A stretch of DNA of 46,771 nt from Gemmatimonadota bacterium (GTDB taxonomy: Bacteria; Gemmatimonadota; Gemmatimonadetes; Longimicrobiales; Gaopeijiaceae), in NCBI GenBank assembly GCA_022822425.1, contig JAJEBS010000127.1, positions 1 to 46,771 on the forward strand, written 5' to 3'. The notes beneath the pieces were generated by a model, which was given only the letters and a program-made list of their open reading frames with translations, ran no database searches and was not told the origin of the DNA. The translations under genes and the position numbers were made by a program. Of this stretch, positions 1 through 46,771 are shown piece by piece. Each line of letters starts with the position of its first letter. Position 1 is the first letter of the stretch.

Positions 1-1
1 C

Positions 2-352
2 GCCACCGGCCCGGCCACCCGCATGTCGATGGCCGAGATGCTCTACGGCATCCGGGCGGCCACTTCCGTGCCGGTGAAGTTCACCTGGGTACCGGAGGAC
101 TTCCTCGAGGCGCAGGGGGTGAGGCCTTTCGGCGACCTGCCGGCGTGGGCTCCCGGAGCCGACCTGATGTACGTGGACATCGACCGCGCGCTCGCGACCG
201 GGCTCACCTTCCGCCCGCTGGCCGTGACCAGCCGCGACACCGTGGATTGGGACAGGACCCGGCCGGAGGAGGAACGCAGCAACCGGCGCGCCGGGATCAG
301 CCGCGCGCGGGAGCGCGAAGTGCTGGATGCCTGGCGGGCGGCGGGCGCGTAG
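2..352 (+). CDS. NAD-dependent epimerase/dehydratase (SDR), C-terminal part
   Basis: The reading frame is open from the left edge, so this is the last about 116 residues of a larger protein. The visible part resembles the C-terminal, substrate-side region of extended short-chain dehydrogenase/epimerases (UDP-sugar epimerase-like): a segment reading GPATRMSMAEMLYGIR, then a loop with YVDIDRALATGL and the ending pattern AGISRAREREVLDAWR, which is typical of the tail of bacterial SDR sugar epimerases or reductases. The NAD-binding Rossmann motif and the Tyr-Lys catalytic pair lie outside the window, so the substrate cannot be assigned. It ends 9 bases before the stop of the convergent gene at 362-1003. 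Confidence 0.7.
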   Translation, partial: ATGPATRMSMAEMLYGIRAATSVPVKFTWVPEDFLEAQGVRPFGDLPAWAPGADLMYVDIDRALATGLTFRPLAVTSRDTVDWDRTRPEEERSNRRAGISRAREREVLDAWRAAGA

Positions 353-361
353 GCGGGGTCC

Positions 362-1003
362 CTAGCAGAGCGCTCGCTCGTCGCTGGCCACCTGATCCAG
401 CCGTTGGGCGCGCGCGCTGTCCGCGAGCGCCAGAGCCGCGATGATCCCTCGCCGCGCCAGGGCCGGCCCGAAGCATCTGGCTTCCAACTGTTCCACGAAG
501 GCGTCGACCTGCGTCCGGTACTCACCGGGGCGCCAGGCCTCCGCCCAGATGCCGAGCGGCTCGATGAGTTCGGCTACCCTCGGGGCATAGAGGTCCGCGA
601 GTTCCTGCGACTCGTGCGAGAGCAGTTCGATGGCCCAGGTGGCGTCGTAATGATTCGACAGCAGCAGCGCCACGGAGTAGAACTCGGCGCTCGCGCAGTC
701 CTGCGGCACGCAGGTCGCCACCGCCACCACCGATAGCGCATCCGGCTGCGCCGTGGCGAGCAGGTTGATGCCCATCCGGCGTCCGAGCGACTCCTGAAAC
801 GCCGCTTCCAGCACGCGATTGGCAGTGGGATCGTCGAAGGCCAGGACGACGTCGATCCCCGCGAGATGCTCGAAACCCAACTCCGGCTCCTGGGCATGCA
901 GCGCGCCGGGCATGCTGAAGGCGAGCCCGCACGCGAGAAGGAACCCCGAAGCGAGTGCGGACACCCGCGAAGTGCACTTCATCGACCTGGAAACGCGGTT
1001 CAT
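362..1003 (-). CDS. Secreted protein of unknown function
   Basis: Codes for 213 residues that I do not recognise. The start at 1003 is chosen because GGGAA lies a few bases upstream and because it gives a good Sec signal peptide: a basic N-terminus (MNRVSRSMKCTSR), a hydrophobic core and a probable cleavage after ALHA. An upstream in-frame start at 1084 is possible but adds a polar extension. The mature part is acidic and probably helical. It has four cysteines (ATCVPQDC, ARCFG and the C-terminal residue), which could form disulfides in the periplasm. It points away from the penicillin-acylase-family gene, starting about 100 bases from it. No catalytic motif is visible. Confidence 0.6.
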   Translation of the reverse strand: MNRVSRSMKCTSRVSALASGFLLACGLAFSMPGALHAQEPELGFEHLAGIDVVLAFDDPTANRVLEAAFQESLGRRMGINLLATAQPDALSVVAVATCVPQDCASAEFYSVALLLSNHYDATWAIELLSHESQELADLYAPRVAELIEPLGIWAEAWRPGEYRTQVDAFVEQLEARCFGPALARRGIIAALALADSARAQRLDQVASDERALC

Positions 1004-1104
1004 TGATTGTTCCCGTTTGCGTGGATCCGGCTGCATCCCGAAGCTAGTAGCCTGCGCGCGTTCCGGCACCGCGTCCAGCCGCAACTCTTCCCGTGGAGAA
1101 CCCC

Positions 1105-3408
1105 ATGCGCCTCATCCCTGTCTCCGGATTCGCCCGGCGCCCCGGCACCGCCGCCGCCACATTCGGCTTTCTCGCCTTCATCTGCGCATGCGCTGAAGGA
1201 CCCGGCGCAAGCTTCGATGAGCTGGCACAGGCGCAACTGCCTCAAATCGATGGCCGCATCGAAGTTCCGGGGCTCGCGGGCGAAGTCGAGGTGCTGCGCG
1301 ACCCCTGGGGCATCCCCCACATCTATGCCTCGGGCCTCGACGATCTCTTCTTCGCGCAGGGCTTCGTCCAGGCCCAGGACCGTCTCTGGCAGATGGAGAT
1401 GTACCGGCGGGCCGGCGAGGGCCGGCTGAGCGAGGTGCTGGGCGCGGAGGCCTTGCAGCACGACCGCGTCGCCCGCCTGCTCATGTTCCGCGGCCCGTTC
1501 GACGACGCCGAGTTCACCAGCTACCACCCCGAGGGCCGCCGCATCCTGGAGGCCTTCGCCGCGGGGATCAACGCCTACATCGATCACGCGACCGCGGCCG
1601 GGGAGTTGCCCGTGGAGTTCCTGCTCACCGGTCTCGAGCCCGAGTACTGGAGCGCCGAGACGCCCCTGCTGCGCATGCAGACGGCGATGCCGGTGGCGGA
1701 TGTGCGGCGCGAGCTGCAACTGGCGCTGCGGGTGGCCGAGTTGGGCGCGGAGGAAGCCAACCGCCAGGCGAATCCGACCCCGTGGCGGGAGCTCGAAGTC
1801 CCCGCGGGCGTCGACATGGCGCTGATCCCGGGCGAGGTGCTGGCGGGTGTGACGGGGTTCCGCAACGCGATGAGCAGCCCGCCCCTGGTCGCGCCCTACG
1901 ACGCCTGGTCGGGGTCGGAGATGGCGCTCAACCTTGGCGCGCGCGAGACCTCCCCGGGGAGCAACAACTGGGCGATCCACGGAAGCCGCACCGCGAGCGG
2001 CCGCGCGATCGTCGCCAACGACCCGCACCGCGGGGTGACCAATCCTTCGCTCCGCTACGTCGTGCACCTGGATGCACCCGGGTGGACCACCATCGGTTCG
2101 ACCGAGCCGGTGCTCCCCGGGGTGGCCATCGGGCACAACGGGCGCATCGCCTGGGGGCTCACCATCGTCGGCACCGACCAGTCCGACGTGTACGTCGAGC
2201 AGGTGAACCCGGACAACCCGAAGCAGGTGCGCTGGGGCGACGGCTGGGAGGAGGTGCGGACCATCACGGAAACCGTCCAGGTCAGGAACGGTGACCCCGT
2301 GACCCTGGAACTGGAGTTCTCCCGACACGGCCCGATCTTCCACCGGGACCCCGAAAACAACCTCGCCTACGCCATGCGCTCGACCATGCACGAACCGGGC
2401 ACCACGGGATATCTGGCCGGTTTGCGGCTCAACGTGGTCTCCGACTGCAGCGCGTTCCTGGAGGAGATGCGCTACTGGCTGGCACCCACCGAGAACATGA
2501 TCTGCGGAGACGCGGACGGGAACATCGCCTGGCAGGCCGCGGCGCTCTCGCCCAGCCGCCCCAACTGGCACGGGCGGCTGCCGGTGCCCGGGACCGGGGA
2601 ATTCGAATGGGATGGCTTCCGCAATGACCTGCCCACCGAGTACAACCCGGAGCGAGGCTGGGTGGGAACCGCCAACCACGACATCCATCCGCCCGGATAC
2701 GACCCGCCGCTCTTCTTCAAGACCGCGGGCCCCTTCGCCCGCTTCGCGCGCGTGCAGGAGGTGTTGAACGCGGGCAGCGACTTTACGCCGGAGGACTCGC
2801 GGGTGCTCCAGCAGGACGCGTATTCGGCGTCGGGCGCGGCCCACGCGGCTCTCTTCGGCGGATGGACGGCGAGCGATGCCGACGTGGAGTCCTATCGGGC
2901 CGAGCTGGCTGCCTGGAACGGGGTGTTCGACCGCGAAAGCCGGGCGGCGGCGATCTACCGGCGGCTCGATGGGGACGTGCTCGACCGGGTGGCGGGAGAT
3001 ACGGGCGGGGACGCGTCGACAGTGCTGGAAGCAGCCCTCGCCACCGCCCTGGACCGGATCGCGCGCGACCAGGGCGACGATCCCGCCCAGTGGCGCTGGG
3101 GACGCGACCACCGCAACGAGTTCCCGCACGCGCTCGTGACCGCCTACGACCTCCCGTCGGCGGAGCGCTCCGGGGGCGCGGGCACGGTGGCGGCGACGGG
3201 GGCCACCTACCGCCACATCGTGGACTTCGCCGACCTGGACGGGTCGCTGTTCACCAACGCGCCCGGGCAGTCCGGCCGGCCGGGAAGCCCCTACTACGGC
3301 AACCTCACCGAGGACTGGGCCAACCGGGAGTACTTCCCGATGCTCTTCTCGCGCGAAGCCGTGGAGGCGCAGGCGGAGAACCGGCTGGTGCTTGCGCCGG
3401 GAGGCTGA
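1105..3408 (+). CDS. Penicillin acylase family (Ntn hydrolase) lipoprotein
   Basis: A 767-residue protein of the penicillin amidase / acyl-homoserine-lactone acylase family (peptidase S45). These are made as a precursor that cuts itself so that a Ser becomes the N-terminus of the beta chain and acts as nucleophile. The GSNNWAI motif places that Ser at about residue 286, preceded by an alpha-chain part with the family pattern DPWGIPHIYA. The later GHNGRIAWG and RHGP patterns also fit. The start at 1105 has GGAG about 8 bases upstream; a GTG at 1093 is less likely. The N-terminus has a hydrophobic stretch ending at Cys27/Cys29, so it is probably a lipoprotein or periplasmic. The natural substrate (N-acyl amide, beta-lactam or AHL) cannot be told from sequence. 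Confidence 0.9.
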   Translation: MRLIPVSGFARRPGTAAATFGFLAFICACAEGPGASFDELAQAQLPQIDGRIEVPGLAGEVEVLRDPWGIPHIYASGLDDLFFAQGFVQAQDRLWQMEMYRRAGEGRLSEVLGAEALQHDRVARLLMFRGPFDDAEFTSYHPEGRRILEAFAAGINAYIDHATAAGELPVEFLLTGLEPEYWSAETPLLRMQTAMPVADVRRELQLALRVAELGAEEANRQANPTPWRELEVPAGVDMALIPGEVLAGVTGFRNAMSSPPLVAPYDAWSGSEMALNLGARETSPGSNNWAIHGSRTASGRAIVANDPHRGVTNPSLRYVVHLDAPGWTTIGSTEPVLPGVAIGHNGRIAWGLTIVGTDQSDVYVEQVNPDNPKQVRWGDGWEEVRTITETVQVRNGDPVTLELEFSRHGPIFHRDPENNLAYAMRSTMHEPGTTGYLAGLRLNVVSDCSAFLEEMRYWLAPTENMICGDADGNIAWQAAALSPSRPNWHGRLPVPGTGEFEWDGFRNDLPTEYNPERGWVGTANHDIHPPGYDPPLFFKTAGPFARFARVQEVLNAGSDFTPEDSRVLQQDAYSASGAAHAALFGGWTASDADVESYRAELAAWNGVFDRESRAAAIYRRLDGDVLDRVAGDTGGDASTVLEAALATALDRIARDQGDDPAQWRWGRDHRNEFPHALVTAYDLPSAERSGGAGTVAATGATYRHIVDFADLDGSLFTNAPGQSGRPGSPYYGNLTEDWANREYFPMLFSREAVEAQAENRLVLAPGG

Positions 3409-3420
3409 CGGGTCGGCGCG

Positions 3421-4341
<921 letters not shown>

Positions 4342-4491
4342 GTTTGCCGGTCTTTGCCATGTTGTGGAGGATGGTGATGGACACGATAGTGTTGGAGCCG
4401 GATGCCCGGGGCAATCACCAACGCCTCGCAGCACCGGCAGTCTCGGCTTCCACCCCCTTCTTCCAACGCGCGACCCAGCAGGAGAACGCCG

Positions 4492-6108
4492 ATGAATCCC
4501 GGATGGCTTCCTACGACACGGACCACACGGTCCCGCTCTCGCATCCCGCGCGCGATGAGCCTCCTGGTGGGCGCCAGCCTGCTCCTGGCCGCCCCGGCGA
4601 GTGCCTTCGCCCAGAACTTCGAACTCGAGGAAGCGACCATCGCGGAGGTCCACGCCGCGTTTCTTGCCGGGCAGCTGACCTGCGTCGACCTGGTGCAGGG
4701 CTACCTCGATCGCATCGCGGCCTACGACCAGCAGGGACCGCGGCTCAACACCATCGCCAACCTGAACCCCGCCGCCCTCGACGAGGCCGCCCGCCTCGAC
4801 CAGGCTCTCGCCTCCGGCGGACTCAGCGGGCCGCTGCACTGCATCCCCGTCCTCCTCAAGGACCAGGTCGAGACCCGCGACATGCCGACCACCTACGGAT
4901 CGGCGCTCTTCGCGGACTTCGTTTCCTCCCGGGACGCCACCATCGTCACCCGCATGAAAGACGCGGGGGCGCTCATCATCGCCAAGACCAACATGGGCGA
5001 GTTCGCATCGCGCTACGTCGGCTCGGGCTTCGGCTTCATCCGCAACCCGTACGACCCGCGGCGCAATCCGAGCGGCTCCTCCGGGGGCACCGGCGCGGGC
5101 GTGGCCGCGAACCTGGGCATGATCGGCATCGGGGAGGATACCGGCGGCTCCATCCGCGGCCCGTCGGCTGTGCATTCGCTGGTCGGGCTCAGGCCCACCC
5201 TCCCGCTGGTCAGCCGCTACGGGATGATGCCCGCCAATCCCACCACCGACACCATGGGGCCGATGACCCGCACGGTCGCGGACGCGGCCATCCTGCTGGA
5301 CGCCATCGCCGGGTACGACCCCAACGACCCGGTCACCGCCCATTCCTTCGGCGAGGTCCCCGACTCCTACAGCGACGGCCTCTCCGAGGATGGGCTCAAT
5401 GGGGCCCGCATCGGCGTCATCCGCGATCCCATGGACCAGGCTCTGGACACGGACTCGGAGGGATACCGGCAGGCACGCGCCATCGTCGACGCGGCCGTCG
5501 AGCAGTTGCGTGCGCTGGGAGCCGAGGTGGTGGACGACGTGGCCATCCCGGGAGTAGACGGGATCAACGCCATCTACTCCATGAACTCCCACGAGACCGA
5601 GGCGGCCACCGACGCCTACCTGTCGGAACTCGACGACCCGCCCTACACGACCCTGCGCTCCATCCTGCTCAGCGGCCGGGTGACCCCCTGGCGGGCGACC
5701 GGGCTGGCGGGCTCACTCGGCAAGACCACCCGCGACCCCGGATACCTGGCCTACCTGCTGGCCCGCGACCAGCTCCGCCAGGACGTCTACCAGGTCATGG
5801 CCGACCACGACCTCGACGCGCTGGTGCACACCACCTTCGACCACCCGCCGTCCCTGATCGCCCCGGACGTCGAGACCAATCCCTCCCCGGCCGACGACTA
5901 CGGCCTGGGCGACAACCGCCTCATCAGCCCGGTGACGGGCTGGCCCGCGCTCACGGTGCCCGCCGGCTTCACTCCGGACGGCCTGCCCATCGGCATCGAG
6001 TTCCTCGGCCGCCCCTTTACTGAAGGGATGCTGATTCGCTTCGGTTATGCTTTCGAGCAGGCTACAGGGCACCGGCGCCCGCCCGAAAGCGCGCCGCCGC
6101 TGCGCTAG
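4492..6108 (+). CDS. Exported amidase (amidase signature family)
   Basis: A 538-residue amidase-signature enzyme that hydrolyses carboxamides to acid plus ammonia or amine. The Ser-cisSer-Lys triad is complete: Lys123 in LLKDQ, Ser196 in the Gly/Ser-rich [10 protein letters not shown] stretch and nucleophile Ser220 in DTGGSIRGP, with the 24-residue Ser-Ser spacing known from FAAH. The start at 4492 is set by GGAG 8 bases upstream; it gives a long basic n-region followed by a hydrophobic core ending ASAFAQ, a Sec signal peptide. The enzyme is therefore periplasmic or extracellular, unlike GatA. Its C-terminal part is complete. It is a paralogue of the exported amidase at 33884. Confidence 0.92.
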
Positions 6109-6171
6109 CGACTCGACGCGAACCCAGGCTGCCGTGGCACCGCGCTAGCCCCCGCCGATCCCCGTCGCCCT

Positions 6172-6618
6172 CTACCGGCAGTCGGCCATCATGGCCAGCG
6201 TGGAATCGATGCTGAGGAAGAGCGCTTCGCCGGGGTCGACGATCAGTTCTTCCGTCGTGCAGGTCCCGCCCGCGAGCAGCGAGATCTCGATCGAGAGCGT
6301 CTGCGACATGTCCCAGTCGAGGGTGTAGTTGGCTTCGGTCTTCCCCGTGAGCATGCCGATGTACTCCCGTCCCCGGGGGTGCACCGCGTACATGCGGGCG
6401 TCGCTGAAGTTGTTGTTGATGATGCGGATCTCGATCTGATCCTCAAGGCCGGGCGTGATGGTCGGGTTCCCCTCGCCGGCCCGCGCGGCGCATGCGGTGG
6501 CGAGCGCGGTCACCGCAGCGACCAGCATGGCCCGCATGAACAGCAACGCCACCCGGCGCGCACCCCCGAGTGCGGCACTGTCCACCGCAGTGGACACTCC
6601 CCATCCCCCCGTCATCAT
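6172..6618 (-). CDS. Small secreted or lipoprotein of unknown function
   Basis: Codes for 148 residues of unknown function. The start at 6618 is chosen for GGAGG five bases upstream; an inner start at 6537 would give a more compact signal sequence. A hydrophobic segment ends with ALATAC, a possible lipobox, so the product is probably a lipoprotein or periplasmic. The mature domain is about 95 residues, rich in beta-type sequence with Asn-rich IRIINNNFSDARMYAV, and has two cysteines (GGTC and the near-terminal ADC) that could pair. It looks like a small beta-sandwich, but no family can be named. It lies head to head with the S9 peptidase gene. Confidence 0.6.
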   Translation of the reverse strand: MMTGGWGVSTAVDSAALGGARRVALLFMRAMLVAAVTALATACAARAGEGNPTITPGLEDQIEIRIINNNFSDARMYAVHPRGREYIGMLTGKTEANYTLDWDMSQTLSIEISLLAGGTCTTEELIVDPGEALFLSIDSTLAMMADCR

Positions 6619-6772
6619 CGCTGCCTCCACGCGCCCCGGGCGCGCGGCCGATTCGGGTCGCGCCCTCCGTTCCCTCGCTGTTATTCTTGCGTGCGCCCGG
6701 ATTCCCTCGGCTCCATATCTCATCTTCGCCCCCTCTCAGTCAGGTCATTACTCATCGGTTCAGGAGTTCATC

Positions 6773-8812
6773 ATGAAGGCTCTCGTAACGACGGCCCTCG
6801 GGTTCGCGCTGTCCGTGGCGGCGCTCGCGCCTCCGGCCGCCCTCGCGCAGGAGCGGCGCAACATCACGGTCGACGATCTCTTCGAGCTGGAGAACGTCGG
6901 CTCCCCCGTAGTCAGCCCGGAGGGCGACTGGGTCGCGTACACGGTTTCTCGCACCTCCCTGGAGGATGAACGCTCCTATACCCGCATCTACATGGCGCCG
7001 GTCGCGGGCGGCGACCCGGTCCCGCTGACGCGCGACAACCAGTCTGCCGGCTCTCCCGCCTGGAGCCCGGACGGCCGGTACCTCACCTTCACCGCGGCTC
7101 GCGACGGAGACGCGACCCAGGTGTGGGCGCTGGACCGGCGCGGCGGCGAAGCCTTCCCCCTCACGGATGTCGAGCAGGGCGTCGGCGGATACCGCTGGTC
7201 CCCCGACGGCACCCGTCTCCTCCTCACCATCCGCGATGCCGAGGAGGAAGACGAGGATGCGAAGCCCAACGCTCCGCGGGATCCATGGGTCATCGACCGC
7301 ATCCAGTTCAAGCGGGACGGAGCCGGCTACCTCACCGGCTCACGCATGACGCACCTGTATGTCTACAAGATCGATGCCAGAGAGTTGCGGCAGCTCACCA
7401 CGGGGCGCTGGAACGAATCGCTGGGCGTCTGGAGCCCCGACGGAACGCAGGTCGCCTTCGTCTCCAACCGCACGGATGACCCGGACCTGAACGCGAACAG
7501 CGACATCTGGGTGGTCTCCGCGGATCTGGAGGAGCCCACCGACTCCCCCCGGCAGCTAACCACCAACCCCGGCTCCGACGGCTCGCCGCAGTGGAGCCCG
7601 GACGGACGCTGGATCACCTACACCACTGGCATCCGCCCCGACCTGATCTGGTACGCCACCACGCACCTCGCCGTGGTCTCCGCGAACGGAGGCGAGCCCC
7701 GGCTGCTCACCACCGACCTGGACCGCAATGTGCGCTCGCCCCGCTTCTCCCCGGACGGCGAATGGATCTGGTTCGGGCTCGAGGACTCGTCGGAAAACCA
7801 CATCGCGCGCATCCGCCCGGACGGCTCGGACCTGGAGCGGCCGGTGTCAGGCGGCCTCTCGGCGTCGGGCTTCGACTGGAACGGCGACACCTTCGCGGCC
7901 CGCGTCAACTACCTGGACCGCCCCGGCGAGATCTACGCCGTGGAGGACTACGCGGACGGCGAAGCCGCGCTGCGCCGGATCACGGGCCACAACGACGACT
8001 TCCTCGCGGCGGTCAACATCGCCGAAACCCGCAACATCCAGTTCCCCTCCGAGGGCGGAATCGAAGTCGAGGGGTTTGTCACCTTCCCGCCCGACTACGA
8101 GGAAAGCCGCGCCTATCCCACCATCCTGCGCATCCACGGCGGCCCGGTCTCCCAGTACAGCCACTCCTTCCAGTTCGAGTCGCAGCTCTTCGCGGCCCAC
8201 GGCTACGTCGTGGTGCGCACCAACCCGCGCGGCTCGTCCGGTTACGGCCAGGACTTCTCGGCGGCGCTGTGGGCGGACTGGGGCAACCCCGACTTCAAGG
8301 ACGTGATGGCGGGCATCGACTACGCCATCGAGCAGGGCTGGACCGACCCCGACCGGCTGGGCGTGGGCGGCTGGTCGTACGGCGGCATCCTCACCAACTA
8401 CGTCATCACCCAGACCGACCGCTTCGAGGGCGCCATCACCGGGGCGAGCGAAGTGCTCTATATCGCCAACTACGGCCACGACCACTACCAGCGGCAGTGG
8501 GAGGCCGAGCTGGGGCTTCCGTGGGAGGGCGACAACCGCGACAACTGGGAGCGCATCAGCCCCTTCAACAAGGTGCACGAGGTCACCACCCCGACCCTGA
8601 TCATGGGCGGCGAGGACGACTGGAACGTGCCCATCCTCAACTCCGAGCAACTCTACCAGGCGCTGCGCCGGCGCGGCGTCCCCACCCAGCTCGTGGTCTA
8701 CCCGGGCCAGAGCCACGGCCTGCGCGTCCCCAGCTATCAGAAGGATCGCTACGAGCGCTACCTCGCCTGGTACGACCGCTGGGTCATGAACGCCGACCGT
8801 CCCGTGAGCTGA
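6773..8812 (+). CDS. Exported S9 family prolyl-oligopeptidase-type peptidase
   Basis: A 679-residue serine peptidase of the acylaminoacyl/dipeptidyl peptidase type (S9). A Sec signal peptide (cleavage after ALAQ) is followed by an N-terminal beta-propeller with repeated WSPDG/FSPDG (PD40/TolB-like) blades at about 45-400 and a C-terminal alpha/beta hydrolase domain. The catalytic triad is Ser535 in GGWSYGG, Asp616 in GGEDDWNVP and His648 in GQSHGL. The start at 6773 has GGAG 7 bases upstream; an open frame reaching further upstream is not used because it lacks a signal sequence. Family members cleave small peptides, the propeller limiting substrate size. It is the first gene of a plus-strand run; the next gene begins 50 bases downstream. 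Confidence 0.94.
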   Translation: MKALVTTALGFALSVAALAPPAALAQERRNITVDDLFELENVGSPVVSPEGDWVAYTVSRTSLEDERSYTRIYMAPVAGGDPVPLTRDNQSAGSPAWSPDGRYLTFTAARDGDATQVWALDRRGGEAFPLTDVEQGVGGYRWSPDGTRLLLTIRDAEEEDEDAKPNAPRDPWVIDRIQFKRDGAGYLTGSRMTHLYVYKIDARELRQLTTGRWNESLGVWSPDGTQVAFVSNRTDDPDLNANSDIWVVSADLEEPTDSPRQLTTNPGSDGSPQWSPDGRWITYTTGIRPDLIWYATTHLAVVSANGGEPRLLTTDLDRNVRSPRFSPDGEWIWFGLEDSSENHIARIRPDGSDLERPVSGGLSASGFDWNGDTFAARVNYLDRPGEIYAVEDYADGEAALRRITGHNDDFLAAVNIAETRNIQFPSEGGIEVEGFVTFPPDYEESRAYPTILRIHGGPVSQYSHSFQFESQLFAAHGYVVVRTNPRGSSGYGQDFSAALWADWGNPDFKDVMAGIDYAIEQGWTDPDRLGVGGWSYGGILTNYVITQTDRFEGAITGASEVLYIANYGHDHYQRQWEAELGLPWEGDNRDNWERISPFNKVHEVTTPTLIMGGEDDWNVPILNSEQLYQALRRRGVPTQLVVYPGQSHGLRVPSYQKDRYERYLAWYDRWVMNADRPVS

Positions 8813-8862
8813 TCGCTCGCTGTCCGCCCCGGCTCCGGACATTCCTTCACTGAGAACCCTTC

Positions 8863-9777
8863 ATGAGAATCATCGTCAACGGCCAGCAGGCCTTCGGCGC
8901 AAGCGTGCTCGAGGCGCTGGTGGAGCGCGGCGAGGACATCGTCGGCGTCTACACCCGCCCCGAAAAGCCCGGTCAGCGCCCCGACCCGCTCGCGGACGCG
9001 GCCCGCGAACACGGCCTGCCGCTCTTCCAGCCCTCCTCCTTCAAGAGCGAGGACACCTGGGAGCAGATGAAGTCGCTCCGTCCCGATCTCGGCGTGATGG
9101 CCTACGTCACGCTCTTCGTGCCCGAGCAGGCGCTGAACATCCCGACCCGCGGGACCATCCAGTATCACCCCTCGCTGCTCCCGCTCCACCGCGGCCCCAG
9201 CTCCATCAACTGGCCCATCATCTGGGGGAAGGAGAAGACCGGGCTCTCGATCTTCTGGCCCGACGACGGCCTCGACGAGGGCCCGATTCTCCTTCAGAAG
9301 GAAGTCGACATCGGCGATCACACCCTGGGCAGCCTCTACTTCAGGCACCTCTTCCCGATGGGGGTCGACGCCATGCTCGAAGGCGTTGACCTGGTGCGGG
9401 CGGGTCAGGCGCCGAAGATCCCGCAGGACCATTCCGCGGCCACCTACGAGGGCTGGTGCAAACACGAGCATGTGCGGGTGGGCTGGAACCAGCCGCTGCG
9501 GCAGACATGGAACCTCGTGCGCGGGGCGGACCCGCAGCCGGGGGCGTGGAGTACGTTCAACGGCGCCTGGGTCAAGCTCTACGGCGCTTCGCGGATCGAT
9601 GAGGCGCTCTCGATTCGGCCCGGGCAGGTAACCGGCATCGGCGCGGAGGGGATTCGCGTCTCGGCTCCGGATGGCCAGCTGCTGGTCGGCAAGGTGCGGC
9701 CCGAAGGGGGAAAGAAGATGGCCGCCGGCGAGTGGGCGCAGTCGGTCGGGTTGAAGAAGGGCGTGTTCTTCGTATAG
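8863..9777 (+). CDS. Formyltransferase-fold protein, 10-formyl-THF hydrolase-like
   Basis: A 304-residue cytoplasmic protein of the methionyl-tRNA formyltransferase / 10-formyltetrahydrofolate hydrolase fold. It has the YHPSLLP signature with His102 and the catalytic Asp138 in DDGLDEGP; the 36-residue spacing equals His106-Asp142 of the hydrolase domain of animal 10-formyl-THF dehydrogenase (ALDH1L1), and the surrounding sequence also resembles that enzyme more than Fmt. The C-terminal about 100 residues form the expected small OB-type subdomain. There is no aldehyde dehydrogenase domain attached. The position that is Asn in Fmt and Ile in ALDH1L1 is Gln100 here. It could be a 10-formyl-THF deformylase or a sugar/amine formyltransferase. 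It sits between a peptidase and a rhodanese gene, 10 bases before the latter. Confidence 0.82.
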   Translation: MRIIVNGQQAFGASVLEALVERGEDIVGVYTRPEKPGQRPDPLADAAREHGLPLFQPSSFKSEDTWEQMKSLRPDLGVMAYVTLFVPEQALNIPTRGTIQYHPSLLPLHRGPSSINWPIIWGKEKTGLSIFWPDDGLDEGPILLQKEVDIGDHTLGSLYFRHLFPMGVDAMLEGVDLVRAGQAPKIPQDHSAATYEGWCKHEHVRVGWNQPLRQTWNLVRGADPQPGAWSTFNGAWVKLYGASRIDEALSIRPGQVTGIGAEGIRVSAPDGQLLVGKVRPEGGKKMAAGEWAQSVGLKKGVFFV

Positions 9778-9787
9778 GGTGAACAGA

Positions 9788-10234
9788 ATGGCATCGCAGG
9801 ACGAACGGCAGCGTACGCTGGAGGGGATGGTTTCGCGGGTTGGTCGCCGCTTTCCGGATGTGAAGACGATCAGTCCGGCGGAGCTGCGCGAGCGCCTGCC
9901 CGACGACGACACCGTTCTCGTCGATGTCCGGTCTCCCGCCGAGCGGGCGGTGTCCACGCTGCCCGGCGCCATCACCCCCGAGGAATTCGAGGACCGGCTC
10001 GACGATCTGGGGGACTGTACCGTGGTCGCCTACTGTACTCTGGGAGCACGTAGTTCAAGGTACGCCCGCCGGATGGGAAAGAGGGGCGTTCCGGTGCTGA
10101 ACCTGAAGGGAAGCCTGCTTGCGTGGACGCACGAGGGCGGCGAACTCACCGATGGCCCGTCGCCCACGAAGCGGGTCCACGTCTTCGGGCGCAGGTGGAA
10201 TCTGGCCGCGGACGGATACGAGGGCGTTTGGTAG
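9788..10234 (+). CDS. Rhodanese-like domain protein
   Basis: A 148-residue single-domain rhodanese. The domain runs from about residue 27 (ISPAELRERL) through VLVDVRSPAE to the active-site loop CTLGARS with Cys83, the Cys that carries a persulfide in sulfurtransferases. The loop composition fits a sulfur carrier rather than a Cdc25-type phosphatase. There is no signal peptide, so it is cytoplasmic. The ATG at 9788 is preferred for the GGGTGA about 7 bases upstream; a GTG at 9779 is in frame. It follows the formyltransferase gene by 10 bases and its stop overlaps the likely start of the next gene, so it is probably co-transcribed with both. Confidence 0.88.
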   Translation: MASQDERQRTLEGMVSRVGRRFPDVKTISPAELRERLPDDDTVLVDVRSPAERAVSTLPGAITPEEFEDRLDDLGDCTVVAYCTLGARSSRYARRMGKRGVPVLNLKGSLLAWTHEGGELTDGPSPTKRVHVFGRRWNLAADGYEGVW

Positions 10235-11082
10235 GCCGCGCCACCGCGCTCCTCCTCCTGCTCGCGCTCGCGGGCGAGGCCAGCGCGCAGATTCCGCAGA
10301 TCCCCCTCCCCCCCGAATGGTCCAACTCCAGCGAGTTCAGCTTCATCCAGACCCGGGGCAACACGGAATCGACCACGTTCGGGCTCGCCAACGAACTGAT
10401 CACGGAGTGGGAGCGGACCGAGACCAAACTGGAGTTCGGAGCACTGCGCACGAACACCACCCGCTTCAAGCGCTCCGCCATCGGCACTGCCGACGACTAT
10501 CGGGTCGAACAGGAAAGCGAGACCCGGGTTTCCGCCGAGAACTACCACATCCGCTTGCGCGGCGACCGCGAATACTCGGAGCGGTCGTCGGTGTTCGGCC
10601 AGCTGGGATGGGCCCGCAACACCTTCACCGGCATCGATGGCCGCTACGTGCTGGTCGCCGGCATGTCGACGCGGTGGATGGAGGACGAAGTGCACCAGCT
10701 GCGCAGTTCCTACGGGCTCACCGTTACCAGGCAGGACGACGTGGTGCCCGATCCCGACGCCGCCAAGACCTTCCTCGGACTCCAGGTCTCCGGCGAATAC
10801 GAGATCCAGCTGACCGACAATACGGAATTGAAGAGCACCCTGGTGGTGGACGAGAACGGCTTCAATCCGGCGGACCTGCGCGCGGACTGGGTGACCTCGC
10901 TGGGCGTCTCGATGAGCGAGCATTTCGGGCTGCAGGCCAAGTTCCAGTACCTGTTCGACAACCGCCCGTCGCTGGTCGACGTCCCGCTGACCAGCATGCA
11001 GGGGGAGTCCACGGGCAAGGTGCCCATCCCGCTGGACAAGTCGGACCGGGTGCTGACCATGGCGCTGGTGGTGAATTTCTAG
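10228..11082 (+). CDS. DUF481-like outer-membrane beta-barrel protein
   Basis: A 284-residue secreted protein resembling DUF481 (putative salt-induced outer-membrane protein). After a clear Sec signal peptide (cleavage ASA-Q), the sequence is a series of alternating amphipathic strands, including FSFIQTRGNTEST near the mature N-terminus, and it ends in VVNF, the terminal aromatic expected of BAM substrates. The start is uncertain: TTG at 10228 overlaps the rhodanese stop and has GAGGG upstream, GTG at 10195 is an alternative, and the frame remains open back to 10123. It is the last gene of the run that begins at 6773. Function unknown; probably a small barrel in the outer membrane. Confidence 0.78.
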   Translation: MVGRATALLLLLALAGEASAQIPQIPLPPEWSNSSEFSFIQTRGNTESTTFGLANELITEWERTETKLEFGALRTNTTRFKRSAIGTADDYRVEQESETRVSAENYHIRLRGDREYSERSSVFGQLGWARNTFTGIDGRYVLVAGMSTRWMEDEVHQLRSSYGLTVTRQDDVVPDPDAAKTFLGLQVSGEYEIQLTDNTELKSTLVVDENGFNPADLRADWVTSLGVSMSEHFGLQAKFQYLFDNRPSLVDVPLTSMQGESTGKVPIPLDKSDRVLTMALVVNF

Positions 11083-11109
11083 GTTTCGGGGCCGCCGGCC
11101 TGTATGGGT

Positions 11110-12144
11110 TCAGTCTCCGGACGGCCCCGGCTTGCGAGCCAGAAGGAAGAACATCGGGGTGAAGATCCCGGCCTTGCCACCCGCGACCAGCGCGTCCGCA
11201 GTCCTGTTCAACAGCGAACTGACCGCGACCGCGCCATCGGGAAAGACCCGCAACTTCTCGCCAACCCTCAACACCCGATTCGACAGGGCGCGTCCAATGG
11301 GCGTGCGCGGGATACTCCGGAGGCTGAGGTCGCGACCCTGCAGGGCACGGTACCACGGCGTTGTCGGGTCCGATGCGGAGGCGCGGTCGCCAGATTCGAC
11401 GACTTCGAATCCCGCCGCGCGCAGTGCGGTGCCGATTTCAAGCGTGCGGGCGATTTCCGGAAGCGCATTCCCCGCCACGATTCCTTCCTTGATCCGCATG
11501 TGCTCTGCGTTCCCGGGATCGAAATCCTCGGTGAGGCACCAGTCGTAGCCCGCCAGACAGGCGCCAGGACGCAGGACGCGCAAAATCTCCCGGAACGCAG
11601 CCGTCTTGTCCGGTGCGTGCGGCATGGACTCGATGGCGATCGCGGCATCGTACCGGTCGTCGCCGTCGGGGATCTGCATGTAGTCGCCGTGGATGAAGCT
11701 GCACAATGACCGGACATCACGAGTGTGAGCCAGAGCGCGCTCAATCTGGTAGGCGTTGTTGTTGAGCCCGACGAAGCTGGCCCCGGCGTAGCGGGCAAGC
11801 GCGGCCATCGGCCCCCCGACACCGCACCCTACATCGAGCACCCTCATTCCGGGCTTGAGCGCCAACCGGTCGGCGAGAAAGCGCTGGTGCCTCAGCAGCG
11901 ACGCCTCGAAGCTCTCTCCCCGGCGCCGGGGGGCAAAGTGAAAGGACGGCCCCCAGCCGAACTCGTAGAAGTCCGTCACCAGGTCGTAGTAGTGATTGAC
12001 GAACGACCGATAGTGCTCTTTTCTGCGCTCCGAACCGGCATTGTGGATCCCGGTGTACCGGTCGACCACTGATTTCACTTCATCCGGGGCAAGATCCGCG
12101 AGGGAACGGGGGTTCGGTTGTTTTGCGGCGGGCGTATCAGTCAT
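11110..12144 (-). CDS. Sterol 24-C-methyltransferase homologue (ERG6-like)
   Basis: A 344-residue SAM-dependent methyltransferase that matches yeast ERG6 along almost its whole length as I recall that sequence. Visible are the sterol-binding region I, YEFGWGPSFHF (residues 60-70; yeast YEYGWGSSFHF), the SAM motif LDVGCGVGGP (103-112), GLNNNAYQIERA (126-137), IESMPHAP (171-178; yeast IEATCHAP), the GYDWCLT region IV (199-205), and a sterol-MT C-terminal domain with PWYRAL and AGGKAGIFTPMFFLLARKP. Eukaryotic SMTs add methyl groups to C-24 of the sterol side chain. The ATG at 12144 is chosen over an upstream GTG at 12177; neither has a strong ribosome site. No signal peptide. The gene stands alone on the minus strand and no sterol synthesis gene is in the window, so the substrate may be imported or made elsewhere. 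Confidence 0.9.
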   Translation of the reverse strand: MTDTPAAKQPNPRSLADLAPDEVKSVVDRYTGIHNAGSERRKEHYRSFVNHYYDLVTDFYEFGWGPSFHFAPRRRGESFEASLLRHQRFLADRLALKPGMRVLDVGCGVGGPMAALARYAGASFVGLNNNAYQIERALAHTRDVRSLCSFIHGDYMQIPDGDDRYDAAIAIESMPHAPDKTAAFREILRVLRPGACLAGYDWCLTEDFDPGNAEHMRIKEGIVAGNALPEIARTLEIGTALRAAGFEVVESGDRASASDPTTPWYRALQGRDLSLRSIPRTPIGRALSNRVLRVGEKLRVFPDGAVAVSSLLNRTADALVAGGKAGIFTPMFFLLARKPGPSGD

Positions 12145-12477
12145 CGCATCATGTGGTCGCGTTTGCACGATTGACACGCGCCAGGGAGATCACAACCCGT
12201 TCATTACCGAGACTAATCGCGATCCAGGGGCTTCGGCGCATGACGTTATCGCGTCTGTCGGACAGCGTGCAAGGGGACTCGCGGCGGACGGCGGCCCGCG
12301 CGTCGGTGGACAGTCCGAAGATGACGGCGACCGTTTCACGGGCGTGGATCTTCCGCCCGCAGGCCTGCCCGATGATTCCATGAGGGGCCCGGGGCGCGAT
12401 TGCCCCATTTGCGCGAACCCGAGGGTTTTTCGACTTTTTCAGGCCCGACATTCGATCCGTTGCATGGAGTAACCGAG
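12145..12477. other. 333-base divergent intergenic region
   Basis: This stretch separates the sterol-methyltransferase gene from the propeller operon and should hold both promoters. I see no convincing gene in it. It contains a small hairpin (GGGGC at 12391-12395 and GCCCC at 12402-12406) and two five-T runs at 12426-12430 and 12435-12439, close to the operon start. No clear -35/-10 pair could be chosen by eye. Confidence 0.5.
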
Positions 12478-14463
12478 ATGAAGATCCATCCTGCCCGCGT
12501 CCTTTGCTTCCTCGCCCTGCTCGCGCTCGGCGCGTCGTCCCTCGCCGCCCAGGAACCTGCGCGCATCGTCGTGGACGAGGGGGTGCTCACCCTCCAGCCC
12601 GGTGAGAGCGGACAGATCACCGCCAGCGTCGTCGATGCCGACGGGAACGCCGTCGATGCCCCGATCATGTACATGGCCCGGGGCGCGCGCGGGCGTCTGG
12701 ACGTGAACAGAACCACCGGCGCGGTCGAGGCCGTGTACGGGGGTGAGTACCTGGTCACCCTGATGGTCGCCACGGACCGGAACATCCGCGCCGAGATGAC
12801 CGTCTCGGTGCCGTACCCGGCGCTCGACCGGGTCGAGATCTCGCCGGGCGAGAACGGGCGCTTCTACGTGGGGACGGTGATGCGCCACCGGGCCACCGTG
12901 TACGACGCGGTCGACGATGTCCGCGGCGACGTGGAGCTGGGCTGGAGCACCAGCGACGAGTCGGTCGCCAGCGTCGATCGCTTCGGCGTGTTCAGCGCAC
13001 ACGCTCCCGGCCGGGTCACCCTGACCGCGGCCGCCGAGGGAGTCGCCGGCGAGGTGGAGTACGACGTGGTCGCGAGCCCGGTTACCTCGATTTCGCTGTC
13101 GGGGAGTCAGGAGGTGGGCCGCACCGGTGACGTGATCCGCTTCGAAGCCGCGCCCATGGCGGGCGACGAAGCCAGCGACATTCCCGTGACCTTTTCCGTC
13201 ATCCCCTACGCCGACATCGAGGCCACCGCGGACTTCGCGCCCGCCGAGATCGACCAGGAGGGCCGCTTCGTGGCGTACCGGCCGGGCGTGTATACCGTCA
13301 TGGCCGCCGTGCCCGGCCACTCGGCCAACCAGACCATCCGCATCGAGCCGCGCAACGTGAGCGAGACGGTGGAGTTCATCGGCCAGGGCGCGGTGCAGGA
13401 CGTTCCCACCTCCGACCTGTGGGTGTGGGAAGGCATCGACGGGCGCGACTACGCCATCACCGGCACCTGGGGCGCCTACGGTGCGACCTACTGGTGGGAC
13501 GTGACCGACCCGGCCGCCCCGGTCATGACGGACTCGCTGGTGGTGGACGCGCGCACCACCAACGACGTGAAGGTCTCCGAGGACGGCCGCGTCTGCGTGA
13601 TCTCGCGCGAGGGCGCCTCCAACCGGCGCAACGGCATCGTCATCGTGGACTGCTCGGACCCGCGCAACGTCGAGATCCTCTCCACCTTCGACGACGAGCT
13701 GACCGGCGGGGTCCACAACGTCTTCGTCTACGACAATCACGTGTACGCGGTGAACAACGGCGTCCGCTTCGACGTGATCAACATCGAGGACCCGACCAGC
13801 CCGCACCGGGTGGGCCGCTTCGAGCTGGACACCCCCGGCCACGGCATTCACGACATCTGGATCGTGGACGGGATCGCCTACACTTCCAATTGGGCCGACG
13901 GGGTGGCGGTCATCGACGTGGGCGGCGGCGACCGGGGCGGCAGCCCCTCCAACCCGGTGCTCATGACCAGTTTCGCCGACATCGGCGGGGCGACCCACGC
14001 GGCCTTCCCGTACTGGAGCCCGACCGGGCGCTTCTACATCTTCATGGGCGACGAGATCGGCCGCCCCGGCTTCAACGACCTGGACGCCGAGCGCACGCCC
14101 CCGCGCATGGCCGGCTACATCCACGTCGTCGACTTCACCGATCCCAACAACCCCGAGGAGGTCGCGCGCTACGAGATCCCGGAGGCCGGGTCGCACAACA
14201 TGTGGATCGACGGAGATCGCCTCTACGCGGCCTACTACAACGGCGGCACCCGCGTCATCGACATCTCCGGCGAACTCAAGGGCAACCTGGGCCTGCAGGG
14301 GCGCGAGATCGCCCACTACGCCGCCAACGACCCCGACGCCTTCGTGCCCAACGCGCCCTTCAGCTGGGGCCCGCAGATCCACAAGGGCCACCTGTTCATC
14401 GCCGAGCACCACTCGGGGCTCTGGTCGGTGAGGCTGCAGCCGAGGAGGACGCTGGTTCCGTGA
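12478..14463 (+). CDS. Secreted LVIVD-repeat beta-propeller with Ig-like domains
   Basis: A 661-residue exported protein. The signal peptide is residues 1-24 (cleavage after SLAAQ). Residues about 28-305 form three bacterial Ig-like (Big_2-type) domains, recognisable by ITASVVDADGNAV, the WSTSDESVASVDRFGVFSAHAPGRVTLTA pattern and a third similar unit. Residues about 315-655 are a beta-propeller of LVIVD type, with repeats such as VIDVGG, VVDFTDPNNPEEVARYE and VIDISG and several His-containing HNVF, HDIW, HNMW turns. Such proteins are extracellular or surface bound; their ligands are mostly unknown. The start at 12478 has GGAG 8 bases upstream. Its stop overlaps the GTG of the next gene (GTGA), so it heads a translationally coupled three-gene operon. 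Confidence 0.88.
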   Translation: MKIHPARVLCFLALLALGASSLAAQEPARIVVDEGVLTLQPGESGQITASVVDADGNAVDAPIMYMARGARGRLDVNRTTGAVEAVYGGEYLVTLMVATDRNIRAEMTVSVPYPALDRVEISPGENGRFYVGTVMRHRATVYDAVDDVRGDVELGWSTSDESVASVDRFGVFSAHAPGRVTLTAAAEGVAGEVEYDVVASPVTSISLSGSQEVGRTGDVIRFEAAPMAGDEASDIPVTFSVIPYADIEATADFAPAEIDQEGRFVAYRPGVYTVMAAVPGHSANQTIRIEPRNVSETVEFIGQGAVQDVPTSDLWVWEGIDGRDYAITGTWGAYGATYWWDVTDPAAPVMTDSLVVDARTTNDVKVSEDGRVCVISREGASNRRNGIVIVDCSDPRNVEILSTFDDELTGGVHNVFVYDNHVYAVNNGVRFDVINIEDPTSPHRVGRFELDTPGHGIHDIWIVDGIAYTSNWADGVAVIDVGGGDRGGSPSNPVLMTSFADIGGATHAAFPYWSPTGRFYIFMGDEIGRPGFNDLDAERTPPRMAGYIHVVDFTDPNNPEEVARYEIPEAGSHNMWIDGDRLYAAYYNGGTRVIDISGELKGNLGLQGREIAHYAANDPDAFVPNAPFSWGPQIHKGHLFIAEHHSGLWSVRLQPRRTLVP

Positions 14464-15620
14464 CGACGGGCCTTTCGCGGCGCCATCGCCGCGCCACGTC
14501 ACGCCGGCTCGCCGCCGCCGCGCTGCTGGCCGTGCTCGCTTTCGCACCCGAACCGGCCCATGCCCAGTCCTACCGGGCCTATGTGGCCGCCGAGTCGGAG
14601 GACGAGGTCGCGGTGCTCGAGTTCACGCCGGAAGGCGGGCTCTCGGTGGAGAAAACCATCCGGGTGGGCCGCTGGCCCGCCGAAATCGAGGGCCCGCACG
14701 GGATGTTCTTCGACCCGTCCGGCGAATACTGGTACCTGACGCTCGGGCACGGCTTCCCGAACGGCTACCTGCTCAAGTACGAGACCGGCCCGGACACCGT
14801 GGTGGCCGCGACCGAACTCGGGTTCTTCCCCGCGACCGTCTCGCTCACCCCCGACGGCGTGCTGGCCTTCGCGGTCAACTCGAACTTCTACGGCGACCAC
14901 GTCCCGAGCACGGTGTCGGTGGTGGACACCGAGGAGATGTACGAGATCGAACAGGTCACCACCTGCACCATGCCGCACGGGTCGCGCATGTCGCCGGACG
15001 GCATGCACAACTACTCGGCGTGCATGATGGACGACCAGCTGGTCGAGATGTCGACCTTTTCGCTGGAAGTGACCCGGCGGCTGAACCTGGTGACGGGAGA
15101 GCCGGTCGCCGACCCGGTCGCGCACGGTGCGGGGATGGGAGGTGGCGGGATGGCCAACGCGATGGGCGGCTCCGGCATGGCCGCCTGCTCCCCCACCTGG
15201 ACCACCCTCTCCGGCAACGGGCGCTTCGTCTACGTGGCCTGCAACCGGGGCAACGAGATCGTCCAGGTGGACATCGAGTCCTGGAGCGTGGCCCGGCGCA
15301 TCCCCGCCGAGGGCGCGCCCTACAACCTGGCTCTCACCCACGACGGATCCCGCCTGCTCGCAACCCTCAAGGGCAGCGGCCACCTGGCGGTGTGGGATCT
15401 CGACACCGCCGAGCAGCTGGCGAAGATCAAGAGCATCCAGGAGGTCACCCACGGGGTCGCCGTGACCTCGGACAGCCGCTTCGCCTTCGTCACCGTCGAA
15501 GGCATCGGGGGGCAGCCGGGCATCGTCGAGGTCATCGACCTCGCGACCTACGAGCGCGTCGGGATGGCGGAGACAGGCAAACAGGCAGGAGGCATCACCC
15601 TGGTTCCGGGAGCCAGCTGA
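14460..15620 (+). CDS. Secreted YncE/YVTN-type beta-propeller with Met/Cys/His-rich segment
   Basis: A 386-residue exported seven-bladed-propeller protein (YVTN/YncE type). It starts with GTG at 14460, overlapping the preceding stop by four bases. The signal peptide is residues 1-36 with a basic n-region containing RRHRRATSRR and cleavage after AHAQ. Blade signatures such as FFDPSGEYWYLT, SLTPDGVLAFAV, TLSGNGRFVYVAC and VTSDSRFAFVT recur. The unusual part is residues about 167-245: CTMPHGSRM, HNYSACMM and a Gly/Met-rich loop ending in Cys243, which gathers many Met, His and Cys residues and could bind copper or another soft metal. It lies between the LVIVD protein and the DUF2723 membrane protein in the same operon. 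Confidence 0.85.
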   Translation: MTTGLSRRHRRATSRRLAAAALLAVLAFAPEPAHAQSYRAYVAAESEDEVAVLEFTPEGGLSVEKTIRVGRWPAEIEGPHGMFFDPSGEYWYLTLGHGFPNGYLLKYETGPDTVVAATELGFFPATVSLTPDGVLAFAVNSNFYGDHVPSTVSVVDTEEMYEIEQVTTCTMPHGSRMSPDGMHNYSACMMDDQLVEMSTFSLEVTRRLNLVTGEPVADPVAHGAGMGGGGMANAMGGSGMAACSPTWTTLSGNGRFVYVACNRGNEIVQVDIESWSVARRIPAEGAPYNLALTHDGSRLLATLKGSGHLAVWDLDTAEQLAKIKSIQEVTHGVAVTSDSRFAFVTVEGIGGQPGIVEVIDLATYERVGMAETGKQAGGITLVPGAS

Positions 15621-17891
15621 GTGGCCGACAACACCACACCTCCCTACCGCTGGGCGGCCGGGGTGGCGGGGGCCGTGTTCTTCCTCTACGCGGCGACCGT
15701 GGCTCCCACCACGGCGTTCTGGGACACGAGCGAATACATCGCCACCGGGCACATGCTCGGCATCCCGCATCCCCCGGGGAACCCGCTCTTCGTCGTGCTC
15801 GCCCGCGCCTGGGACATCCTGCTGGCTCCCCTGGGGATCTCGACCGCGGTCCGCATCAACCTCTTTTCGGCGGCGGTCAGCGCGGCCGCTCACGGGTTCT
15901 GGTTCCTCGTCGTCCATCACATCCTGCGTTTCTTCTCCTCCGACCGGCGATTCCGGCTGGTGGGGGCGTGCGCGGCGGTCCTGATCAGCGCGACGGCATT
16001 CACGGTCTGGAACCAGTCCAACGTGAACGAGAAGGTCTACACGGTATCGCTCCTTACCATCGCCCTCCTGACCTGGCTCACCTTCCGCTGGCAGGAGAAC
16101 CTCGGAAATGGAAGGGAAGACAACCTGCTGGTATTGATGGCGTTCATCATGGCGCTCTCCGTGGGCAACCACCTCATGGCGCTGCTGGTGCTGCCGTCCC
16201 TCTTCGTCTTCATCCTCGCGGTGCGCGCGCGCACGCTGCTCAGCCCGCGCCTCTACGCGACTTCCCTGGTGGCGGTCCTCCTGGGACTGAGCATCCACCT
16301 CTTCCTCCCGATCCGCTCGGGGCTGGACCCGGTCATCAACGAAGCGCAGCCCACCTGCGAAGGGGTCCCCGACGCGCTGGTGAGCATCGCCACCTACGGC
16401 AACGCGGGATGCGAGGAGCTGTCGTCGGCGCTCAAGCGGGAGCAGTACGCCAAGCCGCCGCTGGTTCCGCGACAGGCGCCGCTCTTCGCCCAGTACGGGA
16501 ACTGGATGCAGTATTTCGACTGGCAGTGGGCCCGCGGCGTGGCCTTCGCGGACAACCGCTTTCCTCCCAGCCGGCTCCTCTTCACGCTGCTGTTCCTGGC
16601 GCTGGGCGCACTCGGCCTGCGCGAACACTATCGGAAAGACCGCGCCAGCTGGCTCTATCTGGCCTCGCTCTTCGGCATCCTCTCCGTCGGGCTGGTCTAC
16701 TACCTGAACTTCAAGCTCGGCTATTCCTTCCCCGACCAGGGAATCGAGAAGGAGGTGCGCGAGCGCGACTACTTCTTCGTCGTCGGCTTCTCGGTCTGGG
16801 GCCTCATCTCGGGGATCGGGCTCGCGGGCCTGTGGAAGTCGCTATCTAGAAACCTGGGGTCGATGAAGATGGCCTCGCCGGTGCTGCTGCTGGCGCTGGT
16901 GCCGCTGGTCCTCAACTACCAGCGCGCGAGCCGGACGGACGACTATTCCGCGCGTGACTGGGCCTACAATCTGCTCATGAGCGTCGAGCCGTACGCGCTC
17001 ATCTTCACCAACGGCGACAACGACACCTTCCCGCTCTGGTACCTGCAGGAGGTGGAGGGCATCCGGCGCGATGTCGTCGTGGCGGTGACGTCGTACCTCA
17101 ACACCGACTGGTACGTGAAGCAGTTGCGGGGCCTGAGCCGTCCCTGCGGTCCCGGCGAGGATCCGGACGCGGACCCGACCCGCATCCTCTGCCAGCGTCC
17201 GTATACGCCGGTGGGCACGGCGGCGCTGTACACCGACAACCCGGCCTCGGCGCAGGCCGCGGGACTGGTGCCGCTGGTCCTGCGCGAGCCGATTTCGCCT
17301 CCGGCGCGACCGGTGGTCAGTCCGGAACTGACTGACGACATGATCGACCAGGTCGTCGTGACCGCTGTCGCGCCGCTCGCCGAGGATCGCCGTTTTCGCC
17401 TGGGCCCGGTCACGGCCACGGTCGCGCAAGGACGCCAGATGCAACCGTGGATGCAGTTCGCGCTGTCCTTCATCGCCAACTCCATCGAGGACCGGCCCAT
17501 CTACTTCGCCTCCGCCGTCGGAGCCCCGGAGGACATGGGGCTGCGCAGGTACATCGTCCGGCAGGGCGTCGCCTATCGACTCTGGCCCGGAGACCCGGCG
17601 CCGCTCCAGACCCAGGGGATCGCCCAGGTCGGCGACCCGAACCGGCTGTCGGGGGTCGGGGTCTGGGTGGACACCGAGCGCACGCGCACGCTGGTGGACG
17701 AGGTGTACGTGCACCGGAGCGGCCTGCCCGACGGATGGGACTACTGGCGGGACCCCAGCAGCCTGGGGATTCCCACCTACTACGCCCTCGCCTACTTCGC
17801 CCTCTACCGCGAAGCCGGCCTGCGCGGCGACTCGGCAACCGCCGCCAGGATGCTGGAGCGGATGGAGGCCTGGAACGAGCTGGGGCTTTAG
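15621..17891 (+). CDS. DUF2723 integral membrane protein (GT-C glycosyltransferase-like)
   Basis: A 756-residue polytopic membrane protein of the DUF2723 family, related in fold to protein O-mannosyltransferases and to TMEM260. The family signature lies just after the first membrane helix: FWDTSEYIATGHMLGIPHPPGNP, with Asp35 and Glu38 in the place of the GT-C catalytic acidic motif. About ten hydrophobic helices fill residues 12-430, followed by a large, less hydrophobic C-terminal domain (about 440-756) probably outside the membrane. The GTG start directly follows the stop of the preceding gene (TGA-GTG), so translation is coupled. Family members are inferred to transfer sugars from lipid donors to exported proteins; the two secreted propellers in this operon are natural candidate substrates, but this is inference. 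Confidence 0.85.
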   Translation: MADNTTPPYRWAAGVAGAVFFLYAATVAPTTAFWDTSEYIATGHMLGIPHPPGNPLFVVLARAWDILLAPLGISTAVRINLFSAAVSAAAHGFWFLVVHHILRFFSSDRRFRLVGACAAVLISATAFTVWNQSNVNEKVYTVSLLTIALLTWLTFRWQENLGNGREDNLLVLMAFIMALSVGNHLMALLVLPSLFVFILAVRARTLLSPRLYATSLVAVLLGLSIHLFLPIRSGLDPVINEAQPTCEGVPDALVSIATYGNAGCEELSSALKREQYAKPPLVPRQAPLFAQYGNWMQYFDWQWARGVAFADNRFPPSRLLFTLLFLALGALGLREHYRKDRASWLYLASLFGILSVGLVYYLNFKLGYSFPDQGIEKEVRERDYFFVVGFSVWGLISGIGLAGLWKSLSRNLGSMKMASPVLLLALVPLVLNYQRASRTDDYSARDWAYNLLMSVEPYALIFTNGDNDTFPLWYLQEVEGIRRDVVVAVTSYLNTDWYVKQLRGLSRPCGPGEDPDADPTRILCQRPYTPVGTAALYTDNPASAQAAGLVPLVLREPISPPARPVVSPELTDDMIDQVVVTAVAPLAEDRRFRLGPVTATVAQGRQMQPWMQFALSFIANSIEDRPIYFASAVGAPEDMGLRRYIVRQGVAYRLWPGDPAPLQTQGIAQVGDPNRLSGVGVWVDTERTRTLVDEVYVHRSGLPDGWDYWRDPSSLGIPTYYALAYFALYREAGLRGDSATAARMLERMEAWNELGL

Positions 17892-18875
17892 CTACACCGT
17901 TCCCTCGCGCACCCCCTTGTCGAGCAGCGCCACCAGGGCCTGGATGGCGTCCACGCTCGGGGTGGCCACCCCTACCAGCCGGCCGAGCTCGGAAACCACG
18001 CCGATGATGGCGTCGATCTCGAGCGAACGCCCCGCCTCGACATCCTGGAGCATCGAGGTCTTGTGCGCGCCGACGGCCTCCGCACCCGCGATGCGCCGGT
18101 CGATCCCGACCCGGAAGGTGATCCCGAGCTTGCCCGCCACCTCCTGGGCCTCCTCCATCAGCGTGCGCGCCAGCTGCCGCGTGAGCGGGTACTGGCAGAT
18201 GTCCACCAGCGTGGCGCGGGTGAGGGCGCTGATCGGGTTGAACGAGAGGTTGCCCCACAGCTTGAGCCACATCTCGGCGCGGATGTCCTCGATGACGAAC
18301 GACTTGAAGCCGGCGCGCGTGAGCGTGTCGACCAGCAGCTGGGCGCGCTCCGTGCGGGAGCCGTCGAGCTCGCCTATGGGGAAGCGGTTGCCCTCGGTGT
18401 GACGCACCACCCCGGGCGCGGCGATTTCCCCCGCCGGGAAGGTCACGGTGCCCACGATGTGATCGACGTCGATGCTGTCGGCGAGGATGCCGTCGGGGTC
18501 GAGCATCTGCAGCCGGTGCCCGGCAAACGGGCCGCCGTGCTTCTCGAAGTACCACCAGGGAAGCCCGTTCTGAACCGGGACGACCATGGTCCCGGGACCG
18601 AGCATGCCGCGGACTCCCGGCGCAACCGCCGGCAGCACCTGCGCCTTCACCGCCAGGATGACGAGGTCCTGCTCGCCCACCCCGTCCATGTCGCCCCGGG
18701 CGTCGAGCACGGCATGATGCTCGGAGCCGTCGGCCATGATCAGCTTGAGCCCGCCCTGCCGGATGGCCTCCAGGTGCGGACCCTGATCTATGACCGTCAC
18801 ATCCTCTCCCGCATTCGCGAGCTTCACGGCGAGCAGCCCGCCGATGGCTCCCGCGCCCACCACGCAGATCTTCAT
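17892..18875 (-). CDS. Ketopantoate reductase family protein
   Basis: A 327-residue NADPH-dependent reductase of the 2-dehydropantoate 2-reductase (PanE/ApbA) family. The nucleotide motif GAGAIGG is at residues 7-13. Family residues are present: Lys77 in LAVKAQ, Asn103 in VQNG, and the catalytic Lys205 with Asn209 in MWLKLWGNLSFNP. The start at 18875 has GGAAG 7 bases upstream. Length is normal. The gene meets the DUF2723 gene tail to tail with no base between the stops. The GLPWWYFEKHGG insertion after the Asn and the lack of other pantothenate genes nearby mean it may be a paralogue acting on another 2-oxo acid, so I give no gene symbol. Confidence 0.87.
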   Translation of the reverse strand: MKICVVGAGAIGGLLAVKLANAGEDVTVIDQGPHLEAIRQGGLKLIMADGSEHHAVLDARGDMDGVGEQDLVILAVKAQVLPAVAPGVRGMLGPGTMVVPVQNGLPWWYFEKHGGPFAGHRLQMLDPDGILADSIDVDHIVGTVTFPAGEIAAPGVVRHTEGNRFPIGELDGSRTERAQLLVDTLTRAGFKSFVIEDIRAEMWLKLWGNLSFNPISALTRATLVDICQYPLTRQLARTLMEEAQEVAGKLGITFRVGIDRRIAGAEAVGAHKTSMLQDVEAGRSLEIDAIIGVVSELGRLVGVATPSVDAIQALVALLDKGVREGTV

Positions 18876-18958
18876 TGTGTCGCTTCCATGTTGAGGTTGA
18901 GCGTGCACGCGCTCTGCCGGCGCGCGCTCTCGTCTTCGTCGTTGTTCTTCGTCGCCGT

Positions 18959-21580
18959 TCAGCGCCCCGGTCCGAGCAGCACTGCGTTCATGAACAGGAG
19001 CTGGGTCGCTTCCGCGTACGCACGGTAGTTGGGATCCTCCGCGAAGGCCACGATCTGGCCGCTGCCCACCGGCTGATGGATCAGGAAGGCCTTGTTGGCC
19101 AGCTGGGGCCGGGATTCCTCCCAGACGATCCCGCCCAGAAGGAGATCGCTCTCGTCCGCGTAGCGTCCGACGTTGGTGCCGTCGTCCAGGGTCACCGGCC
19201 GGAATACCCGTGATCCCACCACCAGCACCCCGATCTCCCCGTCGGTGCCGGAGGCGAGCCAGTGGTCGTCGTCGAGCAGCACCCTGATGATGGCGCCGGG
19301 CACGGACGCGGGAGCTTCGTCCGGCGGGACGATGGCATCCAGGTATTCGATGGGTTGGTCGGGAGTGCCGGGATCCGGAGGATCGTCGGCCTCGGCGCGG
19401 CCCCCGCGGCGCTCGGCGGTGGTGGCGAGCAGCCCGGCGCGAGCTGCCCACCGGGTCGACTCGGCCATGGTGATCAGGGTGCCGCCGCCGCGCATCCACT
19501 CGCTCAGCCGGTCCTGCAGCCCGCCGCCGACGGCGCCGGAGTAGTTGCCGCTGGGGAAGACGATGACGTCGTAGCGGTTCAGGTCCGCGCGGCCCAGGCT
19601 GGAGGCGCGCACCACCGTGGTGGCCTGGCCGTAGCGGCGCTCCAGGACGTAGCGGGTCCAGCCCACCGAGTAGGTCTGGCCGGGCTCGTCGTAGACCAGC
19701 AGCACCCTCGGCTCACGCAACCCCCGTGTGGCGTTGCTGCCCAGCGACGCCCCTTCGGTCACGTAGGCGCCGTCGATGGGAACGACTTCGGCTCCGTGAG
19801 CGCCGGCGATGCGCCCCAGCGTCGCGCGCAGGTCCGGTCCGTTCTCCGTGGTGCGCACGATGGCGGTGCCCATCGGGTATTCGCGTCCCTCCAGCGTGAA
19901 ACGGGCGCCGGCAGCACGCACGAGCACGCCTTCACGCAGGGCTTCCACGACCGCTCCGGCCGCGTTCGTGCCCCACGGGAGGAGGTAGCCGACGGTGGCT
20001 GGGGGCAGTGCGAGCTCCTCCGGCTCGCGGGTGGCGGCGACCGGGGCGCCGGCCGCTCCGGTCGGCCGGTCCACGGTGATGGCCTCCACATCCCACAGCA
20101 GCGATTGGCTCCACGCGGTAATGTCGTAGATCTGGTCGGGCTCCCGCCGGGCGCGCCGGTCGATCTGCTCCTGGACGAAGTCCTCCGCCATGGGCACGTG
20201 CGGGTCGAGCAGGTTGCGCGCGAACCGGTGCGTCGGCCGGTCCATGGGGACAATGAAGGTCCCCTCGGCCGGGAGCTGGCGGCCCTGGACGCTGACCGGT
20301 CCGCTGGCCTCACGCACCTCGATGCCGTTGCGCACCAGCATGCGCGCCAGCCGCTCCGCCATCCCCGGGTCGTGGGCGGAGTGAAGGACGTACTCGGCGA
20401 CGCCCTGATCGCCCAGTTCGATCCCCTCCCGGCGGAAGGCCAGGTAGTCGGTGAGGATGCGCTCGCGGTTGACGGCGGAGGTGTGCGCCGTGGCCATGGC
20501 GGCGGTGAACTGATGCAGGACTCCGTCGCCGTAGGTAAGCACATCGCCGTCGGACTGCTCGAGCACCAGCGCCCGCGCCGACGCCTGTTCGTAGGTCATG
20601 CCGAGCGCCCCGTGGTTCATGGGCCACATGTCCACGTAGCCCGGATAGAAGAGGTCGTAGACTTCGCGGTTGAAGTAGGCGAAGCCCCGCGCGTCGAACG
20701 CAGCGGCGTTGGCGCGCCCGAAAACATCCATCAGCGCGATCTGGCGCTCGCCGTACCAGGGGTTCTCCGGGGGTGCCGTGGGCGGAAAGAAATAGGTGGA
20801 GTTGCCGCCCATCTCATGCAGATCGGCCACGATGTGCGGCCAGTACTCCAGGAAGATCGCCACCTTGCCCTGCGTCTCGACCTGGCTCTGGATGAAGAGG
20901 TCGCGGTTCAGGTCGAACAGGTAGTGGTTGACGCGCCCGCCCGGCCAGCGCTCGTCGTGCTCCGCCGAATACGCTTCGACGTTGGGCGTGACCGCCGCCG
21001 CCATCGTGTTCTCCTGGACGAAGCGGTTGCGCCCGTCCGGGTTCTCGATCGGATCGATGAGCACCAGCGACTCGGCGAAGATGAGGTCGACGTTGGGGTC
21101 ATTCTCCGCGGCCAGCAGGTGGTAGGCCTCCATCATGGCCGCCCCGGCGGGACTGATCTCGTTGCCGTGGATGCTGTGCATGAGCGCGGTGACCACCGGC
21201 AGCCCGGCGATGAGCTCCTCCGCCTCGGCGTCCGACAGTCCCTCCGGATGGGCCAGCCGCGCCAGCCCCGCCTTGATCTCGTCCAGCGACGCGATCCGCT
21301 CCGGCGTCCCGATCACCATGATCACCAGCGGCCGCCCCTCCCAGCTGTCGGCGTAGTGGACCAGGTGCGTCCGGTCCGGAGCCGCCTCGGCCAGCGCCTC
21401 GAAGTAGCGCACGACCTGGTCGGGCGGCGTGACCACCTCCCAGACCTCGTGCCCCACCACGGACTGTATGGTTGGGATGGCCGGGTCGTACGTCGTACCG
21501 GGGACGAACTCGCCCGGCGAGTCGGGGGCCTGGGGTCCGGGGAGCTGCAGCAGGGCGGCGAGAGCGATGGTGGCAAGCAT
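18959..21580 (-). CDS. Exported M14 family zinc carboxypeptidase with C-terminal amidotransferase-like domain
   Basis: An 873-residue exported metallopeptidase. A short signal peptide precedes the M14 domain (about residues 45-420): HGNE gives zinc ligands His138 and Glu141, then NPDGRNRF with Arg184, DLNRDLF (223-229) and DLHEMG with the third ligand His255. The C-terminal about 270 residues contain a second alpha/beta domain with VLLVYDEPG, YDVIVFPSGNY and GGGTLITM, resembling class-I glutamine amidotransferase or ThuA-like folds. The usual product of this family is removal of C-terminal residues from peptides or trimming of peptidoglycan. The start ATG at 21580 has a weak GAGAA site. It is the downstream neighbour of nothing on its strand; 83 bases separate its stop from the ketopantoate reductase start. 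Confidence 0.9.
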   Translation of the reverse strand: MLATIALAALLQLPGPQAPDSPGEFVPGTTYDPAIPTIQSVVGHEVWEVVTPPDQVVRYFEALAEAAPDRTHLVHYADSWEGRPLVIMVIGTPERIASLDEIKAGLARLAHPEGLSDAEAEELIAGLPVVTALMHSIHGNEISPAGAAMMEAYHLLAAENDPNVDLIFAESLVLIDPIENPDGRNRFVQENTMAAAVTPNVEAYSAEHDERWPGGRVNHYLFDLNRDLFIQSQVETQGKVAIFLEYWPHIVADLHEMGGNSTYFFPPTAPPENPWYGERQIALMDVFGRANAAAFDARGFAYFNREVYDLFYPGYVDMWPMNHGALGMTYEQASARALVLEQSDGDVLTYGDGVLHQFTAAMATAHTSAVNRERILTDYLAFRREGIELGDQGVAEYVLHSAHDPGMAERLARMLVRNGIEVREASGPVSVQGRQLPAEGTFIVPMDRPTHRFARNLLDPHVPMAEDFVQEQIDRRARREPDQIYDITAWSQSLLWDVEAITVDRPTGAAGAPVAATREPEELALPPATVGYLLPWGTNAAGAVVEALREGVLVRAAGARFTLEGREYPMGTAIVRTTENGPDLRATLGRIAGAHGAEVVPIDGAYVTEGASLGSNATRGLREPRVLLVYDEPGQTYSVGWTRYVLERRYGQATTVVRASSLGRADLNRYDVIVFPSGNYSGAVGGGLQDRLSEWMRGGGTLITMAESTRWAARAGLLATTAERRGGRAEADDPPDPGTPDQPIEYLDAIVPPDEAPASVPGAIIRVLLDDDHWLASGTDGEIGVLVVGSRVFRPVTLDDGTNVGRYADESDLLLGGIVWEESRPQLANKAFLIHQPVGSGQIVAFAEDPNYRAYAEATQLLFMNAVLLGPGR

Positions 21581-21806
21581 GATTCTCGTGCGGAATGAGA
21601 GAACAAACGGCGTTCAGCACCGGAGGATGCGGACCGGAACCGGATGATACTAAGGAGGCGGCGGGGTTACCGGAACATGCACGGGCCGCATCCCACAGGC
21701 GGCGCCGCGGCCCGGAACGGCTTGCGCCACATCGCTCGATACGGGGATCATTCTTCCCGGCCCCCGAGAACGCGCACTTCCAAGCCTCCCGACATTCCGA
21801 GAGCCC

Positions 21807-22865
21807 ATGACTCCGAAACCCCTCAACATCTTCATCGCCAGCCCGCTCGAGCCCGAACAGGTGGAGCGCATCCGGGCCGTCGACCGCGAGCGCCTCGAAG
21901 TCGTCCACGACCCGGATGTTCTTCCGCCCAAACGCTACGAGGCCGACCATACCGGGCCCGCCGGCTTCCGCCGCACGGCGGAGCAACAGGAGCGCTGGCA
22001 GGCGCACCTTGGGCGCGCCGACATCCTCTGGGACTTCCCGCCGCGCAACCCGGACGGCAGCGGGGGGCTCGCGTACGCGCCCAACGTGCGCTGGATCCAG
22101 GGGACAAGCTCGGGAGTGGGCCGGACGGTCGAGGCGCTGGGGCTGCTCGACTCGGATCTGCTGATCACGACCGCGCGCGGCGTACACGGCGGCCCTCTGG
22201 CCGAGTTCGTCTTCCTGATCCTGCTCGCGCACGTGCGCAAGTTCGCGCACCTCGCCGAGCTTCAGCGCCGGCACGTGTGGGAGCGCTTCTGCGGCGAGGA
22301 GTTGGAGGGCAGGACGCTCGCGATCATCGGGGCGGGGGAAGTCGGCCGAAAGGTGGCATTGGTGGGCCGCTCGTTCGGGATGCGCGTCGTGGCGCTGGCC
22401 AGCCCGGGATCGCGCCGTACGGCCGCCGAACTGGGCGTGGACGCGCTCCATCCCCACGACGGCATGCACCTGATGCTCGCTGAAACCGATGCCCTGGTCC
22501 TCAGCGTCCCCCACACGCCGGAGACCGACAGGCTCATCGATGACAACGCGTTGCGAGCTCTCAAGCCGGGCGCGATCCTGGTGAACGTGGCGCGGGGCGG
22601 AGTCGTGGACGAGCCCGCCCTCCTCGAGGCACTGCGCGACGGTCGCATCGCCCTCGCGGGCCTCGACGTGTTCGCCGACGAGCCGCTCCCCGCCGACAGC
22701 CCCTTCTGGGACATGCCCAACGTGATCGTCAGCCCTCACTCCTCGGCGAATGCCGCAAGCGAGAACCGGAAGATCACCGACATCTTCCGCCACAACCTGC
22801 GCTGCTACCTGGACGGACGCCTGGAAGACATGCGCAACATCTTCCAGAGCAAGAGGATGTATTAG
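21807..22865 (+). CDS. D-2-hydroxyacid dehydrogenase family protein
   Basis: A 352-residue cytoplasmic NAD(P)-dependent dehydrogenase of the D-isomer 2-hydroxyacid family (glyoxylate/hydroxypyruvate reductase, phosphoglycerate dehydrogenase). The coenzyme motif GAGEVG is at 175-180. The catalytic Arg263 (NVARGGVVDE), Glu292 (DEPLP) and His311 (SPHSSAN) are all present. An N-terminal region of about 100 residues forms the substrate domain; no ACT domain follows, so it is not a full-length SerA. Four bases separate its stop from the start of the small gene downstream, so the two are probably co-transcribed. With the hydroxypyruvate-isomerase-like gene nearby, it could reduce hydroxypyruvate or glyoxylate, but the substrate is not fixed by sequence. 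Confidence 0.9.
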   Translation: MTPKPLNIFIASPLEPEQVERIRAVDRERLEVVHDPDVLPPKRYEADHTGPAGFRRTAEQQERWQAHLGRADILWDFPPRNPDGSGGLAYAPNVRWIQGTSSGVGRTVEALGLLDSDLLITTARGVHGGPLAEFVFLILLAHVRKFAHLAELQRRHVWERFCGEELEGRTLAIIGAGEVGRKVALVGRSFGMRVVALASPGSRRTAAELGVDALHPHDGMHLMLAETDALVLSVPHTPETDRLIDDNALRALKPGAILVNVARGGVVDEPALLEALRDGRIALAGLDVFADEPLPADSPFWDMPNVIVSPHSSANAASENRKITDIFRHNLRCYLDGRLEDMRNIFQSKRMY

Positions 22866-22869
22866 GCCG

Positions 22870-23361
22870 ATGCCCGTCGTGAGCGCCGTCCCCTTCACCC
22901 TCAAACGCAGTTCGGACCTCTACACATCCGGCGGAGGCTACGAATCCACCACCGAGACGGCGCACGGGCTCGTGCGGCTGGAGGAGGACCGCCTGGTGAT
23001 TCAGTGGCGCGTTGCGGTGGTCACCGAATCGATGGAGGGCAGCGGCTACGAGACCCGCAAGGCGATCGAGCCCGTGAAGGAGATCGTGATCCCGCTCGCC
23101 AAGGTGGCGGGGGCGGTCGTAACGGCGCGGAAATGGTGGCAATGGGTTGGGCCGAGGCTCACCATCACCGCGGCGGACCTCCTTGCCTTCGAGAAGATCG
23201 CCGGACCGCAGGGCCTCAAGCTCAAGCATCCCTCGAAGCTCGTCCTGAGGATCAAACGGTCCGACCGGCTGATCGCGGAGGAGTTTGCCGCCGAACTGGC
23301 GCTCACGCTGACGCGGTTGCCGGAGCACGGGGGGCGGGCGCAGTTGCCGGAGACGTCCTAA
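22870..23361 (+). CDS. Conserved-looking protein of unknown function
   Basis: A 163-residue cytoplasmic protein with no recognised family. It contains alternating beta-type segments (HGLVRLEEDRLVIQWRV, EIVIPLAKVAGAVV) and a Trp-rich stretch KWWQWVGPRLTI, then a helix-rich tail, and looks like a PH- or bPH-like small domain. It starts 4 bases after the D-2-hydroxyacid dehydrogenase, which suggests shared transcription. Its TAA stop overlaps the TAG stop of the opposite-strand isomerase gene within the four bases 23358-23361. Confidence 0.65.
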   Translation: MPVVSAVPFTLKRSSDLYTSGGGYESTTETAHGLVRLEEDRLVIQWRVAVVTESMEGSGYETRKAIEPVKEIVIPLAKVAGAVVTARKWWQWVGPRLTITAADLLAFEKIAGPQGLKLKHPSKLVLRIKRSDRLIAEEFAAELALTLTRLPEHGGRAQLPETS

Positions 23362-24293
23362 GCCCGAGCGCACATCTCCACCGCCTCCCTCAGCGAGCGC
23401 AGGGGGTCGCCGCTCTGCGGGATGAACTCGTGGGCCATGTAGCCGGTGAAGCCCGTGTCCCGGATCGCGCGCACGATGGCGGGATAGTTGAGTTCCTGCG
23501 ACTCGTCGATCTCCGCGCGCCCGGGGACGCCGCCGGTATGGTAGTGGCCGATCCAGTCGCGGGCGTCGGTCAGGGTGCGGATGATGTCCCCCTCCATGAT
23601 CTGCATGTGGTAGATGTCGTAGAGGATGCGCACACGGGGGGAGTCGACGGCGCGGATGATCTCGAGGGTGTAGGACATGTGGTCGCCGATGTAGTCGACG
23701 TGTCCGCCCGGCTTGGAGTTGAGCGCCTCCACCAGGATCGTGACGCCCTCGGCCTCGGCGATGGGGGCGCATTCGCGCAGACACCGGATCGAGTTGTCGA
23801 TGGCCGGCCCGTCCGGCATGCCGCGGCGGTTGCCGAAGAAGCAGATCACGTTGGGCACGCCCTCGCGCGCGGCCCGAGGGATGTGCTCCTCGAAGGCGCG
23901 GATGATGCCGGCGTGGTTGCGGGGCTCGTTGAGCCCGTCCTCGATGGTGCCCGCGCCGACGTCGCCGCATGAGACCACCAGGCCGTGGTCGTGCGCCACC
24001 GCCCACTCCTCCACGAGCAGGAGGTCGATGGCGGGCAGCCCCATCTCGGCGACCGCGGCGCAGAAGGGTCGCAGGGGGATGTCCTCGAAGCACCAGCGGG
24101 CGACGGACTGGGTGATGCCGGTCTGGGGGGCCGCGCCGGAGCCCGCGTCGTCCCGGGGATGCGGGGCAGGAGAATCGCTGTCCGGGCCGCCGTCCGGCTC
24201 CGCATGGACCCGCCCACCGGCTCCCGGAATCATCAGCCCCAGAGAGGCGGCGCCGGTTGCTTTCAGGACTTGGCGACGTGTAAGGTTGGGCAT
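23358..24293 (-). CDS. Tat-exported TIM-barrel isomerase, hydroxypyruvate isomerase-like
   Basis: A 311-residue protein of the xylose-isomerase-like TIM-barrel / hydroxypyruvate isomerase family. A twin-arginine leader (TRRQVLKATGAASLGL) is followed by a Pro/Asp-rich linker to about residue 57 and then the barrel. Candidate metal and catalytic residues are Glu189 (LVEALN), Asp226 (YDIYHMQ), His252 (GHYHTGGVPGR) and Glu289 (AHEFIP), a full set for the fold. Location in the periplasm is unusual for hydroxypyruvate isomerase itself, so the real substrate is probably a sugar or keto-sugar. The start at 24293 has AGGAGG 10 bases upstream. It is divergent from the dehydrogenase pair at 24369 and 24977, with 75 bases between, which suggests a shared pathway. 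Confidence 0.85.
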   Translation of the reverse strand: MPNLTRRQVLKATGAASLGLMIPGAGGRVHAEPDGGPDSDSPAPHPRDDAGSGAAPQTGITQSVARWCFEDIPLRPFCAAVAEMGLPAIDLLLVEEWAVAHDHGLVVSCGDVGAGTIEDGLNEPRNHAGIIRAFEEHIPRAAREGVPNVICFFGNRRGMPDGPAIDNSIRCLRECAPIAEAEGVTILVEALNSKPGGHVDYIGDHMSYTLEIIRAVDSPRVRILYDIYHMQIMEGDIIRTLTDARDWIGHYHTGGVPGRAEIDESQELNYPAIVRAIRDTGFTGYMAHEFIPQSGDPLRSLREAVEMCARA

Positions 24294-24368
24294 CGTTCCC
24301 AAGCCTCCTTTTCGTTCGGAGCAACCTCGTCCCGACACGGCCGCGTCAGGCGGCGGAAACGGTAACCC

Positions 24369-24980
24369 ATGAAACGAAGGCGGGCCATCGGCGTGCTGGG
24401 CGGGATGGTGGGCGGTCCGCTGCTCGCCCCGGAAGGCGCCTTTGCCGAGCTGGTCGCGTGGGCGCAACGGGTGCGGGCCTCCGCCGGGCAAGCCGGCGGC
24501 TCGAGTCACGACGCCAGCCAGGTAGCCCCCAGCCTCCTCACCCCGCCCCGCACACGCGTCATGGCCGCCCTGGCCGAGGTGATCATCCCCGCGACCGACA
24601 CCCCGGGTGCATCCGAGGCCGGCGTGACCGAATTCGTGGCCGCACTGGTGGACGGGTGGCTGGACGACGACGACCGCGACCGCTTCCTCACGGGCCTGGA
24701 CACGGTGGATCCGGCGGCCCGCGACCGCTTCGGAAGCGACTTCGCCGACTGCGCTCCGGACGAACAGGCCGCCCTGGTGGGCGACCTCGACGCCGAACTG
24801 ACCCGCCTTCGCGACGATCCCGATGCTGACGAGACCCGGCATTTCTTCCACGACGTGAAGCGTTTCACCCTCACCGGCTACTTCACCTCGGAGGTCGGTC
24901 TGGAGGCCGTCGGCTACCGCACCACCTTCGCCGCCTTCGAGGGATGTGCCCCGTTGACCGCAGCGGAGCGGAGCCCATGA
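24369..24980 (+). CDS. Gluconate 2-dehydrogenase subunit 3 family protein (Tat signal)
   Basis: A 203-residue small subunit of GMC-type membrane dehydrogenases (Gluconate_2-dh3 family). A short Tat-like leader (MKRRRAIGVLGG) is followed by a linker and, from about residue 60, the family pattern MAALAEVIIPATDTPGASEAGV with a helical remainder ending in the YFTSEVGLEAVGY motif. In characterised enzymes this subunit carries the flavoprotein across the membrane on its own Tat signal. The ATG of the GMC subunit overlaps its stop codon (ATGA at 24977-24980), so the two are translationally coupled and almost surely form a complex. Confidence 0.9.
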   Translation: MKRRRAIGVLGGMVGGPLLAPEGAFAELVAWAQRVRASAGQAGGSSHDASQVAPSLLTPPRTRVMAALAEVIIPATDTPGASEAGVTEFVAALVDGWLDDDDRDRFLTGLDTVDPAARDRFGSDFADCAPDEQAALVGDLDAELTRLRDDPDADETRHFFHDVKRFTLTGYFTSEVGLEAVGYRTTFAAFEGCAPLTAAERSP

Positions 24981-26674
24981 ACATCCGCAGCCGTCGCCAG
25001 GAATACGACGCCATCGTCGTCGGCTCCGGCATGTCCGGCGGCTGGGCGGCCAAGGAACTCACCGAGCTGGGGGCGACCGTCCTCGTCCTCGAAGCCGGCC
25101 CGATGATCGTGCCCGAACGGGACTACGCCGAGCACACCCGCCCGTCCGAAATGCCCTACCGGGGCTGGAACGACCGCAAGGCGCTGGCCGCCGACCAGCC
25201 GATCCAGAGCCAGTGCTACGCCTGCGACGAAGTGGCGCGCAAGTTCTTCGTCAACGACAACGAGCATCCCTACACCAGCGACTCGGAAGAGCCCTTCCTG
25301 TGGATCCGCGGGCGCCAGGTGGGGGGCCGCTCGATCACGTGGGCGCGGCAGTGCTACCGGCTGAGCGACCTCGACTTCGAGGCCAACGCCCGCGACGGAC
25401 ACGGCATCGACTGGCCCATCCGCTACGCCGACATCGCCCCATGGTACGACCATGTAGAGGCCTTCGTCGGCATCAGCGGGCAGGCCGAGGGGCTGCCCCA
25501 GGTGCCGGACGGAGTTTTCCTCCCGCCCATGCCGATGTCGTGCGTCGAGGAGCACATGCGGGACTCGATCGAGCGCGCGTTCGGCGGAACCCGGCGCATG
25601 ACCATCGGGCGCACCGCCGTGCTCACCCGCGACCACAAGGGCCGCCGCGCCTGCCACTACTGCGGCCCCTGCCACCGCGGCTGCCGCACCCGCAGCTACT
25701 TCAGCTCCATCAACGCGACCCTGCCTGCGTCGGAGGCGACCGGCCGCCTGACCCTCCGCCCCAACAGCGTGGTGCCCGGCGTCATCTGGGACGCCCGGCG
25801 GGGACGCGTGACCGGTGTGCGCGTCATCGACCGCGAGAGCCACGAGGAGCTGGAGTTCCACGCGCGCACCGTCTTCCTCGGGGCCTCCGCCCTCGAATCG
25901 ACGCGCATCCTCCTCAACTCGACGTCGTCCGACTTCCCCGACGGCCTGGCCAACTCGAGCGGCGTGCTCGGCAAGTATCTCATGGACCACGCCATGTGCG
26001 ACGACACGCTCGCCACCTTCGATGGCTGGGAGGACCGCACCACGCGCGGCCGGCGTCCCAACGGCATCTACATCGCCCGCTTCGCCAACGTCACCGAGCC
26101 CTCCTCCGATTTCGTCCGCGGGTACGGGTTCCAGGGCGCGGCGGAGCGCCTGGGATGTGGCCGCGGGATCTCCATGTCGGGCTTCGGAGCCGACTACAAG
26201 CGCGAGCTCTCGCGCCCGGGTCCCTGGGAGTTCCGGCTGCACGCCTTCGGCGAGTGTCTGCCGCGCGAGGAGAACCACGTGGCCCTCGACCCGGAGCAGG
26301 TCGACGCCTGGGGCATCCCTACGCTGCGCATCCGCTGCGCGTGGAGCGAAAACGAGCGCGCGATGATGCGCGAAGCCGTCACCCAAGCCGCCGAAATGCT
26401 CGAAGCGGCCGGCGCGCGCGACATCGTACCCCAGCCGGTGGTCTCGCCCCCCGGGCTGGCCATCCACGAAATGGGAACCGCGCGCATGGGCCGCGACCCG
26501 GCCACGTCGGTGCTGAACGGCTTCAACCAGACCTGGGACGTGCCCAACCTCTTCGTCATCGACGGCGCGGCCATGACCTCGTCCGGGTGCCAGAACCCGT
26601 CGCTTACCTACATGGCGCTGGCGGCGCGGACAAGCCACTACGCCGTGTGGGCCTCAAGGCGCGGCGAAATCTAG
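24977..26674 (+). CDS. GMC oxidoreductase, large flavoprotein subunit with Cys cluster
   Basis: A 565-residue FAD enzyme of the glucose-methanol-choline family. The FAD motif GSGMSGGWAAKEL begins about residue 16; the second FAD region GRQVGGRSITWARQ follows, and the active-site region holds HEMGTARMG and NPSLTYMAL near the C-terminus. Cys226, 229, 232 and 236 form CHYCGPCHRGC; leaving out Cys229 the spacing is C-x5-C-x3-C, the pattern I recall for the 3Fe-4S cluster of bacterial FAD glucose dehydrogenase. It has no signal peptide of its own, consistent with export by the Tat-bearing subunit 3. The start ATG overlaps that gene's stop. It should oxidise a sugar or alcohol in the periplasm; no cytochrome c partner gene is adjacent. 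Confidence 0.92.
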   Translation: MNIRSRRQEYDAIVVGSGMSGGWAAKELTELGATVLVLEAGPMIVPERDYAEHTRPSEMPYRGWNDRKALAADQPIQSQCYACDEVARKFFVNDNEHPYTSDSEEPFLWIRGRQVGGRSITWARQCYRLSDLDFEANARDGHGIDWPIRYADIAPWYDHVEAFVGISGQAEGLPQVPDGVFLPPMPMSCVEEHMRDSIERAFGGTRRMTIGRTAVLTRDHKGRRACHYCGPCHRGCRTRSYFSSINATLPASEATGRLTLRPNSVVPGVIWDARRGRVTGVRVIDRESHEELEFHARTVFLGASALESTRILLNSTSSDFPDGLANSSGVLGKYLMDHAMCDDTLATFDGWEDRTTRGRRPNGIYIARFANVTEPSSDFVRGYGFQGAAERLGCGRGISMSGFGADYKRELSRPGPWEFRLHAFGECLPREENHVALDPEQVDAWGIPTLRIRCAWSENERAMMREAVTQAAEMLEAAGARDIVPQPVVSPPGLAIHEMGTARMGRDPATSVLNGFNQTWDVPNLFVIDGAAMTSSGCQNPSLTYMALAARTSHYAVWASRRGEI

Positions 26675-26701
26675 CAGCCCGTGGAGGCCGTTCCGACAAT
26701 C

Positions 26702-27289
26702 ATGGAAGACACCACCCCTCACTTCTTCCCCACGCCCGAGGACCTGCGCGCCTGGTTCGAGGCGAACCACGACAAGGTCGACGTGATGTGGGTGGGCTAC
26801 TACAAGAAGGCCACGAAGCTTCCCACCGTCACCCTCGGCGAATCCGTGGACGCCGCTCTCTGCTTCGGCTGGATCGACGGCCTCAAGCGCACCGTGGACG
26901 ACAAGGCATACAAGATCCGCTTCACCCCGCGCCGCCGCCGCAGCCATTGGAGTGCCCGCAACCTGACGCGCATGAAGCAGCTACTCGCCCAGGGAGTCGT
27001 GGCTGAGCCCGGGCTGGCCGCATACGAGAGACGCGACAAGAGCAGGGACCGCGCTGCGTACGAGCCGGATGTAACGGAGCTGCCTCCGCAGTACGAGCGT
27101 CGGATCAGGGCCGACCCGGCAGCGTGGGACTATTACCGCAACGCGCGCGCGTCATACCGCAAGCAGGTGGCACGCTGGGTGGTGAGCGCGAAAAAGGAGG
27201 AGACGCGCCTGCGCCGCCTGGGCATCCTCATCGAGTCCAGCGCCGAGGGCAAAGTGATCCCGCTCATGCGCTGGATGGAAAAGAGCTAG
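26702..27289 (+). CDS. YdeI/OmpD-associated family protein
   Basis: A 195-residue cytoplasmic protein of the YdeI/OmpD-associated (bacteriocin-protection-like) family. The hallmark sequences are VDVMWVGYYKKATKLPTVT near residues 25-43, followed by CFGWIDG and the Arg-rich RFTPRRRRSHWSARN motif. A C-terminal helix carries several Lys/Arg and the KEETRLRR pattern. Function is not settled in the family. The start at 26702 is the first ATG; an in-frame GTG at 26681 is possible. Its TAG stop overlaps the opposite-strand stop of the amidohydrolase gene by bases 27287-27288. Confidence 0.85.
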   Translation: MEDTTPHFFPTPEDLRAWFEANHDKVDVMWVGYYKKATKLPTVTLGESVDAALCFGWIDGLKRTVDDKAYKIRFTPRRRRSHWSARNLTRMKQLLAQGVVAEPGLAAYERRDKSRDRAAYEPDVTELPPQYERRIRADPAAWDYYRNARASYRKQVARWVVSAKKEETRLRRLGILIESSAEGKVIPLMRWMEKS

Positions 27290-30200
27290 CGCCCCACCCC
27301 CGGCACCCCCTCCGGCTCGTCGTCCCACCACCACAGCGGCGCCAGCGGCCTCTGGCGCGGATAGAGTTCGTCGAGCGTGTCGCCATCGTAGAGGCGCCCG
27401 TTCAGCATCACCCAGTCGACGGTGTTGGTGTTGCGCAGGTCGTCCAGCGGGTTGGCGTCCAGGATGACCAGGTCGGCCAGCTTGCCCGCCTCGATGGTGC
27501 CCAGGTCCCGGTCGAGCCCGATCGCCTCGGCCCCGAAGATGGTGGCCATGCGCAACGCGTCGTGTTCGTCCATGTCCGCGGCCGCCATGGCCCACAGTTC
27601 CCAGTGGTATCCGAGCCCCTGGAGCTGCCCGTGGCTGCCGACGCCCGCCTTGCCCCCGCCGTCGACGAGGTCCTTCACGAACTCGCCGTGGCGCGAGAAG
27701 GTGTGCTGGTCGCCACGGAACCACTGCGGGCGGCGCAGGGTGCGGCTGTCGATCTCGTCATGCGGGGTGAAACGCCGCAGCTTGGGGTCGTCGTGCGGGT
27801 TCTCGCGGCTGTAGAAGTAGTTCTCCGCCCAGGGGCCGCCGTAGGTCACCAGCAGCGTCGGCGTGTAGACCCGGCCGGTCTCGGCGAAGAGCCGCACGTA
27901 GTCGTCATAAACCGGGAAGATGGGGATCGAATGCTCGAGCCCCGGATACCCGTCGAGGGTTTCGGTCAGGTTCTGGCGGATGTTGAGCGAGCCCTCGGTG
28001 GTGGGCATGAGCCCCAGCTCGCGCGCCGCCATGATGATGTGCTGGCGGCCCTTGCGGGCGGCGGCCACGTACATCTTGATGGTCTTGGTGTCGAAGTAGT
28101 CGGAATAGCGCTTCAGGACGTCGTGCGCCTCCTCGGCGGTGTCGATCTGGTCCTGCCAGAAGACGCCCGGCCCGGTCGAGTAGACGCGCGGCCCGAGTAT
28201 CGAGCCGGTGCGGACCATGTCGGCGTACGAAAGGACTTCCGTGTTGCCGGTCTGCGGGTCGCGGGTGGTGGTCACGCCGTAGGCCAGGTTGGCCAGGTAG
28301 GGCCACACGTCGGTGCGGTGCAGCTCGTCGCGCGCCCGCAGGTGGGCGTGCGTGTCCACGTAGCCGGGCACGATGGTGCGCCCGGACACGTCGATCATGA
28401 CGGCGCCGTCCGGAACCATCACCGATCCGCTCGCGCCCACCGCCTCGATGCGGTTGTTGCGCACCACGATGTCGGCGTTTTCGATGATCTCGCCGCCGTT
28501 CATGGTGATCGCGCGCCCGCCCCGCAGCACGGCGAGGCCCTCGGGGATGTCGCGAGGCGCCTCGATGAGGACGCGGAATTCGGTCGCCCGATATTCGTCA
28601 TCGTCCGCTTCGTCGTCCTCGCCCTCCGCTTCCGCCCCGGCTTCCTGTTCCTCAGCCTCCTCCGCTTCCGCCTCCTCCGCAGCCGCCACGCTGTCCTCGA
28701 AGGCCGCGGCGGCATCCAGGTCGTAGACGAAGTGCGCGTTGCCCAGCGACCAGTGCACCGAGCGGCCGTCGCCGCTCCAGGTCGGAAACTCGCCGCCGAT
28801 GTCGGTCAGCTGGCGGGCCGGGAAGGCCGCGTTGTCGGGGTTGGAGACGTTGATCGTGGGCGTGAGGCCGATCCGGGGGACGGTCACGCTGTAGACCTCG
28901 CGCTGCAGCTCCACCAGCGCCTGGTCCCCGCGCGGCGCCATCTGCACGGTTGTGGGCGCGAGCCCCTGGGTCGCGCCGGTGAGGGTGGCGCCCCGAACCC
29001 GAACATGCTCCCTCTCGTCGCTGCCGTCCCAGCGGATCGACACCAGCAGGTCGGGCGGGCGGAACATGTAGATGCGGTCCTCGCCCTCCACGAAGTGCAG
29101 GTCGCGCCGTCCGTCGCTGGGCGCGATCACGGTCACGGGGCCCCCGTCATCGTCGTCGGGCTCGGTCGATACCTGAACGATCTCGTTGCCGGGCGTGCCG
29201 CCCTCGCCCTGGCTCTCGTACGCCCGGATGAAGCCCCGGAGCGCGACCAGCCGGTCCCCCGGCCCCCACGCCGGCGAAAAGTAGGCGGCCGGGTCGCGGG
29301 TCAGGCGCTCGGGTTCTCCTCCGCCGTCCGCCCGCGACCTGTACAGATGTCCGGCTTCCCCGTCCCAGGTCGCGTACGCGATCCACTCCCCGTCCGGGGA
29401 CCAGGCGGGAAAATGCTCGGAGCGGTCGGCGTCGCTGAGCCGTCTCGCGTCGGAGCCGTCGGCCTCCGATACCCACAGCCGGTCGAGCGCGGTGAAGGCG
29501 AGCATCTCGCCGTCGGGCGACGGCGCCGCGTCGCGAATCTGGCGCACGGTGAAGGTGGGCGTGTCCTCGATGGGGTAGTCGAAATCGACCCGAGGCCCGA
29601 GCGTCAGCTCCATCTGCACCCGAAACGGGATCTCCTCCGCGTCCCCTCCCTCGACCGGCAGCTTCCAGATCCGGCCGCCGTAGGAAACCACCAGGTATTG
29701 CGAGTCCGGCGTGAAGGACATGCCCGGAAGAACATCGAGCGTCGCGCGCGACTCCTGGTCGTCGTGCTGCACCGGGTACGCCAGCCAGCGCTCCTCGCTG
29801 GTCTCCAGGTCGCGGATCAGGAGCCCGGTGTGGTCGTCGTGGCGGGTCCCGAATACGACCCAGCGGCCATCCGGCGAGAGCGTGGGCCGGATCGCCGAGC
29901 CGTAGCGCGACGACCTGGGATAGCGCTCGCCGTCCTCGCGGTCGTACGCCTCGAGCTGGTACTGCGGGAACTGGGCGTTGTACTGCCAGTCGCCGGTGCG
30001 GCGCGCGTACCAGACGTAGCGTCCGTCGGGCGAGACCGCAGGCCCCGTCACCTTCATGTTGTCGGGCTCGGAGACGAGTTCGATGCCGCCGCCCCCGTCC
30101 ACGTGGAACATCTTCAGCTTCGGCAGATTGCCGCCGCGGAAGTTGCCGACCGCCGCGACGACGTAGTCGCCGTCCGGCATCCACTCGGGCGACTCGGTGC

Positions 30201-30645
30201 GATTCGACGCGCCGCGTGACACCTGTACCGTGTCCGAGCCGTCCAGTGACATGATCCAGACGTTCTGGCCCCCGTCGTAGTCCGAGGTGTACACGATGCG
30301 CGTGCCGTCGGGCGAGAAGCGGGGCTGGGCGTCGAAGGCCATCCCGGACGTCAGCTGCGTCGCCGTGCCGCCCTCGAACGGGATGGTGAACAGGTCGCCC
30401 AGGAAGTCGAAGACGATGGTCTGCCCGTCGGGACTCACGTCCAGCGAGATCCAGCTGCCCTCCGTCATGTCGATGGACACGGTCCGGTCGACGGGAAGAG
30501 GAAGGTCCTCGTTCCCGGGGGCGTCGTCGTCCCCGTCCGGTGGATCCTGAGCCAGCGCGCCCTGCGGGGCGACGGCGGAAGCACCGGCGAGGGCGAGTGC
30601 CAGGAGAACTGCCTGAGCGAGCGGAACGGGGCGACTGCTGTGCAT
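27286..30645 (-). CDS. Exported TolB-like propeller fused to an amidohydrolase
   Basis: A 1119-residue exported enzyme. The signal peptide (residues 1-33, cleavage after ALAQ) precedes an Asp-rich stretch. Residues about 60-650 are tandem PD40/WD40-like blades with repeated [20 protein letters not shown] and [10 protein letters not shown] units. A Glu/Ala-rich acidic linker (about 665-705) leads into an amidohydrolase domain (about 715-1105) with the metal motif DTHAHL (His766 and His768) and the C-terminal [19 protein letters not shown] that closes the small beta domain. The domain set matches exported cyclic-amide or dipeptide hydrolases of unknown substrate. The start at 30645 has AGGAAA 8 bases upstream. 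The stop overlaps that of the YdeI-like gene. Confidence 0.9.
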
Positions 30646-30730
30646 CTGGTGCTTTCCTGATGGGTGTTCACAAACGAGACAAACGGTCGGGCGGTGCGGA
30701 ACTCATGAAGTGAACGCGCATAAGGCGCAG

Positions 30731-31912
30731 ATGCAACGCATGAATCGACGGGATTTCCTTCACCGCGCCGGCAGTCTGGCGGGACTCGGCCTGGTTGCCT
30801 GCACCGATCTCGTCGGCCCGGAGGAATCGCCGGGAGTACTGACTCCTTCCTCCCCGCCGCTGCGAGTCGTCGTGGTTGGTGCCGGCATGTCCGGCCTCGC
30901 CGCGGCTTACGAACTCGTCCGCGCAGGGCACGACGTGACCGTGCTGGAAGCGCGCGAGCGGGTGGGTGGGCGGGTGCTCACCCTGCGGTCTCCCTTCGCG
31001 CCCGGGCACTCGGCCGAGGCGGGCGCCGCACGCATCCCCCCCGAGCACGACCTGACCCTCGGCTACGCCCGCCACTTCGGACTGGAAGTGGATCGGTTTT
31101 ATCCCGATGCCGGGATGTATCTTCAAGTCCGAAGCGGAGATCGGGCACTGATCCCTCCGCACGCATTCCTCCCGGAACGCCCGGACTACGTGAAGATCCG
31201 CGGAGGGAGCGACCGGCTCCCCAACGCCTTCGCCGCGGCGCTCGGGAACCGCGTGGTCATGGCATCGCCCGTAACCGACATCGTCGTCGGGAACACGGTT
31301 CGCACCACTTCCCGGGATGGCCGAACCCGGGAGTCGGACCGGGCACTCGTGACCGTCCCGTTGCCGCTTCTGTCGCACATCCGCTTCTCTCCGGCGCTTT
31401 CGGCTGCCAAGACCGAGGCGATGGGCGGCGGCTTCGGCTACCAGAGCGCGACGCGCGTCTTTGTCCGCTTTCGGACGCGGTTCTGGGAAGCCGAGGGACT
31501 GAACGGGTGGGGGACGACCGACTGGCCGGAAGAACTATGGCACCCCACCTGGGACGCTACCGGCCCCGAAGGCGTGCTCCTCACGTACGTGCGCGGCGAG
31601 CTCGCTCGCGAACTCGATGCCCTCGGCGGCCCCGCCGGCGTCGCCCACGTGCTCTCCCACTGGGAACCGTTCCTTCCGGGCGCTTCCAGCCACGTCGTCG
31701 CCGGCACATCCCACTCCTGGCAGCAGGACCCCTGGAGCCGGGCCGCCTGGGCCGAGCCCACGCCCGAGCAGGACCGCGAACTCGGCAGAGCGCTCGCCAT
31801 GCCCGAAGGACCGGTCCATTTCGCCGGCGAGCACATCTCCGGAGCCCGCGGATGGATGAACGGCGCCATCGAGTCGGGGCTACGCGCCGCGGCGGAGATT
31901 CACGGTGGGTGA
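30731..31912 (+). CDS. Tat-exported flavin monoamine oxidase family protein
   Basis: A 393-residue FAD-dependent amine oxidase-like protein. A twin-arginine leader ([11 protein letters not shown]) ends at a possible lipobox, GLVAC (Cys24). The FAD-binding motif [14 protein letters not shown] begins about residue 46, with Glu73 for the ribose and RVGGRV at 77-82. The C-terminal FAD region [20 protein letters not shown] is complete. The middle substrate domain is shorter than in typical 450-500-residue monoamine oxidases. The start could also be the ATG at 30740 or a GTG at 30710; none has a strong ribosome site. It is divergent from the amidohydrolase gene and probably deaminates an amine or amino acid in the periplasm. 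Confidence 0.87.
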
Positions 31913-32063
31913 TCGCGCCCGGCGACGAACGTTAAGCGGTCGTCTCCTGTCTCTGCTTGCGCGGGGAACTCGCACCGAACCCACTCATGAAGTACGATGT
32001 GCTTCTGCCCGTGCACATGGCCGTACAGGCTCGTGCGCCTATCGGAACCAGGAGGAGAGGATC

Positions 32064-33851
32064 ATGAAGACCGCCCTGTTCATCGGAGCCCTGCTCGTCA
32101 CCTCGACCGCCGCGCAGGCCCAGCAGCGCCCCGAGCGCGACCCGAACAGCATGGGCGGCGGCGATTGCGCCGCCAACGTCTACAACTGCCGCGATACGCC
32201 GAACCCGCTTCCGGCGGCAAACACGGTCTGGATCGAGGAGATGACGTGGATGGACGTCCGCGACGCGCTCGCCGACGGGAAGACCACCGCCATCATCCCC
32301 ACCGGCGGCGTCGAGCCCAACGGCCCCTGGCTGGCCACCGGCAAGCACAACTTCGTGCTGCGCGCCAACTGCGACGCCATCGCCCGCGAGCTGGGCGACG
32401 CGCTGTGCGCTCCGGTCATCAAGCTGGTTCCCGAGGGCAGCATCGACCCGCCCAGCGGCCACATGACCAGCCCCGGCACCCTGAGTCTCCAACAGGAGAC
32501 CTTCGAGGCGCTGCTCACCGACGTCGCCCACAGCCTGAAGATGCACGGCTTCCGCAACATCATCTTCATCGGCGACAGCGGCGGGAACCAGGGCGGTCAG
32601 CGCGCCGTGGCCGAGAAGCTGAACGAGCAGTTCGCCGGCGCGGCCATCGTGGCGCACGTGCAGGAGTACTACGACTACAACTCCGTCACCCGCTACATGG
32701 CCTTCCGCGGGCTCGAGGACGGCGAAGGCGACGGTCTGCACGACGATCCGATCATCACCCTCAACATGCTCTACGACGACCCCTTCTCGGTGCGCTACGA
32801 GGAGCGGGTCGCGGCGGGCAAGGCGACCATCAACGGCGTCTCGATCGAGGACCGGGTGCAGTCGCTCGAATGGGCCCGCGAGATCGTCGAGTTCCGCGCC
32901 GAGCACACGGCCGGGGCGATCCGCAAGGCGATCGCCAACCGGGGCACCCTGCCGGCCCCCGACAGGTCGGCGATGCGCGCGCGCTTCGAGGCCATGCGGG
33001 CCGCGGGCGGGGGTCCGTCGCAGCGCCCCGAGCCCGATCCCCGCTCCATGGGCGGAGGCGACTGCCGCGCCAACGCCTACAACTGCGCGGACACCCCCAA
33101 CCCGCTCCCCGAGACGAGCACGCTCTGGATCGAGGAAATGACGTGGATGGACGTCCGCGACGCCCTCGCGGGCGGCAAGACGACGGCGATCATCTCGACG
33201 GGCGGCGTCGAGCCCAACGGCCCCTGGCTGGTCACCGGAAAGCACAACTACGTGCTGCGCGCCAACTGCCCGGCCATCGCGAGGAAGCTCGGCAATGCGC
33301 TTTGCGCCCCCGTGATCGAAACCGTGCCCGAAGGCAACATCGACCCGCCCAGCGGCCACATGACCAGCCCCGGCACCATCAGCCTGCGCCAGGAGACCTT
33401 CGAGGCGGTGCTGACCGACGTCGCGCACAGCCTGAAGATGCACGGCTTCGAGAACATCGTCCTGATCGGCGACAGCGGCGGCAACCAGCGCGGCATGGAC
33501 AACGTGGCCAACGCGCTCAACCAGGCCTGGGGCGACGAGGCCGCCGTCCACTTCATCCCGGAGTACTACCGGACCCCGCCGGGCAGCCCCAACGTGTTGC
33601 GCGACCTGGGCATCGTCTCCGACGACATGCCGCGCGACGGACTGCACGACAGTCCCGGCATCACGTTCAACATGATGCTCGACGACCCGGCGTCCGTGCG
33701 CTGGGCCGAACGCGTGAGGACGGGCCAGGCGGTCATCAACGGCGTCTCCATCGCCGACCTGGGCAAGTCGCTCGAGATCGCACGCCAGATCTCCGACGCC
33801 CGGACCGAGCGCACCGCGCGCCTCATCGAGGAGAGGATCAGGAACAGGTAG
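32064..33851 (+). CDS. Secreted tandem creatininase-like protein (two fused copies)
   Basis: A 595-residue exported protein made of two creatininase-family domains, residues about 21-299 and 320-595, each beginning with the same pre-domain motif (SMGGGDC, then YNC and DTPNPLP; cysteines 35/42 and 334/341). The signal peptide is residues 1-20. Both halves carry GGVEPNGPW, TGKHN, GDSGGNQ and DGLHD. Compared with creatininase as I recall it, Glu34 is kept (Glu84, Glu383) but His36 is Asn (86, 385), Asp45 is His (95, 394) and His120 is Ser (172, 471). The start at 32064 has a strong AGGAGGAGAGG. The amidase gene follows after 32 bases, so they form an operon. Reaction unknown; amide or cyclic-amide hydrolysis is only suggested by the fold. 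Confidence 0.88.
   Translation: MKTALFIGALLVTSTAAQAQQRPERDPNSMGGGDCAANVYNCRDTPNPLPAANTVWIEEMTWMDVRDALADGKTTAIIPTGGVEPNGPWLATGKHNFVLRANCDAIARELGDALCAPVIKLVPEGSIDPPSGHMTSPGTLSLQQETFEALLTDVAHSLKMHGFRNIIFIGDSGGNQGGQRAVAEKLNEQFAGAAIVAHVQEYYDYNSVTRYMAFRGLEDGEGDGLHDDPIITLNMLYDDPFSVRYEERVAAGKATINGVSIEDRVQSLEWAREIVEFRAEHTAGAIRKAIANRGTLPAPDRSAMRARFEAMRAAGGGPSQRPEPDPRSMGGGDCRANAYNCADTPNPLPETSTLWIEEMTWMDVRDALAGGKTTAIISTGGVEPNGPWLVTGKHNYVLRANCPAIARKLGNALCAPVIETVPEGNIDPPSGHMTSPGTISLRQETFEAVLTDVAHSLKMHGFENIVLIGDSGGNQRGMDNVANALNQAWGDEAAVHFIPEYYRTPPGSPNVLRDLGIVSDDMPRDGLHDSPGITFNMMLDDPASVRWAERVRTGQAVINGVSIADLGKSLEIARQISDARTERTARLIEERIRNR
32124..33851 (+). repeat. In-frame direct repeat within the creatininase-like gene
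   Basis: The unit starting at 32124 (codon 21) recurs at 33021 (codon 320), a period of 897 bases or 299 codons. The two copies agree in most codons over the first about 150 residues, with stretches of DNA nearly identical, for example around the motifs TWMDVRDAL and DPPSGHMTSPGT, and they diverge towards their C-terminal ends. This is a gene-internal tandem duplication rather than a mobile element: there are no terminal inverted repeats or transposase. Confidence 0.85.
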
Positions 33852-33883
33852 GACGGTCGCGGGAACAGGGAAGGAGAGCGAGA

Positions 33884-35509
33884 ATGGACCGAAGAACCTT
33901 CATAGGGACGACCGCGGCCGGCAGCGCGGGTCTGGCGATGACGTCCGCGTGCGCCCCCTCCGGCTCCGGCTCGCCCGCCGACGCACAGGCGCCGGGCGAG
34001 GTCCCGACCTTCGAGTTCGACGAAGTCACCGTAGACGACCTGCAGCGCATGATGGAGTCGGGCGAGCATACCGCCCGCTCCGTTACGCAGGCCTACATCG
34101 AGCGCATCGAGGCGATGGACCGCCAGGGCCCGGAGCTTCGCTCGATGATCGAGATCAACCCGGACGCGCTCGACATCGCCGACGAACTCGACGCCGAGCG
34201 CCAGGCCGGCAGGCCGCGCGGGCCGCTGCACGGGATCCCGGTCGCGCTCAAGGACAACCTCGACACCCACGACCGCATGACCACCACGGCCGGGTCGCTC
34301 GCGCTCGAGGGTTCCATCCCGCCGCGCGATTCCTTCGTGGCCGAGCGCCTGCGTGCTGCCGGTGCCATCCTGCTGGGCAAGGCCAACATGAGCGAGTGGG
34401 CCTACTTCCGGGGGGAGCGCGCGACCAGCGGGTGGAGTGCCCGCGGCGGCCAGTGCGTGAACCCCTACGCCCTCAACCGCAACCCCTGCGGCTCCAGCTC
34501 CGGGTCCGGGGTGGCGGCTTCCGCCAACCTCTGCGCCCTCACCGTCGGCACCGAGACCGGGGGCTCCATCATGTGCCCCTCCTCAAGCAACGGCATCGTG
34601 GGCATCAAGCCCACTGTGGGCCTGTGGAGCCGGTCCGGCATCATCCCCATCTCCCACTCCCAGGACACCGCCGGGCCCATGACCCGCACCGTGCGCGACG
34701 CGGCCATCCTGCTGGGCGGAGCCGTGGGCGTGGATCCGCGCGACGAGGCCACCTCGCGCAGCGAAGGCAACTTCCACACCGACTACACGCAGTTCCTCGA
34801 CGCCGCCGGGCTCGAAGGCGCGCGCATCGGCGTGGCACGCTCCTTCACCGGCTTCGATCCGCGCGTGATGGCGCTCTTCGAGGACGCCATCCTGGCAATG
34901 CGGGACGCGGGCGCCGTGATCGTGGATCCCGCCAACCTCCCCGTGGCCAACTGGAGAGACGAACTCCCCCTCATCGTCCTCGAGTACGAGTTCAAGACCG
35001 ACCTCAATGCCTATCTGGCGACGCTCGGGCCGGACGCGCCGGTGCGCACCCTGGCCGAGATCATCGCGTTCAACGAGCAGAACGCCGAACTGGAGATGCC
35101 CCACTTCGGCCAGCAGCGCATGATCGCGTCACAGGCCCGCGGACCCCTCACCGACGAGGTCTACCTGAACGCGGTGCGCACCATCCAGCGCGGCAACCGC
35201 GAAGAGGGCATCGATGCCCTCATGAACGAGCACCGGCTGGACGCCATCGTCGCCCCCACCCGCGACCTCCCCTGGACCACCGACCACATCAAGGGGGACC
35301 GACTGGACGGCGGCAGCAGCGCGGGGCCGGCCGCCATAGCGGGCTACCCGGACATCAGCGTGCCCATGGGATTCGTATCGGGACTGCCGGCGGGCGTCTC
35401 GTTCTTTGGACGCGCGTGGAGCGAGCCCGTGCTCATCCGCATCGCGTACGCCTTCGAGCAGGCCACGCAGCACCGCCAGGCGCCGACCTTCGCGCCCACG
35501 CTGGGATAG
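33884..35509 (+). CDS. Tat-exported amidase (amidase signature family)
   Basis: A 541-residue amidase. The N-terminus has a twin-arginine leader (MDRRTFIGTTAAG) ending in a possible lipobox TSAC. The amidase triad is Lys123 (ALKDN), cis-Ser204 in NPCGSSSGSG and nucleophile Ser228 in TGGSIMCPSSSNG. Spacing and length agree with the family. The ribosome site AAGGAG is 8 bases before the ATG at 33884. It follows the tandem creatininase-like gene by 32 bases and is probably co-transcribed, so the two may act in sequence on the same exported C-N substrate. It resembles the amidase at 4492, although that one has a Sec-type signal. Confidence 0.92.
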   Translation: MDRRTFIGTTAAGSAGLAMTSACAPSGSGSPADAQAPGEVPTFEFDEVTVDDLQRMMESGEHTARSVTQAYIERIEAMDRQGPELRSMIEINPDALDIADELDAERQAGRPRGPLHGIPVALKDNLDTHDRMTTTAGSLALEGSIPPRDSFVAERLRAAGAILLGKANMSEWAYFRGERATSGWSARGGQCVNPYALNRNPCGSSSGSGVAASANLCALTVGTETGGSIMCPSSSNGIVGIKPTVGLWSRSGIIPISHSQDTAGPMTRTVRDAAILLGGAVGVDPRDEATSRSEGNFHTDYTQFLDAAGLEGARIGVARSFTGFDPRVMALFEDAILAMRDAGAVIVDPANLPVANWRDELPLIVLEYEFKTDLNAYLATLGPDAPVRTLAEIIAFNEQNAELEMPHFGQQRMIASQARGPLTDEVYLNAVRTIQRGNREEGIDALMNEHRLDAIVAPTRDLPWTTDHIKGDRLDGGSSAGPAAIAGYPDISVPMGFVSGLPAGVSFFGRAWSEPVLIRIAYAFEQATQHRQAPTFAPTLG

Positions 35510-35520
35510 CAACCCGCAGA

Positions 35521-35540
35521 CGAACGCCGCCCGGCGTTCG
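35521..35540. terminator. Hairpin between convergent genes, possible two-way terminator
   Basis: A perfect 8-base stem (CGAACGCC at 35521-35528, GGCGTTCG at 35533-35540) with a four-base loop lies 11 bases after the amidase stop and 30 bases from the stop of the opposite creatininase-like gene. There is no T tract, so it is only a candidate intrinsic terminator. Confidence 0.45.
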
Positions 35541-35570
35541 CGTGGATTCGTCCGCGGACCGGCCGGGGAT

Positions 35571-36467
35571 CTACCTAGCCATGCTCTCCCGGATCGCCCG
35601 CACGGTGATCTCCGTCCGGTACTCGATCAGCCTCTCGCCGATCTCAAGGGTCCGCTCCACCGGCCCCAACTCGACTTCGTTTATCGAGTAGAGCCCCGCT
35701 GCCATCCGCTGTTGCGCGCGGATGCGCCCCGGGTCCGTGGTGGCCACGATCGACGAATAGTGCACGTCGTCGTGGTAGATGTCGCGCGTGGCGGAACAGA
35801 TATCCGGCTTCTGAAAGATCCCGAGCTCCTCCTCCAGGAACTCGCAGCTCCAGATGTCCTCCCGGTAATACTCCTCGATATAGTGGGCCCGCGCGGTGCC
35901 GCCCCAGTAGTCGTTGAGTTTTTCCGCCGTGTCCGCCATGCCGTTCTGATTCCCGCCGCTGTCGCCGATAAAGACGACATCCGTGAATCCCTGGCTCTTC
36001 AGACTGTTGGCCACATCCTCGAGCACCATGCGGAACGTTTCCTGACGCACGCTCAGGGTGCCCGGATAGCGGATGTTCTCCGGATCCCCCTCGGGCACGT
36101 ACTTCATCACCGGCGCGCACAGCGCGTTGCCGAGTTCGCGCGCGATCGCGTCGCACATGGCCTCGAGGACGTAGTTGTGCTTGCCGCCCGCCATGTACGG
36201 GCCGTTCTGCTCGACGCCGCCGGTGGCGATGATGCCGATGGTCTTCCCGGATACGATCTCGTCGCGCACCTCCATCCAGGTCAGCTCGTCGATCCAGATG
36301 GAGTTGATGCCCTCGATGGGCCGCGGGGCGACTCTCATCTCCTCCATGCGCCGCTGCCGCTCCGCCTGCTGCTCCGGGGTCAGGCTGCGGCGGCCCTGCG
36401 CCTCCGCCGGTGAAGCCGGCAGCAGGACGACAACCAGTAATCCGAGTATCCATTTCGCCGATTTCAT
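35571..36467 (-). CDS. Secreted creatininase-like protein
   Basis: A 298-residue exported single-domain member of the same creatininase-like subfamily as the tandem protein at 32064. The signal peptide ends near SPAEAQ. The domain, from about residue 55, shows WIDELTWMEVRDEI, GGVEQNGPYMAGGKHNYVL, the FPGT-equivalent RYPGTLSVRQETF, GDSGGNQNG and IYHDD. The same ligand changes are present (Asn for His36, His for Asp45, Ser for His120). It lacks the Cys-containing pre-domain. The start at 36467 has AGAGGAG 8 bases upstream. It converges on the amidase and is divergent from the metal-uptake genes. Confidence 0.88.
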   Translation of the reverse strand: MKSAKWILGLLVVVLLPASPAEAQGRRSLTPEQQAERQRRMEEMRVAPRPIEGINSIWIDELTWMEVRDEIVSGKTIGIIATGGVEQNGPYMAGGKHNYVLEAMCDAIARELGNALCAPVMKYVPEGDPENIRYPGTLSVRQETFRMVLEDVANSLKSQGFTDVVFIGDSGGNQNGMADTAEKLNDYWGGTARAHYIEEYYREDIWSCEFLEEELGIFQKPDICSATRDIYHDDVHYSSIVATTDPGRIRAQQRMAAGLYSINEVELGPVERTLEIGERLIEYRTEITVRAIRESMAR

Positions 36468-36559
36468 TACGTACGCTCCTCTCAGATGAACTCGCTCCCG
36501 TCCATCCCCCAAGCCGGGGATTCGGGTATTGTGGGCCGGATGCCGGCGGGGGTCAAACG

Positions 36560-36581
36560 AGGTGTTGTCGCCTTGACACCT
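36560..36581. promoter_or_regulatory. Inverted repeat upstream of the metal-uptake genes
   Basis: AGGTGT at 36560-36565 is repeated inverted as ACACCT at 36576-36581 with a 10-base spacer. TTGACA at 36573-36578, a perfect -35 sequence, overlaps the right arm, although no good -10 follows at 16-18 bases. The site lies 58 bases before the putative start at 36639. It may be an operator, but it does not look like a known Zur or Fur box. Confidence 0.25.
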
Positions 36582-36638
36582 TCCGCGACCGAACGCAGCT
36601 TGCTGCATCAGGCCGGAGTGCCCTCCGGCGGCACCCGG

Positions 36639-37013
36639 ATGTACCCAACCGGCATAGCTGTGAAGCCGATTCCTCCTCGATCGCAGGACCCTCGCCGCTT
36701 CGGCGTTCTCTGCCTCTCGGTGCTTCAGTTCGCCGTGTTCGCCGGTCTTCCGTCGGCGGATGCGGTGCTCGAAGCCAGGGGGTTGAGCACCGTCGTGCAC
36801 ATCGAAGGGGAGAACGCCGAAGACTGCGACGCCGGGCACAGCCACCTTCTGTGCCAGTTGACGCGCACGCTGTCGGCGGGTATTTCGCCCCTCTTTCTGA
36901 ACGACCTCCCGCTGGTATCCGAAACCAGCATTGACACCCCGACCGCGACCGCCTGGCAAAACCGCCCGATTCCGCCCGGCGGCAGCGGTCCCAGAGCGCC
37001 TCCCCGGGACTGA
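36639..37013 (+). CDS. Small secreted Cys/His protein, possible metal-binding
   Basis: A putative 124-residue exported protein upstream of the TonB receptor. A hydrophobic segment (GVLCLSVLQFAVFAGLPSADA) after several arginines acts as a signal peptide. It is followed by HIEGENAEDCDAGHSHLLCQL, which holds His54, Cys63, His67, His69 and Cys72, a pattern like the small DUF2946-type proteins often found beside metal TonB receptors. The tail is Pro-rich and low in structure. The start is unsure (ATG 36639, GTG 36660) because no good ribosome site is seen. I rate it real on the signal sequence, the Cys/His motif and the context. Confidence 0.5.
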   Translation: MYPTGIAVKPIPPRSQDPRRFGVLCLSVLQFAVFAGLPSADAVLEARGLSTVVHIEGENAEDCDAGHSHLLCQLTRTLSAGISPLFLNDLPLVSETSIDTPTATAWQNRPIPPGGSGPRAPPRD

Positions 37014-37176
37014 CCCCTTCCGGGCCGGTTGTCCCGGAACCCATCCGCCCGCTACACGGGAACACCCCACCCCCCCGATTCGCGCTACCCGCTGAAGCAC
37101 CCCGGCGAGACACGCGCCGCGGGGCAATGGCGCAGGATTGAGATGCACGTCCGGTGGGACTCGAAGAAGGCTGTTC

Positions 37177-39393
37177 ATGACTCTGAGGCAACTGGCCGGT
37201 TCCATTCCGGCAGTTCTGGCAATGGCTCTTGGGGCCGTCGGCTCGTCCGCACAGGTCGAGCACGAGGGCGAGATCGAGGGCGTCGTACGCGACGCCGACT
37301 CGAGCCAGCCTCTTGCCGGCGCCGTGGTGTCCATCGATGCCGCAGCGGGGATGGCGGTCTCGCATGGTGACGGCACCTTCCACGTCCCTGTACCGGACCT
37401 GCGCACCTACACGGTGCGAGTCGAACGCCTGGGCTATCGCACCGTGTCGCTCGAGGTGGATGCGTCGAGAGAAGAAGTCGTGCTGATCGAGATGGAGGCC
37501 AACCCCATCTCTCTGCCGCCGGTAGTGGTCACCGGGTCGCTGGTGGCACGCGCGGCCAACGAGGTGCTGCGCCCGACCAGCGTTTTCGCGGGCGAGGAGC
37601 TGCAGCGCCGTCTGGCCGGGACCCTGGCGGAAACGCTGGCCTCCGAGCCGGGGCTGGCCGTGAGCACCATGGGGCCGGCGTCCGCGCATCCGGTGATCCG
37701 GGGCCTGAGCGGAGACCGCATCCTCATGCTCGAGGACGGCGAGCGCGTGGGTGACCAGTTTGCGAGCGGCCCCGACCACGCCACGGCCATCGACCCGTCG
37801 TCCGCGCGCAGAATCGAGGTCATCCGCGGACCGGGCGCGATCCTGTATGGAAGCAACGCCCTTGGCGGCGTCATCAACGTCGTGCGCGACGACGTGCCTT
37901 CCTCGGTGCCCCACCATCTCACCGGAGCGTTCACTCTTCAGGGACAGAGCGTCAGTAACGCGGCGGGTGGCAGCCTGCACGCGACATATGCCGTTACCGA
38001 TCACATTCCCGTACGGCTTGAGTTGTCGCGCCGCACCAGCGGAGACCTGAAAACCCCGGCCGGAACCCTGCACAACACCAGCACCGATGTCTGGGAGCTC
38101 TCCGGCGGAACATCCTGGGTGGACGACTGGGGCCACGCCGGCGCCACCTTCCGCTACTACGACAACGACTACGGCATCCCCGGGGGGTTCGTCGGGGGCC
38201 ACGAAGCCGGGGTTCGCGTCGAGATGGAACGGACCGCAACCCGGTTCAGGAGCCTGGTCAGGCCCGGGAGGATCTTCGAAACCATCGAAGTGGACGCAGG
38301 CCATACCTGGTATCAGCACAAGGAGATCGAACCCCCCGATATTCTGGGAACGCTCTTCGAGCGCCAGACGGTGAGCGGCGAGATCCTGGCCCGCCACGCG
38401 GGCTGGGGCCCGTTCTCTTCGGGAGGCGTGGGAACGCGGGGCGCCTGGGAGAGCTTCGGCTTCGGAGGCGGATTGTACACCCCGAACTCCACTCACACCT
38501 CCTTCGCCGCATTCGCGCTGGAAGAGATCGATCTCAATCCGATACGCCTGGAAGCGGGCCTTCGCTACGACTGGGCACGGGTGCGGCCTCATCGGGAGGA
38601 TCCCTCATCCGATATCGGCCACATCCGCGCGAGATCCTTCGGCGCGGCATCCGGATCGCTCGGTGTTCTGGCACAACTGACGCGGAACTTCACGACGGGA
38701 GCGTCTGTCGCGCGGGCCTTTCGCACGCCCACCGTCAACGAGCTGTTTTCGGAGGGTCCGCACCTGGCGGCCTATGCCTTCGAAGTGGGCAACCCGTCGC
38801 TCGACACCGAGCGCGGGACGGGCATCGACGTGTTCATCCGCTATACGGGGGACCGTCTCAACGCCGAGATGACGGTGTTCCGCAACGCCATCTCGGGATA
38901 CGTCTTTCCCCTCGAGACGGGAGAGCTGAGCCGGGTGCGGCTGCCCATCTTCCAGTTCCACGGGGAAGACGCCGTGCTCGCCGGCTTCGAGAGCGCGCTG
39001 GAATGGGCGGCGGTCGGGGATTTTACCGTGGAAGCGGTAGCTTCGTACGTCCGCGGCAGGATCGAAGCGACGGACGAACCACTTCCGCTGATCCCGCCGC
39101 TGCAGGGGCGCTTCGCCATCGGTTACGCGCCTCGCGACTGGTTCGTGGAGGCCGAAACCCGGGTCGCGGCTCGCCAGGACCGGACGGGTCCCTTCGAGAG
39201 CGCAACCGATGGATATGCTGTCTTCGATCTCTCCGCCGGCATACGGATCACGGTCAGGGGGCGGCTGAACGTGATCACCGTGCGGGGAGAAAACCTGGGC
39301 AATGCCGAGTACAGAGACCACCTGTCGCGCGTGAAGGAGATCATGCCCGAGGCGGGCAGATCCATCAGCGTGGCATATCGGGTCATCTTCTAG
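37177..39393 (+). CDS. TonB-dependent outer-membrane receptor, probably for zinc or copper
   Basis: A 738-residue TonB-dependent receptor. After the signal peptide (residues 1-25), a carboxypeptidase-regulatory-like domain occupies about 30-110 (GVVRDADSSQPLAGAVVSID). The plug follows (about 120-250) with VVVTGS, GLSGDRILMLEDGERVGDQF and EVIRGPGAILYGSNALGGVINVV, then a 22-strand-type barrel. It ends in the terminal-Phe strand RVIF, preceded by LGNAEYRDHLSRVKEIMPEAGR, a C-terminal pattern I associate with ZnuD-type zinc receptors. The plug has HPVIRG, and His-containing loops occur at DHATA and HEAG. AAGG lies 8 bases before the ATG at 37177. With the His-rich lipoprotein downstream (74 bases) it forms a probable metal uptake unit. 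Substrate is inferred from context. Confidence 0.9.
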   Translation: MTLRQLAGSIPAVLAMALGAVGSSAQVEHEGEIEGVVRDADSSQPLAGAVVSIDAAAGMAVSHGDGTFHVPVPDLRTYTVRVERLGYRTVSLEVDASREEVVLIEMEANPISLPPVVVTGSLVARAANEVLRPTSVFAGEELQRRLAGTLAETLASEPGLAVSTMGPASAHPVIRGLSGDRILMLEDGERVGDQFASGPDHATAIDPSSARRIEVIRGPGAILYGSNALGGVINVVRDDVPSSVPHHLTGAFTLQGQSVSNAAGGSLHATYAVTDHIPVRLELSRRTSGDLKTPAGTLHNTSTDVWELSGGTSWVDDWGHAGATFRYYDNDYGIPGGFVGGHEAGVRVEMERTATRFRSLVRPGRIFETIEVDAGHTWYQHKEIEPPDILGTLFERQTVSGEILARHAGWGPFSSGGVGTRGAWESFGFGGGLYTPNSTHTSFAAFALEEIDLNPIRLEAGLRYDWARVRPHREDPSSDIGHIRARSFGAASGSLGVLAQLTRNFTTGASVARAFRTPTVNELFSEGPHLAAYAFEVGNPSLDTERGTGIDVFIRYTGDRLNAEMTVFRNAISGYVFPLETGELSRVRLPIFQFHGEDAVLAGFESALEWAAVGDFTVEAVASYVRGRIEATDEPLPLIPPLQGRFAIGYAPRDWFVEAETRVAARQDRTGPFESATDGYAVFDLSAGIRITVRGRLNVITVRGENLGNAEYRDHLSRVKEIMPEAGRSISVAYRVIF

Positions 39394-39467
39394 AACGAGC
39401 CCCGCCAGTTGCGGAAACGCTTCGCGCCGGGGACGACCGAAACGTCAACACAAATGAGGAAAGAACC

Positions 39468-39938
39468 ATGAGACATTCGAGACTGAAACTGCCGTTCGCC
39501 CTGCTGAGCGCGGGCATCCTGGCCCTCTCCGCATGCGAGAGCGCGACCGAACCCGAAGACGACCATGCAGAGGAAGTCGAAGGCGTGATCCTGGTGCTGA
39601 GCGGCCAGACGATCGCCTCCTACGATGGGCACGACGGTGAGTGGACCGGCGAACTGGAGGTAGAGCCGGGCGAGGAAACCGGCCACATCAGCGTGCGCTT
39701 CGTCAACCACGACATGGAGCCGGTCGAGCTGGACGACGACTACTACCTGGAAGTTGAGGTCGAGGACGAGTCCATCGCCGAATTCGAACAGGACACCCCC
39801 GGGGAATTCGGTGGACACCTGCACGGAGGGGCCGAGGGCGACACCGACATCGTTTTCCGCCTGATGCACGGCGCCGTAGGCTCCGGGCACGCCGATTTCG
39901 CAACCGCGCCGCTCCACGTCCACGTGCACGAGCACTGA
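39468..39938 (+). CDS. His-rich acidic lipoprotein, probable metal-binding partner
   Basis: A 156-residue lipoprotein with lipobox LSAC at Cys23. The mature part is very acidic and rich in histidine: EDDHAEEVEG, GHDGE, VNHDMEP, FGGHLHGGAEG, GSGHADF and the terminal HVHVHEH. It appears to be a beta-sandwich with a repeated acidic/His surface suited to zinc or copper capture. GAGGAAAG lies 7 bases before the ATG at 39468. It sits 74 bases after the TonB receptor, and a strong hairpin follows, so it ends that transcription unit. The biochemical role is inferred from composition and neighbours. Confidence 0.8.
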   Translation: MRHSRLKLPFALLSAGILALSACESATEPEDDHAEEVEGVILVLSGQTIASYDGHDGEWTGELEVEPGEETGHISVRFVNHDMEPVELDDDYYLEVEVEDESIAEFEQDTPGEFGGHLHGGAEGDTDIVFRLMHGAVGSGHADFATAPLHVHVHEH

Positions 39939-39977
39939 CGACTACGCCGGGCTCAGCCCGTCTGTAGCAGTTCCGCC

Positions 39978-40011
39978 AACCCTCCCCGGGGAGCAATCTC
40001 CGGGGAGGGTT
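39978..40011 (+). terminator. Strong GC-rich hairpin, likely intrinsic terminator
   Basis: A perfect 12-base stem (AACCCTCCCCGG at 39978-39989 with CCGGGGAGGGTT at 40000-40011) around a 10-base loop lies 40 bases after the stop of the His-rich lipoprotein gene. The right arm ends in TT followed by CGTCG rather than a T tract, so it may need a factor, but the stem is stable and well placed to end the metal-uptake operon. Confidence 0.65.
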
Positions 40012-40117
40012 CGTCGTTGGTGCGGGCGTATTCTGCCGGAGTCGGGCGGAACGCGCATTCGGGCGCTACAATGACGGGGCAGCCCCCATCCCGACCCAGC
40101 AACCCCGGAACACACAG

Positions 40118-42016
40118 ATGCGCGCATCCAGACTCGACCGCTCACCCGGACGCCCAGGTACCTGCGTCCGGCCAGACCGGGCCGCCTCTCCTGCGGCGCT
40201 CCTCGCCAACGTCCTGCTGCTCGGCGCAGCCGCGTGCGGGCAGGGCGGGTCCACGAGCACGGTCACCCCGGACCGCATCCTGCACAACGGCCGGGTGGTC
40301 ACGGTCGACGACGACTTCTCCGTCGCCCAGGCCATCGCCTGGCGCCAGGGCCCGAACGGCTCGGAGATCATGCGGGTCGGCAGCGACGAGGAGGTTCTCG
40401 CCCTCGCCGGCCCCGACACCCGCACGACCGATCTGGAGGGACGCGTCGTCCTGCCCGGCCTGATCGACTCCCATCTCCATTTCTCACAGTTGGGAATCGA
40501 AGCGGCGTTCGAGAACGACCTGCGCTACGCGATGAGCACCGACGAGATCACTCAGCTCGTCGCCGAGCTCATGGAGCGCCTCGACCCCCAGCCGGGCGAG
40601 TGGGTCACGAGCCGGGGCTGGGACGAGCACAAGTACGAGAGGCCCTTCACCCGCTGGCAGATCGACGAGCACACCCCCGACAATCCGGTCCGCCTGGGCC
40701 GCGTGTATCGCGGCGTCGCGGTCAACACGGCCGCATTTCGCCTGATGGGCATCGACGACTCCGACTCCTCCACCTGGCCCGACTGGTGGCTCCAGGACCT
40801 GGACTGGTTCAACTACGAGGACAGGGTCTTCCGCGAGATGCGCACGCTGACGGTGGACGGCCAGACGCGTGAAGTGGAGGTCCCCACGGGGATGTTCCTG
40901 GGCAACGCGACGCGGCTGGTCACGGTGAGCCCGCCGCAGCGCGACTACGAGGCGCAGGTGCGCGCGGTGGACTACGGCAGCCGCGAGATGACCAGCCTGG
41001 GCGTGACCGCCATCGTGGATCCGGGCGGCGGCGGTCGGGTGATGCGCGCCTACCAGGACGCCTATGAGCGCGGCATGCTCCACTTCCGCATCCTGCAGGT
41101 CTACGAGGGCATGTGGAACACCCAGTCCCCCGAAGAGATCGACGCCCATTTCGCCACCCTGCCCTTCAACAACATCGGCGACCGCTTCCTGCGCTGGCGC
41201 GGCACCAAGTGGCAGATCGACGGCGGCGCCGGCACGCGCAGTTCCTGGGTCTCCGTGCCCTTCGTGGACTGGGAGAGCATCGAGGGCGAGCCCAACTACG
41301 GGTACCACTGGGTGGAGGACGACGTGCGCGAAGCGCAGTTGCGTCCGACCGTCGACCGGGGCTGGGAACCCCACATCCACTCCACCGGCGACCTGGGCAT
41401 GAAGCAGACGGTCGACATCTTCGCCAAGCTCATGGACTCCATCTGGGCCGAGGACCCCGACGCCGATCTGCGCTGGAGCGTCATCCACGCCTACCTGCCC
41501 ATGGAAGAGGAAACCGGCGTGCTCGAAAAGATGGCCGAATACGGCATCATCGCCGCGGTCAATCCGTCCTTCATCTACCACCAGGGCCGTTCCTTCTCGG
41601 CTAACCTGAGCCCGGGGCGCATGGCCCGCCTGAAGCCGCTGCGCAGCTATCTGGACGCCGGCGTGCGCCTCGCCGTGGGCTCGGACTACGGCACCTCCCC
41701 GTACAGCCCATGGATCGGCCTGTACGCCATGCTCCAACGCACCGATCTATGGGGAGGCCAGCACGGGCCCGAGCAGATCATCACGCTCGAGGAGGCGTTG
41801 CGCGCGATGACCATCGACAACGCCTGGCTGACCTACTCGGACGACTGGACCGGCAGCCTGGAGCCCGGCAAGGTCGCGGACATGGTTGTGCTGGACCTCG
41901 CGGACCTGTGGGAGCTGGAGCGTGAACCGGACCGCATCCTGGAGATGGGCGACCGGGTCCTGCTCACGCTGGTGGACGGCAATCCGGCCTTCCAGCGGGC
42001 AGGGTTCGCGTACTGA
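40118..42016 (+). CDS. Exported metal-dependent amidohydrolase (YtcJ-like), lipoprotein
   Basis: A 632-residue amidohydrolase of the Amidohydro_3 / YtcJ type. A lipobox LGAAAC places Cys40 as the lipid-attachment residue. The first metal motif is DSHLHF (His119, His121). Later pieces include the IHSTGDLGMK histidine site, the RWSVIHAYL strand and the GSDYGTSPYSPW segment with the metal Asp. The C-terminal GSLEPGKVADMVVLDLADL closes the beta domain. The fold is complete. The substrate could be a cyclic imide, N-acyl amino acid or similar amide. The start at 40118 has GGAA about 9 bases upstream. It converges on the creatininase-like gene at 42059. Confidence 0.9.
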   Translation: MRASRLDRSPGRPGTCVRPDRAASPAALLANVLLLGAAACGQGGSTSTVTPDRILHNGRVVTVDDDFSVAQAIAWRQGPNGSEIMRVGSDEEVLALAGPDTRTTDLEGRVVLPGLIDSHLHFSQLGIEAAFENDLRYAMSTDEITQLVAELMERLDPQPGEWVTSRGWDEHKYERPFTRWQIDEHTPDNPVRLGRVYRGVAVNTAAFRLMGIDDSDSSTWPDWWLQDLDWFNYEDRVFREMRTLTVDGQTREVEVPTGMFLGNATRLVTVSPPQRDYEAQVRAVDYGSREMTSLGVTAIVDPGGGGRVMRAYQDAYERGMLHFRILQVYEGMWNTQSPEEIDAHFATLPFNNIGDRFLRWRGTKWQIDGGAGTRSSWVSVPFVDWESIEGEPNYGYHWVEDDVREAQLRPTVDRGWEPHIHSTGDLGMKQTVDIFAKLMDSIWAEDPDADLRWSVIHAYLPMEEETGVLEKMAEYGIIAAVNPSFIYHQGRSFSANLSPGRMARLKPLRSYLDAGVRLAVGSDYGTSPYSPWIGLYAMLQRTDLWGGQHGPEQIITLEEALRAMTIDNAWLTYSDDWTGSLEPGKVADMVVLDLADLWELEREPDRILEMGDRVLLTLVDGNPAFQRAGFAY

Positions 42017-42039
42017 GCCGCCCCGTGCGCCTTTTCTGA

Positions 42040-42058
42040 CTTAGTCCGGTAAACTAAG
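42040..42058. terminator. Weak hairpin between convergent genes
   Basis: CTTAGT (42040-42045) and ACTAAG (42053-42058) form a 6-base stem with a 7-base loop just before the stop of the creatininase-like gene. It is AT-richer than its surroundings. It is a weak candidate only. Confidence 0.3.
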
Positions 42059-42961
42059 CTAACTACTCCCCGCGATCGCTTCCCGGATCAGCTCCACGGT
42101 CTTGTTGTTGCGCCACTCCATCAGCTGCTCGCCGAGCGCGATGGTCTCCTCCATGGGCGCGATCGAGACACCGTTGATGGTGGCTTTCCCGGCGGCAACC
42201 CGCTCGTCGTAACGCACCGACGAGGGGTCGACGGTCATCTGCATGGAGGTCAGCCAGTACGTGTCGTGGTAGCCGTCGCTGGGTCCCTCTTCCACCCCCA
42301 GCTCGTTCATGCGCGCCACCACGCCGGCGTTGTCGTAATAGCCCGCGATGTGGTGCGCCTTGGTCTCGCCCCAGCGCTCGTTCAGCGCGGCGGCCGCGGC
42401 GGCCATGCCGGTCTGGTTTCCTCCGCTGTCGCCGATGTAGATGATGTTCTCGAAGCCGTGCACGTGCAGGCTGTGCCCCACGTCCTCGAGCATCATCCGG
42501 AAGGTCTCGTCGCGCACGGTGAGCGTTCCGGGATAGCGCATGTGCCCGGTCTTCGGCTCGAATCCGCCCTCCGGCACCAGCTTGATGATGGGGGTGCAGA
42601 GGGCGTTGCCCAGCTTGCGCGCGATGGCGTCGCACGCCCCTTCGAGCACGTAGTTGTGCTTCCCGAGGGCGACGTAGGGCCCGTTCTGCTCGATGCCCCC
42701 GGTGGGAATGATGGCCGTCGTCTTGCCGGCGGCCATGGCGTCGCGCACCTCGATCCAGGTCAGCTCCTCGATCCAGACCGAGTTCAGCGGAGCGATGGGG
42801 TTTTCCATGCGGATCTCGGCCTGGAAGGCGGCCTCGCGCTCCTCCGGAGTTGGTGCCTGCATGGCGGTGGGGGGCTGCGGGTCCGGGGCCGAACCGGGAC
42901 GCATGACGAAAAATGCGACCGCCGCCAGAATGAGAACGGTCATGGCGGACCATGCTTTCAT
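42059..42961 (-). CDS. Secreted creatininase-like protein
   Basis: A 300-residue exported creatininase-like protein, third gene of its subfamily here. An N-terminal hydrophobic segment (about residues 5-20) ends without a clear cleavage site and may anchor it in the membrane. The domain carries WIEELTWIEVRDAM, GGIEQNGPYVALGKHNYVL, RYPGTLTVRDETF, GDSGGNQTG and GYHDT, again with the changed ligand set. The start at 42961 has AAGGAG 7 bases upstream. It converges on the amidohydrolase gene (42 bases between stops) and is divergent from the DUF1592 gene. Confidence 0.88.
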   Translation of the reverse strand: MKAWSAMTVLILAAVAFFVMRPGSAPDPQPPTAMQAPTPEEREAAFQAEIRMENPIAPLNSVWIEELTWIEVRDAMAAGKTTAIIPTGGIEQNGPYVALGKHNYVLEGACDAIARKLGNALCTPIIKLVPEGGFEPKTGHMRYPGTLTVRDETFRMMLEDVGHSLHVHGFENIIYIGDSGGNQTGMAAAAAALNERWGETKAHHIAGYYDNAGVVARMNELGVEEGPSDGYHDTYWLTSMQMTVDPSSVRYDERVAAGKATINGVSIAPMEETIALGEQLMEWRNNKTVELIREAIAGSS

Positions 42962-43274
42962 CTTGATGCTCCTTGTGCGCGGAAGACATGCCGGGCCACG
43001 CTCCGTCGGGCCTGGCCGCCCCCGGTGCCGCAGGGGGCGTACCGGCACGTTAGCACACGGCCTTCATCCGTGCGAGGTGCTCGCGCGTACGCGTACGCGC
43101 GCGATTGTTGTTCGAAGTGCGCGAGTATTGCGGAACCGCGTCTTGCGACAGTACTGTGTATGCTGGTTAGCCGTCTCTTGCAGCCGCGCGCTGCCCTCGG
43201 GCAGAACGACGGGAGGCTGGCGGCGGACGGAACCGGTCCGAGCAACCGGGTCTCGCATCTGGAAGGCAGTTGTC
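42962..43274. other. 313-base divergent intergenic region
   Basis: This stretch lies between the creatininase-like gene and the DUF1592 gene and should hold both promoters. I see no gene in it. Its notable features are the 20-base palindrome at 43082-43101 and a 10-base palindrome ACAGTACTGT at 43148-43157. Confidence 0.5.
43082..43101. promoter_or_regulatory. 20-base perfect palindrome, possible operator
   Basis: CGCGCGTACGCGTACGCGCG reads the same on both strands. It sits about 120 bases from the minus-strand start and 174 bases from the plus-strand start of two divergent genes. Such a site could bind a dimeric regulator, but part of the symmetry comes from simple CG/TA alternation. Confidence 0.35.
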
Positions 43275-45725
43275 ATGAGGCTACCCATCGCCAGTCTGAT
43301 GGCGCTCGCCGGCTTCGCCGCGGCAGCCGGACAGCAGTTCGGAGCCGTCCCCGGCGAGACCGGCGAAACGATCGCTCTCGCCACGCCTTCGAACGCGTCC
43401 AGCGACATCTCCCCCGAAGACCTGACGGGCGTCGTGCGCATGTACTGCCAGGTGTGCCACAACGACGCCCTTCTTACGGGCAATCTCACCCTGGCCGCCT
43501 TCCACGTCGAAGACGCCCCGCAGTCTGCCGAGACGGCAGAGAAGATGATCCGCAAGCTGCGCGCAGGCATGATGCCCCCGCCCGGCATGCCGCGGCCCGC
43601 CGGCGATACCCTGTCCATGCTGGTCGAGACCCTCGAGCAGCTCATCGACGAAGCCGCCGCGGACAATCCGATGCCGGGCAACCGGTCCTTCCAGCGTCTC
43701 AACCGTGCGGAGTACGCGGCATCCATCCGCGACCTGCTCGACCTCGAAATCGACGGCGGCGACTACCTGCCCCTCGACACCAAGAGCGCGAACTTCGACA
43801 ACATCGCCGACGTTCAGATGCTCTCCCCGACCAACCTGGACGCCTACCTGCGCGCCGCCGACGAGATCAGCCGGCTGGCGGTGGGCATACCCGACGCCCC
43901 CAGCAACTCGGTGACCTATACGAATTCGGGTTACGCTTCACAGTGGGATCGCGTGCCCGGTGCGCCCCGCGGGACTCGCGGGGGCGTCAGCGTGGTGCAC
44001 AACTTCCCGGCGGACGGCGACTACACCTTCCAGCTCTGGTTCGAGCACACCACGACGGGCGAGATCACCGGCGGGGTGACCCCCGGCGAGCAGATCGAGA
44101 TCTCCCTGGACGGTGAGCCTCTTGCCCTGCTCGAGGTGGATCGCTGGATGCACGTCGCCGACCCCAACGGCATGAGCTTCACCACCGAGCCCTTCCATGT
44201 GACCGCGGGACCGCATCGGGTGAGCGCCGTCTTCATTCGGACCACGGACGGCCCCGTCGAGGACATCCTTTCACCCCACGACTGGTCGCTCAGCGACCGC
44301 AAGATCGGGAGCGGGAGTGGCTACGGCATCACCGTGCTGGCGCATCTGAAGGACCTGGTCATTCTGGGCCCCGACAACCCGACCGGGATCTCGGATACCC
44401 CCAGCCGCCGCGCCATCTTCAGCTGCACGCCGTCGTCTCCGGCCGAGACGCGCCCCTGCGCCCGCGAGATCGTGGAACGGCTCGGCAGCAAGGCGTTCCG
44501 GCGTCCGCTGGAAGCCTTTGAAGTCGAGTCGCTGATGGCCTTCTACGACCTGAAGGCCGAAGACGGGTTCGAGGATGGCGTTCGCACGGCGCTGCAGGCG
44601 ATTCTGGCCAGCCCCGACTTCGTGTTCCGGATCGAGGAAACGCCGGCGGGAGCACGGGCGGGCGACCTGTATCCCATTTCCGATCTCGATCTGGCTTCGC
44701 GGCTGTCGTATTTCCTGTGGGGGACGCTTCCGGACGAAACTCTGGTTGAACTGGCCGACCGGGGCGAACTCTCCGATCCGGCCACCTTGCGCGCACAGTT
44801 GCAGCGCATGCTCGCCGATCCGCGTGCCGAGGCGCTCGGCTCGCGCTTTGCGGCGCAGTGGTTGCGGCTCGAGGACCTGGAGAAGGTCAATCCCGATCGG
44901 CTGCTCTTCCCCGATTACCACGAACAGCTCGGCAACGCGATGCTTGCCGAGACCGAGCTCTTCTTCAACAACATCGTCCAGGAGGACCGCAGCGTCCTGG
45001 AGCTCTTCACGGCGGACTACACGTTCGTCAACGAGCGGCTCGCCCGACACTACGGCATTCCCGGCGTCGCGGGCGAGGTCTTCCGGCGGGTCCAGTATCC
45101 CGACGACCGGCGCCGCGGGCTGTTCGGACACGGCAGCATCCTCACCCTCACCTCCCACGCCAACCGCACCTCCCCGGTGCTGCGCGGCAAGTGGGTGATG
45201 GAGGTGATGCTGGGCACGCCGCCACCGCCACCGCCGCCCGGGGTTCCGGATCTCGATCAGACCGAGAGCAGCGACGGCGGCCGCATGCTCACGACGCGCG
45301 AGCGCATGGAGCGTCACCGGGCCAGCCCGGTGTGCGCCGCCTGCCACCAGTTCATGGACCCGATCGGCCTTGCGCTGGACAACTACGACGTGACCGGCAA
45401 GTGGCGCATCCGGGAGAACAGCATGCCGCTGGATACGCGGGGCACCCTCTGGGACGGCACCCCGGTGGAGAGCCCGGCCGCGCTTCAGGAAGCACTCCTC
45501 CAGCGCCCCATTCCCCTGATTCGCAACTTCACGGTGAACCTGATGGCCTACGGTCTTGGCCGCCGGGTCGAGTATTACGACATGCCCGAGATCCGGGCGA
45601 TCGTGGCGGCTGCCGAAGCCAACGACTACAGGATGTCCTCCTTCCTGACCGGTGTCATCGAGAGCGAGGCCTTCCTGTACAGCCAGGTGCCGGATGTCGT
45701 CGTCGAGGAGGCGCAGAGCAGATAG
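43275..45725 (+). CDS. Planctomycete-type cytochrome c / DUF1592-DUF1588 protein
   Basis: An 816-residue exported protein. After the signal peptide (cleavage near AAAGQ) comes a cytochrome-c-like domain with heme site CQVCH (Cys58, Cys61, His62) and a later Met-rich GMMPPPGMPRP. Then follow DUF1587 (RLNRAEYAASIRDLL), a carbohydrate-binding-like beta domain (about 210-360), DUF1595 (SKAFRRPLEAFEVES), DUF1592 (LASPDFVFRIEETP, LASRLSYFLWGTLPDE), DUF1588 (HGSILTLTSHANRTSPVLRGKW with a second CAACH at 688-692) and DUF1585 (TVNLMAYGLGRRVEYYD). GGAAGG lies 9 bases before the ATG. It is the usual partner of DUF1552, encoded next; the pair is thought to act in exported oxidation of a polymer or organic substrate, but function is unproven. 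Confidence 0.92.
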   Translation: MRLPIASLMALAGFAAAAGQQFGAVPGETGETIALATPSNASSDISPEDLTGVVRMYCQVCHNDALLTGNLTLAAFHVEDAPQSAETAEKMIRKLRAGMMPPPGMPRPAGDTLSMLVETLEQLIDEAAADNPMPGNRSFQRLNRAEYAASIRDLLDLEIDGGDYLPLDTKSANFDNIADVQMLSPTNLDAYLRAADEISRLAVGIPDAPSNSVTYTNSGYASQWDRVPGAPRGTRGGVSVVHNFPADGDYTFQLWFEHTTTGEITGGVTPGEQIEISLDGEPLALLEVDRWMHVADPNGMSFTTEPFHVTAGPHRVSAVFIRTTDGPVEDILSPHDWSLSDRKIGSGSGYGITVLAHLKDLVILGPDNPTGISDTPSRRAIFSCTPSSPAETRPCAREIVERLGSKAFRRPLEAFEVESLMAFYDLKAEDGFEDGVRTALQAILASPDFVFRIEETPAGARAGDLYPISDLDLASRLSYFLWGTLPDETLVELADRGELSDPATLRAQLQRMLADPRAEALGSRFAAQWLRLEDLEKVNPDRLLFPDYHEQLGNAMLAETELFFNNIVQEDRSVLELFTADYTFVNERLARHYGIPGVAGEVFRRVQYPDDRRRGLFGHGSILTLTSHANRTSPVLRGKWVMEVMLGTPPPPPPPGVPDLDQTESSDGGRMLTTRERMERHRASPVCAACHQFMDPIGLALDNYDVTGKWRIRENSMPLDTRGTLWDGTPVESPAALQEALLQRPIPLIRNFTVNLMAYGLGRRVEYYDMPEIRAIVAAAEANDYRMSSFLTGVIESEAFLYSQVPDVVVEEAQSR

Positions 45726-45799
45726 CCGCGATCGCGACCCCGTGAGATGAGCCCTGGAGGGCCGGCCGGGATCGCGCGATACGGATACAGAAAAGAGCC

Positions 45800-45818
45800 G
45801 CTTCGCCGACCGCGAAGC
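45800..45818 (+). other. Hairpin between the DUF1592 and DUF1552 genes
   Basis: GCTTCGC (45800-45806) and GCGAAGC (45812-45818) form a 7-base stem with a 5-base loop in the 122-base gap between the two genes. It is not followed by T residues, so it is more likely an intercistronic RNA structure than a terminator. Confidence 0.35.
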
Positions 45819-45847
45819 CTACATCGCAGGACCGACGGAGAAAGACG

Positions 45848-46771
45848 ATGAGACTGATCACGGGCAAGCACATTCCGCGCCGCATCTTCCTGAAGGGCAT
45901 GGGAGCGACCGTGGCCCTGCCGCTGCTGGATTCCATGATTCCCGCGGGGCTGCGCGGTGCGGAGGCGGTTCGCGAGCTGGACGCCACGCGCCTGATCGCG
46001 ATGGAGATGTCGCACGGGGCGGCCGGCTGCACCACCTGGGGGGCGAAGCAGAACTTCTGGAGCCCTTCCACGATCGGCCGCGACTTCGATCTTTCGCCCA
46101 CGTCCATGCGCAGTCTGGAGCCGTGGCGCAGGTACCTCACCATCGTCAGCAACACCGACGTGAAGATGGCCGAGGCCTTCATCCCCGAGGAGATCGGCGG
46201 CGACCACTTCCGCTCCACGGCGACCTTCCTGACGCAGGCGCACGTCAAGCAGACGGAAGGCTCGGATGTCTACGTGGGCGCGTCGCTGGACCAGATCTAC
46301 GCGGACCGCTTCGGTCAGGACACGCCCATCCCCTCGATGCAGCTGTGTATCGAGAACATCAACCAGGCCGGGGGCTGCGCGTACGGCTACACCTGCGTGT
46401 ACACGGACTCGCTGAGCTGGGCTTCCCCGACGGAGCCGCTCCCGGTGATCCGCGACCCGCGCGTCGCCTTCGAACAGCTATTCGGGGCCGGCTCGACGGC
46501 GGAAGAGCGGCTGGCGCGACGCTCAACCAACCGGAGCATCCTCGACTGGATCGCGGAGCGGGTGGCGCAGATGCGGCAAACGCTCGGGCCCGCCGACCGG
46601 CAGCGCATGGACCAGTATCTGGAGAACGTGCGCGAGATCGAGCGCCGCATCCAGATGGTTGAGGAGCGCAACACCGGCGGCGATCCGCGCGACATGCCGG
46701 AGGCGCCCGCCGGGGTGCCGGATTCCTTCAGCGAGCACATGCAGATGATGTTCGACCTGCAGGTGCTGGCG
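45848..46771 (+). CDS. DUF1552 family exported protein, N-terminal part
   Basis: The frame runs from the ATG at 45848 (GGAG 8 bases upstream) to the window end, 308 residues, so the protein is cut. A Tat-like leader carries the family signature PRRIFLKGMGATVALPLLDSM. The following domain has MEMSHGAAGCTTWG, SNTDVKMAEAF and an NREIERRIQ-like helix (ENVREIERRIQMVEER), all typical of DUF1552. It is related to alkaline-phosphatase-like folds by general belief, but the catalytic role is unknown. It lies 122 bases after the DUF1592 cytochrome gene and is expected to form a functional pair with it. Confidence 0.9.
   Translation, partial: MRLITGKHIPRRIFLKGMGATVALPLLDSMIPAGLRGAEAVRELDATRLIAMEMSHGAAGCTTWGAKQNFWSPSTIGRDFDLSPTSMRSLEPWRRYLTIVSNTDVKMAEAFIPEEIGGDHFRSTATFLTQAHVKQTEGSDVYVGASLDQIYADRFGQDTPIPSMQLCIENINQAGGCAYGYTCVYTDSLSWASPTEPLPVIRDPRVAFEQLFGAGSTAEERLARRSTNRSILDWIAERVAQMRQTLGPADRQRMDQYLENVREIERRIQMVEERNTGGDPRDMPEAPAGVPDSFSEHMQMMFDLQVLA

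Follow-up and report, generated by a model that had tools for sequence, protein, structure and literature searches.

A solitary sterol C-24-methyltransferase-like gene of a Gemmatimonadota bacterium at a site that is empty in seven same-genus genomes

Does a Gemmatimonadota bacterium carry a working sterol C-24-methyltransferase (SMT), and if so, how did the gene reach its present site and whose sterols would the enzyme alkylate? The gene in question lies in the window, i.e., the whole 46,771-nt stretch of DNA analyzed here, where a preliminary description had placed it at 11110-12144, with no strand given. The open reading frame (ORF) was correctly recognized, but that interval starts at an internal ATG (12144, residue 12 of the 355-aa ORF), which is an alternative start of the gene; the full frame occupies 11110-12177 of the minus strand (Table 1). 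The motifs quoted at the time, YEFGWGPSFHF, LDVGCGVGGP, IESMPHAP, and FTPMFFLLARKP, were all found in the encoded protein and, together with the ORF and a Sterol_MT_C domain, confirmed the observation of an SMT-like gene as a whole. Region I, the aromatic sterol-binding stretch Tyr81-Phe91 of Erg6p, was delimited as defined in PMC5711494.

Table 1. Coordinates of the SMT-like gene, its motifs, and its surroundings in the window
Feature	Position	Strand	Basis or remark
Left neighbor, DUF481 protein	10123..11082	+	Left boundary of the stretch lacking in relatives falls at its stop codon
Segment missing in seven same-genus genomes	11084..12405		SMT gene plus ~230 bp upstream of it
SMT-A-type sterol C-24-methyltransferase-like gene	11110..12177	-	GTG start, 355 aa; ORF, Pfam, identity, tree
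Sterol_MT_C domain (PF08498), residues 291-350	11128..11307	-	Pfam
IESMPHAP, residues 182-189	11611..11634	-	Counterpart of yeast IEATCHAP (194-201)
SAM-binding motif LDVGCGVGGP, residues 114-123	11809..11838	-	ORF translation, Pfam
Region I, YEFGWGPSFHF, residues 71-81	11935..11967	-	Counterpart of Tyr81-Phe91, Erg6p numbering
Right neighbor, LVIVD-repeat protein	12478..14463	+	ORF extends to 12400 with alternative start

The Pfam match to Sterol_MT_C (72.1 bits versus a cut-off of 21.7; E = 4e-20) means that the similarity of the window protein to this family is not due to chance, and a Methyltransf_11 core lies N-terminal to it. Identity amounts to 46% with Arabidopsis SMT1 and 41% with yeast ERG6 over 84 to 87% of the protein. 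The relatedness to SMT/ERG6 beyond the SAM fold that had been claimed from the outset holds over most of the protein length. Residues Y81, E82, H90, D125, E195, and H199, numbered according to the yeast sequence, are all retained. The AlphaFold model, built with 33 aligned sequences, is confident except for residues 1 to 23 (pLDDT 87.5) and displays a class I SAM-methyltransferase fold. It is very unlikely that the protein is instead a methyltransferase of the tocopherol, ubiquinone, cyclopropane fatty acid, or secondary metabolite kind. Its SAM core does resemble UbiE, CMAS, and RebM/MitM-type models or structures, as would that of many class I enzymes, and the Pfam models CMAS (residues 54-261) and Ubie_methyltran (98-208) exceed their lower Pfam cut-offs. 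Most of the solved structural neighbors (50 listed of 1961) are methyltransferases of small molecules, and they include geranyl-diphosphate C-methyltransferases, which likewise methylate an alkene. The 38 solved sequences and the 50 listed of 1961 structures in the PDB contain none named as an SMT, with the exception of 6f5z, one of the 38 sequences, which carries the name "24-sterol C-methyltransferase" but which we take to be an archaeal Trm112 partner rather than a true SMT. Against such an assignment, the NCBIfam matches (25 of 27 listed) all fall below their cut-offs and cover the SAM core, with no sterol model among them, and within these the curated cut-off for cyclopropane, ubiquinone, or mycolic methyltransferases is not reached. 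The presence of Sterol_MT_C and Region I, the near full-length similarity to SMTs, and a tree in which the outgroups L079 and L081 fall outside argue in the same direction. A non-sterol methyltransferase was accordingly rejected on the basis of the Pfam domain, the sub-cut-off NCBIfam matches, and the tree.

This tree was derived from a scan of genome contigs with an alignment, from which the best 80 of 299 loci were kept; it comprises 72 rows, with two outgroup methyltransferases (L079 and L081, no tocopherol methyltransferases as such) and two sequences as the only eukaryotic references. The window protein groups with sterol C-24-methyltransferases, apart from the outgroups, in a 15-row clade (SMT-A; support 100/99) within which its genus contributes three rows (99/99). 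SMT-A unites this genus with metagenome-assembled genomes (MAGs) titled Rhodospirillaceae, Gammaproteobacteria, Verrucomicrobiota, Acidobacteriota, and Chloroflexota, the phylum labels being those of the MAG titles. Its members are apparently mostly sponge symbionts, as suggested by titles such as Spongia_Bin9, project names, and PMC9531527. The two eukaryotic SMTs occupy a separate branch, beside other bacterial SMTs, with weak support (83/49). That bacterial SMTs occur in uncultured bacteria, as the preliminary description stated, is correct. Its emphasis on the change from IEATCHAP to IESMPHAP near the active site was overstated: 7 of the 15 rows of SMT-A carry exactly this motif, and 10 of 15 have proline in place of the yeast Cys198. 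We consequently dropped the idea of an active-site oddity peculiar to the window gene. Glutamate at yeast position 246 is replaced by valine, methionine, or isoleucine in 13 of 15 rows, and by valine in the window protein. Purifying selection is visible on the clade, with dN/dS values of 0.18 to 0.36 for 21 pairs of its members.

The best overall explanation is very probably a functional bacterial sterol C-24-methyltransferase that belongs to an apparently transferred SMT clade and is solitary here. From what is known of the family, the enzyme would transfer the methyl group of SAM to the delta-24 double bond of the sterol side chain, with 24-methylene or 24-methyl sterols as its predicted products. 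The SMT-A clade apparently spread by horizontal transfer; in other symbionts the gene often adjoins a cluster of squalene-epoxidase/oxidosqualene-cyclase, CYP51, and ERG24 genes, and in the lineage of the window a solitary copy lies between the DUF481 and LVIVD genes. The replacement of Glu246 throughout most of the clade counts against this explanation. Among the 24 homologues from bacteria that Brown et al. (2023; PMC10070321) tested in vitro, 8 of 10 from sponge symbionts and 12 of 14 of environmental origin proved able to methylate sterols; the 4 of 24 that, by arithmetic, were inactive on the two substrates also weigh against it.

A new observation made here is that the site of the SMT gene is empty in seven genomes of the same genus (G001, G002, G004, G007, G008, G009, and G010), in which the DUF481 and LVIVD genes directly adjoin. 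The left flank match ends at 11083 (11098 in G001), and the right one starts at 12406 in five genomes, at 12384 in G009, and at 12457 in G001; the gap between both matches is 9 bp in G004 and 103 bp in the more distant G001. Visual inspection, which covered the empty-site sequences of six of the seven genomes, made evident no transposase or target-site duplication at the segment edges. Plasmid records offered no close relative of the window either, as each of the 165 that matched had less than 60% identity. G005 carries the SMT at the same site as the window, within 14.6 kb of 93% identity. The G003 stretch matches the window in the SMT alone, and its copy thus sits at another site. Given the seven genomes of the genus with an empty site, an insertion is more probable than several independent losses, and acquisition in the lineage of G005 and the window's own bin (G000) would be the simplest reading of these alignments. 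However, the right-flank tree leaves G000, G005, and G009 unresolved, which, together with the different location of the G003 copy, makes gain no more than probable and counts against the best explanation. So does the lower conservation of the SMT between the window and G005 (90.4% DNA identity) than of DUF481 (96.3%) and LVIVD (96.0%); a nearby formyltransferase gene is lower as well, at 92.8%.

Among window ORFs of at least 100 aa, no relatives of the epoxidase, cyclase, CYP51, or sterol reductase of the bin were detected (E 1e-8), and tblastn of sterol-pathway proteins against the window gave no epoxidase, cyclase, CYP51, or ERG24 match (>45% identity kept). The earlier statement that no sterol synthesis gene is nearby is therefore true of the window, but the bin does contain contigs with epoxidase-cyclase, CYP51, and ERG24 genes. 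We inspected 18 SMT-A loci, 14 of them in the tree and four (G189, G199, G311, and G326) assigned by 83 to 86% identity alone. A full epoxidase-cyclase, CYP51, and ERG24 cluster adjoins the SMT in eight loci (L021-L024, L027-L029, and L039), in seven of which (L021-L024, L028, L029, and L039) the SMT is convergent with the cyclase. Cluster remnants accompany it in two (ERG24 only in G311 and a C-terminal cyclase piece in G199), and it is solitary in the other eight (L025, L026, L038, G003, G005, G189, G326, and the window), where "alone" is not absolute since the compared stretches range from 11 kb to 47 kb. In the loci of G311 (L214) and G199 (L215), gamma-butyrobetaine-hydroxylase-like and HD-domain genes, named by eye, separate the SMT from the residual ERG24 or cyclase piece, as though a former sterol cluster had been disrupted. 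Separately, positions 6293-11035 of L027, from a MAG named Candidatus Versatilivorator vitaminiformans, form a single open frame of 1581 codons that spans squalene epoxidase, oxidosqualene cyclase, and SMT with no intervening stop, possibly a three-enzyme fusion judging from the reading frame.

Sterol_MT_C occurs in 10 of 59 genomes: 9 of 11 in the genus (own included), 1 of 24 in the other family set, and 0 of 24 in the order set. In the phylum sample, the window protein as query (E <= 1e-50) retrieved an SMT in 32 of 395 genomes and 5 of 138 genera. These 32 genomes plus G005 were checked for cyclase, and its N-domain was found in 5 of the 33 (G000, G004, G005, G112, and G199). Such rarity supports the view, to which we assign somewhat less than an even chance, that a bacterium without sterol synthesis tailors sterols from the sponge or from neighboring symbionts. 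The isolation of the window SMT points the same way, and so do G311, whose SMT has ERG24 in its vicinity but neither a cyclase nor a CYP51 relative within 19 kb, and no cyclase match genome-wide, and a propylating SMT reported from a Chlamydiae MAG that has no further homologues of sterol synthesis genes (PMC10070321). Nevertheless, all epoxidase-cyclase genes of the window's genus lie on contigs of 3.1 to 6.6 kb and the MAGs are incomplete, so that cyclase absence is weak evidence; moreover, 24 of the 28 cyclase-less SMT genomes carry only SMTs 42 to 48% identical to the window protein, and the window's own bin does hold the cyclase contigs C91 and C130, described below. SMT-A itself has seven carriers in the phylum (G000, G003, G005, G189, G199, G311, and G326), three of which (G000, G005, and G199) possess a cyclase domain. 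G003 has an epoxidase fragment only, at a contig edge, and no cyclase match was obtained in G189, G311, and G326, which are 94 to 96% complete. Conversely, G004 and G112 combine an epoxidase-cyclase with an SMT of another type, and hence SMT-A and cyclase do not always go together.

The opposite reading is that the bacterium makes its own sterols and that the SMT contributes one reaction to a de novo pathway whose genes are scattered (epoxidase-cyclase, CYP51, ERG24, SMT). The bin holds three epoxidase-cyclase contigs of 3.6 to 6.6 kb (C91, C239, and C130), one of them with CYP51 and ERG24 and one probably mis-binned. C130 carries, in this order, the end of ERG24, CYP51, the epoxidase, and the first part of the cyclase; among solved proteins, CYP51 comes closest to its P450 (367 bits). 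The C91 cyclase has the DCTAE motif and is 70% identical to that of C239, the sole cyclase domain of the bin compared against the PDB, where its best match is human lanosterol synthase (283 bits versus 69 for squalene-hopene cyclase). The bin also contains a squalene/phytoene-synthase family gene, and G005, which shares both the SMT and its site with the window, carries a cyclase as well, on a 5.5-kb contig. All this favors home-made sterols, yet the three contigs are short in a bin with 5% estimated contamination, and the squalene-synthase candidate scores 118 bits against an NCBIfam cut-off of 287. Furthermore, 6439 of the 6559 bp of C239 (L019) match a 54-kb contig of a different genus (G112:C75, L217) at 99.97% identity, only the final 118 bp of C239, at the contig edge, being unmatched there. 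By comparison, the DUF481 and LVIVD genes beside the window SMT differ by ~4% or more even from same-genus genomes. C239 is thus probably mis-binned, with a very recent transfer of the epoxidase-cyclase as the alternative. For C91 and C130, the best DNA identities over long stretches are 77% and 88%, with no near-identical twin among the sequences compared, which does not prove that they belong to the bin. The cyclase-less state of G189, G311, and G326, the lone epoxidase fragment of G003, and the different SMT type that accompanies the epoxidase-cyclase of G004 speak further against a de novo pathway. Our initial view that the cyclase contigs made such synthesis likely was dropped after the C239 match; as things stand, the chances of this pathway are close to even but on the lower side. 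Accordingly, home-made and sponge- or neighbor-derived substrates are about equally likely, and the preliminary interpretation as a whole is partly supported, its suggestion that the gene may alter sterols taken from a host or the environment being one of these two readings. The presence of one probably foreign sterol contig might also suggest a chimeric bin in which the window contig is non-bacterial or comes from outside the genus. The extended match to G005 and SMT flanks 83 to 95% identical to those of seven further same-genus genomes make this scarcely credible. As to the phylum, gene content and relatives titled Gemmatimonadetes or Gemmatimonadota (L062, L069, L070, and L074) suggest Gemmatimonadota. 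The 16S gene of G003, from the same genus, matched 572 plasmid records, none with 90% identity or more; in the 30 listed the maximum is 81.1%, and the gammaproteobacteria there (78.8 to 80.4%) come no closer than Geobacillus, Bacillus, or actinobacteria.

Across the phylum, whose members here are apparently sponge symbionts, SMTs may outlive the sterol pathway or travel without it. We hold it possible, though less likely than not, that solo SMTs, inserted or left behind in cyclase-less genomes, methylate sterols supplied by the sponge or by other symbionts. If so, bacteria incapable of sterol synthesis would be the makers of some of the 24-alkyl sterols in sponges, and should an SMT work in a bacterium without the pathway, genomes would have to be searched for SMTs even where cyclase is absent. 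24-Alkyl sterols and the fossil steranes derived from them serve as markers of eukaryotes, and 24-isopropyl steranes are taken to indicate sponges; these interpretations lose force with every bacterial SMT that works. The window contributes a lineage and a clean insertion site to this picture, no new principle.

Bacterial SMTs of this kind were already described in 2022 and 2023 (PMC9531527, PMC10070321), and the window adds one more to them. The sections of these two papers at hand contain neither an empty-site insertion nor counts of SMTs without cyclase, and the literature search returned no other paper naming bacterial SMTs in its title or abstract opening. The SMTs of Brown et al. belong to the same enzyme family and come from uncultured and sponge-associated bacteria; for 13 of the 24 tested, the cluster or MAG also contains a homologue of the cyclase (PMC10070321). 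In symbionts of Ircinia sponges (Microbiome 2022; PMC9531527), steroid gene clusters were reported in 115 of 537 MAGs from 10 phyla, Gemmatimonadota included, with evidence of horizontal transfer for three core cluster genes. ERG24-CYP51-ERG7 is usually followed there by SMT1/ERG6 or FDFT1 at the 3′ end on the opposite strand, and SMT1/ERG6 occurs in MAGs whose genes are often scattered. The convergent SMT-A loci with full clusters (seven of eight: L021-L024, L028, L029, and L039) reproduce the Ircinia-type layout, whereas the window SMT stands outside any cluster, at a site that is empty in relatives.

Within the genus, a second type of SMT (type B, e.g., in G009:C61) also has Sterol_MT_C and is 44 to 46% identical to the window protein, but it differs in an altered Region I (FMVFHWGESLHF) and in its neighbors, an RND transporter and a GPP34-P450 fusion. 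At the G009 locus (L124, 8049-18289), the type B gene is flanked by an AcrB-type RND transporter, the GPP34-P450 fusion, an MpaB/Lcp-type oxygenase, and an ORF that starts with a steroid 5-alpha-reductase-like stretch; DNA similarity to parts of this neighborhood also appears in loci whose titles name Chloroflexi, Acidobacteria, and Gemmatimonadetes. Five of the six type B genomes of the genus lack a cyclase match, G004 having one, and G002 possesses two unlike SMTs, of types C and B, on separate contigs (L121 and L122). Finally, the window protein and eukaryotic SMT1/ERG6 share Region I, the SAM motif, and Sterol_MT_C at 41 to 46% identity to the references, but the former sits on a separate branch and has proline for Cys198 and valine for Glu246 at the yeast positions.
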